A DNA stretch of 64,000 nt, from contig NZ_CP114786.1 in assembly GCF_027359675.1 (NCBI RefSeq), positions 2,826,501-2,890,500 of the forward strand. Reading direction: 5' to 3'. Both the position numbers and the translations under genes were made by a program. Source of the DNA: Roseibium sp. Sym1. GTDB taxonomy: Bacteria; Pseudomonadota; Alphaproteobacteria; Rhizobiales; Stappiaceae. How positions within the stretch are numbered: the first letter of the stretch is position 1; each line of letters starts with the position of its first letter. This document shows, piece after piece, positions 1 to 64,000 of the stretch. The notes below the pieces were generated by a model, which had not been told where the DNA came from, did no database searches, and saw nothing but the letters and a program-made list of their open reading frames with translations.

Positions 1-1095
1 GCGGCGGATCAGGCTGTCAGCCAAGTCACGCTTGGTGGGGCCGACCGCGTCGGTGTTCCATTCCGCGGATTCAAAATCGTCGATCGAGACGAAGGTCGGT
101 TCGCCGCCCATGGTCAGGCGGACGTCTTCCTGGGCAAGAATCCGGTCGACCTTGTCGCCCATCTGGTTGAGGGCGGTCCAGGCGTCGTCGGAGAAGGGCT
201 TGGTGATCCGCGGGTGTTCTGCGACCCGGGCGACCTTCATGTCGAATTCAAAGTCGACATCCGCCTTGCTGGCCATGCCGACGATCGGCGCCGCGTTGGT
301 GTAGTGCGGGGTGGCGGCCAGCGGGATATGGCTCTCGCCGGTCAAGAGGCCGGAAGTCGGATCGAGCCCGATCCAGCCCGCGCCGGGCAGATAGACTTCG
401 GCCCAGGCATGCAGGTCGGTGAAATCGTGATCAGTGCCCGACGGGCCGTCAAGGGCCTCCAGGTCCGGTTTCAGCTGGATGAGATAACCGGAGACGAACC
501 GGGCAGCGAACCCGAGATGTCTGAGGGCCTGTACGAGAAGCCAGCTGGAGTCCCGACAGGAGCCGGTGCCTTTCTCGAAGGTCTCTTCGGGTGTCTGGAC
601 GCCCGGTTCCATGCGGATGACATAGCCGACCGCCTCGGACACGCGCGCGTTCAGCATCACGATGAAGTCGACCGTGCGCAGCTCGTCCCTCGGGATGGTT
701 TCCAGGAAGGCCTTCATGCGCGGGCCGGTCGGGTCCAGGCGCCGGTAGATCTGCAGGTCTTCGCTGAGTTCGGGCGGATAGTCGAAGGGCCAGGTCTCCG
801 CGCGTTCCTCGACGAAGAAATCGAACGGATTGTAGACCGACATGTCGGCGACCAGGTCGACCTCGATCTTGAATTCGCGCACCGGCTCGGGAAAGACGAA
901 GCGCGCCAGCCAGTTGCCGTAGGGATCCTGCTGGTGATTGACGAAGTGGCCGGACGGCGAAACCTTCAGGGAATGCGACAGCACCTTCGTGCGGCTATGC
1001 GGTGCGGGACGGAGCCGGATAACCTGCGGGCTCAACGTGACCGGACGGTCGTACCGGTAGTGGGTAAGATGATAAATGCTTGCTCGTATAGACAT
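1..1095 (-). CDS. transglutaminase-like / DUF2126 protein, N-terminal part
   Basis: The first 365 residues are inside the window and the gene continues past the left edge. An N-terminal bacterial transglutaminase domain starts [19 protein letters not shown]. The core holds Cys180 ([12 protein letters not shown]), His229 ([11 protein letters not shown]) and Asp245 (GLDPTSG), the expected papain-like triad. From about residue 305 the DUF2126 part begins ([11 protein letters not shown]). Family members are usually about 1,100 residues and often sit beside an alpha-E protein and a circularly permuted ATP-grasp gene, suggesting amide or peptide bond chemistry; the substrate is unknown. The ATG at 1093-1095 follows an AGGA motif. 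Confidence 0.85.
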
Positions 1096-1209
1096 TTCCT
1101 GGTCCTGATCCGCTTCGGCTCAAACGCGCGGGCTCAGGTTTTCACAAAATGACACACTGCACCATGTCTTTCTGCAAGCGGTCTGCCCGGTCTTCGCTCA
1201 GCTCTTCGC

Positions 1210-2118
1210 TCAGCTGCCGTCCCCGGGAGGAACAAGTGAGGCGGTGGCCGGGTCAAACCAGAAGGACGGGACGTCCAGTGGTGTCGCCGCGCTCAGATTG
1301 GGATTGGTGACCGAAAAGATCTTGCGCGTCGACAACCGGGCGCGCTCGATGTCCTCGCGGTGGTAATCCAGGAAATGGCGGTCAAAGGATCCGTCGGCAA
1401 TCATCTTTTTCAGGCCTGTCTCAATCCGCCTGGCGAGGTCGGGATGCGCGGGGCTGACAAAGAAATAGGTCGGCAGCGGAATGAACAGGCACAGACCGTC
1501 CTCGACCACCAGGTTTTCGTTTTCTGCCGAAAAGGCATCCTGCTCGCGGAAAGCCTCGTTGATGCCCCGTCCGAACGTGATGAACCGCCTGAGCTTCAGC
1601 ATCTTGAACAGTGCGGAATAGTCGGGATTGGTGATAACCGTGAAACCGTTTTCTTCCAGCACGCGCCGGGTCGACCATTGTGCGCCCGATCCGGTCGGGA
1701 AGGCCTTGAGATCTTCTAGCGTTTTCACCTCGGACAAAGCCGGCTGGTCCTGCCGGTTGATCAGAAACAGCCTGTATCCCTGGATGCCCTTCCTTATGGG
1801 GATGCGGATGGTCAGAAGCTGGTCCTCCCATCCCGGTTTCGGTGCTTCCGCGATAACATGGATCGATTGGCCCGCAATCAGTTCCTGCAGCAGCCGGTCG
1901 CGTGAAAAACGTTCTTTCGCCCGGACGACCGTGTCCTGCGATCCACTGGCCTCAAGGCTCTTTTCGAGCAGTTGTTCGACATAGAGGTAGCGCTGGTCCT
2001 GGTCGGCGAACGGCTTCAGTGTGATGATTTCGGCGGCATCGATCCGGCCTGGCGAAGCACAGGTCATGAAAACCAGGATCAGGAAACATGCGGTCGCGCT
2101 TTTTGTTTCGTTAAGCAT
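1210..2118 (-). CDS. periplasmic solute-binding protein, SBP_bac_3-like
   Basis: A 302-residue secreted protein. The start ATG (2116-2118) is chosen because AGGTGG lies just upstream and it gives a normal signal peptide (hydrophobic CFLILVFMTCASP, cleavage near IDAAE). An upstream ATG at 2160 would add 14 residues and bury the signal. The mature part has the layout of a type II periplasmic binding fold, with LEDLKAFPTGSGAQWS resembling the hinge region of amino-acid binding proteins and a C-terminal IETGLKKMIADGSFD typical of that family. No permease or ATPase is nearby, so a sensory role is as likely as transport. It faces away from the next binding-protein gene. Confidence 0.7.
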   Translation of the reverse strand: MLNETKSATACFLILVFMTCASPGRIDAAEIITLKPFADQDQRYLYVEQLLEKSLEASGSQDTVVRAKERFSRDRLLQELIAGQSIHVIAEAPKPGWEDQLLTIRIPIRKGIQGYRLFLINRQDQPALSEVKTLEDLKAFPTGSGAQWSTRRVLEENGFTVITNPDYSALFKMLKLRRFITFGRGINEAFREQDAFSAENENLVVEDGLCLFIPLPTYFFVSPAHPDLARRIETGLKKMIADGSFDRHFLDYHREDIERARLSTRKIFSVTNPNLSAATPLDVPSFWFDPATASLVPPGDGS

Positions 2119-2440
2119 TTTGCCACCTACCTGGCTACATAATGCACCAAGAAAATCCATTTTGGTATTTTTGTCTTGCTTTGAAAACGCCTTGCTTTAC
2201 GCCTGCTCCGGTCGGAAAACGGTCCTGGCTGCCGCCCGTGCCCGGTGTTCGCGCTTGCCGGATTTCAAGGCAGGCGGTCGGGTTGGCGGGCTGACGTTTC
2301 GGGCGGACAATGCGGTTGTGCGAAGGATGCCGTTTCAGCGGTGGACCGTGCAATGACCGGATAGACTTGTTGCGGATGTCGGCGCATCGTCCGGGAAACC
2401 TTCCCGGCCGGTGGCACGCACATCGGAGCAAAGGAATGCA

Positions 2441-3529
2441 ATGATCGTCAGAGTCTTTTGCATCGTGTGTTTCTGGATTGCGGCCCAGGCCGTCCAGGCC
2501 GCCGATTTTCGCGTCACCTTCGTCAATCCGGGTGGTGAGACGGGATTCTGGGGCGAGGTGTCGAAGACGATGGCGGCGGCCGCGGCGGATCTGAATGCCG
2601 ACCTGGAAATCCTGAATGCCGACCGGCAGCCCTATGCCATGGAAGAGCTGCTCAGCCAGCGGCTGGTCCAGGGTGATCTGCCTGACTATTTCATCCTGGT
2701 GAACGAGAACCAGTCCGCGGCCAGGCTCATGCAGCTGCTGGAGGGGAAGCCCAGCAAGGTCCTGTTCCTGCTCAACAAGCTGACCCCGATGCAGAAGAAC
2801 ATTCTGGAACGGCGCAATATCGACCTGAGCAGCGTCATCGCCTCGATCGTGCCCGACAACGAAACTGCGGGTTACGAAATGGCACTGAGCCTTTTCACGG
2901 AAGCGCGAAAGCTCCGGTCCGGAACCGAGCAGATCCGGTTACTGGCCCTGACCGGCGACAGCAACACACCCGCCGGCCTGCAGCGCGAACTCGGCATGAC
3001 GCGGGCTGTTGCCGACAATCCCGACGTGACCCTGGTTCACGCCATTCCGGTGGAGTGGAACGAGGAGCTCGCCTATCAGCGGACCAGGAACGTTCTGGCG
3101 CGCACGCGGATCGATATTGTCTGGGGCGCAAACGACGACCTGGCGATCGGGGCCGGGAAAGCGGCGCGTGAGGCAGGACTGACCGCGGGCAAGGATATTT
3201 TCTTCGCAGGTCTGAACTGGTCGAAGCGTGGCATGGATGCCGTCCAAGGCACGGAAATGACCATGAGCCACGGGGGGCATTTCTTTGCCGGCGCATGGTC
3301 GATCGTCATGCTGCGTGATCACTATTTCCGGGACGTGAAGGGTGAGGTCTATGTCGACGTGCTGTTCAAGATGTCGCCGATCACCCCGGAGAATGTCGAG
3401 ACCTATCTGGAGCGCCTTGGGGATGGCGATTGGGACAAGATCGACTTTGGTCGTTTCTGCAAGTCCAGGTCCGGCCGCAGTCATTACGATTTTTCCGCGG
3501 ATGCCATCCTGGAGGCGGCGGGAAGTTAG
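2441..3529 (+). CDS. periplasmic sugar-binding-like protein (Peripla_BP_4 type)
   Basis: A 362-residue protein with a signal peptide (MIVRVFCIVCFWIAAQAVQA). The ATG at 2441 is preferred over an in-frame start at 2411 because AAGGA sits five bases before it. The mature part begins DFRVTFVNPGGETGFWGEV and has the type I periplasmic-binding fold, with WGANDDLAIGAGKAAREAG as the usual second-lobe motif. No transporter partners are next to it. It and the divergent gene at 1210-2118 share the upstream region 2119-2440, which suggests a paired function, perhaps ligand input for a membrane sensor. The ligand cannot be read from the sequence. Confidence 0.7.
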   Translation: MIVRVFCIVCFWIAAQAVQAADFRVTFVNPGGETGFWGEVSKTMAAAAADLNADLEILNADRQPYAMEELLSQRLVQGDLPDYFILVNENQSAARLMQLLEGKPSKVLFLLNKLTPMQKNILERRNIDLSSVIASIVPDNETAGYEMALSLFTEARKLRSGTEQIRLLALTGDSNTPAGLQRELGMTRAVADNPDVTLVHAIPVEWNEELAYQRTRNVLARTRIDIVWGANDDLAIGAGKAAREAGLTAGKDIFFAGLNWSKRGMDAVQGTEMTMSHGGHFFAGAWSIVMLRDHYFRDVKGEVYVDVLFKMSPITPENVETYLERLGDGDWDKIDFGRFCKSRSGRSHYDFSADAILEAAGS

Positions 3530-3665
3530 GGTGCGAACCCATATTTCGACGTCTTGAAATCTCTCCTGTCCAAGTGCCTTTTCCGGCAGCTATAGATGCA
3601 GTGAGGAGCCAAGGGCCGCGGCATCATTTGTGTCCCGGACCCAAGGAGCCCCCAGGGAGAGACTG

Positions 3666-4520
3666 ATGACTGATGAAACCGGCCACGGCGGCGCTTACAA
3701 TCCGGAAACCGAAGGCGCCGAAATGCGGTTTTCCGACAAGATGTCCTATGGCGACTATCTGGGCCTGTCGCAGATCCTGACGGCGCAGGCACCGCTTTCC
3801 AAGGCACCCGACGAACTGCTTTTCATCATTCAGCATCAGACATCCGAACTCTGGATGAAACTGATGCTGCATGAGCTGGATGCCGCCCGCGACGCCATTG
3901 CCGACGACCACATGCCCGAGGCAATGAAACTGCTCGCGCGGGTGAGCCGGATCATGGAACAGCTCAATTCCGCATGGGACGTGCTCCGGACCATGACGCC
4001 GAGCGACTACACCCAGTTCCGCGACGCGCTGGGCATGTCGTCGGGCTTCCAGTCGCTGCAATACCGCCTGATCGAATACGCGCTGGGCAATCGCAACACC
4101 GCGATGGTCAGGCCGCACGAACACGATCCGGACAGCGTTGCGCTGTTGAACGCGGAACTGGCCCGCCCGAGCCTTTACCAGGTGGTGCTGTCCTTCGCCC
4201 GCCGGCGGGGGCTCGCCGTGCCGAATGAATATACCGACACGCCGTCCTGCGCACCGTATGCGGCCGTGCCGGAGATCATGGCGCTGTGGCAGACCGTTTA
4301 CCGGGATCCCTCGGCCCACTGGACGCTTTACGAGGTCGGCGAGAAGCTGGTCGATCTGGAGGACTATTTCCGCCGCTGGCGCTTCAACCATGTCACCACC
4401 GTGGAACGGGTCATCGGCTTCAAGCGCGGCACCGGCGGCACGGGCGGCGTCTCCTATCTGAAGCGCATGCTGGACGTGGAGCTCTTTCCCGAACTCTGGC
4501 ACGTGCGCACCGAGCTCTGA
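3666..4520 (+). CDS. kynA: tryptophan 2,3-dioxygenase
   Basis: A 284-residue heme enzyme that opens the indole ring of L-tryptophan to N-formylkynurenine, first step of the kynurenine pathway. Recognised from the N-terminal MSYGDYLGLSQIL and LLFIIQHQTSELWMKL segment, the central FRDALGMSSGFQSLQYR block and the C-terminal VIGFKRGTGGTGGVSYL loop ending in LFPELWHVRTEL. Length fits the bacterial family (about 280-300). The start at 3666 follows a GGGAGA motif; an in-frame ATG at 3630 would add 12 unconserved residues. Kynureninase and kynurenine formamidase are not in the window. Confidence 0.95.
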   Translation: MTDETGHGGAYNPETEGAEMRFSDKMSYGDYLGLSQILTAQAPLSKAPDELLFIIQHQTSELWMKLMLHELDAARDAIADDHMPEAMKLLARVSRIMEQLNSAWDVLRTMTPSDYTQFRDALGMSSGFQSLQYRLIEYALGNRNTAMVRPHEHDPDSVALLNAELARPSLYQVVLSFARRRGLAVPNEYTDTPSCAPYAAVPEIMALWQTVYRDPSAHWTLYEVGEKLVDLEDYFRRWRFNHVTTVERVIGFKRGTGGTGGVSYLKRMLDVELFPELWHVRTEL

Positions 4521-4797
4521 CGGCTGGAAGGGGGAACGGGCGAAAGATGCCAGGGAACGCGGATTGCCACCTCTCCCGGCGGGAGAGGGAGCCCGGCAAG
4601 ACCACACGCGATTATCCTGCCAATTGCGAGGCGATTTCTTCAGGAGGCCGTTCTTTCAGCTTTGGTGACAAGGACGTGCCCTTCCAAGGTTTCTTATTCT
4701 CAAAATTGCCTGTTTGCCATCTGCCTGGGTGCCGATAAAGTGTCCTGCCAAGAGCCGGGAAAAGGCTCAAAGGGATTGAATGAGAGGGGATTTTCAA
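4521..4797. other. intergenic region with a GC-rich hairpin
   Basis: About 280 bases without a gene between kynA and the next binding protein. It holds an 8-bp perfect hairpin at 4570-4588 (CCTCTCCC, 3-base loop, GGGAGAGG) with no T-run, so it is not a classical terminator. Nothing else was recognised. Confidence 0.4.
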
Positions 4798-5934
4798 ATG
4801 TTCAAACACCTTGCAGCAGCGGCGAGCGTCCTTGCGCTTGTGTCCGGAAGCGCCCTGGCCGAACCGGTCAAGGTCGGCATGATCACGACGCTTTCAGGCG
4901 GTGGCGCCGGTCTTGGGATCGATGTGCGCGACGGCTTCTTGCTGGCCGTGAAACAGGCCGGCAATCCGGATCTGGAAGTCATTGTCGAGGACGACCAGCG
5001 CAAGCCGGATGTCGCCGTGCAGCTGGCCGACAAGCTGGTCCAGTCGGAAAAGGTCGATGTCTTGACCGGCATCATCTGGTCGAACCTGGCCATGGCCGTG
5101 GTGCCTTCGGTGACCGCGCAGGGCAAGTTCTACCTGTCGCCGAATGCGGGCCCGTCCGCGCTGGCGGGCAAGGGCTGCCATCCGAACTATTTCAACGTCG
5201 CCTGGCAGAACGACAACCTGCATGAGGCCGCCGGTGCCTATGCCAAGGAAGCCGGCTACAAGAACAGCTTCATCCTGGCGCCGAACTATCCGGCCGGCCA
5301 GGACGCGCTGACCGGGTACAAGCGGTTCTATGACGGTGAGTTGGCGGGCGAGATCTACACCAAGCTCGGCCAGACCGATTACGCCGCCGAACTCGCCCAG
5401 ATAAGGGCGTCGGGCGCGGACAGCGTGTTCTTCTTCCTGCCCGGCGGCATGGGCATCTCGTTCCTGAAGCAGTATGCCGACAGCGGCATCGACCTGCCGG
5501 TGGTCGGCCCGGCTTTCTCGTTCGACCAGGGCATCCTGCAGGCGGTCGGGGACGCCGCGCTCGGCGTCAAGAACACCAGCCAGTGGAACAAGGACATCGA
5601 CAACGACGCCAACAAGGCCTTTGTCGAAAGCTTCCAGGCCGAATATGGCCGCCTGCCGTCGCTCTATGCCTCGCAGGGCTTCGACACGGCCAACCTGCTG
5701 CTGTCCGCGATGGGCAAGGCGGACGTAAAGGATGCCGATGCGTTTCGTGCGGCGCTCGAGGAAGCCGACTTCGCGTCCACGCGCGGTGACTTCAAATTCG
5801 GCCCGAACCACCACCCGATCCAGGACATCTATGTCCGCGAGGTGATCAAGGAAGGCGACGTCTACACCAACAAGATCATCGCCACGGCAATGGAAGACCA
5901 TGCCGACGCCTATGCGGCCGAGTGCAAGATGTAA
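4798..5934 (+). CDS. branched-chain amino acid-type ABC substrate-binding protein
   Basis: A 378-residue periplasmic binding protein of the Peripla_BP_6 (LivJ-like) family. The signal peptide is MFKHLAAAASVLALVSGSALA; mature VKVGMITTLSGGGAGLG and VEDDQRKPDVAVQLADKL are typical of the first lobe. The ATG at 4798 follows GAGAGGGGA; an in-frame ATG at 4780 is less likely because it would put charged residues ahead of the signal. It is monocistronic: a strong terminator follows at once and no livHMGF genes are nearby, so it must share a transporter encoded elsewhere. Alphaproteobacteria use relatives for aromatic acids and amides as well as amino acids, so the ligand is open. Confidence 0.85.
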   Translation: MFKHLAAAASVLALVSGSALAEPVKVGMITTLSGGGAGLGIDVRDGFLLAVKQAGNPDLEVIVEDDQRKPDVAVQLADKLVQSEKVDVLTGIIWSNLAMAVVPSVTAQGKFYLSPNAGPSALAGKGCHPNYFNVAWQNDNLHEAAGAYAKEAGYKNSFILAPNYPAGQDALTGYKRFYDGELAGEIYTKLGQTDYAAELAQIRASGADSVFFFLPGGMGISFLKQYADSGIDLPVVGPAFSFDQGILQAVGDAALGVKNTSQWNKDIDNDANKAFVESFQAEYGRLPSLYASQGFDTANLLLSAMGKADVKDADAFRAALEEADFASTRGDFKFGPNHHPIQDIYVREVIKEGDVYTNKIIATAMEDHADAYAAECKM

Positions 5935-5959
5935 GGCTTTCTTTCTGGTCTGAACAAAG

Positions 5960-5988
5960 AAAGGCGCGGCCATTCGGTCGCGCCTTTT
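5960..5988 (+). terminator. rho-independent terminator
   Basis: Stem AAGGCGCGGCC (5961-5971) with ATTC loop and GGTCGCGCCTT (5976-5986), one G-T pair, then TTTT. It lies 26 bases after the binding-protein stop codon. Confidence 0.85.
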
Positions 5989-6048
5989 CTGCTTCCGGAA
6001 CATCCTCGGCCTGGGCCATCGCGAGCCCGCTCTGACCCCGCCTCCGTC

Positions 6049-6394
6049 ATTGCAGGGCTTGACCCACTGCTGTCCGGTTTAACGCGGCTCAGTTACAACA
6101 GGTCATTGATTCATTGTCGATATTTACGCTTCTCCTAGTCCGGGACACGCAGTGCCTTACCACTTGCACCCCTCTCCCCCCCTGGAGGGGGAGATGTCCG
6201 GGAACCGGACAGAGGGGGGGCGCGGCGGTTCCTCGAATTCGGAAAAGGTCCTGTCTGCCGAGAGGTTGAGCCCCCCCTCTGTCTCCTGTCGGAGACATCT
6301 CCCCCTCCAGGGGGGAGAGTGGAACAAGCGGCAAAGCCTGTTTGCGCACCGAGGCTCCTGCTTAACCGGACAGCAGTGGGTTTGACCCTGCAAT
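6049..6394. mobile_element. inverted-repeat element (miniature element or IS remnant)
   Basis: About 345 bp bounded by long imperfect inverted repeats: left arm 6051-6082 (TGCAGGGCTTGACCCACTGC then TGTCCGGTTTAA) and right arm 6362-6392, about 28 of 31 positions matching. There is no transposase frame inside. The middle holds a second palindromic repeat (6172-6319), so two repeats are nested. Together with flanking bases this accounts for the gene-free stretch 5989-6498. Confidence 0.6.
6172..6319. repeat. palindromic intergenic repeat, CTCTCCCCC family, copy 1
   Basis: Ends are near-perfect inverted copies (CTCTCCCCCCCTGGAGGGGG ... CCCCCTCCAGGGGGGAGAG), with inner arms GACAGAGGGGGG and CCCCCCTCTGTC. 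A second copy is at 36901-37059. Similar palindromes are scattered between genes in many Hyphomicrobiales genomes; the function is unknown. Confidence 0.75.
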
Positions 6395-6498
6395 CCATGC
6401 CGTGACGATGCCACAAGCAAGGCCGTGTGACCGGACGCGCAACGGCATGGGTCCCATGGTCAAGCCATAGGATGTCGTGGAAGGAGGGGCGCTGCTAA

Positions 6499-7566
6499 CT
6501 ATCGATACCCCTGTTTCCGAAACGCCCCGGCCTCGATCATCTGCTGGAACATGTCCTCCATCGATTCCTTGTAGGGCCTGTAGGACATGCCGAGCGCGTG
6601 TCTGCTCTTGGTGTTGTCGGCGCGCCATTTGACGTCGACATTGTTGGTGACGAATTTCCGGGAAATACCGCTGACAAGGGGGCCGACGGCCCAGACGATC
6701 CATTTCGGCAGGGACTTGCGCGGGACCGGATAGCGGTCGCCGTATTTGTCGATCAGGGATTTGCCGAGTTCCAGGATGTTGGTGTTGTGGCCGGAGATGA
6801 TGTGGCGACCTTCGGCGTCCGCGGAAAAACCCGCGGCCATGTGGGCCCTGGCCAGATCGCGCACGTCGACCACGCCGATGCCGAGCTTGGGAGCTCCCTG
6901 TTTCATGGTGCCGTCGCCCATCTGGCGGACAATGTTGAAGCTTTCCGACGTCGGTTTCTTGGCCAGCGCCGGTCCGATCACCAGGGACGGATTGACGGTG
7001 ACCAGCCTGAAGCGGTCCTGTCCGTGCGCGATCTTCCAGGCTTCCTTCTCGGCGAGCGTCTTTGAATAGCTGTAGGGCTGGTAGGCGAGGGACGCGGTGG
7101 TGTTCCAGATGTCTTCGGTCAGAACACCGCCAGGGGCCTTCCGGCAATCGATGGCATCGGTATAGATCGCGGCGCAGGAGCTGGTGACGACGACACGCGT
7201 GACGCTCGGGGTTGCCACAGCGGTTTCCAGGACGTTGCGTGTGCCCAGGACCGCCGGATCGACCAGTTCCTTTTGCGGGTTCCTGACGGTGACCGTGAAC
7301 GGGGAGGCGGTGTGAAAGACGACGGAACAGCCCTGCATGGCGTCTTCATAGGAGTCCGGTTGCAGCAGGTCGGCCCGGAAGAACCTGATCTCGCCGGGCG
7401 CCTTTTCGGCAATCGCGGTCAGGTGCGAAAGCCTGTGAGTTGCCGCCGGGTCGCGGATGGCGGCGTGCACCGTGACGCCGGCCTCGAGCAGTTCCTTCAC
7501 CAGCCAGCCGGCGACATAGCCGGTGGCGCCGGTGACCAGGACCGGCGCGTCGGTTGAAATCCGCAT
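6499..7566 (-). CDS. NAD(P)-dependent extended SDR, dihydroflavonol-4-reductase-like
   Basis: A 355-residue extended short-chain dehydrogenase/reductase. The N-terminal TGATGYVAGWLVKELLEAG is the glycine-rich nucleotide site, FHTASPF follows the fourth strand, and YSYSKTLAEKEAW holds the catalytic Tyr and Lys. It groups by eye with dihydroflavonol-4-reductase and cinnamoyl-CoA-reductase-like proteins that reduce ketones or aldehydes; the natural substrate in bacteria is usually unknown. It is a single gene, divergent from the glycerol operon across 526 bases. ATG at 7564-7566. Confidence 0.85.
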   Translation of the reverse strand: MRISTDAPVLVTGATGYVAGWLVKELLEAGVTVHAAIRDPAATHRLSHLTAIAEKAPGEIRFFRADLLQPDSYEDAMQGCSVVFHTASPFTVTVRNPQKELVDPAVLGTRNVLETAVATPSVTRVVVTSSCAAIYTDAIDCRKAPGGVLTEDIWNTTASLAYQPYSYSKTLAEKEAWKIAHGQDRFRLVTVNPSLVIGPALAKKPTSESFNIVRQMGDGTMKQGAPKLGIGVVDVRDLARAHMAAGFSADAEGRHIISGHNTNILELGKSLIDKYGDRYPVPRKSLPKWIVWAVGPLVSGISRKFVTNNVDVKWRADNTKSRHALGMSYRPYKESMEDMFQQMIEAGAFRKQGYR

Positions 7567-8092
7567 TTTCGAGACCTCGTTCTGATGAGGGGTGTTGACC
7601 GACCAGTCTCAACAGATAGCCGGAGGGGTGTCGTGGTCAACAGACACCGTCCTGTGCATTCCACACCTATTGCGAAACGGATGGCCGGTCAAAGCGGATC
7701 GTGCCAACCCGCTCGCAGGGTCCTCCCCGGGAGGCATTCGTGGTGCTGTTGCGCTGCAAAATTTGTGGGTCATTTTCGTTTTGCGACGCAAAACGAACCT
7801 TAATGGAAGTCAAAAACGGCTATATCTGAAAGACCCGAAACCCGATTTCGGGCTACCTCTGTTGTCAAATTTGTGCCACACTCATATCAATCGGTGGTTC
7901 CAATGACCCCGAAAAAGCGGAGCGCAGCTTGCGTTGCGCCAGAAATAAAATTATATATTTCAATAGTTTATGACTTCATTTGATGGAGTCTAAAATCTAC
8001 TAAAAATTTAGTTTGACAACGTGGCGAGGCTGTGTCCATCTATGCGGAGCCGGGTATTCACGGCGAAAATTATCTCACGGGAGGAGATGCAG
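7567..8092. other. long divergent intergenic region upstream of the glycerol operon
   Basis: No gene was recognised. The left half is GC-rich; the right half (about 7900-8015) is clearly AT-rich. It contains the long palindrome at 7775-7797 and a TTGACA at 8013-8018 that could be a -35 box for the glycerol operon, but no convincing -10 is seen at the right distance. Confidence 0.5.
7775..7797. promoter_or_regulatory. perfect 11-bp-arm palindrome, candidate operator
   Basis: Left arm TTCGTTTTGCG and its exact reverse complement are separated by one base. It lies about 300 bases before the glpV-like start. TTTCG/CGAAA-type half sites are common for DeoR-family repressors, and GlpR of that family controls rhizobial glycerol operons, so a GlpR-type site is possible. 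That link is inference. Confidence 0.5.
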
Positions 8093-9832
8093 ATGCGTAA
8101 GTATCTACTCTCCGCAGTCGCAGCAGGTGCTGTGCTTGCGGGAGCAGGGTCCGCTTTTGCCGACGAGGCGGCGGCCCAGAAATGGATCGACCAGGAATTC
8201 CAGCCGTCCGTTCTGTCAAAGGATGAGCAGCTTGCAGAAATGCAGTGGTTCATCAAGGCGGCCGAGCCGTATGCTGGTATGGAGATCAACGTCCTGTCCG
8301 AAGGCATTCCGACGCACTCCTACGAGTCGGAAGTCCTCACCAAGGCCTTCGAAGAAATCACCGGTATCAAGGTCAATCACCAGATCCTCGGCGAAGGGGA
8401 AGTGGTGCAGGCCGTGCAGACACAGATGCAGACCGGCCGGAATCTCTATGACGCCTATGTCAACGATTCCGACCTGATCGGCACCCATTCCCGTCTGCAG
8501 CTGGCCTACAACCTGACCGACTGGATGGCAGGTGCCGCCAAGGATGTCACCAACCCGGGTCTCGACCTGGACGACTTCATGGGCACCCAGTTCACCACCG
8601 GTCCGGACGGCGACCTCTACCAGTTGCCCGACCAGCAGTTCGCGAACCTCTACTGGTTCCGCAAGGACTGGTTCGACCGTGAAGACCTGAAGGCGGCCTT
8701 CAAGGAAAAATACGGCTACGACCTGGGCGTTCCGGTCAACTGGTCGGCATACGAAGACATTGCCGAGTTCTTCACCAAGGACGTGAAGGAAGTCGACGGT
8801 GTCGAAATCTACGGTCACATGGACTACGGCAAGCGTGCACCGGATCTCGGCTGGCGCATGACCGATGCGTGGCTGTCCATGGCCGGTGCCGGCGACAAGG
8901 GTGAGCCGAACGGCATCCCGGTCGACGAATGGGGCATCCGCATGGAAGCCGGCACCTGTAACCCGGTGGGCGCATCCGTGTCCCGCGGTGGTGCCGCCAA
9001 CGGTCCGGCTGCTGTCTACGCGATCCGCAAATGGGACGAGTGGCTGCGCAACTACGCCCCTCCGGGCGCCGCCAGCTTCGACTTCTACCAGTCCCTGCCG
9101 GCGCTCAGCCAGGGCAACGTTGCCCAGCAGATCTTCTGGTACACCGCCTTCACCGCGGACATGGTGAAGCCGAAGTCCGAAGGCAACAACACCGTGGATG
9201 ACGAAGGCACGCCGCTGTGGCGCATGGCTCCGTCCCCGCACGGCCCGTACTGGGAAGAAGGCCAGAAGGTCGGCTATCAGGACGTGGGGTCCTGGACCAT
9301 CCTGAACTCCACCCCGGAAGACCGCGCCAAGGCAGCCTGGCTCTACGCACAGTTCGTCGTCTCCAAGACGGTCGACACCAAGAAGAGCCATGTCGGTCTG
9401 ACCTTCATCCGCGACAGCACCGTCAACCACGAGTCCTTCTCCGAGCGGGCTCCGAAGCTCGGCGGCCTGGTCGAGTTCTACCGGTCTCCGGACCGGGTTG
9501 CCTGGTCCCCGACCGGCGTCAACGTTCCGGATTATCCGAAGCTGGCCCAGATCTGGTGGCAGCAGATCGGTGACGTGAACTCCGGCGCGTTCACGCCGCA
9601 GGAAGCCATGGATCGCCTCGCGGAAGAAATGGACATCGTCATGGCCCGCATGCAGCAGGCTGACGAACGCGCCAACGTCTATGGCGGCTGCGGCCCGCGT
9701 CTCAACGAAGAGTCCGATCCGGAAGAGTGGCTGTCCAAGCCGGGTGCTCCGAAGGCCAAGCTCGATAACGAGAAGCCGCAGGGCCAGACCGTCAACTACG
9801 ACGACCTGGTTGCTCGCTGGGCCAAGAACTAA
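8093..9832 (+). CDS. glpV: glycerol ABC transporter substrate-binding protein
   Basis: A 579-residue secreted protein with signal peptide MRKYLLSAVAAGAVLAGAGSA. The ATG at 8093 is eight bases after GGAGG; in-frame starts at 8021 and 8087 are less suitable. It is longer than most sugar-binding proteins (about 420) and carries the long C-terminal region known for the glycerol-binding GlpV type (VYGGCGPRLNEESDPEEWL). It is first in a six-gene operon whose order of products (binding protein, two ATPases, two permeases, small DUF2160 protein) matches the Rhizobium leguminosarum glycerol system, although that operon lists glpV last. Assignment rests on this operon match. Confidence 0.8.
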   Translation: MRKYLLSAVAAGAVLAGAGSAFADEAAAQKWIDQEFQPSVLSKDEQLAEMQWFIKAAEPYAGMEINVLSEGIPTHSYESEVLTKAFEEITGIKVNHQILGEGEVVQAVQTQMQTGRNLYDAYVNDSDLIGTHSRLQLAYNLTDWMAGAAKDVTNPGLDLDDFMGTQFTTGPDGDLYQLPDQQFANLYWFRKDWFDREDLKAAFKEKYGYDLGVPVNWSAYEDIAEFFTKDVKEVDGVEIYGHMDYGKRAPDLGWRMTDAWLSMAGAGDKGEPNGIPVDEWGIRMEAGTCNPVGASVSRGGAANGPAAVYAIRKWDEWLRNYAPPGAASFDFYQSLPALSQGNVAQQIFWYTAFTADMVKPKSEGNNTVDDEGTPLWRMAPSPHGPYWEEGQKVGYQDVGSWTILNSTPEDRAKAAWLYAQFVVSKTVDTKKSHVGLTFIRDSTVNHESFSERAPKLGGLVEFYRSPDRVAWSPTGVNVPDYPKLAQIWWQQIGDVNSGAFTPQEAMDRLAEEMDIVMARMQQADERANVYGGCGPRLNEESDPEEWLSKPGAPKAKLDNEKPQGQTVNYDDLVARWAKN

Positions 9833-9858
9833 GGCCTGGCCCCATCAAGCACGAAACT

Positions 9859-9881
9859 GGACCGGGGCTTGTCCCCGGTCC
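9859..9881 (+). other. intercistronic stem-loop after glpV
   Basis: GGACCGGGG and CCCCGGTCC pair around a CTTGT loop, with no T-run. Such hairpins after binding-protein genes often protect the upstream message so that the binding protein is made in excess over the membrane parts. Confidence 0.6.
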
Positions 9882-9960
9882 TTCACCGATCCGAAAGTGA
9901 CGGGCCGCGGCCGCAACAAGGCCGCCCTTCAAGCCCAGTCCGGACGCGGGCAAGAAAAAA

Positions 9961-11025
9961 ATGTCTCTAGAACTCAAAAACGTCAGCAAGCGCGTTGCCG
10001 GCATCACGCATGTCAAGGAAACGAGCCTGACCCTGCAGACCGGCCACTTCAATGTTCTCCTCGGAGAAACCGGCTCGGGCAAGACCTCGCTGATCAAGCT
10101 GATGGCCGGCCTCGACAGCCTGGCCTCCGGGCAGATCCTCCTGAACGGCAAGGATGTGTCCCGCCTGTCGGCGCAAAAGCGCAATATCAGCCTGGTGCAC
10201 CAGTTTTTCGTCAACTATCCGCACATGTCGGTTTACGACAACATCGCCTCGCCGCTGAAGGTTGCCGGCGTTGCCAGGTCGGAGATCGACGGGCGGGTGG
10301 AAGAGGCCGCAGCCATCCTCAAGCTGAAACCCTATCTCAACCGCAAACCGAACGAACTCTCCGGCGGACAGCAGCAGCGCACGGCGCTTGCCCGCGCGAT
10401 TGTCAAGGAAAGCGACGCGGTTTTTCTCGACGAGCCGCTCGCCAATCTCGACTACAAGCTGCGCGAGGAACTGCGCGACCAGTTGCCGGATCTCTTTGCC
10501 GGCCGCGGCGCGGTGGTTGTCTATGCGACGTCGGAACCCGAGGAAGCCCTCCTGCTCGGAGGCCATACCGCCCTGATGACCGACGGCAATGTGGTCCAGT
10601 TCGGCCCGACCGCGGATATCTACCGCAAGCCGAAGGACCTCGACGCTGCCAAGGTGTTCTCCAATCCGCCAATCAACACGGCGCCGGTGAACAAGCAGGG
10701 CGACACGATCATCCTGAACGACGATGTCCGCTGGTCGGCGTCCGGCGCGGCGGCAAGCCTGCGCGACGGACCCTATACGCTGGCGATCCGTCCGCACCAC
10801 GTCATGCCGGTGGAAAGCCCGCAGCACAGCGTGCGGCTTCAGGGCAACGTCCTGGTGACCGAGCTCAGCGGTTCGGAAAGCAGCGCCCATTTCGACATGC
10901 ACGGCCAGTCCTGGGTGTCGCTGTCGCCGGGGGTACACCCCTATTTTGTCGGCGAGGTCCACACCTTCTACCTGGACCCGAGCCATTGTTTCTTCTTTGC
11001 GCCCAATGGCGACCTGGCGGCCTGA
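9961..11025 (+). CDS. glpS: glycerol ABC transporter ATPase, subunit 1
   Basis: A 354-residue ATP-binding subunit. Walker A is GETGSGKTS (35-43), the Q-loop is near VHQFFVNYPHMSVYDN, the signature is LSGGQ (133-137) and Walker B is AVFLDEP (153-159). The switch histidine is missing: where most ABC ATPases have YVTHD this one has YATSE, with Ser191. A C-terminal OB-like (MalK-type) region follows. It should pair with the next gene's product to form a heterodimer with unequal ATP sites. It starts 128 bases after glpV, past a stem-loop. No clear ribosome-binding site; an A-rich run precedes ATG. Confidence 0.85.
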   Translation: MSLELKNVSKRVAGITHVKETSLTLQTGHFNVLLGETGSGKTSLIKLMAGLDSLASGQILLNGKDVSRLSAQKRNISLVHQFFVNYPHMSVYDNIASPLKVAGVARSEIDGRVEEAAAILKLKPYLNRKPNELSGGQQQRTALARAIVKESDAVFLDEPLANLDYKLREELRDQLPDLFAGRGAVVVYATSEPEEALLLGGHTALMTDGNVVQFGPTADIYRKPKDLDAAKVFSNPPINTAPVNKQGDTIILNDDVRWSASGAAASLRDGPYTLAIRPHHVMPVESPQHSVRLQGNVLVTELSGSESSAHFDMHGQSWVSLSPGVHPYFVGEVHTFYLDPSHCFFFAPNGDLAA

Positions 11026-11036
11026 GGAGAGGACTT

Positions 11037-12125
11037 ATGGCACAAATCAAACTCTCCAACCTGCGTCACAGCTACAGCCCGAACCCGTCGAGCGATGCCG
11101 ACTACGCGCTGAAGAAGATCGACCTGACCTGGGACGACGGCGGCGCATACGCTCTGCTTGGCCCGTCCGGCTGCGGCAAGTCCACGCTCTTGAACATCAT
11201 CTCCGGCCTGCTGGTTCCCTCCGAGGGGCAGATCCTGTTCAACGACCAGGACGTGACCGCCCTGCCGCCGGCCAAGCGCAACATCGCGCAGGTGTTCCAG
11301 TTCCCGGTCATCTACGACACCATGACCGTTTACGACAATCTGGCGTTTCCCTTGCGCAACCGCGGCCGGGACGAGGACATCGTCAAGCAGCGCGTCATGG
11401 CGATCGCGGAGATGCTGGAAGTCGAGGGCATGCTCAACACAAGGGCGGCAAATCTGTCGCCCGACAACAAGCAGAAGATCTCGATGGGCCGCGGGCTCGT
11501 GCGCCAGGACGTCAATGTCGTCATGTTCGACGAGCCGCTGACCGTGATCGACCCGCATCTGAAATGGAAGCTGCGCTCCAAGCTCAAGGAGCTGCATCAG
11601 CGGGTCAAGGCGACCATGATCTACGTCACCCACGACCAGACCGAAGCCCTTACCTTCGCCGACCAGGTGGTGGTGATGCAGGATGGCGAGGTTGTCCAGA
11701 TCGGCACGCCGGTCGAACTCTTCGACCGGCCCGCGCACACCTTTGTCGGCCATTTCATCGGCTCGCCGGGCATGAATGTCCTGCCGTGCGAGGTGAAGGG
11801 CGGCGCTGCCTTCTTCGGCGGCGAGAAGGTGGATCTCGAAGGCGCGGTCGACGGCGCCGGTGACGGTTCGGCCGAAATCGGCATTCGTCCGGAATTCGTC
11901 TCGATCTCGTCCAACGGGTCGGGAGTGGCCGCGACCGTGCGCAAGGTTTCCGACATCGGCCGCCACAAGGTGGTCGAGGCGGTGGCCCACGACCAGCGCG
12001 TCCACGCAATCCTGGAAGGCGAGGCCCCGAACGCGGGCGACGCCGTCAAGCTCGACTTCAAACAGACCCAGACCCGGCTCTACAAGGATGGCTGGCTGGC
12101 AAGCACGCCGGGAGGGGGTGCCTGA
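11037..12125 (+). CDS. glpT: glycerol ABC transporter ATPase, subunit 2
   Basis: A 362-residue ATP-binding subunit. Walker A is GPSGCGKST (42-50), Walker B is VVMFDEP (161-167) and the switch His199 is present in YVTHDQTEAL. The signature motif is not LSGGQ but LSPDN (140-144, followed by KQKISMGRGL). So this subunit keeps the parts its partner lacks and lacks the part its partner keeps. A C-terminal MalK-like region follows. The start has GAGGAGAGG six bases upstream; the stop overlaps the next start (TGATG). Confidence 0.85.
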   Translation: MAQIKLSNLRHSYSPNPSSDADYALKKIDLTWDDGGAYALLGPSGCGKSTLLNIISGLLVPSEGQILFNDQDVTALPPAKRNIAQVFQFPVIYDTMTVYDNLAFPLRNRGRDEDIVKQRVMAIAEMLEVEGMLNTRAANLSPDNKQKISMGRGLVRQDVNVVMFDEPLTVIDPHLKWKLRSKLKELHQRVKATMIYVTHDQTEALTFADQVVVMQDGEVVQIGTPVELFDRPAHTFVGHFIGSPGMNVLPCEVKGGAAFFGGEKVDLEGAVDGAGDGSAEIGIRPEFVSISSNGSGVAATVRKVSDIGRHKVVEAVAHDQRVHAILEGEAPNAGDAVKLDFKQTQTRLYKDGWLASTPGGGA

Positions 12126-12991
12126 TGAAAACGCAAAACCAACGCGCCTGGTGGTTCGTCACCCCGGTGCTTCTCCTGGTGGCCTTCAATGCGCTCATTC
12201 CGATGATGACCGTGGTGAATTACTCGGTCCAGGAAACCTTCGGCGACAACCTGTTCTTCTGGGAAGGGCTAGGCTGGTTCGAGCAGATCCTGCGGTCCGA
12301 ACGGTTCCATGCGGCGCTCGGCCGGCAGCTGTTCTTCACGGTGATGATCCTGATCATCGAGGTGCCGCTCGGGGTCGCCATTGCGCTCGCCATGCCCAAG
12401 AAGGGATTCTGGGTGCCGTTCTGCCTGATCACCATGGCCCTGCCGATGCTGATCCCGTGGAACGTGGTCGGGGCCATGTGGAACATCTTCACCCTGCCGG
12501 ATATCGGCCTCCTGGGCTACTTCATGAACCACACGCTGGGCATTTCCTATGACATGACCCAGGATCCGGTTGCTGCCTGGGTGACCATCATCGTCATGGA
12601 TGTCTGGCACTGGACGTCGCTGGTGGTGCTGCTGGCCTATGCCGGCCTGGTGTCGATCCCGAACGCCTATTACCAGGCGGCGGAAATCGACGGCGCCTCC
12701 AACTGGGCCGTGTTCCGGTTCATCCAGTTGCCGAAGATGAAGACGGTGCTGACCATTGCGGTGCTGCTGCGCTTCATGGACAGCTTCAACATCTACACCG
12801 AACCGTTCGTCCTCACCGGAGGCGGGCCCGGCAACTCCACGACGCTGCTCTCGATCGACCTCGTGAAGATCGCCCTGGGTCAGTTCGACCTCGGACCGGC
12901 AGCCGCCATGTCCCTCATCTATTTCGCCATCACGCTGTTCGCCTCCTGGCTGTTCTACACGCTGATGACGATGAACGATAACAAGTCCTGA
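12125..12991 (+). CDS. glpP: glycerol ABC transporter permease 1
   Basis: A 288-residue inner-membrane permease of the MalF/UgpA class with about six membrane helices. The ABC-permease EAA loop is YYQAAEIDGASNWAVFRFIQLP (about 179-200), where the cytoplasmic loop contacts the ATPase. It starts within the stop codon of glpT (TGATG) and is followed after 11 bases by the second permease. The sugar-permease signature and operon order support transport of glycerol. Confidence 0.88.
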   Translation: MKTQNQRAWWFVTPVLLLVAFNALIPMMTVVNYSVQETFGDNLFFWEGLGWFEQILRSERFHAALGRQLFFTVMILIIEVPLGVAIALAMPKKGFWVPFCLITMALPMLIPWNVVGAMWNIFTLPDIGLLGYFMNHTLGISYDMTQDPVAAWVTIIVMDVWHWTSLVVLLAYAGLVSIPNAYYQAAEIDGASNWAVFRFIQLPKMKTVLTIAVLLRFMDSFNIYTEPFVLTGGGPGNSTTLLSIDLVKIALGQFDLGPAAAMSLIYFAITLFASWLFYTLMTMNDNKS

Positions 12992-13002
12992 GGAGACCCG
13001 TC

Positions 13003-13800
13003 ATGCGCATGAAAAGCCTGGTCCCGGCCCTCTACATCCTCTTCCTGATGCTGCCGATCTACTGGCTCGTCGCGATGAGCTTCAAGACCACCAACGAGAT
13101 CCTCGCCGGGTTCACCCTGTTCCCGCAGACCTGGACCTTCGCGAACTACATCGAGATCTTCACCGATCCGACGTGGTACTGGGGGTACATCAACTCGATC
13201 ATCTACGTGACGATCAACACGGTCATCTCGATCACCGTGGCCCTGCCGGCGGCCTATGCCTTCTCCCGCTACTCCTTCGTGGGCGACAAGCATCTGTTCT
13301 TCTGGCTCCTGACCAACCGGATGGCCCCGGCCGCCGTGTTCGCGCTGCCCTTCTTCCAGCTTTATTCGGCCGTCGGCCTGTTCGACACGCATCTGGCCGT
13401 GGCCCTGGCACATTGTCTCTTCAACGTGCCACTTGCCGTGTGGATCCTGGAAGGCTTCATGAGCGGCGTGCCCAAGGAACTCGACGAGACCGCCTATGTG
13501 GACGGCTATTCCTTCCCGCGGTTCTTCATGACGATCTTCCTGCCGGCGATCAAATCCGGTGTCGGGGTGGCCGCGTTCTTCTGCTTCATGTTCTCCTGGG
13601 TGGAAATGCTGCTGTCCAAGACGCTGACCGCCGTCGAGGCAAAACCCATCGCCGCCGTGATGACCCGGACCGCTTCCTCCGCCGGTTACGAACTCGGGCT
13701 TCTGGCGGCCGCCGGGACCCTGACCATCATTCCCGGCGCCATCGTCATCTACTTCGTCCGCAACTACATAGCCAAGGGCTTTGCCCTGGGGAGGGTCTGA
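13003..13800 (+). CDS. glpQ: glycerol ABC transporter permease 2
   Basis: A 265-residue permease of the MalG/UgpE class. It has an N-terminal helix (YILFLMLPIYWLVAMSFKT), several further membrane spans and the EAA motif near KELDETAYVDGYSFPRFFM. AGGAG lies eight bases before ATG. It forms the membrane channel with the preceding permease. The stop codon overlaps the next start (TGATG). The name means the glycerol transporter GlpQ, not the glycerophosphodiesterase of the same symbol in enteric bacteria. Confidence 0.88.
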   Translation: MRMKSLVPALYILFLMLPIYWLVAMSFKTTNEILAGFTLFPQTWTFANYIEIFTDPTWYWGYINSIIYVTINTVISITVALPAAYAFSRYSFVGDKHLFFWLLTNRMAPAAVFALPFFQLYSAVGLFDTHLAVALAHCLFNVPLAVWILEGFMSGVPKELDETAYVDGYSFPRFFMTIFLPAIKSGVGVAAFFCFMFSWVEMLLSKTLTAVEAKPIAAVMTRTASSAGYELGLLAAAGTLTIIPGAIVIYFVRNYIAKGFALGRV

Positions 13801-14078
13801 TGCTTGGCTGGATGGCCTGGACCTGGCCGACGGCGCTTCTGTTCGTCGGCATCTTTTCCGCGATCGGTTTCCTGACTGTCGTGGAGCTCAAATATCCCGG
13901 CGGTCATGCCCGCAAGGGTGTCCTGGGACTGGAAACAACCCGCGGCGACCGCCTGTTCATGACCCTGCTGGGCACGGCCTATATCTTCCTGGCCTGGCTC
14001 GGGCTGATGGGCGAGCCGCTGTGGTGGCCGCTGGCGCTGAGCATCGGCTGGGGCGTGTTCTGCTTCTGGAAAGTGTGA
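13800..14078 (+). CDS. glpU: small membrane protein of glycerol transporter, DUF2160 type
   Basis: A 92-residue protein with two or three membrane helices: WPTALLFVGIFSAIGFLTVV near the N-terminus and two in the C-terminal half (LFMTLLGTAYIFLAWLGL; LWWPLALSIGWGVFCFW). It belongs by appearance and position to the DUF2160 family found at the end of rhizobial glycerol operons. Its role in uptake is not known; the fixed position suggests an accessory membrane subunit. The start ATG overlaps the glpQ stop. Confidence 0.8.
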   Translation: MLGWMAWTWPTALLFVGIFSAIGFLTVVELKYPGGHARKGVLGLETTRGDRLFMTLLGTAYIFLAWLGLMGEPLWWPLALSIGWGVFCFWKV

Positions 14079-14087
14079 TCCTGCGCT

Positions 14088-14121
14088 GCGCCCCGTGAGA
14101 TCGGGGCGCGGCGTTGCCGTT
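14088..14121 (+). terminator. probable terminator of the glycerol operon
   Basis: GCGCCCCG (14088-14095) pairs with CGGGGCGC (14102-14109) around TGAGAT, followed nine bases later by a short TTTT. The T-run is weak, so termination may be partial. Confidence 0.6.
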
Positions 14122-14212
14122 TTGCCAACTAAATGAATAGTAATTTCCGCTGACTTGGTGCATGAATAATAGGCATAAGCCACATCCATTCCGAAATGGG
14201 CACAGGATTGTA

Positions 14213-14608
14213 ATGAGAAAGCGTAAGAGCAACGAGTTTTTGACCGAAGTCGAGCTGGAGTTCATGACCGAACTCTGGAAACTCGGTGAAGGCTCCGTTC
14301 GGGATATCCTGGCAACCCTGCCACCCGAGCGCAAACTTGCTTACACGTCCTGCGCAACCATCATGCGGATCCTGGATGAAAAAGGCTTTGTGGACAGCCG
14401 GAAAGAAGGCAAGACATTCATATATAGCCCTCGGCTGACACGGGATACCTACCAGTCCCGTTCTCTTCGAAACCTGTCGGAAAAACTGTTCGACGGCACA
14501 CCGGCATCGCTGGTGGCCCGGCTGGTCGACGAATACGAACTCTCGGGGGACGATCTGGAGGAAATTAGAGCGTTGCTGGACAGGAGGAGGACAGATGACG
14601 CTACTTGA
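14213..14608 (+). CDS. BlaI/MecI/CopY-family repressor
   Basis: A 131-residue winged-helix regulator. LTEVELEFMTELWKLGEGSV opens the DNA-binding domain and YTSCATIMRILDEKGFVDSR contains the recognition helix and wing typical of BlaI, with a short helical dimerisation tail. ATG at 14213 has AGGA five bases upstream; an in-frame ATG at 14162 lacks this. It overlaps the M56 protease gene by 14 bases, the classical repressor/sensor-protease arrangement. The usual TACA-TGTA operator was not found upstream, and no beta-lactamase gene is adjacent, so the regulated genes are unknown. Confidence 0.85.
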   Translation: MRKRKSNEFLTEVELEFMTELWKLGEGSVRDILATLPPERKLAYTSCATIMRILDEKGFVDSRKEGKTFIYSPRLTRDTYQSRSLRNLSEKLFDGTPASLVARLVDEYELSGDDLEEIRALLDRRRTDDAT

Positions 14609-15782
14609 CCAGGTCTTCGATGTTTACATCGATCTGAACATCACGCTGGCCATCACCGCGACGGTGTGGCTGAGCGTCAAGCTTCTGATGGCCCGCTTCG
14701 GAAACAAGCTCGACTTTCCCGTCCAGCTCGGTCTCCTGAACGGGCTGTTTGCCTTGATCCTGCTGTCACCGCTTGCGGTGGCGGGTTATCAGCACCTGCT
14801 GGCGGCCGAAATGGTTCCGGCGGTCATGTCCGTCAACCTGGCGGATTACGCGGTCTCGCAATATCTTCGGGGCGGCGTTGCCATTCCGGCGGAGGACTTC
14901 CAGTTCCTGCTCGGCATGCGCGGCCAGCTCAGCAAGGATGTGCTGACGCTGTCGACCGGGCTCGGTGCCGGCATCGCCCTTGCCCTTCTGGCAGGTCTGG
15001 CGTGGTTCAGCGCAAGGCTGGCAATCAGTTTTGTCCGTCTCAACCGGATGCTGGCCTCGTGTCACGACTGGCGCCGGCAGGGCCGCGTGCATCTGCTTCT
15101 GTCGGATCATGCGCTCGTGCCGTTTTCCGCGCGTGGCCTCGTGAATCACTACGTGGTCATCCCGTCCGAACTGCTGGGCGAGCCCGACGACCTGAAGCTC
15201 GTGCTGAAACACGAGTTCCAGCATCTGCGCCAGGGCGATGTCGCCTGGGAGATCGGCCTGGAACTGCTGCGGCCTCTGTTCTTCTGGAACCCGTTCTTCT
15301 ATGTCTGGAAATCGGAAGTGGAGCGCCTGCGCGAACTGGCCTGCGACCAGCGTGTGGCTGAAAATGCCCATGTGGATCTCAGGTCCTACTGCATGTGTCT
15401 GCTGCGCGCCGCGCAGGCGGGCCTGAAGAAGCGGCAGGACCAGATGACGCGCGGCCGCGCGGTCGGTGTCGCCGCCGTTGCGCTGCTGGAGGTCCAGGAC
15501 CGGTTCCTGCGCCGCTCCCCGGCCCAGAAACTGCGCCGCCGCGTCGAGGCCCTTCTGGAGACCAACCGGATCCGGCCGCATTGGGGCGTGATGGGACTGG
15601 CCGTTGTGCCGATGACCGCGGTGATCTTCCTGACGGCACTGTCCCTGCAGAAGCCCGCGGACTGGAGCTACGACCGCCTGATGCTGTCCACGATCATCAA
15701 TCTGGAGCGGCTGGAGACGATCAACGGCAATCTGGACAAGATTGAAGCCGTCAGCACCTTCGGTCAGCGTCCGCTGCGCTGA
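14595..15782 (+). CDS. M56 (BlaR1-like) membrane metalloprotease
   Basis: A 395-residue protein. N-terminal helices (LNITLAITATVWLSVKLLM; LGLLNGLFALILLSPLAV) are followed by the zinc motif HEFQH in LVLKHEFQHLRQGD and the downstream ACDQRV that supplies the third ligand. One more helix lies near the C-terminus (MGLAVVPMTAVIFLTALSL). The penicillin-binding sensor domain of true BlaR1 is absent: only about 55 residues follow the last helix. It should cleave its partner repressor in response to some envelope signal. No regulated gene is apparent in the window. Confidence 0.85.
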   Translation: MTLLDQVFDVYIDLNITLAITATVWLSVKLLMARFGNKLDFPVQLGLLNGLFALILLSPLAVAGYQHLLAAEMVPAVMSVNLADYAVSQYLRGGVAIPAEDFQFLLGMRGQLSKDVLTLSTGLGAGIALALLAGLAWFSARLAISFVRLNRMLASCHDWRRQGRVHLLLSDHALVPFSARGLVNHYVVIPSELLGEPDDLKLVLKHEFQHLRQGDVAWEIGLELLRPLFFWNPFFYVWKSEVERLRELACDQRVAENAHVDLRSYCMCLLRAAQAGLKKRQDQMTRGRAVGVAAVALLEVQDRFLRRSPAQKLRRRVEALLETNRIRPHWGVMGLAVVPMTAVIFLTALSLQKPADWSYDRLMLSTIINLERLETINGNLDKIEAVSTFGQRPLR

Positions 15783-15826
15783 CCTTTCCGACCAATCCGA
15801 CCTTGTCCGGGCGCCTCGAGGCTGTC

Positions 15827-16078
15827 GTGACACATTAAAGACTGGCATCGTTGGGGGCAGGATCGTTCCTGAACAGGCGGAAAGCGCAAGGAAGTGCAGC
15901 GCACTTTCGAGCATTTCCAACGCCTTCAGGGACGATCCTGGACCAACCCCGAAGGGGCCGCCCGGAAATCGGGTCATTTCCGCGTCTCATGTCGTCGAAT
16001 ATGCCCCGCATGTCCGTCCTCCATGCTCCTTGAAATGACCCAGTTTTCGAGCGGCGCTGCCAATCGTTAATGTGTCAC
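15827..16078. mobile_element. miniature inverted-repeat element 1
   Basis: 252 bp with GTGACACATTAA at the left end and its exact reverse complement at the right end (16067-16078); the match extends to 17 of 19 bases. No transposase is inside and no clear target duplication is seen. The interior is GC-rich with its own inverted segments (GATCGTTCCTG / GGGACGATCC). Confidence 0.6.
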
Positions 16079-16084
16079 TACAGC

Positions 16085-16354
16085 CTAGGGTCAGGACCCA
16101 TTAATTTGAGTGAAATGGTAGGGATGAATTTGTTCGGATACGAGGCGCAAAACTGCAGGAAACCGTCCGGTTTCCAAAGATTTGCAACGACGTTGCCGGG
16201 CAAATTCACCCTATCCCGGACGGAGGCAAAAACGGCTTCGATCTGCTGCGTCACACCGCTCAACCGGGCAGGAAGCCCGCTTATCGCGCTTTTCCTTGCA
16301 GCTCATCGCCGTTTGTTGCGCCATTTCAATCAAATTAATGAGTCCTGACCCTAG
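16085..16354. mobile_element. miniature inverted-repeat element 2 flanked by CTAG
   Basis: The ends are 31-bp inverted repeats with two mismatches: left 16088-16118 starts GGGTCAGGACCCATTAATTT, right 16321-16351 ends GAGTCCTGACCC. CTAG occurs at both borders (16085-16088 and 16351-16354). CTAG targets and GGGTCAGGAC-type ends are seen in some IS5-family elements (established knowledge, recalled), so this is probably a non-autonomous derivative of such an element. Interior frames are short. Confidence 0.75.
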
Positions 16355-16403
16355 CGCCCGGTTTTGTATCCGGCGCTCCTTTCCTGCCTCGATCTTATGC
16401 AGC

Positions 16404-16417
16404 TTGATCTGGCTCAA
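16404..16417. promoter_or_regulatory. FNR/FixK-type box upstream of hox operon
   Basis: TTGATCTGGCTCAA matches the TTGA-N6-TCAA anaerobox exactly and the longer TTGAT-N4-ATCAA consensus with one mismatch. It lies about 155 bases before the hoxF start codon, in the short stretch between the inverted-repeat element and the operon. Confidence 0.65.
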
Positions 16418-16571
16418 AGACGCATTGCCGCATCTGGGGGAGCGTGTCCGCACGAGAGAATTTTCACGGGAAGCGTGCCGGATTTCACCGGGTTGTCAAA
16501 CGACCGTCGTTTCCTTCTAATCGATTTAGCAATGAGAGCGTCGCTCCGGCGACTTCATGAGGGAGATCTCC

Positions 16572-18452
16572 ATGGAGAACGGTCACGAGACCGGGAACGG
16601 TGTTGCCGCGCAGGTGTGTGACGTGGCGCCGGTGCCGGATGCTGAACTCGCGGCGATCTGCACGCGGTACGGCTGTGACAAGCACCGCATGCTGGATATC
16701 CTGCGGGAGGTGCAGGATCGCTACCGCTGTATCGCGCCTTCGACCATGGACCGGATTGCCGCCGGGACCGGCCTCACCCGGATCGAGGTGGAGGGGGTCG
16801 CCAGCTTCTATTCCTTCCTGTCGCTGACACCGAAAGGCCGGGTGACCATCCGCCTGTGCGACGACATCGTCGACCGCTACTCGGGGCTCGAAGCGGTGTC
16901 CGCCATCTTTGAAGAGGTGCTCGGTATCCGTATCGGCGAGACGTCCGCCGACGGCGCTTTCTCGCTGGAAGTCACACCCTGCATCGGCATGTGCGACCAG
17001 GCGCCCGCCGCCATGGTCAATGACGTGGTGTTGACGAGGCTCACACCCGAAACGGCGCGGGCAGCAGCCGAGGCGCTCAAAGCCGGTGAGGCACCGGAGC
17101 GGATCGTGAGCGAGCGTTTTTCCTCCCTGACGCCGCATGAGCGCGCGCTGCACATGGTCGACAACAACATCCGCCATGCCGGCGAAGTGCTGCTCGGACC
17201 GGTGCCGGAGGAGGCCGGGCTGAACAACGCCGTGTCGATGACGCCGGCACAGATCATCACCGCTGTCGAGGACAGCGGTCTGCGCGGATGTGGCGGCGCC
17301 GGGTTCACGACCGGCCGGAAATGGCGGTTTGCCGCCAGCGAGCGCGCCGAGAAGCATTTCGTCATCTGCAATGCCGATGAGGGCGAGCCGGGCACCTTCA
17401 AGGATCGCGTGCTACTGACCGAACGGCCGCACCTGCTGATCGAGGGCATGACCATTGCCGCCCGTGCGGTCGGGGCGCGGGAGGGCATCCTCTACCTGCG
17501 CGGCGAATATGTCTATCTGCGCGAGCTCCTTGAGCAGGTTCTGGAAGAGCGGCGGCGTCGCGGTCTGCTCGGCAAAGCGATCCTCGGCGTCAAGGGCTTC
17601 GATTTCGACATCCGCCTGCAACTCGGGGCGGGCGCCTATATCTGTGGCGAGGAAGGTGCCTTGATCAGCTCCTGCGAGGGACTGCCGGGCGAACCGAAGA
17701 CCCGGCCGCCTTTCCCGGTCAATCGCGGCTATCTCGGCTACCCGACGGTGGTCAACAACGTGGAGACCTTCTGCCATGCCGCCCGGATCCTGGACCGGGG
17801 CGCGAAGTGGTTCCACGCCATGGGCACGGAAGGTTCGCACGGCACCAAGCTGTTCTCCGTCTGCGGCGACTGCCTCAACCCGGGCATTTACGAGCTTCCC
17901 TATGGCCACACGGTGCGCGAGTTGCTGGAGATGGTCGGTGGCGGAGAGGCCGCCGCGGTGCAGGTCGGCGGCCCGAGCGGGACGATGATTGCCCGCGACA
18001 GCTTCCACCGCAAACTCACTTTCGACGATCTCGCCACCGGCGGCGCCATCATCATCTTCAACGGCGACCGCAACATTCTCGAGATCGTCGAATATTACAT
18101 GTCCTTCTTCGTGCATGAGAGCTGCGGTTATTGCACGCCCTGCCGGGTCGGCAATGTGTTCCTGCAAAAGGCGATCCAGAAATTCCGCAAGGGCCTCGCC
18201 AATCCGGAGGACATCGACTACCTCAAGGAGCTCTCCGGCACGATCATCGAGACCAGCCGCTGCGGTCTCGGCATGACCTCGCCCAACCCGATCCTGTCGA
18301 CCCTGAAGAACTTCCCGCTGGTCTACTCGGCGGTTTCCAAGCCGAGCAAGGACGGCATTCGCGACACGTTCGACATCCAGTCGGCCATTGATGGCGCGCG
18401 CAAGATCGCCAAGCGCCGCTCCTACATCTTCGACAAGGATTTCACCCAATGA
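16572..18452 (+). CDS. hoxF: NAD-reducing hydrogenase diaphorase subunit, HoxE-like domain fused
   Basis: A 626-residue subunit that passes electrons between NAD(H) and the iron-sulfur chain using FMN. Residues 20-180 are a NuoE/HoxE-like thioredoxin-fold domain; Cys96, Cys137 and Cys141 are seen, but the fourth usual ligand is Asp101 (C-x4-D instead of C-x4-C). Residues 230-600 are NuoF-like: RGCGGAGFTTGRKW binds FMN/NADH and ESCGYCTPCRVG plus SRCGLGM bind a 4Fe-4S cluster. ATG at 16572 follows AGGGAG; an earlier in-frame ATG is at 16557. It opens the five-gene hoxFUYHW operon and overlaps hoxU by four bases. Confidence 0.93.
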   Translation: MENGHETGNGVAAQVCDVAPVPDAELAAICTRYGCDKHRMLDILREVQDRYRCIAPSTMDRIAAGTGLTRIEVEGVASFYSFLSLTPKGRVTIRLCDDIVDRYSGLEAVSAIFEEVLGIRIGETSADGAFSLEVTPCIGMCDQAPAAMVNDVVLTRLTPETARAAAEALKAGEAPERIVSERFSSLTPHERALHMVDNNIRHAGEVLLGPVPEEAGLNNAVSMTPAQIITAVEDSGLRGCGGAGFTTGRKWRFAASERAEKHFVICNADEGEPGTFKDRVLLTERPHLLIEGMTIAARAVGAREGILYLRGEYVYLRELLEQVLEERRRRGLLGKAILGVKGFDFDIRLQLGAGAYICGEEGALISSCEGLPGEPKTRPPFPVNRGYLGYPTVVNNVETFCHAARILDRGAKWFHAMGTEGSHGTKLFSVCGDCLNPGIYELPYGHTVRELLEMVGGGEAAAVQVGGPSGTMIARDSFHRKLTFDDLATGGAIIIFNGDRNILEIVEYYMSFFVHESCGYCTPCRVGNVFLQKAIQKFRKGLANPEDIDYLKELSGTIIETSRCGLGMTSPNPILSTLKNFPLVYSAVSKPSKDGIRDTFDIQSAIDGARKIAKRRSYIFDKDFTQ

Positions 18453-19177
18453 GCGGCACCAAGAAAGAGACTGGCTTCACCTTCACCATCGATGGCATCG
18501 AAGTCACCGCCTATGCCGGTCAGACGATCATGGAAGCCGCCGACGAGGCCGGGGTCTATATCCCGCGCCTGTGCGACCACGAGGGCCTGCGCCACCAGGG
18601 CAGCTGCCGGGTGTGCACGGTGAAGGCGGGCGGGCGCAGCGTTGCCGCCTGCACCCAGCCGGCGGCACCCGGCCAGGCGGTCGAGAACGAGACCCCGCAC
18701 CTGACCAAGATGCGCCGGGATCTCGTGGAAATGCTGTTTCACGAGGGCAACCACCTCTGTCCGATCTGCGAGGCCAGCGGCAATTGCGAATTGCAGGCGA
18801 TGGCCTACCGGCTCGACATGACGGAGGCCACAAAGTTCCCGTATCTGGAGCCGTGCCGGGCGCTGGATGCGTCCCACCCGGACATCGCGCTGGACACGAA
18901 CCGCTGCATCTCCTGCGGGCGCTGCATCCGCGCCTCCCAGGACGTCGATGGCAAGGGCATCTTCGGCTATGTCGGCCGCGGCATTCACCGGCGTGTCGCC
19001 GTCAATGGCGAGAACCTGGCGGACACGGATGCCGAGGTCACGGACCACGCCATCAGCGCGGAGGTCTGCCCGGTCGGCTGCATCATCCGCAAGCGGGTCG
19101 GCTTTGCCGTCCCGATCGGCGAGCGCGAGTTCGACAAGGGCCTGATCGGTCATGACATCGAGGAGAAGCGCAAATGA
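18449..19177 (+). CDS. hoxU: NAD-reducing hydrogenase diaphorase subunit, NuoG-like
   Basis: A 242-residue iron-sulfur protein. The N-terminal ferredoxin-like domain has CDHEGLRHQGSCRVC and a later Cys in AACTQ for a 2Fe-2S cluster. HEGNHLCPICEASGNCELQ is the His-Cys 4Fe-4S motif, and CISCGRC with the later CPVGC forms another 4Fe-4S site. It matches the short N-terminal third of NuoG, as expected of HoxU (about 235-245 residues). It connects HoxF to the HoxYH hydrogenase part. It overlaps its neighbours by four bases on both sides. Confidence 0.93.
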   Translation: MSGTKKETGFTFTIDGIEVTAYAGQTIMEAADEAGVYIPRLCDHEGLRHQGSCRVCTVKAGGRSVAACTQPAAPGQAVENETPHLTKMRRDLVEMLFHEGNHLCPICEASGNCELQAMAYRLDMTEATKFPYLEPCRALDASHPDIALDTNRCISCGRCIRASQDVDGKGIFGYVGRGIHRRVAVNGENLADTDAEVTDHAISAEVCPVGCIIRKRVGFAVPIGEREFDKGLIGHDIEEKRK

Positions 19178-19743
19178 GCGAGCTGCCCAAGGCCCGGATC
19201 GCAACCGCCTCCCTTGCCGGCTGTTTTGGCTGCCACATGGCGATCCTCGATATCGACGAGCGGCTGATCGACCTGATGAAACTGGTCGATGTCGACCGTT
19301 CGCCGCTGACCGACAAGAAGCGCTTCACCCAGCGCTGCGACATCGGCATCATCGAAGGCGGCTGCTGCAACGAGGAAAACGTGCATGTGCTGCACGACTT
19401 CCGGCGCAATTGCGACGTGCTGATCGCGCTCGGCCAATGCGCGATCATGGGCGGGCTGCCGGCGATGCGCAACGCGATCATGCATTCCGACGCACCTCTG
19501 CGCGAGTGCCTCGACGAGGCCTACATCACCGGCAAGTATATCCGCAACACGACCCACAACGTGCCCAACGACCCGGCGCTGCCGCTGCTGCTGGACGAGG
19601 TCTATCCGTGTTCCCAGGTGGTCGAGATCGACTACCAGATCCCGGGCTGCGCCCCGACCGGCGACATCATTTTCGACACGCTCTCCAAGCTTCTGACCGG
19701 CAAGTTCCGGGGCTTTGAGCGTGACATGATCAAGTTTGACTGA
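19174..19743 (+). CDS. hoxY: NAD-reducing [NiFe]-hydrogenase small subunit
   Basis: A 189-residue subunit that carries the 4Fe-4S cluster next to the NiFe site. Cysteines lie in ASLAGCFGCHMAILD, EGGCCNEENVHVLHD and YQIPGCAPTGDIIF, the pattern of short group 3 small subunits without signal peptide, so it is cytoplasmic. ALGQCAIMGGLPAMRN is also typical. It overlaps hoxU by four bases and is followed after 14 bases by hoxH. Confidence 0.93.
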   Translation: MSELPKARIATASLAGCFGCHMAILDIDERLIDLMKLVDVDRSPLTDKKRFTQRCDIGIIEGGCCNEENVHVLHDFRRNCDVLIALGQCAIMGGLPAMRNAIMHSDAPLRECLDEAYITGKYIRNTTHNVPNDPALPLLLDEVYPCSQVVEIDYQIPGCAPTGDIIFDTLSKLLTGKFRGFERDMIKFD

Positions 19744-19757
19744 GGCGGGACGTCGTC

Positions 19758-21200
19758 ATGAGTGAATCCAGACTGATTGAAATCTCGCCGGTCACGCGCG
19801 TGGAAGGCCACGGCAAGGTCACCATCCATCTGAATGCCGACAACGAGGTCGACGAGGCCCGGCTGCACATAGTCGAGTTCCGCGGTTTCGAGCGGTTTAT
19901 CCGCGGACGGCTGATGTGGGAAGTGCCGGTGATCGTGCAGCGGCTCTGCGGCATCTGTCCGGTCAGCCATCACCTTGCGGCGGCAAAGGCCATGGACATG
20001 ATCGCCGGTGTCGACCAACTCACACCGACGGCGGAAAAGATGCGCCGGCTGATGCATTACGGCCAGGTGATGCAGTCCCACGTGCTGCACTTCTTCCACC
20101 TGGCCGCGCCGGATCTCCTGTTCGGCTTCGGCGCGCCGGCGGAGAAACGCAACATCTTCGAGGTGATCAAGGAGCAGCCCGAGCTGGGCAAACGCGCCGT
20201 CCTGATGCGCAAATACGGCCAGGAGATCATCGAGGCGACGGCCGGCAAGAAGATCCACGGCACCGGCGCCATTCCGGGCGGCATCAACCGCAACCTGTCC
20301 ACCGAGCGCCGCGATCATTTCCTCGCCTCCATCGACGAAATGATCGCGTGGGCGCAGGATGCGGTGAAGCTTGCCCGCGATTACACGCTCGAGCACGAGG
20401 ACCTGGTCTCCGAGTTCGGCTCGTTTCCGTCCAACTACATGTCGCTGGTGCGCGAGAGCGACGGGGCTCTCGATCTCTATCACGGCACTCTGAGGGCGCT
20501 CAGCTCGACCGGCGACACGATCTTCGACCAGGTGCCCTACACCAGGTATCACGAGCTGATCGTCGAGGACGTGCGCTCCTGGTCCTACATGAAGTTCCCC
20601 TTCATCAAGACACTCGGTCCCGACGCCGGCTGGTATCGGGTCGGGCCGCTGGCACGCATGAACACGGCCAGCTTCATCGACACGCCGCTGGCCAATGCGG
20701 CGCTTGCGGACCTGAAGGCGGTCACCTGTGGCACGCCGAACAACTCGACCCTTGCCAATCACTGGGCGCGCATGATCGAGGTGCTGCATTGTGTCGAGAA
20801 GATCCGCGAGCTCCTGAACGATCCGGACCTGCAGGGATCCGACCTGGTTGTCACCGGAGACCGGCGCGAGGAAGGTATCGGCGTCATCGAGGCGCCGCGG
20901 GGCAACCTCATTCATCACTACAAGGTCGACGAGCACGACCAGGTCACCTATTGCAACCTGATCGTCTCCACGACCCACAACAACGAGGGCATGAACCGGG
21001 CGGTGAAAGACGTGGCGGTCAAGCATCTCTCCGGCAGGGAGAAGATCACCGAGGGCATGCTCAACCATGTCGAGGTCGCCATCCGAGCCTATGACCCGTG
21101 CCTCTCCTGCGCCACCCACGCGCTCGGCCAGATGCCGCTGCAGGTGGAACTTTTCGGTGCCGACGGCACGCTGGTCGACAGCCAGACACAGTGCGTGTGA
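19758..21200 (+). CDS. hoxH: NAD-reducing [NiFe]-hydrogenase large subunit
   Basis: A 480-residue catalytic subunit that splits or makes H2. The nickel ligands are in RLCGICPVSHHL (Cys64, Cys67) and DPCLSCATH (Cys448, Cys451, His454). RVEGHGKVTIHL is the N-terminal L1 motif. The 26 residues after His454 (ALGQMPLQ ... TQCV) are the tail removed by the maturation protease encoded next. Subunit make-up marks a group 3d bidirectional hydrogenase, usually cytoplasmic and relatively oxygen tolerant. The Hyp proteins needed to build the metal centre are not in the window. Confidence 0.95.
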   Translation: MSESRLIEISPVTRVEGHGKVTIHLNADNEVDEARLHIVEFRGFERFIRGRLMWEVPVIVQRLCGICPVSHHLAAAKAMDMIAGVDQLTPTAEKMRRLMHYGQVMQSHVLHFFHLAAPDLLFGFGAPAEKRNIFEVIKEQPELGKRAVLMRKYGQEIIEATAGKKIHGTGAIPGGINRNLSTERRDHFLASIDEMIAWAQDAVKLARDYTLEHEDLVSEFGSFPSNYMSLVRESDGALDLYHGTLRALSSTGDTIFDQVPYTRYHELIVEDVRSWSYMKFPFIKTLGPDAGWYRVGPLARMNTASFIDTPLANAALADLKAVTCGTPNNSTLANHWARMIEVLHCVEKIRELLNDPDLQGSDLVVTGDRREEGIGVIEAPRGNLIHHYKVDEHDQVTYCNLIVSTTHNNEGMNRAVKDVAVKHLSGREKITEGMLNHVEVAIRAYDPCLSCATHALGQMPLQVELFGADGTLVDSQTQCV

Positions 21201-21210
21201 GGGTGTTGGA

Positions 21211-21669
21211 ATGCTGCTGATCGGCTACGGCAATCCGGGGCGCGGGGACGACGGGCTGGGGCCGGCCTTTTCCGAAGGCATGGCCGCGCGCGCTTTGCCG
21301 GGTCTTGAGGTCGATACCGACTACCAGCTGGTTGCCGAACATGCGCTGGCGGTTTCAGGCCATGACCTCGTGATCTTCGCGGATGCGGAGATGGGCGGCG
21401 AGGAAGCCTTTTCCTTCCGGGAAATCGCGCCGGGCGCTCCGGACGTGCTCGGAAGTCACAGCCTGGTTCCCGAAACGGTGCTGGCGCTCGCCGAAACGCT
21501 CTATGGTGCATGTCCGAAAGCCTTTGTGCTCGGCATTTCCGGGTATGAGTATGGTGAGGTGAAAGAGGGGCTGTCGGAGAAAGCCGGTGCAAACCTGGCA
21601 GCGGCGGAAGCCTTTTTTCTGGACTGGTTAGCCGGCGAAATATCTTCGCGCCACGCCGCCCACGCATGA
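21211..21669 (+). CDS. hoxW: hydrogenase maturation endopeptidase
   Basis: A 152-residue protease that trims the C-terminal tail of HoxH after nickel insertion. IGYGNPGRGDDGLGPAFSE at the N-terminus is the family motif with a metal-sensing Glu/Asp, FADAEM supplies the next acidic residue, and GSHSLVPETVL carries the conserved His. The ATG is 10 bases after the hoxH stop, with TTGGA directly before it. It ends the hydrogenase operon, which runs toward the minus-strand cluster. Confidence 0.9.
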   Translation: MLLIGYGNPGRGDDGLGPAFSEGMAARALPGLEVDTDYQLVAEHALAVSGHDLVIFADAEMGGEEAFSFREIAPGAPDVLGSHSLVPETVLALAETLYGACPKAFVLGISGYEYGEVKEGLSEKAGANLAAAEAFFLDWLAGEISSRHAAHA

Positions 21670-21749
21670 GATGCCGGCTTGCGAGCGCATCCCCGTCCTG
21701 TTGAAGGATCGGGCTGAAAAGGATCATTCAAGCTGATGTCTGGGCTTGC

Positions 21750-22025
21750 CTACCCGCCCTTGACCTTCAGCTTGCCGCTGTCCCTGCCGTTTTCGGTGTC
21801 GTTGGTCCAGGTGAGGCGCAGGTCGAGGCGGGACTGGTCGTCCTCCTGGGTGGCGGTGACACGCAGGGTGATCAGGCCCCTGGGCTCCAGGGTGATCTCG
21901 CCGGTGTCGTCGCCGAACTCGAGCTCACCCTTGGCAATGCCCCGCTTGACCGCGTCGAGCAGTTTCTGGATCGACTTCCTGTCCTGGAGAGACTGGTGCC
22001 GGAACCGGCCCTTGCGTTCCATCAT
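21750..22025 (-). CDS. amphi-Trp domain-like small protein
   Basis: A 91-residue protein. SIQKLLDAVKRGIAKGELEF is an amphipathic helix and GLITLRVTATQEDDQSRLDL leads to an RLTW motif, the helix-plus-strand layout of amphi-Trp domain proteins. That family co-occurs with the GAK gene set, which fits the genes upstream. It is the last gene of the cluster, overlapping the metallophosphatase stop codon (ATGATG start inside TGA). Function unknown. A second in-frame ATG follows immediately. Confidence 0.65.
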   Translation of the reverse strand: MMERKGRFRHQSLQDRKSIQKLLDAVKRGIAKGELEFGDDTGEITLEPRGLITLRVTATQEDDQSRLDLRLTWTNDTENGRDSGKLKVKGG

Positions 22026-23371
22026 CGCGACACTCCGTGCTGCTTCAGGATCTCAACCGGGTCGAACAGTTTGGCATGCGGATAGTCCCGGCTGAGGCCG
22101 AGAATATTGCCGCTGGGCGAGATGATCGTTGCCCCGGTGCCGATGCCGTCCAGACCTTCGGAGCTTCTGGAGTGGCGGTCAAGGGTGATGTCGGCCTCCA
22201 GGTGCAGGAGGCCCTGTCTGGAGGTCAGTTCCTGACCGCAGTGGCGGTTGATGTGACCCTGGACCAGGAGCTTGATGCCCGCCAGATGAAGCTCCTCGAC
22301 ACCGGCCTCGGTCAGCGGGTGATCGACATCCCGGTACTTGGTCCGCATCAGGTTGGCGATCGTGCCGGAATAGAAGACAAAGGGATCCTTGCGGCTTTCC
22401 TTCCGGAAGCGCCGGTTGACGTGATCGACGCCCTTTTTCGAGATCTGGGCGGACATCTGGTCGTCGATGCCGGCATGGACGAACAGCAGCGATCCGCTCT
22501 GGTGCACGGCCTTCATCTGCCGAAACAGCCACGCGTAACGGCCATCAGGCTCGATGAACAGCTCCCGGCATTTCAGCGCCGCGGCAAAAAGCTCCCGGAT
22601 CGACAGGCCGACTTCGGCGGCGTGGTCCGCGAACTTGTCGGTCTTTTTCTTCAGGCGTTGCATCTCCTTGCGGATCGCGGCGTCGTTCATGTAGGCCGCG
22701 GCCGCCTTCGGGAACTGCTTCGTCCATTTCCTGCCGGGCACCATCAGGCGCAGGCAGTCCATTTCGTCCGGAAGGTGGTCCAAGGCCGAGGATGCATCGA
22801 CATGGCGGTCGAAGATCTCCTTCAGCAGCGGCATCACCTTCTTGCCCATGCGCACGAACATGTGTGCGTTGAGCGAGCTGCGCTTCACGGTGAGCGCTTC
22901 CAGACCGAGAAAAAGCCGGAGGTCGTGATTGCCGGCGAGCAGCACCACGTCCGTGGATTTCATCAGGACGGCCAGGGCGTCGAGCAGGTCAAGATTGCTC
23001 GGGCCCTTGTCGAGGCAGTCGCCGCCGATGATGATCTGGCAGCTCCGCCCGAAGGGCGTGAGCTCGAACTCCGTCAGGCCCGTGCCCGTGCGGATGATCG
23101 CCCGCGCCGCCACGAGGGAGCGCAACAGGCTCTCGGCATCGGCATGCAGATCGGAAATGAAGATCACCGGCCTTGCCGGCCAGTCCCAGGGACCGAGCTC
23201 ATTGGCTTTGGCAAGGCTGGTGACGAGGTCCGGCGCGTTGTTGCAGGCAATAGGCAGGTCGTGTCCCTTTTCGATCGGCCAGGGCACACAGCTCTCGGGC
23301 AGGTCCAGGTCCCGGCTGTTGGTGCAGGCAATCGGCGGCAGCAGGGGGCTCAGGGGCGTGTCCGTCATCAT
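22022..23371 (-). CDS. calcineurin-like metallophosphatase
   Basis: About 449 residues from the first of two adjacent ATGs (23369-23371). Metal-binding motifs of the PPP/calcineurin-like fold are in order: FISDLHADAESLL (about 90), GGDCLDKGPSNLDLLD, LLAGNHDLRLFLG, FVHAGIDDQ and LVQGHINRHCG. The middle is expanded with a helical, Lys-rich insert (KKKTDKFADHAAEVG). It could remove phosphate from proteins or small molecules; the open frame extends upstream out of family context. It is 17 bases after the histidine phosphatase and overlaps the amphi-Trp gene. Confidence 0.82.
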   Translation of the reverse strand: MMTDTPLSPLLPPIACTNSRDLDLPESCVPWPIEKGHDLPIACNNAPDLVTSLAKANELGPWDWPARPVIFISDLHADAESLLRSLVAARAIIRTGTGLTEFELTPFGRSCQIIIGGDCLDKGPSNLDLLDALAVLMKSTDVVLLAGNHDLRLFLGLEALTVKRSSLNAHMFVRMGKKVMPLLKEIFDRHVDASSALDHLPDEMDCLRLMVPGRKWTKQFPKAAAAYMNDAAIRKEMQRLKKKTDKFADHAAEVGLSIRELFAAALKCRELFIEPDGRYAWLFRQMKAVHQSGSLLFVHAGIDDQMSAQISKKGVDHVNRRFRKESRKDPFVFYSGTIANLMRTKYRDVDHPLTEAGVEELHLAGIKLLVQGHINRHCGQELTSRQGLLHLEADITLDRHSRSSEGLDGIGTGATIISPSGNILGLSRDYPHAKLFDPVEILKQHGVSR

Positions 23372-23388
23372 TGGGCTTGGCGTTCCAA

Positions 23389-24090
23389 TCAGTCCAGTGC
23401 GGTTTCCAGAACCTGACGCTGTTTCCAGGCGCCGGCGACATGCGACCAGCCCGCGTCCGGGCTGAAACTCACGACAACGGGTCTTGCGTGGTGCATGCTG
23501 ACCTTGCGGATGTCGTCGAAAGCGAGCACGCCGAGATGGTGCGCGGCATGGCGGAAGGCCGCTCCATGGCCGACAAAGACCTGCGCGGTCACCCCGGGGT
23601 GGGCTGCCAGCGCGTCGAGCCGAGTCTCCAGGAAGGCGGCCACGCGCGCGCCGGCCTCCAGCAGGCTTTCGGCTCCCTGGGCGGGAAGCCTGTAATGGCT
23701 GTTCGATTTCCAGTCTTCGGGGGGCGGCGTGTAGCGCGGATCCTCGGCAAGCACCTGTTCGATCTCGGGGATGGTCAGGTTGGCAAAGGCGCCGACACTG
23801 CGCTCGGCAAGCGCCTCGTGCTCGGTCACGGTGACGTCCGCTCCCGTAGCTTCGGACAGGGATTGGCCGAGAAGCGTGGCCGTCTGCCAGGCGCGCTGCT
23901 GGCGCGAACACAGCACCTCCGGCACGAGGCGCCAGCCATGGTCTGCGGCAAGGGCCGCAATTTCGTGGCCCGCGTCGGCGGCCTGCCGCCTGCCGGCATC
24001 GGTCAGCTGAAACGGCTGCAGCGCGCTCGGCGTGCCGGGTTTCTGGTGATAGGCGCCGTGCCGCACGAGGATTGCAAAACGGTTGGTCAT
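23389..24090 (-). CDS. histidine phosphatase family protein
   Basis: A 233-residue protein of the phosphoglycerate-mutase/SixA superfamily. The catalytic RHG is in ILVRHGAYHQKPG, the second arginine is in LCSRQQRAWQTA, Glu is in EALAERSVG and the second His is in VFVGHGAAFRHA. The enzyme should take phosphate from a substrate through a phospho-histidine intermediate. It starts inside the stop codon of the HprK-related kinase gene (ATGA), so a phosphatase is translationally tied to a kinase. Confidence 0.88.
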   Translation of the reverse strand: MTNRFAILVRHGAYHQKPGTPSALQPFQLTDAGRRQAADAGHEIAALAADHGWRLVPEVLCSRQQRAWQTATLLGQSLSEATGADVTVTEHEALAERSVGAFANLTIPEIEQVLAEDPRYTPPPEDWKSNSHYRLPAQGAESLLEAGARVAAFLETRLDALAAHPGVTAQVFVGHGAAFRHAAHHLGVLAFDDIRKVSMHHARPVVVSFSPDAGWSHVAGAWKQRQVLETALD

Positions 24091-25187
24091 GGTTTCTGCC
24101 CCAGGAGATCGGCCCCTGCGTGGAACAGGGCGTCGAAATCAATGTTGCCCGTGACTTCCCAGACCTGCACGTCCCTTAATGCGTTCAGATAGGCCGGCGT
24201 ATCCATTTCCGAGTGGTCCGTCCAGAACATACCATTGGTGCCCTGAAAGAACGGGCCCGGACTTTTCATGATCGCGGTGAGGAGGTCGGGCCGGTTCTCC
24301 AGGTTGACCTGGCGGACATTTGTCGGTTCCACGCTGTCCCGAGACCAGTTCAGCACCCAGAAATCGGTCAGCCCTGCGTCATGGGAAATCCGGCCCGGGC
24401 CGTAGATGTCGTCGATGAAGAGGTCGTATTTTTCTTCCAGGTGCCAGAGTTCGTCCGGTTCGAGATTGCGCAGCTCTTCCTCGCGTTCCTCGTCGATGAG
24501 GCCGGCAAGGCGGGCATTGGTGACGATGGTGCCCGGATTGATGCGCGGCAGCTTTGGGATGCCGAGCGCGTCGGTGCGGTTGCCGGCATTGCGCACCAGC
24601 AGACGGTCATTGGTGACATAGTGCGTTCCGGCGATTTCCATCAGGCGCAGCATGGTCGTCGACTTGCCGCCGCCGGAGAGGCCGGAAATGGCCAGTCCCT
24701 TGTCAGCCATGCGAACCGCGGCCGCGTGGCAGGCGACCCATCCCTGCCGCTGGAAATGGTTGAGGATCTGGGTATTGACGAAGTTGATCACCTGGTTGGG
24801 ATAATCCTTCGTCGGACCGAAGGCGATCGCCCAGCCGGGCGCCTGCAGGAATTGCACGCCGGTGCGCACCTTCAGCACCATGCGCCCGTTGTCCAGGTCG
24901 CAGACGGCATCCTTGCGCCCGGTCTTGCCCGGTTCCCGGGCCCAGTCGGTGTAGGCCACCGTGAAGGGCAGGTCGGCTTCGCCCAGGACATGGACGGTCA
25001 GGTCCGGTTCCGAGGGTGCGGAAATGACGTGCTGGAAGTAGCGCAGGAGTTCGGCCAGCAGCGTGTCCGACATGCAGCGGACTTCAATGACCAGCCCGCC
25101 GACAGTGAGACACACCGGGTCTGAGGCCTGGGTCTCGCGTACCGGCGCGAGCGCATCGACAACGTCCTGAACGCTGATGCCGGTCAT
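24087..25187 (-). CDS. HprK-related kinase B
   Basis: A 366-residue protein related to HPr kinase/phosphorylase. The P-loop GLSGGGKST is at 169-177, preceded by the His of WVACHAAAV and followed by THYVTNDRLL, which matches the Asp/Asn strand of HprK. The N-terminal 160 residues differ from true HprK. A large insert (LRNLEPDELWHLEEKYDLF) follows the core. No HPr is encoded nearby, so the acceptor is unknown; a protein of this operon is a good candidate. It overlaps both neighbours by four bases. The HprK-related kinase B family is part of the GAK gene set. Confidence 0.8.
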   Translation of the reverse strand: MTGISVQDVVDALAPVRETQASDPVCLTVGGLVIEVRCMSDTLLAELLRYFQHVISAPSEPDLTVHVLGEADLPFTVAYTDWAREPGKTGRKDAVCDLDNGRMVLKVRTGVQFLQAPGWAIAFGPTKDYPNQVINFVNTQILNHFQRQGWVACHAAAVRMADKGLAISGLSGGGKSTTMLRLMEIAGTHYVTNDRLLVRNAGNRTDALGIPKLPRINPGTIVTNARLAGLIDEEREEELRNLEPDELWHLEEKYDLFIDDIYGPGRISHDAGLTDFWVLNWSRDSVEPTNVRQVNLENRPDLLTAIMKSPGPFFQGTNGMFWTDHSEMDTPAYLNALRDVQVWEVTGNIDFDALFHAGADLLGQKP

Positions 25188-26074
25188 GCGCGCACCCTTT
25201 CAATCACGTGGTTTGCGTAAAGCGTTGCCGCGTCGATGGAGGCGCCCTCGAGCGCGCCCCTGAAGCCGCCAAAGGCGGAGACTTCGAAGATGACCGGGCC
25301 GGCATCCGTCAGTCCGACGTCAACCGTGGTGAAATCGAGCTCGAAGGGCGCCTGGGCGCGCCGGGCCAGCTCGACCAGATCCGCATCCGGTTCGAAGGGC
25401 TCGTATTTGCCGCCATGGAGAATGGTCGTGTTCCAGCTGTCGGTCTGGGCGACGCGGGCATAGGTGCCAAGGTATTTGCCGCCGAGGAACACCATGCCGA
25501 GATCGCGGCCCGAAAGATTGACCTTCTGCTGCAGGTACATCACCGGGTTGTCGGCCTTGAAGGCCTCGATCTTCCGCCGGAGCGCCGCTTCGTCTTCGCC
25601 GCCATCCATCAGCGACATGCCGCGGGCCTTGGTGGAGAACAGCGGCTTGAACACCGCGCCACCGAAGCGCCGCACGGCGGCAAGAGCCAGGTCGACGCTT
25701 TCCGTGACGCAGGTCGCCGGCATCGGCATGCCGGCATTGGCGAGCGTCACGGTGCAGCTCAGGCGGTTGACAAGGCCGAGGATGGACTGCGTGGACGAAA
25801 AGACCCTCACGCCCGCGGCTTCGGCGACGCGCAGCATCTCAAGCCGGTCAAGTGTCGCCGGACTGTACTGTTGGCTGATCTTCTTGATCACCAGGCCATC
25901 GAGCTTGCAGAGGTCGGTGGCCCCTGACATCAGCGCGCGGTTTTCCAGATCGAGCGCAACATCGGCCATGTCGACCACGCAGCGGTAGCCGGTTTCCTTT
26001 TCCAGTGCATCGGCGAGAACCTCGGTCGACCACTTTCCCGGAATGCCGATGACGCCGATTTTCAGGTCAGTCAA
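25184..26074 (-). CDS. ATP-grasp enzyme, GAK-system type
   Basis: A 296-residue protein. It starts KIGVIGIPGKWSTEVLADAL, then FKPLFSTKARGMSLMD and VMYLQQKVNLSGRDLGMVFL form the ATP-grasp core, and VDVGLTDAGPVIFEVSAFGG is the metal-binding C-terminal block. It resembles RimK/glutathione-synthetase-like ligases that join a carboxylate to an amine through an acyl phosphate. The substrate is unknown. ATGA overlap with the kinase gene downstream and an 8-base overlap upstream show tight coupling. The closest named family I recall is the GAK-system ATP-grasp. Confidence 0.8.
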   Translation of the reverse strand: MTDLKIGVIGIPGKWSTEVLADALEKETGYRCVVDMADVALDLENRALMSGATDLCKLDGLVIKKISQQYSPATLDRLEMLRVAEAAGVRVFSSTQSILGLVNRLSCTVTLANAGMPMPATCVTESVDLALAAVRRFGGAVFKPLFSTKARGMSLMDGGEDEAALRRKIEAFKADNPVMYLQQKVNLSGRDLGMVFLGGKYLGTYARVAQTDSWNTTILHGGKYEPFEPDADLVELARRAQAPFELDFTTVDVGLTDAGPVIFEVSAFGGFRGALEGASIDAATLYANHVIERVRA

Positions 26075-27701
26075 CGAAGAGCTCCTTCATCTGAAGCCGG
26101 AAGCGGGCTTCATCGCCGGGCGGGCAGGCAAGCGCCTGTTCGATCAGGTAGCGGGCGCGCAGCCACATCCGCCTTGCATGGGACTTGTCGAAAATGAACC
26201 GGGTGGAACTGGCGAAGGACCGGGCAAGTCCGAGCGCCAGCCGGTATTCGAACGTCGCGTCGCCCTGCTTGCGGGCAAACCCCCTGGCGGATTTGTAGAA
26301 GTCCTGGGAGACCTGCATGATCCGCCGGCGCGTCTCGCGGTCGAGCACCTGCAGCCGGTAGTTGGAGACCATGAACACCGAGACATCCTGAACATAGTCC
26401 ATGTAGCGCGACCGGTGCAGGTCGATGAAATGGACCCGGTCCTCGCCGGGGTCGTAAAGGATGTTGTCGACATTGAAGTCGCCGTGGATATGGACCGAGA
26501 ACGGTGCGGGGACCCTGGTCTCCCGTTCGGCGGCCTGGTCGATCAGCTTGTCGAATGACGGCAGGACCTCGCCGGAGAAGCTGACCTTGCGGTCCTTGAA
26601 TTCCGGATGGACCCGGCGCACGTCCCCGAGCCTCCTGGCAAGCTGTTGCATGCTGGCCAGTTCCGCCGGTTCGCCGGTCCTGGTCTGTTTCCAGATGTCC
26701 CGGAGTGTCCGGTTGAGTCGCTTGAGTGCGCAGGTGCAAAGGGTCTCGTTTCCGCTCAGGACGATATGTTCGAACGTCTGGCCGGGCAGATGTTCGATCA
26801 GAAGGGCTGCGGACCGGTCGCCTTTCTCGTAGGACAGGATCTTCGGGGCAAGGCCCGGATAGATCGAGTGCCAGCTTTTCACCCCCTGGCGCTCTTCCTT
26901 CACCTTGCTTTTCTCACCGTCCTTGAAGACCGCCGCGACCTCTTCGGTCTTGCGGTCCTTGATGGCCGAGATGGAACTGCCGGAGCGGGTCTCGGCAATG
27001 GTCTCGACGGTCAGGTCGCCGCCCGGTCCGTCCAGGTCCGACATCAGGCTCTGAAGCGCGAAATAGCGTTCGAAATTGACCGCCTGGCCGATATTGGCGG
27101 AGATCAGGGCCTCGCTGATCGAGCGCAGCGAGTCGCCCATGCGCTGGATCTCGCTGGCGACCAGCAGGCTGTTGGCGATGTCGGCCGGCCGGATTTTCGT
27201 GTTGCGCATCTCCCGGGTGTAGGTCTTGAACAGCTTGCGGTAGTCGGCCTCGATCCTGTCCTGAAGCTGGCCGATCCCGATCGCCAACTCACTGTCGCCG
27301 CTGACAAGTGCCTGCTCGATGCGGGCAACTCCGCCGCGGACCCGTTTGACGATGGCCGGGTAACGCTGCGGCTCCAGCGCTTCGAACTCTTCGATCTGCT
27401 CGACATGGTGCAGGGACTGGCGTGCCAGGTTGGACAGGCGCTGCAGGTCGGAGGCGATCAGTTCCAGGCTGCGCAGGGTGATGTGTTTGCGGTTGGTCGT
27501 CTTCGCGCCGCTCATCTGGCGCACGCAGGCGGCGAGGATGCGCGTCTTCAGGTTATGGGCATATCCGGCCCGGTCCATGATCCGGCGCGCGGTCGCAGCC
27601 GTCGGCTCCTTGAAGAAGGCCTCAAGCTGGATCAGCTGACCGTCAATCTCCGCGCACAGGAAATGGAGATTTTCACGGATAATCTTCGGTATGTTAGTCA
27701 T
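26067..27701 (-). CDS. PhoU-like / aminoglycoside-phosphotransferase-like fusion kinase
   Basis: 544 residues from the ATG at 27699-27701, which overlaps the Nudix stop by eight bases; this overlap decides the start against a longer in-frame reading to 27842. Residues 1-215 are helical and PhoU-like, with paired motifs ASDLQRLSNLARQSL and ASEIQRMGDSLRSISEAL. Residues 260-540 look like an aminoglycoside/choline phosphotransferase: a Lys-rich ATP region, the catalytic HIHGDFNVDNILYD and the metal-binding FIDLHRSRYMDYVQD. A PhoU-like sensor or scaffold joined to a small-molecule kinase is unusual. The substrate is unknown. Confidence 0.75.
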   Translation of the reverse strand: MTNIPKIIRENLHFLCAEIDGQLIQLEAFFKEPTAATARRIMDRAGYAHNLKTRILAACVRQMSGAKTTNRKHITLRSLELIASDLQRLSNLARQSLHHVEQIEEFEALEPQRYPAIVKRVRGGVARIEQALVSGDSELAIGIGQLQDRIEADYRKLFKTYTREMRNTKIRPADIANSLLVASEIQRMGDSLRSISEALISANIGQAVNFERYFALQSLMSDLDGPGGDLTVETIAETRSGSSISAIKDRKTEEVAAVFKDGEKSKVKEERQGVKSWHSIYPGLAPKILSYEKGDRSAALLIEHLPGQTFEHIVLSGNETLCTCALKRLNRTLRDIWKQTRTGEPAELASMQQLARRLGDVRRVHPEFKDRKVSFSGEVLPSFDKLIDQAAERETRVPAPFSVHIHGDFNVDNILYDPGEDRVHFIDLHRSRYMDYVQDVSVFMVSNYRLQVLDRETRRRIMQVSQDFYKSARGFARKQGDATFEYRLALGLARSFASSTRFIFDKSHARRMWLRARYLIEQALACPPGDEARFRLQMKELFVD

Positions 27702-28263
27702 CGTGAGGCCCGAGATAGACTTTGGGCACCCGCGTACAGCCAACTGGAAACAGTTTTGTGACATAAAGCGGACGTAGCAGCGCCGCGTCCTCGGCGGTGA
27801 TCCACCTGGTGGCAACCTGATGCGGATCCGGATGGTCTCCAAGCATTGGTTGATAGCTCTGCGGGACGGTGCATTCGAAGATCAGATCGAGCTGGTGCTG
27901 GCGCTCCATGCCGTCCGATTTCGCTCGGTAGAGATCAGCTACATGCCGCAAGTCGCCAACTGTCACCTCCGCGCCGATTTCCTCCAGGCACTCGCGTTGC
28001 AGGGTCGCTTCCAGGTCTTCGCCTGGCTCCTGCTTTCCGCCCGGCAAGGTGTAGTAAACCCCTTTCACCGGATGGTTTTTTTCCTGCACCAGCAAGTGCT
28101 CGCCGCGCAGGATGAAGGCGCGCGGTGTCGCGCGGATGAGCGGGCGAAACGGTGGAGAGGAAAGGTCGCTGGAGATCGTGCTGCGTCCTTTGTCTGTCGC
28201 GGCATCGGGCCGCGGGGGGGGCGGTCTCGGTGCCATACCATGACGCCGCATCTGTGCCGACAC
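27694..28263 (-). CDS. Nudix hydrolase
   Basis: A 189-residue protein. The Nudix box GGKQEPGEDLEATLQRECLE then EIGAEV is complete, with the catalytic glutamates. The rest matches ADP-ribose/NDP-sugar-type Nudix proteins of about 150 residues (RATPRAFILRGEHLLVQEK at the start of the fold). The first 40 residues are proline-rich and unconserved in appearance; the GTG at 28263 may be too early and an ATG at 28251 or 28236 is possible. It leads the seven-gene phosphate-chemistry operon. Confidence 0.85.
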   Translation of the reverse strand: MSAQMRRHGMAPRPPPPRPDAATDKGRSTISSDLSSPPFRPLIRATPRAFILRGEHLLVQEKNHPVKGVYYTLPGGKQEPGEDLEATLQRECLEEIGAEVTVGDLRHVADLYRAKSDGMERQHQLDLIFECTVPQSYQPMLGDHPDPHQVATRWITAEDAALLRPLYVTKLFPVGCTRVPKVYLGPHDD

Positions 28264-28420
28264 CCTGCCAAGATCGGTCGGAGTATAGGTGAGTCGCGCG
28301 CACCCGGCTAACCGATAAAAGCCTGTGAATTAAGGGTGGGTTGAGCACGGAAAGTGAGATGCCTCCCATGGTTTGACAGCAAGTCCGTCACCTCAGGAAT
28401 CAGCAGGCCACATCCATCAT

Positions 28421-28525
28421 CGTCATCCTGAGGAGGGCCGGCAGGCCCGTCTCGAAGGATCGGTAATTTGCCTGGGAGTGTGCTGCGGATCCTTCGAGAC
28501 AGCGCTGCGCGCTTCCTCAGGATGA
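28421..28525. repeat. palindromic repeat, CGTCATCCTGAGG family, copy 1
   Basis: Outer arms CGTCATCCTGAGGAG and CCTCAGGATGA, inner arms GTCTCGAAGGATC and GATCCTTCGAGAC. Other copies are at 35257-35362 and 44159-44266. Confidence 0.8.
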
Positions 28526-28574
28526 GGCTGAATTTTGGTGGCGACGTCAGTTGAAGCCTCGCCCCAATCACCAT

Positions 28575-28719
28575 GGTCATCCCGGCCTTGAGCCGGGACC
28601 TAATCCACATGTCGGCGCGTACAGGACCCTGAAAAGAGCAACGCGGCGCCCATACCCATACCTGCTTCAACCCGACAGCTCTGGAAACGAGTGGGTCCCG
28701 GCTCAAGGCCGGGATGACC
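28575..28719. repeat. inverted repeat with perfect 26-bp arms
   Basis: Left arm 28575-28600 begins GGTCATCCCGGCCTTGAG and right arm 28694-28719 is its exact reverse complement. Each arm is itself a small hairpin (CCCGGC, CTTGA, GCCGGG). The outer GTCATCCC resembles the end of the repeat at 58381-58489. Confidence 0.75.
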
Positions 28720-28833
28720 TCGGTGGGAGTGGTGAGATCTTGTGCCCGTTCAAGGCCGGGGTGATCACTGAGAGTGGGGTGAGGGCGTGTTTTCAGGCCG
28801 ATCAGAATGACCGATGGTGGACCCGGCAAAAAC

Positions 28834-29724
28834 TCAGATATCCGGCCCCATGGCCCGCCCTTCCGTCGAGGGGTCGATTTCGTTGCGCAGTTTTTCCAGG
28901 GCGCGCATGCGTTCCTGGGCACGGCCCTGGTTCTCCCGGGTGACGCCGGCGATCAGCACTTCGGCAATGGCCATCAGGGCCAGCGAGGAGTCCCAGGGGG
29001 AGGGCACGGCGACGCGGGCCGGCAGCACATAGCTGGCGATCCGGCCGACCGGGGACATCCAGCTGTCGGTGATCAGCGCCACCGTGGCGCCCTGCTGGGC
29101 CGCCGCCTCGGCAAACTGGATGATCTCTGCCTGGTAGCGGCGGATGTCGAAGATGACGACCACGTCCTTCGAACCGATACCGATCAGCTGGTCGAGCCAG
29201 TTTCCCTGCTGTCCGGCGACGTGATTGACATTGGGGCGCACGATCCTGAGATGCGCGGCCATGTAGCGGGCGAGCCCGTCGGTGAAGCGCCCGCCGATGA
29301 GATGCACGGTCTTGCGCTCGTCGGCGAGCAGCTTTGTGAGCCCGGTCAGCTCGCCCTTGGGCAGATGCGCGAACGTCTCGCGCACATTGTCGAGAAGCTG
29401 GCTGACATGGGGGTCCCGGTCCGGTGCGTCGGCCATGTTGTTGCTGCGTGCCAGCGGAGAGTTGAGCTGGCTTTCCAGTTCGCTGCGCAGCTTTTTCTGG
29501 AACTCCGCGAAGCCCGGAAATCCGAGCCTGCCGACAAAACGCAGGATGGTTGGTGAACTGACACCGGCGGCTTCCGCGAACTGGGCGACGGTGCCCAGGC
29601 CCTGCATCGGATAATTCGCCATCAGCGCATGGGCCGCCTTCTTTTCCGTGGCGGTGAATTCATCCAGACGGTCGCGGATCTCTTCCAGAAGGGGGCGTTC
29701 CATGGGCTTCGGCCTTTTTCCCAT
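28834..29724 (-). CDS. MurR/RpiR-family transcriptional regulator
   Basis: A 296-residue regulator. The N-terminal HTH_6 domain contains TVAQFAEAAGVSSPTILRFV (about 45-64); the C-terminal SIS domain begins near VHLIGGRFTDGLARYMAAHL and includes KDVVVIFDIRRYQAEII, a sugar- or phosphosugar-type binding fold that need not bind a sugar. An ATG at 29703 would shorten it by seven residues and has an AAGG upstream. It is divergent from the amidohydrolase/TRAP operon and is the likely controller; a TGTAAT-N4-ATTACA palindrome lies between them. Confidence 0.88.
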   Translation of the reverse strand: MGKRPKPMERPLLEEIRDRLDEFTATEKKAAHALMANYPMQGLGTVAQFAEAAGVSSPTILRFVGRLGFPGFAEFQKKLRSELESQLNSPLARSNNMADAPDRDPHVSQLLDNVRETFAHLPKGELTGLTKLLADERKTVHLIGGRFTDGLARYMAAHLRIVRPNVNHVAGQQGNWLDQLIGIGSKDVVVIFDIRRYQAEIIQFAEAAAQQGATVALITDSWMSPVGRIASYVLPARVAVPSPWDSSLALMAIAEVLIAGVTRENQGRAQERMRALEKLRNEIDPSTEGRAMGPDI

Positions 29725-29743
29725 TGGTGCCGCTGAAATTCAT

Positions 29744-29771
29744 TTGACAGCGGTCTCATTCTGCGTATCAA
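29744..29771 (+). promoter_or_regulatory. sigma-70-like promoter for the amidohydrolase/TRAP operon
   Basis: TTGACA (29744-29749), 16-base spacer, TATCAA (29766-29771). It faces the plus-strand operon. A palindrome downstream and a half site overlapping the -10 region are suited to repression. Confidence 0.55.
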
Positions 29772-29802
29772 ATATTACAGAAGTTAGCGAAGTCGGCAAT
29801 CC

Positions 29803-29818
29803 TGTAATAAACATTACA
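29803..29818. promoter_or_regulatory. candidate RpiR-type operator
   Basis: TGTAAT and ATTACA are perfect inverted arms around AAAC. A second ATTACA half site is at 29774-29779, over the predicted -10 region and 39 bases upstream. The position fits control by the divergent RpiR-like protein. Confidence 0.55.
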
Positions 29819-29850
29819 AAGAAACAGGGTGGTCTTTCAGGGAGTTGGGA

Positions 29851-30636
29851 ATGGGTGCAGGTCTCCCCGCAGGAGAAGTGAACCACGCTGTCGCGGTTGA
29901 AAATGCCGAGGGGGCAGGTCCGATCGTGCTTGTCTGCGACCATGCCTCCAACTTCTTTCCGCCTCCCTATGACACAAGCCTGAACGTCAGCGATGCCGAC
30001 AAGAAAGCCCATATCGCCTGGGACCCGGGCGCGCTTGGCGTTGCCAGGGGGCTGTCGAAGGAGCTTGACGCGCCGCTCGTCTTCACAACGGTTTCCCGGC
30101 TGATCATCGACTGCAACCGGGAGGAAAACCGGCCCGACCTGATCCCGTGTCTGAGCGAAACCACCGAGATTGCCGGGAACAGGGACCTGAGCCCGGAAGA
30201 AAAGGCATTGCGCATCGATCTTGCGCACCGGCCCTTTCACACGGCGATCGACGAGGTGCTGAACCTGCGCAAGGGCAAGGGGCTGCCGAGTGCGGTCGTC
30301 TCGATCCATTCCTTCACGCCCGTCTACAAGGGCCAGTCCCGGCCGTGGGAGATCGGATTGATCTATGAGAGTGACCGGCGCCTGGCCGATCCGGTGCTGG
30401 CGGACCTGAAGGCCCGCGGCGACCTGACGGTCGGCGACAATGAGCCCTATTCGCCCGCTGATGGCGTCTATTACACGATCCACCGGCATGGAGAGGAACG
30501 GCAATTGCCCTGCCTGATGATCGAGATCCGCAACGACGAGATTACGACGCCGGAAGAGGAAGCCCGCTGGAGCACGCTGCTGGCACCGGTGCTGCAACGC
30601 GCCGCGCAGATGGTTGGGGGAGGTGCCCATGCTTAA
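29851..30636 (+). CDS. N-formylglutamate amidohydrolase-like enzyme
   Basis: A 261-residue protein of the HutG-like zinc amidohydrolase family: VLVCDHASNFFPP, HIAWDPGALGVARGLSKEL, LIIDCNREENRPDLIP and AVVSIHSFTPVYKGQSRPWE carry the metal and substrate residues. The ATG at 29851 follows GGGAG; a TTG six bases earlier is possible. There is no histidine-degradation gene around it. The neighbours (TRAP transporter, glutamine-synthetase-like ligase, two dehydrogenases) suggest it removes glutamate from a gamma-glutamyl product rather than formate from formylglutamate; that is inference. It overlaps the next gene by eight bases. Confidence 0.85.
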   Translation: MGAGLPAGEVNHAVAVENAEGAGPIVLVCDHASNFFPPPYDTSLNVSDADKKAHIAWDPGALGVARGLSKELDAPLVFTTVSRLIIDCNREENRPDLIPCLSETTEIAGNRDLSPEEKALRIDLAHRPFHTAIDEVLNLRKGKGLPSAVVSIHSFTPVYKGQSRPWEIGLIYESDRRLADPVLADLKARGDLTVGDNEPYSPADGVYYTIHRHGEERQLPCLMIEIRNDEITTPEEEARWSTLLAPVLQRAAQMVGGGAHA

Positions 30637-31225
30637 GCTGGCCTGCCTCTATGTCCGCGCCGTCGACGGGTTCAACCGCGGGCTCGGCAAGGTGATCATG
30701 TGGGGTGTCTTCGTGATGGCGGCGATTCTGTTGTGGTCGTCGATTTCCAAGACGTTCTTCAATCCGTCGCTGTGGACGCTGGAAGTCGCCCAGTTCGCCA
30801 TGGTCGCCTATTACGTTCTCGGCGGCCCCTATTCGATCCAGATGGGCTCGAACGTGCGCATGGATCTCTTCTACGCCGAGTGGAGCGTGCAGAAGAAAGC
30901 CTGGTTCGACGCCTTCACCGTGCTGCTGCTGATCTTCTACCTCTGTGTCCTGCTCTATGGCGCGCTCAATTCGACAGCCTATTCGCTCGGCTATTTCGGC
31001 AAGGATTCGATCGGCTTCTGGTGGGACCTCTTCATCACCTTCGTGACCGGCGGTCCGGACGCTGCGGCTGAGAAGCTCGGCTACATCGAGCGCAGCCCGA
31101 CCGCCTGGCGGCCCTATCTGTGGCCGGTCAAATTCATCATGATCTTCGGTTTCTTCCTGATGCTGCTCCAGACCGTCTCTGAACTTCTGAAAGACATTGC
31201 CCGGATCAAGGGAGTGTCTCTCTGA
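30629..31225 (+). CDS. TRAP transporter small membrane subunit (DctQ-like)
   Basis: A 198-residue protein with four membrane helices, including VIMWGVFVMAAILLWSSISK and FDAFTVLLLIFYLCVLLYG, and a SNVRMDLFY motif typical of DctQ. A region of about 40 residues before the last helix (GGPDAAAEKLGYIERSPTAW) is longer than in standard DctQ; the same insert occurs in TRAP subunits described for large or charged ligands as far as I recall. The ATG has GGGGGAGG seven bases upstream. ATGA-type overlap with the next gene. Confidence 0.85.
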   Translation: MLKLACLYVRAVDGFNRGLGKVIMWGVFVMAAILLWSSISKTFFNPSLWTLEVAQFAMVAYYVLGGPYSIQMGSNVRMDLFYAEWSVQKKAWFDAFTVLLLIFYLCVLLYGALNSTAYSLGYFGKDSIGFWWDLFITFVTGGPDAAAEKLGYIERSPTAWRPYLWPVKFIMIFGFFLMLLQTVSELLKDIARIKGVSL

Positions 31226-32565
31226 TGTCCTATGAGTTGATCGCTCTCCTGATGTTCTCGTCGATGATGCTGATGCTCCTGACGGGGCAGCGCGTCTTCG
31301 GCGCCATCGGCGGCATCGCGGCCATCGCGGCGCTGGCGCTGTGGGGCACCGGCGGCGGTGACATTCCGTTCTCCGCGGCCATGAAGCTGATGAAATGGTA
31401 TCCGCTGCTGACCCTGCCGATGTTCATCTTCATGGGCTACGTGCTGTCGGAAACCAAGATCGCCGACGATCTCTACAAGATGTTCCATGTCTGGATGGGG
31501 CCGGTTCATGGCGGTCTCGCCATCGGCACGATCCTGCTGATGGTGCTGATCTCGGCCATGAACGGATTGTCGGTCGCCGGCATGGCCATCGGTGCGACCA
31601 TTGCCCTGCCCGAACTTTTGAAACGCAAATACGACAAGCGCATGGTCACGGGGGTGATCCAGGCCGGGTCCTCCCTGGGGATTCTCGTGCCGCCCTCGGT
31701 GGTCTTGGTGCTCTATGCGATGATCGCCCGCGCACCGGTCGGCCAGCTCTGGTTGGCGGGCATCGTGCCCGGCCTGATGATGGCAGGTCTGTTCGTGGTC
31801 TATATCGCCGTGCGCTGCAAGATCCAGCCGGAACTCGGCCCGGTTCTGTCGAAGGAAGAACGGGAAGCGTCCAAGGATCAGAAATATCACCTGCTCCTGG
31901 CAGGCATCCTGCCGATCGTGATCTTCGCCGCCATGATGGTGCCCTTCGTGATGGGCTATACCAGCCTGGTCGAGGCCTCGGCGATCGGCGCGCTGACCGC
32001 GTTGCTCGCCTCGATCGTGCGCCGGCGCATGACCTTCGACATCCTGATCCTGTGCATGAAGAACACGCTCGGCATTTCCTGCATGTTCATGTGGATCATT
32101 CTGGCGGCCCTCGGTTTTGGCGCGGTGTTCGACGGGCTCGGCGCGGTCAAGGCGATCGAGAACCTCTTCACCGACCAGCTCGGCCTGTCGCCCTGGATGA
32201 TCCTGATCCTGATGCAGCTGTCCTTCCTGGTGATGGGCACGTTCCTGGACGACACGGCGATGCTGGTGATCGTGGCGCCGCTCTATGTGCCGCTGGTGGC
32301 AACGCTCGACCTCGGCATGCCGGCGGGCGAGGTGCTGATCTGGTACGGCGTGCTCTACACGATCACCACGCAGATCGCCTACATGACGCCGCCCTTCGGC
32401 TACAATCTTTTCCTGATGCGGGCAATGGCGCCCAAGGATGTCACCATGCGCGACATCTACGGCTCGATCACGCCGTTCGTCGCGGTGATGATCCTGGCGC
32501 TCGTTCTCGTCATGGCTTTCCCGCAGATCGCGCTCTGGCTGCCGGATCTCGTGTACGGCAGGTAG
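31225..32565 (+). CDS. TRAP transporter large permease (DctM-like)
   Basis: A 446-residue integral membrane protein with about 11-12 helices. LPMFIFMGYVLSETKIADDLY near 70-90, AGSSLGILVPPSVVLVLYAM and MGTFLDDTAMLVIVAPLYVP are hallmark DctM blocks. It uses the sodium or proton gradient to move the ligand delivered by the binding protein. It begins in the stop codon of the small subunit (ATGA overlap at 31225). Confidence 0.92.
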   Translation: MSYELIALLMFSSMMLMLLTGQRVFGAIGGIAAIAALALWGTGGGDIPFSAAMKLMKWYPLLTLPMFIFMGYVLSETKIADDLYKMFHVWMGPVHGGLAIGTILLMVLISAMNGLSVAGMAIGATIALPELLKRKYDKRMVTGVIQAGSSLGILVPPSVVLVLYAMIARAPVGQLWLAGIVPGLMMAGLFVVYIAVRCKIQPELGPVLSKEEREASKDQKYHLLLAGILPIVIFAAMMVPFVMGYTSLVEASAIGALTALLASIVRRRMTFDILILCMKNTLGISCMFMWIILAALGFGAVFDGLGAVKAIENLFTDQLGLSPWMILILMQLSFLVMGTFLDDTAMLVIVAPLYVPLVATLDLGMPAGEVLIWYGVLYTITTQIAYMTPPFGYNLFLMRAMAPKDVTMRDIYGSITPFVAVMILALVLVMAFPQIALWLPDLVYGR

Positions 32566-32682
32566 GAGGATCTGAGGGCAACAACAAAACGTCCGGAGGA
32601 AACGGAGTTTGACTGCGGACATACCAGAGCCGGACAACGGCCGCACCGCTTGAAATGAAACTGGAACTTAGGGGAACTTGAG

Positions 32683-33732
32683 ATGACCAACAGACGTGAC
32701 TTTCTGAAAAAAGCCGGTCTTGGCACTGCCGCCGCCGCCGGTGCGACCACCCTCGCGGCCCCGGCCGTGCACGGCCAGTCGCAGATCAAATGGCGCCTGC
32801 AGACCTATGCCGGTCCGGCGCTGGCCGAACACGTGATCAAGCCGCATATCGATGCCTTCAACAAGGCCGCCAACGGCGAGATGGTGATCGAGCTCTACAC
32901 CGCCGACCAGCTGGTTCCGACCGGTGAACTGTTCCGCGCGATGCAGCAGGGCACCATCGACGCCGTGCAGTCCGACGACGACTCGATGGCGTCTCCGACC
33001 GAAGTCACCGTCTTCGGCGGCTACTTCCCGTTCGCGTCCCGCTATTCCCTCGACGTGCCGGTGCTGTTCAACCAGTACGGCCTTAAGGAAATCTGGGAAG
33101 AAGAATATGCCAAGGTCGGCGTGAAGCACATCTCCGCCGGTGCGTGGGATCCGTGCCACTTCGCCACCAAGGACCCGATCCGCTCGCTGAAGGACCTGGA
33201 AGGCAAGCGCGTCTTCACCTTCCCGACGGCCGGCCGCTTCATGGCCCAGTTCGGCGTCGTGCCGGTCACCCTGCCGTGGGAAGACATCGAGGTTGCCGTC
33301 CAGACCGGCGAGCTTGACGGCATTGCCTGGTCGGGCATCACCGAGGACTACACCGTCGGCTGGGCGGATGTGACCAACTACTTCCTGACCAACAACATCT
33401 CCGGCGCCTGGGCCGGCTCCTTCTTCGCCAACCAGGAACGCTGGAACGAGCTTCCGGACCACCTGAAGTCGATGCTGCAGCTGGCCATGGATGCCTCCCA
33501 CTACTATCGCCAGTGGTGGTACTGGGGCGGCGAAGCCAACCTGCGCGTCAACGGCACCAAGATGGAACTGACCTCCATTCCGGATGCCGAATGGGCAACC
33601 GTCGAAGAAGCCGCGACGGCCTTCTGGGACGAGATCGCGGCCGAAAGCCCGACCAAGGCGAAGGTCGTCGAGATCTTCAAGAAGTACAATCAGGACATGC
33701 AGAAGGCGGGGCGTCCATACCGCTACACCTGA
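32683..33732 (+). CDS. TRAP transporter substrate-binding protein (DctP-like)
   Basis: A 349-residue periplasmic protein. The twin-arginine leader MTNRRDFLKKAG with the hydrophobic AAAAGATTLAAPAVHG sends it through Tat, as in many DctP proteins. Mature motifs include EMVIELYTADQLVPTGELFR, DDDSMASPTEV and GELDGIAWSGITEDYTVGW, which contains the conserved substrate-side region. The leader is preceded by GGGGAACTTG. A 117-base gap after the large permease has no recognised feature. A terminator follows at 33773-33807. Confidence 0.9.
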   Translation: MTNRRDFLKKAGLGTAAAAGATTLAAPAVHGQSQIKWRLQTYAGPALAEHVIKPHIDAFNKAANGEMVIELYTADQLVPTGELFRAMQQGTIDAVQSDDDSMASPTEVTVFGGYFPFASRYSLDVPVLFNQYGLKEIWEEEYAKVGVKHISAGAWDPCHFATKDPIRSLKDLEGKRVFTFPTAGRFMAQFGVVPVTLPWEDIEVAVQTGELDGIAWSGITEDYTVGWADVTNYFLTNNISGAWAGSFFANQERWNELPDHLKSMLQLAMDASHYYRQWWYWGGEANLRVNGTKMELTSIPDAEWATVEEAATAFWDEIAAESPTKAKVVEIFKKYNQDMQKAGRPYRYT

Positions 33733-33741
33733 TGCAGGCCC

Positions 33742-33807
33742 GGCCGTGCCGTTTCCGGCACGGCCATACCTCCCGGTCCGGAGCGGAACCCTCCGGGCCG
33801 GCTTTTT
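33742..33807 (+). terminator. hairpin pair and terminator after dctP
   Basis: First hairpin GGCCGTGCCG / CGGCACGGCC (33742-33765), then CCGGTCCGGAG / CTCCGGGCCGG (33773-33801) followed by TTTTT. It ends or attenuates the TRAP transcript before the glutamine-synthetase-like gene. Confidence 0.75.
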
Positions 33808-33850
33808 AGAATTCCGACAGAACACGACCCGCGAAACGGACACGCTCAAG

Positions 33851-35218
33851 ATGCCTGGCAACCTGACCTTCGATGCGCTGAAATCGCTCGTATCCACCGG
33901 AGAGATCGACACGGTGCTCGTCTGTATCGTCGATATGCAGGGACGGCTGATGGGCAAGCGCTTCCTCGCCCAGCACTTCGTCGACAGTGCCCATAACGAG
34001 ACCCATTGCTGCAACTATCTGCTGGCAACGGATCTGGAGATGTACACGGTCGAGGGCTATGCCGCGACCAGCTGGTCGGGCGGCTACGGCGACTATGTCA
34101 TGAAGCCGGACCTTGAGACCTTGCGCCTGGTGCCGTGGCTGGAAGGCACCGCCATGGTGCTGTGCGACGTGCAGGACCATCACACCCACAAGGACGTGCC
34201 GCATTCGCCGCGCGCCATGCTGAAGGGCCAGGTGGCGCGGCTCGCCGAGATGGGCCTGACGCCGATCATGGCGACCGAACTGGAATTCTTCCTGTTCGAA
34301 AAGGGATTTGACGAGATCCGCAAGGGCGGATTCCGCGATCTGGAGCCGATCTCCGGCTACAACGAGGATTACCACATCCTGCAGACCACCAAGGAAGAAG
34401 ACGTCATGCGCCCGGTGCGCAACTGTCTTTATGCCGCGGGCATCCCGGTGGAGAACACCAAGGGCGAGGCCGAGACCGGCCAGGAAGAGCTCAACATCAA
34501 ATACGCCCCGGCGCTGGACACGGCCGAATATCACAGCATCGCCAAACACGCGGTGAAGGAGATCGCCTGGGCCAAGGGACGGTCCGCGTCGTTCCTGGCC
34601 AAGTGGCACCACGACAAGGTCGGCTCGTCCTCGCATGTGCACCAGTCGCTGTTCGACAAGGACGGCAACAACGTCTTCTGTGACGACAAGGCCGAACTCG
34701 GCATGTCGAAGACGATGCGGCACTACCTGGCCGGGCTGATCAAGTACGCGCCGGACTACACCTATTTCCTGGCGCCCTACATCAACAGCTACAAGCGTTT
34801 CCAGAAGGGCACCTTCGCGCCGACCAAGACCGTCTGGTCCGTCGACAACCGCACGGCGGGCTTCCGGCTCTGCGGCGAAGGCACCAAGGCGCTCCGGATC
34901 GAGTGCCGCATCGGCGGCTCCGACCTCAATCCCTACCTGGCGCTGGCGGTCCAGATCGCCGCCGGCCTGAAAGGCATCGAGGAAAAGCTGCCGCTCGACC
35001 CGCCGACGTCGGGCGACGTCTACGAAGCCAGGCGGGCCAAGGAAATCCCGCAGACCCTGCGCGACGCGCGCGAGACCATGCGCAAGTCGAAATTCCTGCG
35101 CGAGGCCTTCTCGGACCAGGTGATCGACCACTACGCGCGCGCCGCGGAATGGGAGCTGGAGGAATTCGACCGGGTGGTTACCGATTATGAAGTTGCCCGC
35201 GGCTTCGAGCGGGCATAA
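33851..35218 (+). CDS. glutamine synthetase-like gamma-glutamyl ligase
   Basis: A 455-residue glutamine-synthetase-family protein. MATELEFFLFEKGF holds the first metal Glu residues, HHDKVGSSSHVHQSLFD contains the active-site His region, KRFQKGTFAPTKTVWSVDNR and RIECRIGGSDLNPYLALA bind ATP and glutamate. The N-terminal VLVCIVDMQGRLMGKRF is typical of PuuA-like enzymes that join glutamate to amines rather than to ammonia. The ATG at 33851 is chosen by homology; the frame stays open to 33584 through the terminator. Neighbouring dehydrogenases fit a gamma-glutamyl catabolic route. Confidence 0.85.
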   Translation: MPGNLTFDALKSLVSTGEIDTVLVCIVDMQGRLMGKRFLAQHFVDSAHNETHCCNYLLATDLEMYTVEGYAATSWSGGYGDYVMKPDLETLRLVPWLEGTAMVLCDVQDHHTHKDVPHSPRAMLKGQVARLAEMGLTPIMATELEFFLFEKGFDEIRKGGFRDLEPISGYNEDYHILQTTKEEDVMRPVRNCLYAAGIPVENTKGEAETGQEELNIKYAPALDTAEYHSIAKHAVKEIAWAKGRSASFLAKWHHDKVGSSSHVHQSLFDKDGNNVFCDDKAELGMSKTMRHYLAGLIKYAPDYTYFLAPYINSYKRFQKGTFAPTKTVWSVDNRTAGFRLCGEGTKALRIECRIGGSDLNPYLALAVQIAAGLKGIEEKLPLDPPTSGDVYEARRAKEIPQTLRDARETMRKSKFLREAFSDQVIDHYARAAEWELEEFDRVVTDYEVARGFERA

Positions 35219-35256
35219 CAGGCGATGAGACGAGAATAGTCCGCTTCACCCCACGC

Positions 35257-35362
35257 CGTCATCCTGAGGAGCCGCGAAGCGGCGTCTCGAAGGACCGGCA
35301 ACTTGCTCGGAGTTTGCCGCCGATCCTTCGAGACGGGCCTTACGGCCCTCCTCAGGATGACG
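35257..35362. repeat. palindromic repeat, CGTCATCCTGAGG family, copy 2
   Basis: Fills most of the 231-base gap between the ligase and aldehyde dehydrogenase genes. Arms CGTCATCCTGAGGAG and CTCCTCAGGATGACG pair, with inner GTCTCGAAGGA / TCCTTCGAGAC. It can form a strong RNA hairpin. Confidence 0.85.
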
Positions 35363-35449
35363 AGGGTGGGGGAAGCGGCCGGACTGGAACACCTAGAGCC
35401 AACCACTTTTGAGGACGCCGCCCGGAAGAGGCGGGTTTGAGAGGTTCAA

Positions 35450-36838
35450 ATGTCAGATGTGATCAAACTGATTTCGCCGGTGGACGGCTCGGTCTATGCC
35501 GAACGCCCGGCGCTGGATGCGGCGGCGGTCGACCGCGTGGTCTCCGCCGCGCGCACGGCCCAGCCGGGCTGGGCGGCGCTGCCGGTGGCCGAGCGGGTTG
35601 CCTATTGCGAGAAGGCGCTGGAGGCCCTCAAGGCAATGAACGAAGACGTCGTGCACGAGCTCGCCTGGCAGATGGGCCGGCCGATCCGGTACGGCGGTGA
35701 ACTCGGCGGCACCATTGAGCGCACCGAATATTGCGCCCGCACGGCCGCCGCGGCCCTGGCCGATATCGAGCGTACCGACAAGCCGGGCTTCAAGCGCTAC
35801 CTTCGCCGCGTGCCGCTCGGCATCGTCATGGTGATCGCGCCGTGGAACTACCCGTTCATGACGGCCATCAACACCATCATGCCGGCGCTGATGGCGGGCA
35901 ACGTGGTGGTGCTGAAACACGCCGCCCAGACGCTGCTCGTCGGGGAACGTCTCGCCAAGGCGTTCGAAATCGCCGGCCTGCCCAAGGGTGTTTTCCAGAA
36001 CATCGTCCTGACCCACCAGGGCACGGAAAAGCTGCTCGGTTCCGGCCTGATCGACCACGTCAACTTCACCGGCTCCGTCGGTGGCGGCCGCGCCATCGAG
36101 AAGGCGCTGGCAGGCACGTTCGCGACGCTTGGCCTTGAGCTGGGTGGCAAGGACCCGGCCTATGTCCGCGCCGACGCCGATCTCAACTATGCGGTCGAGA
36201 ACCTGGTCGACGGCGCGTTTTACAATGCCGGCCAGTGCTGCTGCGGTATCGAGCGCGTCTATGTCCATGAAAGCCTCTATGACCGCTTCGTCGAGGGCTT
36301 TGTCGACCTGACCAGCCAGTACAAGCTGGGCAACCCGCTCGACGAGGCGACCACGCTCGGCCCGATGGCCCAGGCCCGCTTTGCCGCCTGGGTGCGCGAG
36401 CAGACCCAGGAAGCCCTGCGCAAGGGTGCCAGGGCGCATATCGACACCTCCAAATTCGAGGCCGACAAGGACGGCACGCCGTATCTGGCACCGCAGGTGC
36501 TCACCGACGTCAATCACCAGATGTCGGTGATGCGCGAGGAAAGCTTCGGCCCGGTCGTCGGCATCATGAAGGTCAAGGACGACGAGGAAGCGCTGCAGTT
36601 CATGAATGACAGCCCCTACGGCCTGACCGCCTCGATCTGGACCGAGGACGTCGAGGCGGCCGCGGAGATCGGTGACAAGGTCGAGACCGGCACGGTGTTC
36701 ATGAACCGCTGCGACTATCTCGATCCGGCACTGGTGTGGACCGGCGTGAAGGACACCGGCAAGGGCGCCGCCCTCTCCGAAATCGGCTTCCACAACCTGA
36801 CCCGTCCGAAATCCTTCCACTTCCGGGTGGAGCACTGA
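35450..36838 (+). CDS. aldehyde dehydrogenase
   Basis: A 462-residue NAD(P)-dependent aldehyde dehydrogenase. APWNYPFMTAINTIMPALMA binds the cofactor, GLELGGKDPAYV carries the general-base Glu and FYNAGQCCCGIERVYVHESL carries the catalytic Cys in a three-cysteine run. EESFGPVVGIMKV is the conserved C-terminal block. GAGAGG precedes the ATG at 35450. It should oxidise the aldehyde made by the alcohol dehydrogenase encoded downstream, giving a carboxylic acid. Confidence 0.92.
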   Translation: MSDVIKLISPVDGSVYAERPALDAAAVDRVVSAARTAQPGWAALPVAERVAYCEKALEALKAMNEDVVHELAWQMGRPIRYGGELGGTIERTEYCARTAAAALADIERTDKPGFKRYLRRVPLGIVMVIAPWNYPFMTAINTIMPALMAGNVVVLKHAAQTLLVGERLAKAFEIAGLPKGVFQNIVLTHQGTEKLLGSGLIDHVNFTGSVGGGRAIEKALAGTFATLGLELGGKDPAYVRADADLNYAVENLVDGAFYNAGQCCCGIERVYVHESLYDRFVEGFVDLTSQYKLGNPLDEATTLGPMAQARFAAWVREQTQEALRKGARAHIDTSKFEADKDGTPYLAPQVLTDVNHQMSVMREESFGPVVGIMKVKDDEEALQFMNDSPYGLTASIWTEDVEAAAEIGDKVETGTVFMNRCDYLDPALVWTGVKDTGKGAALSEIGFHNLTRPKSFHFRVEH

Positions 36839-36900
36839 GGCGGCAAGACGCAGGAGCGGGTCTATCCAAAGGCACTGTCAATTGGCTGAAGCCTTCGGAC

Positions 36901-37059
36901 TTGCTCCTCTCTCCCCCCCGGAGGGGGAGATGTCTCCGGAAGGAGACAGAGGGGGGGACAGCCTCTCCTCTAATGCGAGATTTGAAATTGCGGCACCGCC
37001 CGTCCCCCCTCTGTCCGCCAAGGCGGACATCTCCCCCTCAAGGGGGGAGAGGGGAGCAA
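36901..37059. repeat. palindromic intergenic repeat, CTCTCCCCC family, copy 2
   Basis: Ends TTGCTCCTCTCTCCCCCCC and GGGGGGAGAGGGGAGCAA pair; inner arms GAGACAGAGGGGGG and CCCCCTCTGTC. It fills most of the 303-base gap before the alcohol dehydrogenase gene; nothing else is seen there. Confidence 0.8.
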
Positions 37060-37141
37060 GGGGCGGTGCTGTTCGGACTACCGGCACCTGCAGATCGGGT
37101 GTTTCCCTGAATACATCGAGTTTCAAACCAACGAGACGATC

Positions 37142-38305
37142 ATGAGCTCACTTCCTTCCGTCAACTGGTCCTACCCGACCTCCGTCCGTTTCGGCGCCGG
37201 CCGTATCAAGGAACTTCCGAGAGCGGTCCGGTCCGCCGGTATGGCCAATCCGCTGCTGGTCACCGATCCGGGTCTCGCCGGCCTGCCGATGGTGGCCGAG
37301 GCCATCGAGAGCCTGAAAGCCGATGGGCTTCAGGCGGCCGTCTTTTCCGACGTCAAGCCGAACCCGGTCGACAGCAACGTCGAAGCCGGTGTTGCCGCCT
37401 ACAAGGCCGGTGGCCATGACGGCGTCATCGCCTTCGGCGGCGGCTCGGGCCTCGATGCAGGCAAGCTGATCGCCTTCATGTCCGGCCAGACCCGGCCGAT
37501 CTGGGATTTCGAGGACATCGGCGACTGGTGGAAACGCGCCGATCCAGCCGGGATCGCACCGATCGTCGCCGTGCCGACCACGGCCGGTACCGGGTCCGAA
37601 GTCGGCCGTGCGGGTGTCGTCACCAACGAGGCGACCCACACCAAGAAGGTGATCTTCCATCCGAACATGCTGCCGGCCATCGTCATCTGCGACCCGGAAC
37701 TGACGGTCGGCATGCCGCGTTTCATCACGGTCGGCACCGGCATGGACGCGCTCGCGCACTGTCTGGAGGCCTATTCCGCGCCGATGTACCACCCGATGTC
37801 GGAAGGCATCGCGCTGGAAGGCATGCGGCTGGTGTTTGAAAACCTGCCCAGGGTCGCCGCCGACGGCTCCGACCTGGAAGCCCGCGGTCACCTGATGAGC
37901 GCCGCCGCCATGGGCGCCGTTGCCTTCCAGAAGGGCCTCGGCGCGATCCACTCGCTGTCGCACCCGGTCGGCGCGCTCTACGACACCCATCACGGCATGA
38001 CCAACGCGGTCTTCATGCCCTATGTGCTGCAGTTCAACAAACCTGCGATCGAACAGAAATTCGAGCGCCTTGCCGGCTTCCTCGGCATTTCCGGCGGTTA
38101 CCAGGGGGTGCTCGATGCCATCCTGAAGCTGCGGTCCGACCTCGACGTGCCGCACACGCTGGCGGGGCTCAACGTGGACGACAGCAAGCGCGAGCTGATC
38201 GCCGACATGGCCATCGTCGACCCGACCGCCGGCGGCAACCCGGTCGAACTGACCAGGGAAGGGGCTCTGGAGATCTTCGACAAGGCCCAGTCCGGCACGG
38301 TCTGA
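37142..38305 (+). CDS. iron-containing (group III) alcohol dehydrogenase
   Basis: A 387-residue enzyme. IAFGGGSGLDAGKLIAF binds NAD, PTTAGTGSEVGRAGVVTNEA is a family motif, and metal ligands lie in GTGMDALAHCLEAYSAPMYH and LGAIHSLSHPVGALYDTHHG. It interconverts an alcohol and an aldehyde with NAD(H). It follows the aldehyde dehydrogenase in the same direction across a palindromic repeat and ends at a perfect terminator, so it looks like the last gene of this catabolic group. The ribosome-binding site is weak. Confidence 0.92.
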   Translation: MSSLPSVNWSYPTSVRFGAGRIKELPRAVRSAGMANPLLVTDPGLAGLPMVAEAIESLKADGLQAAVFSDVKPNPVDSNVEAGVAAYKAGGHDGVIAFGGGSGLDAGKLIAFMSGQTRPIWDFEDIGDWWKRADPAGIAPIVAVPTTAGTGSEVGRAGVVTNEATHTKKVIFHPNMLPAIVICDPELTVGMPRFITVGTGMDALAHCLEAYSAPMYHPMSEGIALEGMRLVFENLPRVAADGSDLEARGHLMSAAAMGAVAFQKGLGAIHSLSHPVGALYDTHHGMTNAVFMPYVLQFNKPAIEQKFERLAGFLGISGGYQGVLDAILKLRSDLDVPHTLAGLNVDDSKRELIADMAIVDPTAGGNPVELTREGALEIFDKAQSGTV

Positions 38306-38325
38306 GGTCCGGCCTGAAAGAAACA

Positions 38326-38349
38326 AAGGCGCGCCAGAAGGCGCGCCTT
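38326..38349. terminator. perfect 10-bp terminator hairpin
   Basis: AAGGCGCGCC, loop AGAA, GGCGCGCCTT. A-rich and T-rich flanks on both sides (AAACAAAGG; CCTTATTCTG) suit a two-way terminator between the alcohol dehydrogenase and the convergent carbonic anhydrase gene. Confidence 0.8.
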
Positions 38350-38438
38350 ATTCTGTTGGCCAGTTCAAGCCGTTGCCCGAGGTGAGCTGCCGAGGCTTCG
38401 TCACCGGTCCGGTGTGTCTCGGGACGTGTCTTCCATTT

Positions 38439-38984
38439 TCATGCGTCCAAGCGCAGGTCAGAAAGTCTCGCAGGCCCGGCAATCTCCCGGATGCCTCCTG
38501 TCCTGACGTCATAAAGCACGGCGGACACGGTGAGTGAGCCTGGGATTTCCTCGGCATCGCGCAGCCGGTTGACGTCCCCCTTCAGATCCGTCTCCTGATC
38601 CGTGATCGCCGAGGACGAGACGTCGATGCCGAGTTTTTCCCTGAGTGCTTGCTGAAACTCCGGATTTGCAAAATTCTGGGCACCGCACTGGGTGTGCTGC
38701 ATCAGCACGACGTTGAATGCGGGGTGCGGGTTTTGCGTCATCTTCGAAACCATCATCGCCAGCGTGGCGATTTCCTCGATCACGGCCCGGGTCGCCCGGC
38801 CGCCATTGTTGCGGACGACGACCGCATCACCGAGTTCAAGCCCGAGCACATGGGCGGGATCGACCCGTGCGTCGATGCAGGCAACGATCAGCGTGTTGAG
38901 CCTGGGCAGGATCGGCAGGTCGGCCTGGTCGAAGCCATTTGAAAAGGTTCGGTTGCGTTCGAAGAGAACGGACGTATCGGTCAT
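38439..38984 (-). CDS. beta-class carbonic anhydrase
   Basis: A 181-residue enzyme that hydrates CO2. Zinc ligands are in VACIDARVDPAHVLGLELGD (Cys, with the Asp-Arg pair) and VLMQHTQCGAQNF (His and Cys). The RNNGGRATRAVIEE block is also conserved. The ATG at 38982-38984 has AAGGA six bases upstream; an in-frame start at 39065 is less likely. It follows the NmrA-like gene on the minus strand by 23 bases and may be co-transcribed with it. Confidence 0.9.
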   Translation of the reverse strand: MTDTSVLFERNRTFSNGFDQADLPILPRLNTLIVACIDARVDPAHVLGLELGDAVVVRNNGGRATRAVIEEIATLAMMVSKMTQNPHPAFNVVLMQHTQCGAQNFANPEFQQALREKLGIDVSSSAITDQETDLKGDVNRLRDAEEIPGSLTVSAVLYDVRTGGIREIAGPARLSDLRLDA

Positions 38985-39007
38985 GGGGTATCCTTCGGTT
39001 TTCTGGT

Positions 39008-40114
39008 TCAGGCGATGTTGGCATGGGGCTTCAGGAGGTCGCCCGGGACATGGCTCCGGACCCATTCCGGCGTGTCCTGGCAGAACCTGGGTTGGGCAGG
39101 GCGCACGTAGTCCCGGTTGCGCTGGATCCTCTCCAGATCAAGCGCCGGGGTGAGTGCGATCTTCAGGAAGCCGAGCGCGGCACGCGCCGTTCCGGCAGGG
39201 CTGCGGCGCAGGTCCGCCCGTGTGGCGACCAGACGCCGGACGATGCTTTCGAAACTGTCCGGGACGCGGCCGCCGATCTCCTGCACGTCACCGGTCGGGG
39301 CGTTTACCGCGAAGGCACCGCGGCGGTATTCCTCGGCATAGATCGCGAGCTGCGAGACCGCTGCCTCGGAGTAATTCGACGGCGGCAGGGCGCGCAGGGC
39401 CTTGGTCATCATCTTTTCGGAAATGTCCATGTAGCGGACCCGCCGGCCGAGTGCGCGGCCCATCGCGCTCGCGATGTCATCGGGCGACAGAAGTTCGGGA
39501 CCGGTCGGGCGATAGCTCTTGCCCGCATGCCGGACGGGATCAACCAGCGCCGCGACGGCGACGCTGGCGATGTCCGCGTTGGAGGGCGGGGCGTTCTTCT
39601 TTTCGTGTCCCGGTCCAAGCGGCATGGTGAACAGGCCGAGATGGGCGGCCATGTCGATCACCATCAGGTAGTTGTCAGCGAACCAGCCCGGAGTGACCGA
39701 AGTGACCGTTGTTCCGGGTGCGAGGCGGATCAGCGCATCGGAAAGATAGACTTCCCGTGTGAACAGGGACGGGTGGTCCACGGCGGTGAGCCACTGGCCG
39801 AGCGTGACGACATGTTCGAGCCGGGCATCACCGGCCGCCACCGTGAACACCGCGTTGAAGTGCAATCCGTTCGGTGCGGTCGGCGCGCACTGGTAGGCGC
39901 GGTCGATCCCGTGCATCGCCTTGCGCATGTCGGTGAGGCTGTATTGATCGCCGATGAAAATCTCGGCGCCCGCGCGGTCCAGGAGCTCCGCACGCCTGTC
40001 GTGCCGGCGCAGAACGGCCCGGACGGGATATCCCTTCTCGAGAAGCTGCAAAGTGACGGGCAGACCGGTTTTGCCACCGGCGCTGGTGACGAGAATTTTG
40101 GGCTTGGAGGACAC
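39008..40114 (-). CDS. NmrA-like NAD(P)-binding protein
   Basis: A 368-residue atypical SDR. ILVTSAGGKTGLPVTLQLLE is the glycine-rich nucleotide-binding loop (with a Ser-Ala-Gly-Gly variant). The catalytic Tyr-Lys pair of active SDRs is not evident, so it resembles NmrA/HSCARG-type redox sensors or quinone-binding proteins. The C-terminal 90 residues (VPDSFESIVRRLVATRADLR) form an added helical region. It is divergent from a TetR-family gene across 86 bases that hold two matching palindromes, so the TetR protein probably controls it. Confidence 0.8.
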   Translation of the reverse strand: MSSKPKILVTSAGGKTGLPVTLQLLEKGYPVRAVLRRHDRRAELLDRAGAEIFIGDQYSLTDMRKAMHGIDRAYQCAPTAPNGLHFNAVFTVAAGDARLEHVVTLGQWLTAVDHPSLFTREVYLSDALIRLAPGTTVTSVTPGWFADNYLMVIDMAAHLGLFTMPLGPGHEKKNAPPSNADIASVAVAALVDPVRHAGKSYRPTGPELLSPDDIASAMGRALGRRVRYMDISEKMMTKALRALPPSNYSEAAVSQLAIYAEEYRRGAFAVNAPTGDVQEIGGRVPDSFESIVRRLVATRADLRRSPAGTARAALGFLKIALTPALDLERIQRNRDYVRPAQPRFCQDTPEWVRSHVPGDLLKPHANIA

Positions 40115-40122
40115 GGAACACC

Positions 40123-40146
40123 TTTAGATGATGATTGTAATCTAAA
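40123..40146. promoter_or_regulatory. TetR operator candidate, site 1
   Basis: TTTAGAT, 10-base spacer, ATCTAAA; perfect 7-bp arms. It lies just upstream of the NmrA-like start codon. Confidence 0.65.
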
Positions 40147-40148
40147 AA

Positions 40149-40172
40149 TATAGATGATACATGAAATCTATA
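40149..40172. promoter_or_regulatory. TetR operator candidate, site 2
   Basis: TATAGAT, 10-base spacer, ATCTATA; perfect 7-bp arms. Same geometry as site 1 with centres 26 bp apart, and 28 bases before the TetR start. Confidence 0.65.
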
Positions 40173-40200
40173 AAGTCAAGCCCAACGGAAAGCCTGCCCC

Positions 40201-40779
40201 ATGCCCCGTATGTCGGAAGCTGAAAAACGCAAATCCCACAACAAGATACTAGGCGCGGCCTCACGCCTGCTGCGTGCCAACGGCACGGAGGCGACAAGTG
40301 TTTCGGACGTGATGCAGGCTGCAGGACTGACCCATGGCGGCTTCTACCGGCATTTCAAATCCAAAGACGAACTCGTCGCGGCGGCGTTCCGGACGGCCGT
40401 CGACGAGGTGTTGAACGACATGGAAGAGGCTTCGGACGACGCAGCCCGGAAAAAGGCGCGCCGGGACTATGTCGACACCTATCTGTCGCAAGGGCATGTC
40501 GACAACCGGGCGGAAGGGTGCCCGCTGGCAGCGCTGGCGAACGACCTTGGTCGCGGCGAAGAGGATGGACGTCGTGAGGGTCTTGCGGCGGTTGACCGGG
40601 TTTCCGAGCTTCTTGCAACGCGTGGCGGAAGGGCCGAAGGAACGGCGCTGCTTGCCTTGATGGTCGGCACGGTCACGCTGGCACGGCTGGCGGAATCGGA
40701 CGTTATGGCAGAGGGAATCGTGAAGGCTGGACGCACTGCTGCGGAGCTGCTGGAACGGGAGTGGCCGCTGGACACCTGA
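40201..40779 (+). CDS. TetR-family regulator
   Basis: A 192-residue repressor. The helix-turn-helix is in SVSDVMQAAGLTHGGFYRHF with KSKDELVAAAF after it. The ligand-binding domain (GCPLAALANDLGRG) resembles TetR proteins that sense electrophiles or quinones and sit beside oxidoreductases. It is divergent from the NmrA-like gene and likely represses both through the tandem palindromes in the shared region. The first ATG is used; MPRMSEAEKRKSHNKIL leads directly into the DNA-binding helices. Confidence 0.9.
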   Translation: MPRMSEAEKRKSHNKILGAASRLLRANGTEATSVSDVMQAAGLTHGGFYRHFKSKDELVAAAFRTAVDEVLNDMEEASDDAARKKARRDYVDTYLSQGHVDNRAEGCPLAALANDLGRGEEDGRREGLAAVDRVSELLATRGGRAEGTALLALMVGTVTLARLAESDVMAEGIVKAGRTAAELLEREWPLDT

Positions 40780-40808
40780 ACCCGTACGGCGATCCATGGA
40801 CAGAAGGA

Positions 40809-40837
40809 AAAAGCGCGCCTCGTTTTGGCGCGCTTTT
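40809..40837. terminator. two-way terminator
   Basis: AAAAGCGCGCC and GGCGCGCTTTT pair around TCGTTTT. It separates the convergent TetR gene and the membrane protein gene and works on both strands. Confidence 0.85.
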
Positions 40838-40864
40838 CTGTTTCAATGGGTCTGGCAACCGCGA

Positions 40865-41374
40865 TTAGCCGTTCCGGCTCCTGATCAGCTCGAGCATGGC
40901 GACCAGCACGATGCCATAAAGCACGTGGCCGACCAGGGCGACCCAGACGATGCCGGTGAAATTCAGGAAGAAGGGCAGGCCGGCCAGCGAGGTGATGCCG
41001 CCGATGGCGAAGACCCAGAGGCCGAAGCCGTAGATCGCGGAGGGCAGCAGCCAGTGGGTGGTGCCGATGATCCGCTGCCAAAGCGGGGCGAAGATGAACA
41101 TCCAGCCGACGGGGTAACCGATCAGGCCGACCACGTAGAAATGCACGAAGTAGCCGGCAAAGGCATTGTTCGGCAGGCCGAGGCTGCCGAGCAGGCTCTG
41201 CGCCAGGCCATGCGGCGACAGGTTGGCGAAGCCGAGAGCCGGGCTGAGGATCTGCCCCCAGAAGTCGAAGGCGATGGTGGCGAAGAAGCCCGAGATGAAC
41301 ATCAGGCCGAGCGTGTTGAAATTGAGCGCCGGCAGGGATGCGGCTGGACGGCTGTTCGATGCGATGCTGGTCAT
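40865..41374 (-). CDS. integral membrane protein of unknown function
   Basis: A 169-residue protein with four likely membrane spans: LGLMFISGFFATIAFDFWGQ, FAGYFVHFYVVGLIGYPVGW, AIYGFGLWVFAIGGITSLAG and IVWVALVGHVLYGIVLVAML. The ATG at 41372-41374 is preferred because it follows a GGGGGA and gives a short soluble N-terminus; an earlier start at 41497 would add 41 unlikely residues. I do not recognise a named family with confidence. It is monocistronic with its own terminator. Confidence 0.7.
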   Translation of the reverse strand: MTSIASNSRPAASLPALNFNTLGLMFISGFFATIAFDFWGQILSPALGFANLSPHGLAQSLLGSLGLPNNAFAGYFVHFYVVGLIGYPVGWMFIFAPLWQRIIGTTHWLLPSAIYGFGLWVFAIGGITSLAGLPFFLNFTGIVWVALVGHVLYGIVLVAMLELIRSRNG

Positions 41375-41596
41375 GACTGTCTTTTCCCCCGAAGGAACTG
41401 TTGCGGTGACAGTCAGGTAGGGGCGAGGGCGATCACATGGAAATAAAATGTCGCGCCGGTTTCGTGACGCGTTTGTGAGGGACGGTTTATCGGGCACGGC
41501 CCGGCAGGTTCCACTGGATAACCCGCCCCTGGAATTGCCACACCAGGCGCATCATGGTCGGATGCAGCCTTCGCAATGCACCGTCGAGATCCCGTC

Positions 41597-42475
41597 ATGG
41601 AAACCCTTCCCGTTCGCCTTTACGCCGCCTTCGCCGCAGACGAGACCGGCGGCAATATGGGGGCGGTCGTGTTCGAGGACATGCCGCTCTGGCCCGCGGC
41701 GCGGCAGCGGATCGCGGCGGATCTCGGCGCGCCGACGACAGGGTTTGTACGGCACATTTCGGAAGGGCGCTATGAAACCCGGTTTCATTCCACATGCTCC
41801 GAAATGGACATGTGCGGCCATGTCACCCTGGCGGTGTTTGCCGCGCTCAGGGATGACGGCCGGATCGGCCCCGGGAGTAATGTTCAGGAAACGCCAGCCG
41901 GAGAGATCGGCGTGGAGGTGACGTCGGACGGTGCCGTGACCATGCATCAGCCGCTGCCGGTGTTCGATCTCAACCAGGTGGCCCGAGAGGAGATCGCACC
42001 TCTTCTCGGACTGGACCCGAACCTGGTCTGGCGCGTGACCGCGTCGTCGACAGCCTTGAGACACGTCTTTGTGCAGCTCGCCGAACAGGAAACACTGGCG
42101 TTGCTGCAGCCGCAAGACGCTGCCCTTCGGGATTTCTGCCGCGACCGGTCCATCGACACGATCGGTGTCTGGTGCCGGCAGGCCTCGGGCCTCGGCAAGG
42201 CCAAGGTGCGGCTGCGCGACCTCTGCCACGGTGTCGGTGACCCGGAAGAGGCCGCCAGCGGCACCACGAACGGCGCGCTCGCCTGTGACCTGTTCCGCTC
42301 CGAAAACCTGCTGCCGGGCGCCGGCGGAACGGCGGTCCTGGTGGCCGAGCAGGGTTTCGAAATGGGCCGGCCGAGCATCGTCAGGACCGTGCTCGGCACC
42401 TCCGGCAAGGAGATCACCAGCGTCTCCGTCGGCGGCTACGCCGCGCTCAGGATGCGGGGAGAATTTGTCCTTTAG
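41597..42475 (+). CDS. PhzF-family isomerase-like protein
   Basis: A 292-residue protein of the PhzF/DAP-epimerase fold. ADETGGNMGAVVFED matches the glycine-rich N-terminal motif, the expected catalytic acid in the TGFVRHIS region is not a clear Glu, and RFHSTCSEMDMCGHVTLA plus GVGDPEEAASGTTNGALACD are the two signature blocks. Family members isomerise small carboxylates; this one is not beside phenazine genes, so the substrate is unknown. The start at 41597 (METLPVRLY) is preferred over an ATG at 41576. Confidence 0.82.
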   Translation: METLPVRLYAAFAADETGGNMGAVVFEDMPLWPAARQRIAADLGAPTTGFVRHISEGRYETRFHSTCSEMDMCGHVTLAVFAALRDDGRIGPGSNVQETPAGEIGVEVTSDGAVTMHQPLPVFDLNQVAREEIAPLLGLDPNLVWRVTASSTALRHVFVQLAEQETLALLQPQDAALRDFCRDRSIDTIGVWCRQASGLGKAKVRLRDLCHGVGDPEEAASGTTNGALACDLFRSENLLPGAGGTAVLVAEQGFEMGRPSIVRTVLGTSGKEITSVSVGGYAALRMRGEFVL

Positions 42476-42484
42476 GCAGTCCTC

Positions 42485-44062
42485 TCACAGACGTGTGAAA
42501 CGGGCCGGCGCGGCTTCCGCGAACAGCTCGATCTCAAGGCTTTGCGCCTGGCCGGACACCATCTCGGCAAAGACCAGTGTCGAGCGAGACCCGAGCGGTG
42601 AATTTTCGGTGACGAAGTCGAACACCATCATCGAGCCGTCCCAGGGCTTCAGCGCGTAGTGTTGCGGCTCGGGGCCTGCCGACAGGACAAGGCCGTCTCC
42701 AACGGCGCTCACCTCCACCGTTCCGAAATAGGGATGGCCATACCGGCCGGTGCAGGCAGAAGCGGCAGGCGGCGGCGCGGCTGCGGCCGGGGGTTCCTGG
42801 CCGACGGTATGTCCGCGTTTGACGAAGAAGGCCTCGAACCGCTGCGCATAGCCGGCGTACCAGTCCCGGGTCTCGCGGCCGTACTGGGCAAGGTCCATGA
42901 ATGCGGCCGCGATGCCTTCGGCGGCGCCGACCGGGGCGGCGTTGGTCAGGACAACGATGCCGAGATCGAGCGAGGGGATCATGGAAAAACAGGTGCCGGA
43001 GCCCATCAGGAAGGCGCCGGAATGGCTGAGCTTGACGCGGCCGGACGGTTCCACGCCGACATTGAAGCCGAAGCCGTAGAACCCTGCCCTTGCGTCGGGC
43101 GTGTGAGGCTGGCCGGAAAAACTCTGCGGGCTGAGCGCAGGGAGAAGCGCCTCTGGTGCGATGATCCGGTTGCCTTCATGCTGTCCGTTCGCCAGCACCA
43201 TCTTGAGCCAGGTGGCGAGATCGTTGGCGGTGGAACTGACACCGCCCGCGGGCGACTGGGCATCCGGATCGCGCTGGAACAGCGGCGCAAAGGCGTCACC
43301 GTCGCGGGCATGGGGAAATGCCCTGTTGTCCGCTCCCATGTAGTCCTCGAAACGCGAGCTCGTGCTGTCCATCCCGAGCGGCTTATAGAGCGCGTCTTCG
43401 GACAGGCTCGCCCAGTCCGTGCCGGAAGCTTCCGCCACCGCCTCGGCAGCGGCCGTCAGTCCGAAATTGGTATAGGCATAGGAGGTGCGGAACGCATCCA
43501 GCGGCTGCAGGCGCAGGCGCTCCAGGATGGTCCGTCGGCCGAAGCCGAGATCCTCCAGGTCGTCGCCCGCATGGTCCGGCAGGCCGGAGCGGTGGCTGTA
43601 GAGGTCGCCGATGGTGAGCTTGTCGGTCCGCGCGGGATCGGACAGCTGAAACCAGGGCAGCAGGTCGCGCATGCGGCTGTCCCAACTGACCACCCCCTCA
43701 CCGACCTGGCGGGCGACGACCGTGGCGCCGACCGGTTTCGACAGGGAGGCGAGCTGGAAGACCGTATCCGGCGTGATCGGGTCGTTGAGATCGATACGCC
43801 TGACGCCGAATCCCTTCGCAAACACCGTTTCCCCCTTGTGAACCACGGCAACGGCGAGACCGGGAATGCCGCTGCGCTCCAGGATGCCGGTGCTGATCCG
43901 GTCGAGTTCGGCAATAGCGGCATCGATCTGGCCGGGGGGCACCTCGACGCCCGGTGTCTGCGCGGGAGACAGGGTCTGCGCGATGCTGCTGACCGGCAAC
44001 AGCGCCAGGGACGCGGCGGAGGTGCTTAAGAACAGGCGGCGGGAAAGGTCGGTCCGGGGCAT
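42485..44062 (-). CDS. serine beta-lactamase-like hydrolase, exported
   Basis: A 525-residue class C beta-lactamase/D-aminopeptidase-like protein. The leader MPRTDLSRRLFLSTSAASLA has a twin-arginine. The active-site SxxK is in LASLSKPVG, the Tyr of YxN is in SYAYTNFGL and the third motif region is near KLSHSGAFL. A C-terminal beta-domain follows a Pro/Ala linker (PPAAAAPPPAASAC). It may be an esterase or peptidase acting on periplasmic substrates; resistance to beta-lactams is not implied. The window's BlaI-like regulator is 28 kb away. Confidence 0.85.
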   Translation of the reverse strand: MPRTDLSRRLFLSTSAASLALLPVSSIAQTLSPAQTPGVEVPPGQIDAAIAELDRISTGILERSGIPGLAVAVVHKGETVFAKGFGVRRIDLNDPITPDTVFQLASLSKPVGATVVARQVGEGVVSWDSRMRDLLPWFQLSDPARTDKLTIGDLYSHRSGLPDHAGDDLEDLGFGRRTILERLRLQPLDAFRTSYAYTNFGLTAAAEAVAEASGTDWASLSEDALYKPLGMDSTSSRFEDYMGADNRAFPHARDGDAFAPLFQRDPDAQSPAGGVSSTANDLATWLKMVLANGQHEGNRIIAPEALLPALSPQSFSGQPHTPDARAGFYGFGFNVGVEPSGRVKLSHSGAFLMGSGTCFSMIPSLDLGIVVLTNAAPVGAAEGIAAAFMDLAQYGRETRDWYAGYAQRFEAFFVKRGHTVGQEPPAAAAPPPAASACTGRYGHPYFGTVEVSAVGDGLVLSAGPEPQHYALKPWDGSMMVFDFVTENSPLGSRSTLVFAEMVSGQAQSLEIELFAEAAPARFTRL

Positions 44063-44374
44063 GGTGGCTCCTTTTGAATCGGGTCCAGCCTAGCAGGAAC
44101 GACCTGCCGTGGCAGAGTAGAGATCTGTCAAGGTAAACAGGCGCTACCGCACCTGCAGCGTCATCCTGAGGAGCCGCGTCAGCGGCGTCTCGAAGGAGCG
44201 GCCAATCACATGGGAACAGGTGGCCGGTCCTTCGAGACGCGCGCAAGCGCGCTCCTCAGGATGACGCTGAGCGTGTGGCGGGACCTGGGAAGAAAATATT
44301 GGGCCTGCCTGCGAGGATTGGGAGAGCCGGTTGTCGTCAGACTGGTCGCGCCAGTGCCTTTACGTCATGCCTTC
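44063..44374. other. gene-free region with a palindromic repeat
   Basis: About 310 bases between two minus-strand genes. It holds the repeat at 44159-44266 and nothing else I recognise. Confidence 0.5.
44159..44266. repeat. palindromic repeat, CGTCATCCTGAGG family, copy 3
   Basis: Outer arms CGTCATCCTGAGGAG and CTCCTCAGGATGACG, inner arms GTCTCGAAGGA and TCCTTCGAGAC. Confidence 0.85.
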
Positions 44375-45415
44375 TCAGCTGGTGGCGTCTGGAGAATCGT
44401 CGCTGTTGCGCCGGGTCTTCGTTTCCGGGTGCAGTGTCTTGCCGAGAATATGGCTGTCCCTTCCGATGACATGCTGGCTCGAACCGACAATGAGCGGGTC
44501 CGGATGTCCGACCACTTTGCCGTCCTTGTCCGGATAAGGCAGCGAATACAGGAAGTGTTCCATGCAGTTCAGACGTGCGCGCTTCTTGTCATCGGACTTG
44601 ATGACGGTCCACGGCGCATCCGCGGTGTCGGTATAGAAGAACATCGCCTCCTTGGCTTCGGTATAGTCGTCCCACTTGTCGAGCGAGGCCATGTCGATCG
44701 GTGACAGTTTCCATTGCTTGAGTGGATCGGTCTTGCGCTGATTGAACCGGCGGCGCTGTTCTTCCTGCGTGACCGAGAACCAGTACTTGAACAGGAGAAT
44801 CCCGTCGCGCGTGAACATGCGTTCGATTTCAGGACATTGCCGCATGAATTCAAGATACTGCGCGGGAGAGCAGAACCCCATCACGCGTTCGACGCCGGCC
44901 CTGTTGTACCAGGACCTGTCAAACAGGATGATCTGTCCCGCCGTCGGAAGATGCTGGATATATCGCTGGAAGTACCATTGGCTCTGCTCGCCTTCGGACG
45001 GCTTCTGGAGGGCGACCACGCTGGCACCGCGAGGGTTCAGGTGCTCCATGAACCGCTTGATTGTTCCACCCTTGCCGGCGGCGTCCCGGCCTTCGAACAG
45101 AATGACCACGCGTTTGCCGGTCTCCTGAATCCATTTCTGCGCCTTCAGCAGTTCCGCCTGCAGCGTCGCCTTGCGTTTCTCGTAGGCGGCCCGGCGCATC
45201 TTGGTCGCGTAGGGATACTCGCCGGTCTCGAATACGTGATGAATGGCCTCCGAGCTGTGCCGCATCTCCGCGAGTGTGTGACGAAGTCCTCCACCCGTCG
45301 GGTGGATCTCCTCACTCGTCTTGGACTGTTCCGGTTTGCTGTTGGATGCCTTGCCGGGGCGGGTGCTGCCGGCGGCGGTTTTGCGTGCGGGGGTGCTGGT
45401 CTGACTCGTTTTCAA
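44375..45415 (-). CDS. ppk2: polyphosphate kinase 2
   Basis: A 346-residue enzyme moving phosphate between polyphosphate and nucleotides. Walker A is FEGRDAAGKGGTIKRFMEHL, Walker B is ILFDRSWYNRAGVERVMGF and the lid region is FSVTQEEQRRRFNQRKTDP. It is the one-domain class I type. I place the start at TTG (45413-45415) because AAGGAGG ends five bases before it; an upstream ATG at 45469 has no such site. The N-terminal 60 residues are Lys/Ser/Thr-rich and disordered. A perfect FNR-type box lies 54-67 bases upstream, suggesting induction at low oxygen. Confidence 0.9.
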   Translation of the reverse strand: MKTSQTSTPARKTAAGSTRPGKASNSKPEQSKTSEEIHPTGGGLRHTLAEMRHSSEAIHHVFETGEYPYATKMRRAAYEKRKATLQAELLKAQKWIQETGKRVVILFEGRDAAGKGGTIKRFMEHLNPRGASVVALQKPSEGEQSQWYFQRYIQHLPTAGQIILFDRSWYNRAGVERVMGFCSPAQYLEFMRQCPEIERMFTRDGILLFKYWFSVTQEEQRRRFNQRKTDPLKQWKLSPIDMASLDKWDDYTEAKEAMFFYTDTADAPWTVIKSDDKKRARLNCMEHFLYSLPYPDKDGKVVGHPDPLIVGSSQHVIGRDSHILGKTLHPETKTRRNSDDSPDATS

Positions 45416-45468
45416 ATGTGCCTCCTTGTTCAAGTTACTCTTGGTAACATGTACCGGACAAGGAAGCA

Positions 45469-45482
45469 TTGATTCCGATCAA
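45469..45482 (-). promoter_or_regulatory. perfect FNR/FixK box upstream of ppk2
   Basis: TTGATTCCGATCAA is a perfect TTGAT-N4-ATCAA palindrome. Its centre is about 60 bases from the ppk2 start codon, a suitable distance for activation. A GTTAC/GTAAC palindrome (45434-45448) lies between the box and the start. Confidence 0.75.
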
Positions 45483-45644
45483 GGGGTATTTTTTATCAAT
45501 AAATGCCAAGTAAATTTGGTAAATTTTCTATGACTTGTAATGTGGCGTTATTCTAAAGATCTTGTTGAAATCGGCGTCTGTCCGCGTGGAGACGGCAAGG
45601 TGATGTCCTGGCTGGTGGAATCGCGGCACGGCGGACAGGGCACG

Positions 45645-46121
45645 TCAGTGGCTGTCGCCATGCACGGCGACCATGTCCAGTTCCGCCTCCGGAACGGCAA
45701 TGGTGCGGAAACTCTCACGGACGCCGTCCTCGCTCAATTCCCGCTGCACCGCGATCAACGTGTTTTCCGGATGCTCTTCGCAGAGGTCGGCCATGTAGCG
45801 CAGCTCCCCCTCGGCGACGCCTCTGGCGGCATCGACGGAGGGCGCGCCGTAGAGATCGACGAAGTGTCGTGCCAGCTGGCCGACCAGCTGGTGGAACTCG
45901 GTTTCCGCGATCGGCGTGACGGCGACGAACGTCACCCGGCCGAAGGTCTCCAGCCCCAGCCAGCCATTGGCAAAGGCCTGCCGGGCCTTGCCTTCGAGAT
46001 CGGCCTCGGTCCAGTCGGAAAATTCGAAGCCGCCGGACAGGCACCATTCGCCCGTGCGCGCGGGTGAGAAAAACACGTTGCGGTCGCTGTCGTCCAGGTG
46101 AATGGCGCGGGCGAGTTTCAT
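45645..46121 (-). CDS. conserved protein of formate dehydrogenase cluster, DUF6505-like
   Basis: A 158-residue cytoplasmic protein of unknown function. It begins MKLARAIHLDDSDRNVFFSP and includes GEWCLSGGFEFSDWTEADLE and a region RYMADLCEEHPENTLIAVQR. I place it in the DUF6505 group from memory, with limited certainty. It ends a minus-strand run of four genes with Mrp and a biotin/lipoate-ligase-like gene. Gap to the upstream gene is four bases. Its constant place beside formate dehydrogenase genes would suggest a role in maturation. Confidence 0.6.
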   Translation of the reverse strand: MKLARAIHLDDSDRNVFFSPARTGEWCLSGGFEFSDWTEADLEGKARQAFANGWLGLETFGRVTFVAVTPIAETEFHQLVGQLARHFVDLYGAPSVDAARGVAEGELRYMADLCEEHPENTLIAVQRELSEDGVRESFRTIAVPEAELDMVAVHGDSH

Positions 46122-46125
46122 GGGC

Positions 46126-46827
46126 TCAGGTCTCCAGCCTGGTGGACAGGGGGATGAGGGACGTCTCCTCTCCGTTTCTCAGGAGCATCCCGAAATTCTC
46201 GTCGACGCCGACAAACGTGCCGGACTGGCCGTCGATCTCGACCGGCTCGCCGACATTCGGCACCAGAGCGCGCCAGTCGTCGTGAACGGGGCGCGGCCCG
46301 TCCTCGAGCCAGCGGTTGATCCAGTAGAGACTGTGGCGCACCCAGGCCTCCAGCAGATCGCCGGGGGTGATGTCCGCGCAGCCTTCTTCCAGGAGGCAGG
46401 TGCGGTCGGGGGCCTCGCCGGGGTTGTCGGCGGGGCTGGTCATGCCCAGCTCGAGGCCGATGACCAGCCAGTCCGGTTCGGCGTCCGGCAGTACGGACGA
46501 GGCCTTTGCCCGCAGCCGGCCGCAGGTCGCACCGTTGACCTTGATGCCGCCGTCCCAGTCCAGATGCACGGCGACCTCCGGCGGCGCGAGGGCGCCGAGG
46601 GCGGCCTGCAGGCCGAGACCGCAGACCGGCAGGGCGGTCATCGCCTCTTCCAACGGTTTTTCCGGCGCGAAGACCAGGCTTGCCCGCAGCTGCGGCCCGT
46701 CGAGATTGTAGACCACCGTGCCGGCATCGGTGCCGGCAATGGCAAGGGCGATTGCCCGGTCGAACGGGTCGGCCGGGCCGCTCAGCGGCTCGCCCTGGAA
46801 GAGCGGCGGAAACTGCAGCTCGCTCAT
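46126..46827 (-). CDS. biotin/lipoate-protein-ligase-like protein
   Basis: A 233-residue protein. ADPFDRAIALAIAGTDAGTV and WDGGIKVNGATCGRLRAKAS resemble the BPL/LplA/LipB fold, and a C-terminal beta domain (VGEPVEIDGQSGTFVGVDEN) resembles the BPL_C-like DUF4444 end. The usual adenylate-binding Arg/Lys motif (GRGR) is not evident, so it may be a non-catalytic relative. AGGAGGGG is five bases before the ATG (46825-46827), which overlaps the Mrp stop codon. Its role in the formate dehydrogenase cluster is unknown. Confidence 0.6.
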   Translation of the reverse strand: MSELQFPPLFQGEPLSGPADPFDRAIALAIAGTDAGTVVYNLDGPQLRASLVFAPEKPLEEAMTALPVCGLGLQAALGALAPPEVAVHLDWDGGIKVNGATCGRLRAKASSVLPDAEPDWLVIGLELGMTSPADNPGEAPDRTCLLEEGCADITPGDLLEAWVRHSLYWINRWLEDGPRPVHDDWRALVPNVGEPVEIDGQSGTFVGVDENFGMLLRNGEETSLIPLSTRLET

Positions 46828-47924
46828 GCATGCCCCTCCTTGACCAGTGTCCGGGCCAGGTCCCGGAAGACGCCGGCTTCGGGCGCATCCGGCGCCTGGA
46901 CCGCGATCGGCGTGCCGCCGTCTCCCGCCAGCCGAATGTTCAGATGCAGAGGCACTTCGGCCAACAGCGGCACCCCGAGTTTTTCCGCTTCCGCCGCCAC
47001 GCCGCCATGTCCGAAGACGTGTTCCTCGTGGCCGCAATTGGAGCAGATATGGGTCGACATGTTCTCGATCATGCCGATGATCGGCACCTGCATCTGGTTG
47101 AACATACTGATGCCCTTGCGCGCATCCAGCAAGGCCACGTCCTGCGGCGTCGACACGATGACCGCGCCGTCGACGATGAATTTCTGGCACAAGGTCATCT
47201 GTACGTCGCCGGTGCCCGGCGGCAGGTCGACGATCAGGATGTCCAGCTTGCCCCACTGCACCTGGGACATCATCTGCTGCAGAGCGCCCATCAGCATGGG
47301 GCCGCGCCAGACCACCGCCTCGTCGCCCCTGGTCATCAGGCCAATGGAGATCACGGTGACGCCGTGATTGCGCAGGGGCAGGATCATCTGGCCGTCGGGC
47401 GAGGTCGGCCGGCCGCTCACGCCCAGCATCTTCGGCTGGGACGGCCCGTAGACATCGGCATCAAGCAGGCCGACCTTGCGGCCCTCGGCTGCGAGCGCGC
47501 AGGCGAGATTGGCGGCCACCGTCGACTTGCCGACACCGCCCTTGCCCGACGCGATGGCGATCACCCGGTCGATGCCGGGCACCTTCTGAGGTCCGGATGT
47601 GCCGGGCGGCGCCGGGCGGGCCTTGATCGGCTGCGGCTCGGCGGGTTTGGTGGCGGGCGCGCTTGGCGGCGGTGCGTCGGAATGGGCGGTCATCGCGATC
47701 TGGACGTCGCTGCAGCCCGCCAGTGCCTTGAGCCGTTCCTCCGCTTCTTTCGCGAGGGTTTCCATTTCGGCGATGCGGCCGCCGTCGATCTCCAGGACAA
47801 AGCGGACATTGCCCTCCGACACGCGAAGGGCGCGCATCATGCCGGAGGCGACGATGTTTTCCCCCGTCGCCGGATCGATTACCGATTTCAGGATTTCCAG
47901 AACGCTTTCACGGCTGAGCGACAC
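46824..47924 (-). CDS. Mrp/ApbC-family iron-sulfur carrier ATPase
   Basis: A 366-residue protein. Residues 1-75 are a MIP18/DUF59 domain; after a Pro/Ala linker the deviant Walker A GKGGVGKST leads the MinD-like ATPase with DADVYGPSQPKML and IVDLPPGTGD. The CxxC pair (THICSNCGHEEHVFG) binds a bridging 4Fe-4S cluster for transfer. Placement in the formate dehydrogenase cluster suggests it supplies clusters to FdhA, FdhB and the polyferredoxin. Overlaps the ligase-like gene by four bases. Confidence 0.9.
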   Translation of the reverse strand: MSLSRESVLEILKSVIDPATGENIVASGMMRALRVSEGNVRFVLEIDGGRIAEMETLAKEAEERLKALAGCSDVQIAMTAHSDAPPPSAPATKPAEPQPIKARPAPPGTSGPQKVPGIDRVIAIASGKGGVGKSTVAANLACALAAEGRKVGLLDADVYGPSQPKMLGVSGRPTSPDGQMILPLRNHGVTVISIGLMTRGDEAVVWRGPMLMGALQQMMSQVQWGKLDILIVDLPPGTGDVQMTLCQKFIVDGAVIVSTPQDVALLDARKGISMFNQMQVPIIGMIENMSTHICSNCGHEEHVFGHGGVAAEAEKLGVPLLAEVPLHLNIRLAGDGGTPIAVQAPDAPEAGVFRDLARTLVKEGHA

Positions 47925-47931
47925 GTCGATC

Positions 47932-48120
47932 CTACCCCTCGATCTCGCCGTTGACGACGTGCTCCAGGCCGAGTTCCTCGATCGTGATCACGGCCTTGAC
48001 CTTGTAGGTCTTGCCGCTGGCCGGGGCGGCTTCGCGCACGGCGTTCTCGATCGCCTGCTGCGACGTGACGCCGACCTGTTTCAGGAACTTGCGCATGGAC
48101 ATGTTGAAATCGTCGCTCAT
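47932..48120 (-). CDS. small conserved protein, DUF6494-like
   Basis: A 62-residue protein: MSDDFNMSMRKFLKQVGVTS, then a short helix and a beta hairpin (YKVKAVITIEELGLEHVVNG). AGGAGGATAAG precedes the ATG (48118-48120); an upstream ATG at 48138 is less likely. It leads the minus-strand run with Mrp, seven bases before it. Function unknown. I recall the DUF6494 name for such peptides with moderate certainty. Confidence 0.65.
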   Translation of the reverse strand: MSDDFNMSMRKFLKQVGVTSQQAIENAVREAAPASGKTYKVKAVITIEELGLEHVVNGEIEG

Positions 48121-48213
48121 CTTATCCTCCTGTTGCATTTGTCAGTGCATTGACTGTTCGGCGCTCCGGCACCTACCCTGACGTGACCTGTCAGCAACGT
48201 GAGGGAGGAGCGC

Positions 48214-48975
48214 GTGGGCTGTCGTCTTTTCTGCGTCGGGCTGTTGGGCCTTGCGCTCTGCGTCGTGTCAGCCGGGGCCGGCCAGGCCCAGTCCCGGTCG
48301 TTCCGTCTGTCTGCGCCCGACACGCTGGTCGCGAGCGGGTTTCTCAAGCATCTGCTGCCGCGCTTTTCTCTCAAGACCCAGGTCCGGATCGAACTGGTTG
48401 GCACCGGTGAAGCCGATGCACGTTTGTCGACCGAGGGCAGGGGTACGCCGGTCTTTGCCGGCGCCGATGCGACCTGGGTGCTGGTCACCCTGACACCCGG
48501 AAACGAACATGTCGATCGGTTCGAGGACTGGATCACCAGCGAGGTCGGCCGCAAGACCATCGGGGCGTTCAAGCCGGGCGGCAAGGCGTTGTTCACGGCG
48601 GCGGTCGCCAGGCAGGCGGATGACGAGACCGTGGTCCTTGAAGGCAATGTCGTCGAGGGCGAAAAACTGGCGGTGCGCCATTGCGGCCGTTGCCACATGG
48701 TCAACGAGGCGACGCGTCTGACCACGATCGGGTCCTCTCCGTCCTTTGCGGTGATGCGCAGCTTCACCGACTGGCAGGCCCGGTTCGAGGCGTTTTTCGC
48801 GCTCAATCCGCACCCGGCTTTCACTCTCATCGACGGGGTCACCGAACCGTTCGATGCCAGCCGTCCGTCGCCGATCGTGCCGCTGGAGATGACGCTGGAC
48901 GAGCTGGACGCCATCCTCGCCTTTGTCTCCCGGATACCGCCTGCCGATCTCGGTGCGCCGATCCAGTACCAGTGA
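48214..48975 (+). CDS. c-type cytochrome with shortened tungstate-binding-protein-like N-terminal part
   Basis: A 253-residue exported protein. The GTG at 48214 has AGGGAGG five bases upstream and gives signal peptide MGCRLFCVGLLGLALCVVSA. Residues 30-130 match both ends of the TupA protein encoded at 60133-60969: SGFLKHLLPRFSLKTQVRIE with VGTGEA at the start, and HVDRFEDWITSEVGRKTIGA ... ALFTAA at the end, with the centre of TupA missing. CGRCH at about 155 binds one heme c. It is in the formate dehydrogenase cluster between divergent genes and could be an electron acceptor or a metal-linked sensor. Confidence 0.75.
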   Translation: MGCRLFCVGLLGLALCVVSAGAGQAQSRSFRLSAPDTLVASGFLKHLLPRFSLKTQVRIELVGTGEADARLSTEGRGTPVFAGADATWVLVTLTPGNEHVDRFEDWITSEVGRKTIGAFKPGGKALFTAAVARQADDETVVLEGNVVEGEKLAVRHCGRCHMVNEATRLTTIGSSPSFAVMRSFTDWQARFEAFFALNPHPAFTLIDGVTEPFDASRPSPIVPLEMTLDELDAILAFVSRIPPADLGAPIQYQ

Positions 48976-48991
48976 GAGATGTGATGCCGGA

Positions 48992-50959
48992 TCAATGGTC
49001 GCGCCGCTTGCTGATGTAGTCGTCGGTGGTGCGCACCTTCGGCCGTTCACCCATGGCGAAGGGATTGTTCTCGGAGTGATAGACGGCGTTGACCCGGCAG
49101 TCGTCGCACATCTGGATCAGGTTGACCGCCTTGTTGTCCTGGAACATGGAATGCTTGCCGGCGAGTTTTTCCGTCAGCCGCATCACGGTTGAGCGCACGC
49201 CGAAGGGCTTGCCGCATTCGATGCAGTGGAACGGCTCCTCCTCCTTCAGGACCTTTGGTCTCAAGGCCTCGTCGCTCAGGTCGAGACGCGGATCCAGCGT
49301 CAGCGCCCGTTCCGGGCAGATGTTGGTGCAGATGCCGCATTGCAGGCAGGCATCTTCCTGGAAGCGGAGCTGCGGGCTGTCCGGGTTTTCCTTCAAGGCA
49401 CCGGACGGGCACAGCGAGACGCAGGACAGACACAGGGTGCAGGCGTCCTGGTTGAGCGTGACCGACCCATAGGGCGCGCCCGCAGGCAGCGGCAGGATGG
49501 CGCCGCTTTCCGGGACCAGTGCCTTGGCCGCCAACCGGGTGATCTGCCGCCGCGAGCCGATCGGCAGGATCGGCTGGCCGGTGAGGGCATCCGGTGTGTC
49601 CTTGTAAAGCGCCGCTGCCAGCTGGTCGGGATCCGCCGGTTCGATCAGCTCGGTCCGGTCTTCCCCTGCGACGGCATTGGCCAGTTCAACCTGGAAGGGC
49701 AGGCCCTCGGTTTCCGTTTCGGGAGAGACCAAGAGGGTGACACTGGCAAAACCGCATCCCAGTGCGCCAAGCGCCTCGGCGTGGCCGAAGCCGGCCAGCC
49801 CGGCCATTTCCATCGGAATCACATCCGCCGGCAGGCCGCGGCCATACCGTGCGCTGAGGCGGATCAGATCCGTTCCGTGCCCGGGGCCGTGAACAAGCAG
49901 GCGCGGCGCGGCATCGCTGTGCTTGCGCCACGTGGATGCCAGCGTCTGGAGACGCTGGAAAGTGTGGGCGACCGGGGGGGCGTCATAGGCAATCGCACCG
50001 GACGGGCAGGCCGCGGAACAGCTGCCGCAGCCGGCGCAGATCATGGTGTCGACGGCGACATGATCGCCGCTGGGCGTTATCGCGCCGGTCGGACAAAGAT
50101 CGAGACAGCGGCTGCAGCCTGTCTTCCGGGCGCGGGAATGGGCGCACAGCTGTTCATCCAGGCGAATGTGGATCGGCTTTTCGAACGTGCCGACAAGCTG
50201 GGACGCTTCCAGGACCGCCCTGGTATAGGCCCGGGCATTGCCGGGATCCACTTTCAGATAGCCCTCGCGTTTTTCCGGAGCAGGGAAAAGGGATGCGGCG
50301 CGGCGCAGGTCCAGAAGAATGTCGCATTCGGTTTTGCCGCCATCGCGGGGAGCGGTCCAGCCAGGCGCCCCGCGTCCGCCCGGGATTCGCTCCTGAAGGG
50401 CGTCAAAGGACAGTTTGAACTGCCCGAGGCTGCCGGCCGCGGACCGGATCCGGCCGCGCACGATGTCGAAACGGCGGTCGTCCACAACAGGCAGTTCCGC
50501 TTCCGGCGACAGCAGGACCGTGACACTCAGGACATCGCAGAGATCGGCGGCGGCCGAAAGCGCGTGTTCCGGCTCTCCGGCGATCAGGCAGGTGCCGCCG
50601 GAGGAAATATCGACAACCTTCTCACCCGGTGCCGGCAGCATCGCATCCGCGATCAGCGCGGCCATCTTGGGTGTGACGGGCGCGGAATCCTCCGTCCAGC
50701 CGGCGCGGTCTCGCAGATCGACAAAACCCGGATCTGCGGTCTCGAGTTCGGCTGCCAGCTCCTCGAAAGCCTGCCGTTCCTGCTGACAGGCGATCATCAC
50801 GTCCCCGGCCTGCAGCGCCTCCGCCGTGCTCTCAGCTTCCTTGCGGCACAGCTCGGTATAGACCCTGGAGCACGGAAGTCCGCTTGATTTTTCGATGGCT
50901 TCCGCATCGATCTTCTGACTGCCCAGGCAGTCGCAAAGCAGCAGCTTTGTCTCCGTCAT
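48992..50959 (-). CDS. polyferredoxin-like 4Fe-4S protein of formate dehydrogenase cluster
   Basis: About 655 residues from the ATG at 50957-50959 (MTETKLLLCDCLGSQ); an in-frame ATG at 51037 has no ribosome-binding site. Four cysteine groups of ferredoxin type are seen: KTGCSRCLDLCPTGAI, ICAGCGSCSAACPSGAI, CTLCLSCVSLCPSGAL and CLQCGICTNICPERAL. A further CIECGKPF and CDDCRV near the C-terminus may bind metal. A flavin-free central region (about 330-470) resembles HdrA/MvhD-like fused parts only loosely. A soluble electron hub for the formate dehydrogenase is likely; partner unknown. Confidence 0.75.
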   Translation of the reverse strand: MTETKLLLCDCLGSQKIDAEAIEKSSGLPCSRVYTELCRKEAESTAEALQAGDVMIACQQERQAFEELAAELETADPGFVDLRDRAGWTEDSAPVTPKMAALIADAMLPAPGEKVVDISSGGTCLIAGEPEHALSAAADLCDVLSVTVLLSPEAELPVVDDRRFDIVRGRIRSAAGSLGQFKLSFDALQERIPGGRGAPGWTAPRDGGKTECDILLDLRRAASLFPAPEKREGYLKVDPGNARAYTRAVLEASQLVGTFEKPIHIRLDEQLCAHSRARKTGCSRCLDLCPTGAITPSGDHVAVDTMICAGCGSCSAACPSGAIAYDAPPVAHTFQRLQTLASTWRKHSDAAPRLLVHGPGHGTDLIRLSARYGRGLPADVIPMEMAGLAGFGHAEALGALGCGFASVTLLVSPETETEGLPFQVELANAVAGEDRTELIEPADPDQLAAALYKDTPDALTGQPILPIGSRRQITRLAAKALVPESGAILPLPAGAPYGSVTLNQDACTLCLSCVSLCPSGALKENPDSPQLRFQEDACLQCGICTNICPERALTLDPRLDLSDEALRPKVLKEEEPFHCIECGKPFGVRSTVMRLTEKLAGKHSMFQDNKAVNLIQMCDDCRVNAVYHSENNPFAMGERPKVRTTDDYISKRRDH

Positions 50960-51164
50960 CGCGTGCGCGTCCTCTCCCCCAGGCGAATTGAGCGCCACCG
51001 GTCTTGAAGCCGGCATGTCGGACAATTCGTCCTTCATAACAAGGGCCCGAATCTGTCCGCGTCAAGTTCGACTTCAGCCGGGCTTGAAATTTGTGGGACA
51101 GACGACAGCATTTAGACAATACTGAAAACGACCGGTACGACCGGCTGGGGGAGGACGGCTTGCT

Positions 51165-51734
51165 GTGAATACGGAACGGACACGGACAATGCCTGTCGGT
51201 GTGGTCGTCAGGCGTCTGCCCGGCGCCACGAAGTGGCAGAAATGGTCCTGGCGGCCGGTGTCGGTGCTGCCGGGTGCGGGGCCTGCCGACTGGGCCGTCA
51301 TGAGGCAGGAAGGCGAGGCCGTCGAGTATCACGCCGCCACTGTTCCTCTTGAGCTGCACCGGGCCGATACCGAAGCCTACCTGACCGCGTTGTCCGACAG
51401 GGTGCCGTCCGTCTATGTGGTTCTGCGCCCCGCGGATGAAGTCGAGCGCGACGTGCCCCTGGAGGTCATGCTCGTGACCGCGTCGGCCTATGAGGGGCAG
51501 GACTATGCCGATTCCAGCGAGGTGCAGGTGGAGAAGATCGCGATGCCGCCCGGCCTGATCGCCTGGGTACGCGACTTTGTCGAACAGCACCATGAAGACG
51601 AGATATTCATCAAGCGCAAGCGTGACCGGAAACGGATCGACCTTGTCGAGGATGGCATCGGTGACCCGCGCATCAAGCAGTTGAGCGACGTGTACCGGGC
51701 GCCGGGCCGAAAGCCGAAGGATACCCTGCAATGA
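51165..51734 (+). CDS. DUF3305 protein
   Basis: A 189-residue protein. TMPVGVVVRRLPGATKWQKW with SWRPVSVLPG is the DUF3305 opening, followed by ELHRADTEAYLTALSDRVPS and a basic tail (KRKRDRKRIDLVEDG). It starts with GTG; an ATG at 51189 would shorten it by eight residues. DUF3305 and DUF3306 genes are almost always adjacent and next to formate dehydrogenase genes, implying a maturation or regulatory role not yet defined. It starts the long plus-strand formate dehydrogenase operon. Confidence 0.85.
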   Translation: MNTERTRTMPVGVVVRRLPGATKWQKWSWRPVSVLPGAGPADWAVMRQEGEAVEYHAATVPLELHRADTEAYLTALSDRVPSVYVVLRPADEVERDVPLEVMLVTASAYEGQDYADSSEVQVEKIAMPPGLIAWVRDFVEQHHEDEIFIKRKRDRKRIDLVEDGIGDPRIKQLSDVYRAPGRKPKDTLQ

Positions 51735-51747
51735 TCCGGAGGGAGCC

Positions 51748-52428
51748 ATGAGCGGGCCGGACGACAGCGCAGGGGACTTCTGGTCCAGGCGCAAGGCGGC
51801 CGTGCGTGCGGCGGAGGCGGCGGAACAGGCGGAAAGGACCGCGGAAGCCGAAGCCGCCGAGCGCGCGCAGCTGGAAGAAAAGACTGATGAGGAGATCCTT
51901 GAGGAACTGGGCCTGCAGGATCCTGACAGCCTCACCGAGAAGGATGATTTCTCCAGGTTCCTGGGATCGGCGGTTCCGGACCGGCTGCGCCGTCGCGCCC
52001 TGCGCCGCCTCTGGGCGGTCAATCCCGTGCTCGCCAATCTCGACGGGCTGGTCGACTACGCCGAGGACTATACCGACGCGGCCACGGTGATCGAGAACAT
52101 GCAGACGGTCTACCAGGTCGGCAAGGGCATGTTCGACAAGTTTGCCGAACTGGTCGATACCGGTGAGGACGCCGAAACCACGGATGTTGCCGAAGCGGAC
52201 GATGCCACACCGGAAAGCAGTGAAAAGTTGCAGTGCGAAGAAGATATCGCAGCGCACAATGATTATTCTCAAAAAAGAAAAACATCTTTTCAATTGACGC
52301 AAGGAGACAACCTCGGTCAATCTGACGAGGAGGACGTGGATACACTTGACTTGCAAGATTCTGCTCTAGATGAACCTGTAGAAGAACCTCGTATCACGAG
52401 GCGTCGCATTCGATTCGACTATTCATAA
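51748..52428 (+). CDS. DUF3306 protein
   Basis: A 226-residue protein. The opening DDSAGDFWSRRKAAVRAAEA and the central FLGSAVPDRLRRRALRRLWA are DUF3306 hallmarks. An Ala/Glu-rich coiled segment (about 15-50) separates them. From about residue 160 the tail is acidic and its DNA is markedly AT-richer than the neighbours (52230-52428), ending RITRRRIRFDYS. GGAGGGAGCC precedes the ATG. The gene follows DUF3305 by 13 bases. Confidence 0.85.
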   Translation: MSGPDDSAGDFWSRRKAAVRAAEAAEQAERTAEAEAAERAQLEEKTDEEILEELGLQDPDSLTEKDDFSRFLGSAVPDRLRRRALRRLWAVNPVLANLDGLVDYAEDYTDAATVIENMQTVYQVGKGMFDKFAELVDTGEDAETTDVAEADDATPESSEKLQCEEDIAAHNDYSQKRKTSFQLTQGDNLGQSDEEDVDTLDLQDSALDEPVEEPRITRRRIRFDYS

Positions 52429-52509
52429 TACTAAAGTCTAACGCGAGTCGAAGGCGATCTGACGGGCAGACCAGGCAGTCGAGCCGCGCTTGAGGGAGGA
52501 GCATCGCGG

Positions 52510-53118
52510 ATGTCCGCAATGGTCAAGGAATTTGTGATCGACCCGGAAGACCAGGCCCGGGCGGACCTTTATGATTTCCTGGGTGTCCTGCTGGCCGGTC
52601 CGGCAAGTCGCGAACTGCTCGACCAGGTTGCATCGCTCAAGGGCGACGGCACCCCGCTGGGACAATCGCTCAGCGTTCTGGCGAAAATCGCCGGTGTCAC
52701 CACAGCCGAGACAGCGGAGCGTGAATTCAACGCGCTGTTCATCGGTCTCGGGCGCGGTGAACTGCTTCCCTATGCCAGTCACTACCTGACCGGTTTTCTC
52801 AACGAAAAGCCGCTGGCCAACCTCAGGGCCGACATGGCCCGTCGTGGCATCCAGCGCGCCGAGGGCAAGCGTGAACCTGAAGACAACATTGCCTCGCTGA
52901 TGGAGATGATGGCCGGCCTGATCACCGGCCGGTTCGGCACGGTGACCTCCGTGGCCGGACAGAAGGACTTCTACAACGCCCATGTGGAACCGTGGGCCAT
53001 TCACTTTTTCACCGATCTGGAATCGAGCAAGAGTTCCGTGTTCTACGGCGCGATCGGCTCGCTCGGGCGGCACTTCATGGAGATTGAGGCCGAGGCCTTT
53101 GCCATGCTGCCCAACTGA
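52510..53118 (+). CDS. TorD-family chaperone for formate dehydrogenase
   Basis: A 202-residue all-helical protein. RADLYDFLGVLLAGPASREL opens the fold; EREFNALFIGLGRGELLPYAS includes the conserved Tyr-Ala-Ser region, and EPEDNIASLMEMMAGLITGR is the E-D-H motif region of TorD/DmsD chaperones. Such proteins hold the Tat-exported molybdenum or tungsten subunit until cofactor is inserted. Its place directly before the Tat-target peptide and FdhA supports that role. Confidence 0.88.
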   Translation: MSAMVKEFVIDPEDQARADLYDFLGVLLAGPASRELLDQVASLKGDGTPLGQSLSVLAKIAGVTTAETAEREFNALFIGLGRGELLPYASHYLTGFLNEKPLANLRADMARRGIQRAEGKREPEDNIASLMEMMAGLITGRFGTVTSVAGQKDFYNAHVEPWAIHFFTDLESSKSSVFYGAIGSLGRHFMEIEAEAFAMLPN

Positions 53119-53176
53119 CGTTCACGTTGGCAATTTAGGTGGCTCCCGCCGCCGCAAGGAGAGGAGGATTGCAGCG

Positions 53177-53377
53177 ATGAAACGACCCGAACAGGCGCAG
53201 CCCAAAGAGGGCACCGGCCGCCGGGACTTCCTGAAACTAGCTGCCCTGTCGGCGCCTGTCGCCGTGGCTGCGACAACCGCCGGCGGTACCGCCGAAGCGG
53301 CGGAGCCTGATCTGTCTTCCGACAAGATGCAGGACACGGCGCATACCCGCGCCTACTTCGACAGCGCCCGGTTCTGA
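53177..53377 (+). CDS. formate dehydrogenase region Tat-target peptide
   Basis: A 66-residue protein. GRRDFLKLAALSAPVAVAAT is a twin-arginine leader followed by a short acidic, Ala-rich tail ending AHTRAYFDSARF. Small Tat-target peptides of this kind (TIGR02811-type) are known beside formate dehydrogenase genes; their role is unknown. GGAGAGGAGG precedes the ATG at 53177. It is in frame with a longer open stretch but the Tat motif and ribosome-binding site fix the start. Confidence 0.88.
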   Translation: MKRPEQAQPKEGTGRRDFLKLAALSAPVAVAATTAGGTAEAAEPDLSSDKMQDTAHTRAYFDSARF

Positions 53378-53479
53378 CTGGACCCTGTGAATTGCCCGGC
53401 CGATGGTTGCGTGACGCCCGATGGCCGGTTCACTGAATTCCCAGCCGTATCGATTTCGATACAAGCAAGGTAGGGCAAC

Positions 53480-56371
53480 ATGCTTAGGAAAAAGACCAAT
53501 GGGGTTGCGCGACGCCCCCAGGGTGCAAGTATCCTTAGAGACGCTGCACACAAATCGGTAGACCGCCGGACATTTCTGAAAGGCTCCGGTCTCGCCGCGG
53601 GCGGCCTGGCCGCCATCACCGCCACGGGCGGATCCGTAACCAGGGCCCAGGCGCAAGCGCCGGGCACCTCCGTCGATCTGGTGAAATCCGTCTGCACCCA
53701 CTGCTCCGTGGGCTGCACGGTCATCGCCGAGGTCTCGCAAGGGGTCTGGGTCGGTCAGGAACCGGGATGGGACAGCCCGTTCAATCTCGGCGCCCATTGC
53801 GCGAAAGGCGCCTCGGTGCGTGAACACGCCCATGGCGAGCGCCGCCTCAAATATCCGATGAAAAAGGAAGGCGGCGAGTGGAAGCGCATCAGCTGGGACG
53901 AGGCGATCAACGAGATCGGCGACCAGATGATGACGATCCGGGAGGAAAGCGGTCCGGACAGCGTCTACTGGCTCGGCTCGGCCAAGCACAGCAACGAACA
54001 GGCCTATCTGTTCCGCAAGTTCGCGGCCTACTGGGGGACGAACAACGTCGACCACCAGGCCCGTATCTGCCATTCGACCACGGTTGCCGGCGTAGCCAAC
54101 ACATGGGGCTACGGCGCCATGACCAACAGCTACAACGACATCCACAATTCCAAGGCGATCTTCATCATCGGCGGCAATCCGGCGGAGGCCCATCCGGTGT
54201 CCCTGCTGCATGTGCTGCGCGCCAAGGAACAGAACAACGCGCCGCTGATCGTCTGCGATCCGCGGTTCACCCGCACCGCGGCTCATGCCGATGAATATGT
54301 CCGCTTCCGTCCGGGCTCGGACGTCGCCCTGATCTGGGGCATCCTCTGGCACATCTTCGACAATGGCTGGGAGGACAAGGAGTTCATCCGCACCCGCGTG
54401 TGGGGCATGGACCAGATCCGCGAGGAAGTCGCCAAGTGGACGCCGGACGAGGTGGAACGGGTCACCGGGACACCGGAAAGCCAGTTGAAGCGCGTGGCGC
54501 GGACCCTGGCCAACAACCGTCCGGGCACCGTGATCTGGTGCATGGGCGGTACCCAGCACACCAACGGCAACAACAACACCCGCGCCTACTGCATCCTGCA
54601 GCTGGCCCTTGGCAACATGGGCACCAGCGGCGGCGGCACCAACATCTTCCGCGGCCATGACAACGTGCAGGGCGCGACGGACCTGGGTGTCCTCAGCCAC
54701 ACGCTGCCGGGCTACTACGGCCTGACGGCAGGCGCCTGGGCGCATTGGGCCCGTGTCTGGGAGGAAGATCCCGACTGGCTGAAAGCCCAGTTCGCGACGG
54801 TTCAGGGTGCCGACGGCAAGGACAAGAACCTGATGAACCTGACCGGTATCCCGGTCAGCCGCTGGATCGACGGTGTGCTGGAAGACCCGGCCAACACCGA
54901 TCAGCCCAACGCGGTGCGGGCAATGGTGCTCTGGGGCCATGCCCCGAACTCCCAGACCCGCATGGTGGAAATGAAGAAGGCCATGGAACAGCTGGATACG
55001 CTGGTCGTGATCGACCCCTATCCGACCGTTTCCGCCGTGCTTCATGACCGCACCGACGGTGTCTACCTGCTGCCGGCCTGTACCCAGTTCGAGACCCGTG
55101 GCTCCGTGACCGCGTCGAACCGCTCGCTGCAGTGGCGCGACAAGGTGGTGGACCCGCTGTTCGAGAGCCTGCCCGATCACGTGATCATGGCGAAGTTCGC
55201 GAACAAGTTCGGCTGGGGGGACCGTCTCTTCCGGAATATCGAGATGGAAGACGACGAAACGCCCAATGTGGAAAGCATCACCCGCGAACTGAACCGCGGT
55301 CTCTGGACGATCGGCTATACCGGCCAGTCGCCCGAGCGCATCAAGTCGCACATGCAGAACCAGCACACGTTCGACCGCACCACCCTTCAGGCGGTTGGCG
55401 GCCCGAATGACGGCGAATACTACGGCATGCCGTGGCCGTGCTGGGGCACTCCGGAAATGAAGCATCCGGGCACACCGAACCTCTACGACATGTCCAAGCC
55501 TGTCGCGGAAGGCGGCCTGTGCTTCCGGGCCCGCTTCGGCGTGGAACGGGACGGCGACAACCTGCTCGCCGACGGTGTTTCCAACCCGGGCGCGGAAATC
55601 CAGGACGGCTATCCCGAGTTCACCATGCAGATGCTGATGGATCTGGGCTGGGACGGCGACCTGACGGACGAGGAACGGGCCGCGATCGACGCGGTGGCCG
55701 GTCCGAAGACCAACTGGAAGACCGACCTGTCGGGCGGGATCCAGCGGGTCGCGATCAAGCATGGCTGCGCCCCGTTCGGCAACGCCAAGGCACGTGCCGT
55801 CGTGTGGACGTTCCCGGATCCGGTGCCGTTGCACCGCGAGCCGCTCTACACCAACCGGCGCGACCTGGTGGCGGATTATCCGACCTATGAGGACCGGAAA
55901 TTCTACCGCCTGCCGACGCTCTACGCCTCCATCCAGAAGCAGGATTTCTCGAAGGATTACCCGATCATCCTGACATCCGGCCGACTGGTGGAATATGAGG
56001 GCGGCGGCGACGAGACACGGTCGAACCCGTGGCTCGCCGAGCTTCAGCAGGACATGTTCGTCGAAATCAATCCGCGGGATGCCAACAATCTCGGGGTGCG
56101 GGACGGCGCGCAGGTCTGGGTCGAGGGTCCGGAAGGCGGCAAGGTCAAGGTCATGGCAATGGTGACCGAGCGGGTCGGCGAGGGCGTTGCCTTCATGCCG
56201 TTCCACTTCGGCGGTCATTTCCAGGGCGAGGACCAGCGGTCGAAATATCCGTCCGGGGCCGATCCGTATGTGCTCGGTGAAAGCACCAACACGGCGCAGA
56301 CCTATGGCTACGACTCCGTGACCCAGATGCAGGAGACAAAAGCCACTCTCTGCAAGATCTCGGCAGCGTAA
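53480..56371 (+). CDS. fdhA: formate dehydrogenase catalytic subunit
   Basis: A 963-residue molybdo/tungsto-bisMGD enzyme oxidising formate to CO2. A Tat leader (VDRRTFLKGSGLAAGG) sends it to the periplasm. A 4Fe-4S cluster is held by Cys72, Cys75, Cys79 and Cys107. The metal ligand is Cys197 in DHQARICHSTTVAGVANTWG, where selenium enzymes have selenocysteine. The bisMGD-binding blocks IFIIGGNPAEAHPVS and GGGTNIFRGHDNVQGATDLG and the C-terminal MPFHFGGHF are conserved. It precedes the 4Fe-4S and cytochrome b subunits. Tungsten transporter genes lie in the same region, so tungsten is a possible metal. Confidence 0.96.
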   Translation: MLRKKTNGVARRPQGASILRDAAHKSVDRRTFLKGSGLAAGGLAAITATGGSVTRAQAQAPGTSVDLVKSVCTHCSVGCTVIAEVSQGVWVGQEPGWDSPFNLGAHCAKGASVREHAHGERRLKYPMKKEGGEWKRISWDEAINEIGDQMMTIREESGPDSVYWLGSAKHSNEQAYLFRKFAAYWGTNNVDHQARICHSTTVAGVANTWGYGAMTNSYNDIHNSKAIFIIGGNPAEAHPVSLLHVLRAKEQNNAPLIVCDPRFTRTAAHADEYVRFRPGSDVALIWGILWHIFDNGWEDKEFIRTRVWGMDQIREEVAKWTPDEVERVTGTPESQLKRVARTLANNRPGTVIWCMGGTQHTNGNNNTRAYCILQLALGNMGTSGGGTNIFRGHDNVQGATDLGVLSHTLPGYYGLTAGAWAHWARVWEEDPDWLKAQFATVQGADGKDKNLMNLTGIPVSRWIDGVLEDPANTDQPNAVRAMVLWGHAPNSQTRMVEMKKAMEQLDTLVVIDPYPTVSAVLHDRTDGVYLLPACTQFETRGSVTASNRSLQWRDKVVDPLFESLPDHVIMAKFANKFGWGDRLFRNIEMEDDETPNVESITRELNRGLWTIGYTGQSPERIKSHMQNQHTFDRTTLQAVGGPNDGEYYGMPWPCWGTPEMKHPGTPNLYDMSKPVAEGGLCFRARFGVERDGDNLLADGVSNPGAEIQDGYPEFTMQMLMDLGWDGDLTDEERAAIDAVAGPKTNWKTDLSGGIQRVAIKHGCAPFGNAKARAVVWTFPDPVPLHREPLYTNRRDLVADYPTYEDRKFYRLPTLYASIQKQDFSKDYPIILTSGRLVEYEGGGDETRSNPWLAELQQDMFVEINPRDANNLGVRDGAQVWVEGPEGGKVKVMAMVTERVGEGVAFMPFHFGGHFQGEDQRSKYPSGADPYVLGESTNTAQTYGYDSVTQMQETKATLCKISAA

Positions 56372-56383
56372 GGAGGAGACGCA

Positions 56384-56977
56384 ATGGCTAGATCAAAGTT
56401 CCTTTGTGATGCCGAACGCTGCATTGAGTGCAATGCCTGCGTCACGGCCTGCAAAAACGAGCATGAGGTGCCCTGGGGCATCAACCGCCGCCGGGTGGTG
56501 ACCATCAATGATGGCAAACCCGGTGAACGGTCGATCTCCGTCGCCTGCATGCACTGCTCGGACGCGCCCTGCATGGCGGTGTGCCCGGTCGACTGTTTCT
56601 ACCAGTCCGAAGAAGGCGTGGTGCTTCACTCGAAGGACCTGTGCATTGGCTGCGGCTACTGCTTCTACGCCTGTCCGTTCGGCGCACCGCAATTCCCGCA
56701 GGCGGGCAATTTCGGATCGCGCGGCAAGATGGACAAATGCACCTTCTGTGCAGGCGGACCGGAAGAGAACAACTCGACCGCGGAATTTGCCAAATACGGC
56801 CGCAACCGTATTGCCGAAGGCAAATTGCCGCTCTGCGCGGAAATGTGTTCCACCAAGGCCCTGCTGGCGGGCGATGGCGACGTTGTGTCGGCCATCTACC
56901 GCGAGCGCGTGGTTGCCCGCGGCTTCGGCTCCGGCGCCTGGGGCTGGGGCACCGCTTACGGCCAGAAAGGCGGTTGA
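56384..56977 (+). CDS. fdhB: formate dehydrogenase iron-sulfur subunit
   Basis: A 197-residue electron-transfer subunit. It contains four 4Fe-4S binding groups: CIECNACVTACKNEH, CMHCSDAPCMAVCPVDC, CIGCGYCFYACPFGAP and KCTFCAGG with a later CAEMC. No signal peptide, so it is carried across the membrane with the Tat-exported catalytic subunit. GGAGGAG lies before the ATG. It is the Fdh3B type, of about 190-200 residues. Confidence 0.94.
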   Translation: MARSKFLCDAERCIECNACVTACKNEHEVPWGINRRRVVTINDGKPGERSISVACMHCSDAPCMAVCPVDCFYQSEEGVVLHSKDLCIGCGYCFYACPFGAPQFPQAGNFGSRGKMDKCTFCAGGPEENNSTAEFAKYGRNRIAEGKLPLCAEMCSTKALLAGDGDVVSAIYRERVVARGFGSGAWGWGTAYGQKGG

Positions 56978-57108
56978 TCGCACTTCCCGCGACCGGCGGT
57001 CTTGCGGCTGCCGGTCCGGCATGCGGATCAACCTGAATATGTGCGTAGGCGGGGCGGCAGCAGTGCCGCCCCGTGCGTCTCCGGTGACAAGAAAACGAGG
57101 TTCCCGCC

Positions 57109-58314
57109 ATGAAACGCATGGTACTGGCTTTGGCTGTGCTGCTGGCATTCCTGTCCCAGGGGCTGGCGCAGGATCAGGCATCCGAAAGATCCGCGACCGG
57201 CGGCGCGCAGACGCTGGAAGACATCATGAAACGCCAGCGCGGCGAGAAGGTCGACTACGACTTCCGCCGCAACAACACCGGCGATCCCAATTCCGCAGCG
57301 GCGATATCGTCGCAGCTCGGCACTTTGGGCGGTGTCTCCGATCCCGAGCTTTGGCGCGCGCTGCGCTACGGTTCCGCCGACATCACCGTTTCCGCTGGCG
57401 GGGAGCCGGCGACGGTCCTGATGCAGGACGGCGGCATGCGCTGGCTGGCCTGGCGCAAGGGCCCGCTGGCCACTTACGGTGCCTGGCTGCTTGGCGCGAC
57501 GGTGCTGCTGCTGGCGCTGTTTTTCCTGTTGCGCGGCCGCATCCGTATTGACGGCGAGAAAACCGGCCGAACCATTACCCGGTTCAAGGCCGTCGAGCGT
57601 TTCGGTCACTGGCTGCTGGCCGGCTCTTTCGTTCTGCTGGCCCTGACCGGGCTTCTGACCCTGTTCGGACGTTTCGCCATCATTCCGCTGATCGGCAAGG
57701 ACGCGTTCGCGCCGCTTGCTCTGGCTTCCAAGTGGATCCACAACAACGTCGCCTGGGCTTTCATGATCGGGCTCGTCATGGTGTTCGTGATGTGGGTGGC
57801 CCACAACATTCCCAACAAGACCGATCTGAAGTGGATCGCAGTCGGCGGCGGTCTCCTGAAGAAGGGCGTGCACCCGCCGGCGAAGAAATTCAATTTCGGC
57901 CAGAAGATGGTGTTCTGGGGTGTGATCGTTCTGGGTGTGTCGGTGTCGGCCTCCGGCCTGTCGCTGCTGTTCCCGTTCGAGCTGCCGATGTTCGCGGCCA
58001 CCTTCGAGAAGCTGAATGCGCTCGGCATCTCGCAGCTTCTGGGCCTCGGCACGCTGCCGACCGCGCTCGCACCACACGAGGAGATGCAATATGCCCAGAT
58101 CTGGCACGCCATTGTTGCGTTCGTGATGATGGCGATGATCCTGGCGCATATCTATATCGGTTCGATCGGCATGGAAGGCGCCTATGACGCCATGGGTTCC
58201 GGTGAGGTCGAGCTGCAATGGGCACGCGAGCACCACGGCCTCTGGGTCAAGGAAGTCGAGGAAGCCGAACGGGAATCGGGATCCGGGACGAAAGATGCCG
58301 TTCCGGCGGAATAG
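57109..58314 (+). CDS. fdhC: formate dehydrogenase cytochrome b (gamma) subunit
   Basis: A 401-residue membrane subunit. A signal-like MKRMVLALAVLLAFLSQGLA is followed by about 90 periplasmic residues, then a first helix (YGAWLLGATVLLLALFFLL) and the four-helix cytochrome b fold with His ligands in FGHWLLAGSFVLLALTG, HNNVAWAFMIG and IWHAIVAFVMMAMILAHIYI. It anchors FdhAB and passes electrons to quinone or to c-type cytochromes. The tail is acidic (EEAERESGSG). Gap to fdhB is 131 bases. Confidence 0.93.
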   Translation: MKRMVLALAVLLAFLSQGLAQDQASERSATGGAQTLEDIMKRQRGEKVDYDFRRNNTGDPNSAAAISSQLGTLGGVSDPELWRALRYGSADITVSAGGEPATVLMQDGGMRWLAWRKGPLATYGAWLLGATVLLLALFFLLRGRIRIDGEKTGRTITRFKAVERFGHWLLAGSFVLLALTGLLTLFGRFAIIPLIGKDAFAPLALASKWIHNNVAWAFMIGLVMVFVMWVAHNIPNKTDLKWIAVGGGLLKKGVHPPAKKFNFGQKMVFWGVIVLGVSVSASGLSLLFPFELPMFAATFEKLNALGISQLLGLGTLPTALAPHEEMQYAQIWHAIVAFVMMAMILAHIYIGSIGMEGAYDAMGSGEVELQWAREHHGLWVKEVEEAERESGSGTKDAVPAE

Positions 58315-58380
58315 GGCCGCTTCGGCGATGATCGGTTTGCCTTGGGGGGAAGGGCTCTGGACGTCCTGCCGGCACAGGAA

Positions 58381-58489
58381 GTCATCCCCGCGAAAGCGGG
58401 GACCCGGGAACCTTCACCTTATGCCGAACTTCAAAACGGCCGCCCGGGAGTCCCGGGTCCAGGCTCGCGCTGCGCCTGGCCGGGATGAC
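58381..58489. repeat. GTCATCCC-type palindromic repeat running into a coding region
   Basis: Ends GTCATCCC(C)G and CGGGATGAC pair; inner arms CGCGAAAGCG and CCCGGG segments. The predicted start of the next gene (58421) lies inside this repeat. Confidence 0.7.
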
Positions 58490-59821
58490 AAAAGGGTTGG
58501 TTTCCTGGTTGCCCTGCTTGTCTCCGCCACACTGACGACGCTCGCCCAGGCCGCCGACTTCCAGACGTTGAAGGGCCACGGCGGTCCGGTGATGGATATC
58601 GACGTGTCCGCGGTCACCGGCCAGGTGGCGACCGCCAGTTTCGACAATTCCGTCGGCCTGTGGTCAGGTCGAACGCCGCGCTGGCTGGAGGGCCATGCGG
58701 CGGCGGTCAAGGTTGTTGCCTTCTTAGGGGGAGACCGGCTGGTTTCCGCCGGAGACGACAATGACCTGATCCTCTGGAACAGCACCGACGGAACCTCGTC
58801 CCGGCTGAAGGGCCATACCGCCAAGGTGATGGAGCTTGCCGTTTCTCCGGACCAAAGCCTGATTGCCAGCGCCAGCTGGGATACGCGGATCGGCCTGTGG
58901 CCCGCCGGCGGCGGAGAGCCTGTCTTCCTCGAGGGGCACACGGCCGGGGTGAATGCGGTTGCCTTTTCAAGGGACGGCAGATGGCTCTACTCTGCCTCCG
59001 TCGACGGTTCGATCAAGCTCTGGGATCTGGAAACCCGGTCTGAAAAACGTGTTATCGACCGCAACGGGTTCGGCATCAATGTCATCGGGCTTGGCGGTTC
59101 CGGGCAGGCGGAAAGCTGGATTGCCTATGGAACCCAGGACGGCACGACACGGATCGTCGACATCGAGACCGGCGAGCGGCTGCATGACTTTGCCTTCGAG
59201 CGCCGGCCGATCCTGGCGCTGAGCCTCAGCCCGGATGGCTCGAAGCTCGCAACCGGAGACGGGCACGGCTACATCACCGTGCTGAACACGGAAACCTGGG
59301 GCATCGAAACGGATTTCCGGGCGGCCCTCAAAGGTCCGATCTGGGCGCTGGCCTTTTCGAAGGACGGCAGCGTGCTGCATGCCGGCGGGATCGAGAACAT
59401 CGTCTATTCCTGGCCGCTGGCGGATCTCGCCAGTTACGATCCGATGGCCACCGAGACCCCGCAATTTCTGAAGAAGCCGGAGGAAATGAGCAACGGCGAG
59501 CGCCAGTTCGCGCGCAAATGCTCCATCTGTCATGCGCTCACCGCCGATGGCGGGCGCAAGGCCGGGCCGACGCTCTTCAAGGTCTTCGGGCGGCAGGCCG
59601 GAACGCTTCCCGGCTACCCCTATTCGGAGACCTTGCAGGGATCTGATATCATCTGGTCGGCGGAGACAATCAACCAGCTGTTCCTGGACGGGCCGGACCA
59701 CTACATACCGGGTTCGAAAATGCCGATGCAGCGGATCGTTGGACCGCAAGACCGGGATGACCTTATCGACTACCTCAGGACGGCGACGACCGCCGGGACG
59801 AGCGAAGGAGACACACAATGA
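58421..59821 (+). CDS. WD40-repeat c-type cytochrome of formate dehydrogenase cluster
   Basis: About 466 residues. At least four WD40-type repeats are clear (LKGHGGPVMDIDVS, LEGHAAAVKVVAF, LKGHTAKVMELAVS, LEGHTAGVNAVAFSRDG) with two weaker ones, then a cytochrome c domain with CSICH in ARKCSICHALTADGGRK and a Met ligand region near GSKMPMQRI. A signal helix (RVGFLVALLVSATLTTLAQA) precedes the mature part, but the first 25 residues from ATG 58421 are encoded by a palindromic repeat. The only in-frame ATG/GTG starts are 58421 or further up. It likely receives electrons from the formate dehydrogenase in the periplasm. Confidence 0.85.
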   Translation: MPNFKTAARESRVQARAAPGRDDKRVGFLVALLVSATLTTLAQAADFQTLKGHGGPVMDIDVSAVTGQVATASFDNSVGLWSGRTPRWLEGHAAAVKVVAFLGGDRLVSAGDDNDLILWNSTDGTSSRLKGHTAKVMELAVSPDQSLIASASWDTRIGLWPAGGGEPVFLEGHTAGVNAVAFSRDGRWLYSASVDGSIKLWDLETRSEKRVIDRNGFGINVIGLGGSGQAESWIAYGTQDGTTRIVDIETGERLHDFAFERRPILALSLSPDGSKLATGDGHGYITVLNTETWGIETDFRAALKGPIWALAFSKDGSVLHAGGIENIVYSWPLADLASYDPMATETPQFLKKPEEMSNGERQFARKCSICHALTADGGRKAGPTLFKVFGRQAGTLPGYPYSETLQGSDIIWSAETINQLFLDGPDHYIPGSKMPMQRIVGPQDRDDLIDYLRTATTAGTSEGDTQ

Positions 59822-59946
59822 AAGCGATGCTTCTGGCCTTTGCGGCAATCATCGTGATTGCGGTCGGCGCCAATCAGGCTCTCGAACACATGGGTTTTTC
59901 CAGCGCCGACATGACGACAAGTTCCTCGGTCCGGCTGGGGGAATGA
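59818..59946 (+). CDS. 42-residue single-helix membrane peptide
   Basis: It begins MKAMLLAFAAIIVIAVGANQ, one membrane helix, followed by about 22 polar residues (ALEHMGFSSADMTTSSSVRL). AAGGAG lies seven bases before ATG, and the start overlaps the previous stop (ATGA), so translation is coupled to the WD40 cytochrome gene. It may be a small subunit or assembly factor of the formate dehydrogenase complex; no family is recognised. Confidence 0.65.
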   Translation: MKAMLLAFAAIIVIAVGANQALEHMGFSSADMTTSSSVRLGE

Positions 59947-60033
59947 ATTCGTGACATGCGCATGCGGGTCGAGGCGGATGCCGGAGCCCGAGTTGTCCGC
60001 CCGTGACTGAAGGGTGAAGCTGTCTCCCTCCGA

Positions 60034-60071
60034 CCAAAAAAAGTCCCTCTCCCGTGGGGCAGGAGAGGGAC
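60034..60071 (-). terminator. terminator of the tungstate transporter operon
   Basis: AGTCCCTCTCC (60041-60051) and GGAGAGGGACT (60061-60071) form an 11-bp stem. The adjacent run of seven A residues on the plus strand (60035-60041) gives a U-run on the minus-strand message, so it ends tupA transcription. Confidence 0.85.
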
Positions 60072-60132
60072 TGCTTGAGCGGTGGCTGCGACACGGATGC
60101 CCGTCGTTTGTCCGCTCAACCGTTGTGCTGGG

Positions 60133-60969
60133 TCAGCTGCTGCCCTTGTTGGCGTTCGGGAAGAACAGCTGTTGCCCGTCGACCTCGTAATCGGCGATGG
60201 CTTTCTGGCCCTCTTTCGACAGCAGCCAGTCGATGAATTCCTGACCCATTTCGGCCTTCACATGCGGATGCGCTTCCGGGTTTACCAGGATGACGCCGTA
60301 CTGGTTGAACATCTTGTCGTCGCCCTGGACGGCAATCTGGTAGTCGCCCTTGTTGCCGAAGGCGATCCAGGTGGCGCGGTCGGTCATGATGTAGGCGCCC
60401 ATGCCCGTTCCGGTGTTGAGCGTTGCGCCCATGCCCGAGCCGGTTTCACGGTACCAGTCGCCGGAGGCTGCCGTCGGATCGATACCGGCGGCTTTCCAGA
60501 GGCGCAGTTCGGCCTTGTGGGTGCCGCTGTCGTCGCCGCGCGACGCGAACGGGGCCTCGGCTTCGGCGATTTTCTTCAGGGACGCGGCGACATCACCGGA
60601 ACCCGCGACACCTGCCGGATCATCCGCAGGGCCGACGATGACAAAGTCGTTGTACATGACATCCGACCGGGCAACGCCGAGACCGTCCGCAACGAATTTT
60701 TCTTCCGACGGCTTGGAATGCACGAACAGCACGTCGCCGTCGCCATTGGCGGCGTTCTTGATGGCCTGGCCGGTGCCGACGGCGACCACACGCACCTCAA
60801 TGCCGGTCTTTTCCTGGAACTTCGGCAGCAGGTAGTCAAACAGGCCGGAATTCTGTGTCGATGTTGTCGACTGGACGACGATGAACTTGTCCTCGGCGAA
60901 GGCTGTCTGCCCCGCCAGGGCGCCGGCAATCAATGTGGCGGCAAGCGCCAGAAATGCTCTTCTGATCAA
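60133..60969 (-). CDS. tupA: tungstate ABC transporter binding protein
   Basis: A 278-residue periplasmic protein with signal peptide ending TAFA. VQSTTSTQNSGLFDYLLPKF is the TupA motif whose Thr/Ser residues bind the oxyanion; VVAVGTGQAIKNAANGD and SRGDDSGTHKAELRLW are also conserved and distinguish it from molybdate ModA. It is the last gene of the tupBCA-type operon. The C-terminal HVKAEMGQEFIDWLLSKEG block is shared with the cytochrome at 48214-48975. Start overlaps the ATPase stop. Confidence 0.9.
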   Translation of the reverse strand: MIRRAFLALAATLIAGALAGQTAFAEDKFIVVQSTTSTQNSGLFDYLLPKFQEKTGIEVRVVAVGTGQAIKNAANGDGDVLFVHSKPSEEKFVADGLGVARSDVMYNDFVIVGPADDPAGVAGSGDVAASLKKIAEAEAPFASRGDDSGTHKAELRLWKAAGIDPTAASGDWYRETGSGMGATLNTGTGMGAYIMTDRATWIAFGNKGDYQIAVQGDDKMFNQYGVILVNPEAHPHVKAEMGQEFIDWLLSKEGQKAIADYEVDGQQLFFPNANKGSS

Positions 60970-61784
60970 TGTGACCTCCCAGGGTGCTCTTTTATGGAAC
61001 GTGTGTTGGGGCCGAGATAGATCCGGCCGTCCCGCCAGGCTTTGACGGGCTCACTGCGTGGTGATTTCAAAACGGTTTCGACCGGTCCGGTTTCGGCGAC
61101 GCTGCCGTCCTGCAGAAAGACGAGATCCTGGCCGAGCCGTTTTGCCTGTCCGGCATCATGGGTTACCAGCACGACGGTGACGCCGCGCGCGTTTGCGTCC
61201 AGGACAAGCTGTTCGATGGCGGCCGTGGACGCCGGGTCCAGGTTGGCTGTGGGCTCGTCCAGGAACAGAAGCTCCGGCTCGCAGGCGAGCGCCCTTACGA
61301 GGGACAGGCGCTGCTGTTCGCCGCCGGACAACACCCGGGCCGGGCGTTTGGCAAGATGTTCGAGCCCGGCATCGGCTAGGGCGGCGCGGATCTTCTCGGC
61401 GCGTTCGCTGCCGCGCCGGCCGCGTACCGTAAGGGCGAATTTCATGTTTGCGAACACGGACCGGCGCAGCAGGACCGGCCGCTGGAACACCATGGCCTGC
61501 GCTTGGCGGGCGTCGCCATCGAGCCTGGCGCCCCGCCACAGGATGGTGCCTTCCTCGGGCTGCAGAAGCCCGTGCATGAGACGCAGCAACAGGCTCTTGC
61601 CCGCGCCGTTGGGGCCCATGATCAAGGTGCGCGATCCGCGCCGGATGCCGAGATCCACCTGGTCCAGAAGGCGCTCGCCGCCTGCTGAAAAGCGGAGCCC
61701 GCGGACCTCGAGCAGCGGAGCCTCCAGGTTGGCTGCGGGAGCCCCGAGAGCGCTTGGAGCTGTGTTGAAGGCAACGTCACGCAT
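60966..61784 (-). CDS. tupC: tungstate ABC transporter ATPase
   Basis: A 272-residue ATP-binding subunit. Walker A MGPNGAGKSLLLR, signature LSGGEQQRLSLVRAL, Walker B LLFLDEPTANLD and switch His in VVLVTHDAGQAKRLG are intact. The first 25 residues (MRDVAFNTAPSALGAPAANL) are extra. It overlaps tupB by eight bases and tupA by four, so all three genes are coupled. Confidence 0.9.
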   Translation of the reverse strand: MRDVAFNTAPSALGAPAANLEAPLLEVRGLRFSAGGERLLDQVDLGIRRGSRTLIMGPNGAGKSLLLRLMHGLLQPEEGTILWRGARLDGDARQAQAMVFQRPVLLRRSVFANMKFALTVRGRRGSERAEKIRAALADAGLEHLAKRPARVLSGGEQQRLSLVRALACEPELLFLDEPTANLDPASTAAIEQLVLDANARGVTVVLVTHDAGQAKRLGQDLVFLQDGSVAETGPVETVLKSPRSEPVKAWRDGRIYLGPNTRSIKEHPGRSH

Positions 61785-62484
61785 AGGCGGACCTCATGGC
61801 GGAGCTGCGGAGTGCCATGACCGCGGCGTTCACGGCAAAGGCTATCAGCAGGAGAATGATGCCGAGCGCGAGTGCAAGCTGCAGGTTGCCCTTCGACGTT
61901 TCCAGGGCGATGGTGGTGGTCATGACCCTGGTGACATGATTGATGTTGCCGCCAACGATGATGACGGCGCCGACTTCCGCCACGGCGCGGCCGAAGCCGG
62001 CGAGGGCCACGGTCAGCAGGCTGTAGCGTGCATCCCAGAGCATGGCCGTGAGCCGGTCCAGCGGGCCCACGCCCATGGACGCAAACTGTTCGGCATATTC
62101 CCGGTTGAGATCCTCGATCACCTGGCGGGTAAGAGCGGCGACGATCGGCGTCACCAGCACCATCTGGGCGATGATCATGGCGGTCGGGGTGTAAAGCAGG
62201 CGCAGCACGCCGAGCGGCCCGGATGCGGACAGCATCAGGTAGACCAGCAGGCCGACCACGACCGGCGGAAGACCCATGAGGGCGTTCAGAACAACCGCCA
62301 AAAGCGTGCGGCCGGGAAAGCGGAATGTGGCGACGGCTGCCCCCAGGGGCAGGCCGATCAGGCAGGCGAGGGCAACAGCCGTCAGCGTGACCTGCATGGA
62401 CAGACCGATGATTTCAAGGAGATCCGGATCCAGCATGAACAGCAGGCCGAAAGCCCCGCCAATCGCGCTCCAGAAACTGTCCAT
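61777..62484 (-). CDS. tupB: tungstate ABC transporter permease
   Basis: A 235-residue inner-membrane permease with about five helices. GLPPVVVGLLVYLMLSASGP and VALAGFGRAVAEVGAVIIVG carry the conserved membrane and coupling segments of TupB/ModB-type permeases. The ATG at 62482-62484 follows GGGAGGA; an in-frame ATG at 62568 would add 28 unlikely residues. It begins the minus-strand tup operon. Confidence 0.9.
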   Translation of the reverse strand: MDSFWSAIGGAFGLLFMLDPDLLEIIGLSMQVTLTAVALACLIGLPLGAAVATFRFPGRTLLAVVLNALMGLPPVVVGLLVYLMLSASGPLGVLRLLYTPTAMIIAQMVLVTPIVAALTRQVIEDLNREYAEQFASMGVGPLDRLTAMLWDARYSLLTVALAGFGRAVAEVGAVIIVGGNINHVTRVMTTTIALETSKGNLQLALALGIILLLIAFAVNAAVMALRSSAMRSAYA

Positions 62485-62632
62485 TCTTGTTGTTCCTCCC
62501 GCCTTCTCCGGAAAAAATAACAAAAAACGCATAAGAATCCAAATTACAAACGGCATTTGCTGGCACAAAAACGGCTCGCGCTGTTGGCGGCCTGCAATCC
62601 CTGATTTAAAAGGCCGGGCGGGGAGAGCCTAA

Positions 62633-63259
62633 ATGACCATGATCACGGACATAGAAGACTTCTTTTCAAAGGGCTGCGGGCGTTGCGCGCGGTTTGCAAC
62701 ACCGGACTGTTCGGCGCGTCATTGGAGTGAAGGCCTTGCCCGGCTGCGCGAGCTCTGCCGGGAGGCCGGCCTGACCGAAACCGTCAAATGGGCTCATCCC
62801 TGCTATGCGCATGGTGAGCGGAACATTGCGCTGATCGGGGCGTTTCGCGGCGATTTTCGACTCAGTTTCTTCAACGCGGCCCTGATGAAGGACCCTGAGG
62901 GGGTCCTTGTCAAAAACGGCCCGAACACGCAGCATCCCGGCGTGATCCGGTTTACGGAGACCTTGCAGGTGGCGGCGATGAAACCCGTCATCGCGTCCTA
63001 CCTGGCAGAGGCAAAAGGCTATGCCGCGGCGGGCGTGCTGCCGCCGAAGCAGACGGTTGAACTGGAGCTGCCGGAGGAGCTGGTCGATGCCATGGATGCC
63101 GACCCCGAGCTGGCGGAAGCCTTTCACGCACTGACACCGGGCCGGCAGAGGAGCTATGTCATCAATCTCGGTTCCGCAAAAGCATCCGCAACCCGGAACT
63201 CGCGCATCGAGAAGTTCCGGGAGAAGATGATTGCCGGCAAAGGCGCGAACGAACGGTAG
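62633..63259 (+). CDS. YdeI/DUF1801-like protein
   Basis: A 208-residue cytoplasmic protein. The N-terminal fold with RLRELCREAGLTETVKWAHP, GAFRGDFRLSFFNAALMKD and RFTETLQVAAMKPVIASYL is DUF1801-like; the C-terminal LAEAFHALTPGRQRSYVINL and RNSRIEKFREKM are the YdeI/OmpD-associated tail. Function is unknown; relatives are sometimes linked to envelope stress. An ATG six bases in (62639) is an alternative start. It is monocistronic and divergent from tupB. Confidence 0.8.
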   Translation: MTMITDIEDFFSKGCGRCARFATPDCSARHWSEGLARLRELCREAGLTETVKWAHPCYAHGERNIALIGAFRGDFRLSFFNAALMKDPEGVLVKNGPNTQHPGVIRFTETLQVAAMKPVIASYLAEAKGYAAAGVLPPKQTVELELPEELVDAMDADPELAEAFHALTPGRQRSYVINLGSAKASATRNSRIEKFREKMIAGKGANER

Positions 63260-63347
63260 GCTCCACGATCTGGAAAGACGGGTCATTTCCGGCATCGGGA
63301 TCGTTTTCAGCGTCCTGGCTCTGAGCCTTAAACGCAACACTGTGGGT

Positions 63348-63545
63348 TTAGCGCGGCTTCTTCTTGTCGGAAGGCAGAATTTCATCTTCCGGCACCGATT
63401 CCGCTTCCGGCAGCGCGAGCGGTTCGTGAACAATGATGTTTGCGCCGAGTTTTTTCATCGCAGAGCGAACATCGCCAGCAAGTGCCTCGGAGGTCGAAGG
63501 CGCTTTGACGGTGACACCGCGTTTGGACGTTTTGGTCACTTTCAT
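63348..63545 (-). CDS. short hypothetical protein
   Basis: A 65-residue hydrophilic protein starting MKVTKTSKRGVTVKAPSTSE, with an amphipathic helix (AGDVRSAMKKLGANIIVHEP) and an acidic then basic tail ending DKKKPR. AGGGG lies upstream of the ATG. No family is recognised and expression is uncertain. Confidence 0.45.
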   Translation of the reverse strand: MKVTKTSKRGVTVKAPSTSEALAGDVRSAMKKLGANIIVHEPLALPEAESVPEDEILPSDKKKPR

Positions 63546-63790
63546 CCGACAACCCCTATTCGCCTGTCCGGCAACGTGCGAACCCGGGTAAAACCATCGT
63601 CGCGCAGAAGCGGGCGATCTGATTGTAATAGCAGATATTCGTGCCGGAAGCGTGTCGGATGATCCGTTGACCCGCCGCGGAAACTCCGACGCCGCGTGCC
63701 AGCCTGTGCCTCGAATCTAAGGAGCGATCCCGGCAAATGCAAGGCGCTCAGGCGTGGCAACGGTCTTTCCGGTCGCTCTGGCCTCGTCCG
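63546..63790. other. 245-base gap, nothing recognised
   Basis: Short antisense frames only. No clear promoter or repeat is seen. Confidence 0.35.
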
Positions 63791-64000
63791 TCAGACGGTC
63801 GGCACGGCAGCAGGTGGTGCGATGCTGGCCCAACGGGTGCGCCATCTGTCGGCGGTGGGGCCGGCATATTCCTGTACTGTCCAGAAGTTCCGTGTATCGG
63901 CCGGGTCGACATGCGTCGAGCTGTAGTCTCCCCAGCGGTTCCGGGTCCCACTGAATGTGAGGTGATATGTGTTTTTGCCCGGAGCGTAGATCACCGGGCT
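63791..64000 (-). CDS. C-terminal end of a gene running off the right edge
   Basis: The minus-strand frame is open from the edge to the stop at 63791, about 69 residues. RNRWGDYSSTHVDPADTRNF with WTVQEYA and WRTRWASIAP is a motif seen at the C-terminus of many exported proteins of alpha- and deltaproteobacteria (RWGDYS ... WT.QEYA ... W.T). A GTG in frame at 63994 is probably internal. The protein's main function lies outside the window. Confidence 0.6.
   Translation of the reverse strand, partial: SPVIYAPGKNTYHLTFSGTRNRWGDYSSTHVDPADTRNFWTVQEYAGPTADRWRTRWASIAPPAAVPTV

Follow-up and report, generated by a model that had tools for sequence, protein, structure and literature searches.

The window analysed here, a stretch of 64,000 nt from Roseibium sp. 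Sym1 (GCF_027359675.1, NZ_CP114786.1, positions 2,826,501-2,890,500 of the forward strand), carries seven tightly packed open reading frames on its minus strand at 21750-28263. ORF calling together with Pfam and NCBIfam matches confirmed the seven-gene, one-strand operon that a first-pass annotation had described from the letters alone. In the direction of transcription, the genes are:

27694..28263, minus strand: Nudix hydrolase, gene 1, Nudix box present (Pfam NUDIX, 1.4e-15)
26067..27701, minus strand: fusion of a PhoU domain and an APH-type kinase, 544 aa (Pfam PhoU, 2.7e-9; APH, 4e-11)
25184..26074, minus strand: GAK system ATP-grasp enzyme, 296 aa (TIGR04356, 450.6 bits)
24087..25187, minus strand: HprK-related kinase B (HprK-B), 366 aa, PEPCK/HprK-like fold (TIGR04355, 317.2 bits)
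23389..24090, minus strand: branch-1 histidine phosphatase, 233 aa, RHG motif (Pfam His_Phos_1, 1e-21)
22022..23371, minus strand: calcineurin-like/ApaH-like metallophosphatase, 449 aa (Pfam Metallophos, 1.1e-5)
21750..22025, minus strand: amphi-Trp domain protein, 91 aa, last gene (TIGR04354, 64.0 bits)

From the Nudix gene to the amphi-Trp gene, the junctions are overlaps of 8, 8, 4 and 4 bases, a gap of 17 bases and an overlap of 4 bases, so that the earlier description of overlaps of 3-8 bases and one 17-base gap was exact for the gap and nearly so for the overlaps. The Nudix frame opens with a GTG at 28263, and an ATG at 28251 or 28236 may be its true start. The flanking genes scanned in the window are hydrogenase genes and an RpiR-family regulator.

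The first-pass annotation had likened this operon to the GAK gene set (TIGR04354-TIGR04358), a system named in annotation pipelines with its function unassigned. Searches with the GAK models bore this out: the ATP-grasp enzyme (grasp_GAK, cut-off 300 bits), the HprK-related protein (HprK_rel_B, cut-off 200 bits) and the amphi-Trp protein (cut-off 31 bits) all scored above the curated NCBIfam cut-offs, while the GAK-named models gave no match to the Nudix, PhoU-APH, histidine phosphatase or metallophosphatase proteins of the operon. The CofD-like member, earlier called absent, is indeed absent from the window, but the same genome encodes, at a distance of about 37 kb, a CofD_rel_GAK protein (TIGR04357, 485.9 bits against a cut-off of 340; G000:C1:2809731-2810822). 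Among the genes scanned around it we found a glycerate-kinase-like gene, an AMP-binding enzyme, sugar transport genes and others, and no second GAK gene. The locus thus resembles the GAK system in three operon members and in the CofD_rel_GAK of its genome, and differs from it in the displacement of CofD and perhaps in XXXCH, for which the genome gave no match in a search that matched none of 14 control genomes either. A literature search across 5.39 million papers found no paper using the system's names or model numbers, and among the matches listed for these families combined with the Pho regulon none names the operon.

Is this arrangement conserved beyond close relatives? We surveyed 84 loci of relatives, drawing on a search that covered the best 80 of 319 relatives, contigs cut at their edges included, and found the ATP-grasp gene in all 84, PhoU-APH in 83, HprK-B in 80, the histidine phosphatase and the metallophosphatase in 79 each, amphi-Trp in 73, Nudix in 54 and CofD in 44. 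The six genes that run from PhoU-APH to amphi-Trp are all present in 71/84 loci, and in 70 of these 71 they lie on one strand in the same order (PhoU-APH, ATP-grasp, HprK-B, histidine phosphatase, metallophosphatase, amphi-Trp), which cannot be ascribed to chance. Exceptions to the order are L081 and also L110, where amphi-Trp is missing. The six-gene order spans Alphaproteobacteria, Gammaproteobacteria and one planctomycete, so that the neighbourhood is conserved well beyond close relatives; even the 8-base overlap between PhoU-APH and ATP-grasp is retained in 78/83. The Nudix gene usually comes first, CofD lies divergently beside the operon in its 44 loci, and a histidine phosphatase-Nudix fusion is an extra gene in 38/84. 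The genes listed by the first-pass annotation are therefore real, but the recurring set is larger than that list, with seven to nine conserved core genes including the PhoU-kinase fusion. Within the genus, GAK occurs in 31/45 genomes.

What kind of enzyme is the ATP-grasp protein? A PDB sequence search gave 11 matches, of which RimK (4iwx) was the nearest solved structure; no inositol kinase was among them. Like the RimK, MptN and LysX ligases in fold family and length, the protein nevertheless scores below their curated cut-offs: RimK TIGR00768 gave 94.1 bits against a cut-off of 143.4, the match to MptN (4.6e-39) fell below its cut-off, and that to CofF was weak. We therefore rejected an assignment to the RimK family, as well as to F420 or methanopterin biosynthesis proper, for which the scores lay under both the MptN and the CofF cut-offs. 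It is further set apart from RimK by its motif FEVSAFGG, where RimK has EVNASPG: in 85/85 sequences E-V-S stands at the E-x-N place, and serine replaces an asparagine that we take to be metal-binding in RimK.

The HprK-related protein likewise departs from its namesake. Its AlphaFold model (pLDDT 93.1) has a predicted P-loop kinase fold like that of HPr kinase/phosphorylase and PEP carboxykinase, and in a Foldseek search PEPCK (1e-7) ranked above HprK (3e-6) and gave the longer alignment, the HprK match having a target TM of about 0.5 and an rmsd of about 8. TIGR00679, whose cut-off is 240 bits, gave a score of 13.6, and assignment as an HPr kinase was rejected. In addition, 80/81 HprK-B sequences have N-D-[RK] where the HprK of the same genome has D-D (lined up by eye). 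A comparison of the HprK and HprK-B profiles aligned 35 columns around the P-loop with a probability of 43%, and the best PDB matches of the HprK-B profile were P-loop stretches or apparent chance, HprK itself appearing at E 0.54. Since the protein leans towards PEPCK and misses the HPr kinase model, a protein substrate should not be assumed.

The remaining members largely retain their motifs. HGDxxxxN is present in 83/84 PhoU-APH sequences, and E..[MI]GD, presumably the PhoU-type pattern, in only 18/84. The histidine phosphatases show RH in 80/80 and the RHG-type pattern in 75/80, and GD..D.G and GNH[DE] each occur in 79/80 metallophosphatases. In amphi-Trp, F8, H10, S12, L13 and W73 are invariant across 32 aligned sequences; in planctomycete L142 the serine is an alanine, and a second copy there lacks the motif. 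The amphi-Trp model is weak (pLDDT 55.9), and the best matches of its profile among PDB sequences look like chance. The CofD-like partner matches the CofD and YvcK families and, in the PDB, YvcK-type (UPF0052) structures.

We then consider the surroundings of the loci. Pho-type genes (Na/Pi symporter, the polyphosphate-binding CHAD protein, Pst/PhoU, PPK1 or phytase) flank 16/84 loci against 1/39 control stretches drawn from GAK genomes, the profiles for CHAD, Na/Pi and other neighbours having been built from proteins first met in these loci. A Na/Pi symporter gene was counted at 10 loci and PPK1 at 3, while L082 and L112 carry pst genes and L110 a phytase; a phytase noted at L078 was dropped, as the domains that Pfam recognises there are Ig-like and TSP3 repeats, none of them a phytase. 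In a later set, 1/16 loci (1/15, as L169 duplicates L105) had a Pho-type gene, again against 1/39 controls, the positive being L143 with PstS and PhoU. After grouping by ATP-grasp identity without L078, the excess is borderline (5/30 groups, P 0.051; 7/45, P 0.046; 13/72, P 0.015), and it loses significance when only the E. coli Pho set is used (P 0.11-0.23). No match to ppx was found in any of the 84 loci, nor to any of 36 control proteins from E. coli, most of them housekeeping. CHAD occurs in 8/84 loci, which at 75% grasp identity fall into three lineages; it follows CofD in L114 and L115 and lies upstream of PhoU-APH in planctomycete L112. For 3/30 lineages this gives a rough Poisson P of 0.0004, assuming one CHAD per 4 Mb. 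CHAD is present in 14/16 GAK genomes and in 45/45 of the genus, single-copy wherever it occurs, and in Roseibium sp. Sym1 it lies elsewhere in the genome. Within the genus CHAD does not track GAK and is uninformative, being present in 45/45 genomes where GAK is in 31/45. Of 44 CofD intergenic regions, 7 contain Pho-box-like repeats of period 11, always on the operon strand, whereas 13 other periods gave 0-5 regions (mean 2.6); Pho-box-like sites are found, for example, at L092 and L106. Upstream of the Sym1 operon, the best Pho-box site (9/14) was no better than in shuffled upstream regions of other loci, and apparent sites in the Roseibium loci L056 and L059 were not counted, as they apparently lie inside Nudix coding sequence.

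The Pho and polyphosphate neighbours of some loci, which the first-pass annotation had not foreseen, suggest phosphate homeostasis as a different frame. The reading that we find most likely, at somewhat short of an even chance, is that the operon represents the GAK gene set in its alphaproteobacterial form and that GAK serves phosphate homeostasis by making and, under other conditions, breaking a phosphorylated compound, used as a reserve or as a status signal. In its favour are the conserved set, the PhoU domain in a core protein, the Pho-type and CHAD neighbours and the Pho-box-like repeats. Against it count the single positive of the later set, the borderline or non-significant P values, the lack of ppx, neighbour profiles built from these very loci, the clustering of positives in one gammaproteobacterial group, the rarity of E..[MI]GD, the distribution of CHAD in the genus and, in Sym1, the flanking genes, the distant CHAD gene and an upstream stretch without a Pho box. 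Gene set, order, motifs, neighbours and part of the folds are observed, whereas we infer function, substrate, direction, sensing and each mechanistic step in the following form. The PhoU half of the fusion would sense phosphate or polyphosphate and set its APH kinase half; together with the PEPCK/HprK-fold kinase and the ATP-grasp enzyme, the APH kinase would activate and modify a substrate, either a small molecule or a small protein. The CofD/YvcK-like protein may supply or bind a nucleotide-linked group, while Nudix, histidine phosphatase and metallophosphatase, and the histidine phosphatase-Nudix fusion where present, would remove groups, with amphi-Trp as a putative small partner or carrier.

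Could the phosphate genes instead be hitch-hikers, mainly of one gammaproteobacterial lineage, with GAK having no phosphate function at all? We regard this explanation, which overlaps with the two discussed below, as plausible and would still bet against it. Indeed, one gammaproteobacterial cluster at 75% identity holds 13/17 positive loci (L143 counted, L078 left out), and both the single positive of the later set and the borderline grouped P values point the same way; however, positives also occur in the alphaproteobacterium L114, in Ketobacter L082 and in the planctomycetes L112 and L143, and one of the core genes carries PhoU as part of a fusion. Somewhat unlikely, in our estimate, is a cofactor or peptide-like biosynthesis unlinked to phosphate status, in which CofD-like transfer would be combined with MptN/CofF-like ligation, much like the making of F420 or methanopterin, and the kinases and phosphatases would be steps of the pathway. 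The matches of the ATP-grasp enzyme to MptN and CofF and of the CofD-like protein to CofD/YvcK are consistent with it, but the scores under both cut-offs, the YvcK-type structures found by the CofD-like protein and the invariant serine argue against it, as does the finding of no other cofactor gene in the annotated part of the flanking clusters.

The first-pass annotation had read two kinases and two phosphatases as a reversible switch; in such a scheme the HprK-like or APH-like kinase would phosphorylate amphi-Trp or the ATP-grasp enzyme and the phosphatases would reverse this, gating an amino-acid ligation. Kinase-like and phosphatase-like genes do stand opposed in the operon, with mostly intact motifs (APH, P-loop kinase, Nudix, histidine phosphatase, metallophosphatase), the HprK fold is related, the ATP-grasp enzyme is closest by sequence to RimK-type glutamate ligases, and amphi-Trp is a small protein of 73/84 loci in which, across the 32 aligned sequences, a His and a Ser close to the N-terminus do not vary. 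We nonetheless consider the switch unlikely: the HprK-like protein is no HPr kinase by model and aligns longer with PEPCK, a small-molecule enzyme, the amphi-Trp serine is replaced in L142, and three phosphatase-type families, Nudix included, exceed the needs of a protein switch. A role in phosphate homeostasis, for its part, can be tested under phosphate limitation owing to the PhoU-kinase fusion and the neighbouring phosphate genes in several lineages and, if true, would add a phosphate-status circuit present in many marine bacteria.

How does GAK compare with known phosphate systems? In Streptomyces, according to the available part of PMC8003754, a ppk-pptA(CHAD)-Nudix operon lies just upstream of pst under PhoR/PhoP control. 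It resembles GAK loci in combining CHAD and Nudix genes with ppk, whereas that part of the paper describes no ATP-grasp, HprK-like or PhoU-APH gene in it, and CHAD is only an occasional GAK neighbour. A bolder and very improbable analogy, which we mention as speculation, would make GAK a bacterial equivalent of the inositol-pyrophosphate circuit of eukaryotes. The ATP-grasp enzyme, with Ser at its metal site, would have become a kinase and would act with the PEPCK-like and APH kinases, opposed by histidine phosphatase, Nudix and ApaH-like enzymes; the highly phosphorylated messenger or store so made would report phosphate status via PhoU and share one economy with CHAD-bound polyphosphate. The eukaryotic enzymes, PPIP5K among them, as far as the available part of PMC11836120 covers them, likewise bring ATP-grasp, histidine phosphatase and Nudix together in one phosphate-homeostasis circuit, the Nudix pyrophosphatase entering through a title cited there. 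However, the PPIP5K phosphatase belongs to branch 2, whereas that of GAK belongs to branch 1, and the GAK ATP-grasp enzyme is nearest to RimK.

The seven-gene operon of the window belongs to an already named set, GAK, which comprises the NCBIfam models TIGR04354-TIGR04358 (amphi-Trp, HprK_rel_B, grasp_GAK, CofD_rel_GAK and XXXCH). Three of its genes passed the curated cut-offs of this set and the remaining ones were assigned to families by Pfam; together with the open reading frames, these assignments bear out the gene list of the first-pass annotation. The features concerned are:

Window 21750-28263, minus strand: operon of seven genes, in transcription order Nudix hydrolase, PhoU-APH fusion, ATP-grasp, HprK-related kinase (HprK-B), histidine phosphatase, metallophosphatase and amphi-Trp protein
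Window 16557-21669, plus strand: [NiFe] hydrogenase cluster of the NAD-reducing type, converging on the operon
G000:C1:2809650-2810831 (contig of the window's own genome; locus L005, 13651-14832): CofD_rel_GAK gene, TIGR04357 at 485.9 bits over C1:2809731-2810822

The junctions had been described as overlaps of 3-8 bases with a single 17-base gap, which is nearly exact: in transcription order we measured overlaps of 8, 8, 4 and 4 bases, the gap of 17 and a last overlap of 4. The hydrogenase cluster, of the Hox type, contains a 631-aa open reading frame that joins 2Fe-2S thioredoxin-like and 51K FMN domains. A CofD-like member had been reported as absent; the gene is present in the genome, ~37 kb away from the operon, and no other GAK gene was seen among the flanking genes scanned near it. 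A glycerate-kinase-like gene adjoins it. The XXXCH search gave no match in the window's genome, but it gave none in any other genome either.

The architecture was compared in 84 loci, namely the best 80 of 319 relatives found in a genome scan plus four plasmid loci, with cut contigs counted. The ATP-grasp was present in 84, PhoU-APH in 83, HprK-B in 80, both phosphatases in 79 each, amphi-Trp in 73, Nudix in 54 and CofD, divergent beside the operon, in 44; the fetched flanks of the 16 nearest Roseibium-type loci (L042-L056, L059) did not include CofD. The order of the window was kept on one strand in 70 of the 71 loci that are complete for the six genes running from PhoU-APH through amphi-Trp, and the members present follow it in 82 of the 84 (exceptions L081 and L110). 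Within the same sample, the 8-base overlap of PhoU-APH and ATP-grasp was retained in 78/83, and the junction of histidine phosphatase and metallophosphatase, the sole gap of the window, overlapped in only 1/78, so that a gap is the rule there. A histidine phosphatase-Nudix fusion occurs in 38 of the 84 loci, in 31 of these after HprK-B. PhoU-APH is split over two separate frames in a Marinomonas locus (L067, 8339-10008) and a tubeworm symbiont (L073, 8366-10005). Three planctomycete loci (L142, L143, L144) have two amphi-Trp genes each, in L142 and L144 both between PhoU-APH and metallophosphatase.

Active-site motifs were largely conserved. All 85 ATP-grasp sequences carry FEVSAFGG where RimK has EVNASPG, the Asn of which binds metal. 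The APH motif HGDxxxxN was found in 83/84 sequences, the strict P-loop pattern in 75/81, the strict Nudix box in 45/55, the histidine-phosphatase RH in 80/80 and the metallophosphatase patterns GD..D.G, GNH[DE] and D[LVIM]H in 79/80, 79/80 and 53/80, respectively; the PhoU-type pattern E..[MI]GD was found in only 18/84. The predicted HprK-B structure is of high confidence (pLDDT 93.1) and matched PEP carboxykinases best (1e-7, ~400 columns), followed by HprK (3e-6, ~230 columns), in both cases with high rmsd. The amphi-Trp model was poor.

How widely is the ATP-grasp distributed? It was found in 31 of 101 relatives (window genome counted), all in the window's genus (31/45 genomes within, 0/56 outside), and in 2/385 genomes of the class sample, one being the window's own. 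Above cut-off, it occurred in 13/369 of the gammaproteobacterial sample, 3 of them already known within the analysis, and in 6/392 of the planctomycete-phylum sample, whose centre is one of the six. A further nine genomes of that phylum (L133-L141) hold a near full-length ATP-grasp below cut-off (~142-151 bits to grasp_GAK), possibly a sister family. Five plasmid records carry the gene, and the annotation of the four inspected names GAK members. In two Tritonibacter plasmids (L038, L041) the operon adjoins a cluster that includes genes for KAS III, acyl carrier and acyl-CoA dehydrogenase. The locus on a contig titled 'Halobacteria archaeon' MAG (L071) groups with gammaproteobacterial loci; the label is perhaps a binning error.

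Is phosphate a common theme of the neighbourhoods? Clustering and family scans of the flanking genes gave a Na/Pi symporter carrying a PhoU tail, a CHAD protein paired with a ParA-like one, PPK1, a protein of PstS type and, at one locus (L110), phytase. Pho-type profiles (Na/Pi symporter, CHAD, Pst/PhoU, PPK1, phytase) matched 17 of the 84 loci (best 80 of 319 plus four plasmid loci), reduced to 16 because L078, first counted as phytase-positive, has no phytase domain. Control stretches from GAK genomes held such a gene in 1/39, the control set being small and uneven (0.56 Mb in 1 to 20 kb stretches versus 1.55 Mb). None of 36 E. coli control proteins matched any of the 84 loci. The CHAD and Na/Pi profiles were made from proteins first seen in these very loci, which favours their counts, and a Na/Pi symporter near GAK is less telling since 13/16 GAK genomes have one, often several; CHAD is present as one copy in 14/16 and was not found in 2. 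L114 has CofD, CHAD and ParA adjoining or overlapping on the same strand, L115 has CHAD after CofD, and in the planctomycete L112 CHAD precedes PhoU-APH by ~180 bases; the remaining five of the eight CHAD loci among the 84 have it farther away. The CHAD and ParA-like ATPase pair occurs in seven loci (L071, L075, L079, L081, L101, L114, L115), overlapping by 4 bases in L114 and L115. One report describes CHAD as a polyphosphate-binding module and ppk, CHAD and Nudix genes as one operon under PhoP control (PMC8003754).

Several results weigh against a phosphate link. In a second set, collected after the idea had formed, only 1/16 GAK loci had a Pho-type gene (L143, PstS and PhoU); L169 of this set duplicates L105. 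When all loci except L078 were clustered by ATP-grasp identity, Pho-positive groups numbered 5/30 at 75% (P 0.051), 7/45 at 80% (0.046) and 13/72 at 85% (0.015); including L078, P was 0.023, 0.025 and 0.009. The E. coli Pho set alone gave P 0.11-0.23, and ppx matched none of the 84 loci (best 80 of 319 plus four plasmid). No phosphate-related gene was among those scanned in the window's near flanks, and no Pho box was found in the window. 

Repeats similar to the Pho box consensus and spaced at the expected 11-base period occurred in 7 of the 44 intergenic regions beside CofD, each time on the strand of the operon, compared with 0-5 regions (mean 2.6) for 13 other periods and a mean of 0.8 (maximum 5) for permuted units. 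These repeats are no more than suggestive of Pho regulation.

We regard a place for GAK in phosphate homeostasis as a serious possibility, a little short of probable. The set would add phosphate-linked groups to a substrate and take them off again; sensing would most likely fall to the PhoU part of the PhoU-APH protein. Among the papers searched, which include no bioRxiv preprints and only a minority of subscription articles, none was found to use the GAK names or its model numbers, nor to deal with a role of GAK in phosphate; as far as this search extends, the enlarged gene set and its phosphate association are unpublished. Polyphosphatase activity of Nudix enzymes is reported in PMC6522730. 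PPIP5K, as described in PMC11836120, combines an ATP-grasp kinase with a histidine phosphatase in phosphate homeostasis. Both systems share ATP-grasp and histidine phosphatase parts, but the phosphatase of GAK is of a different branch and its ATP-grasp is nearest to RimK, and thus the parallel is one of parts compared, not of membership.
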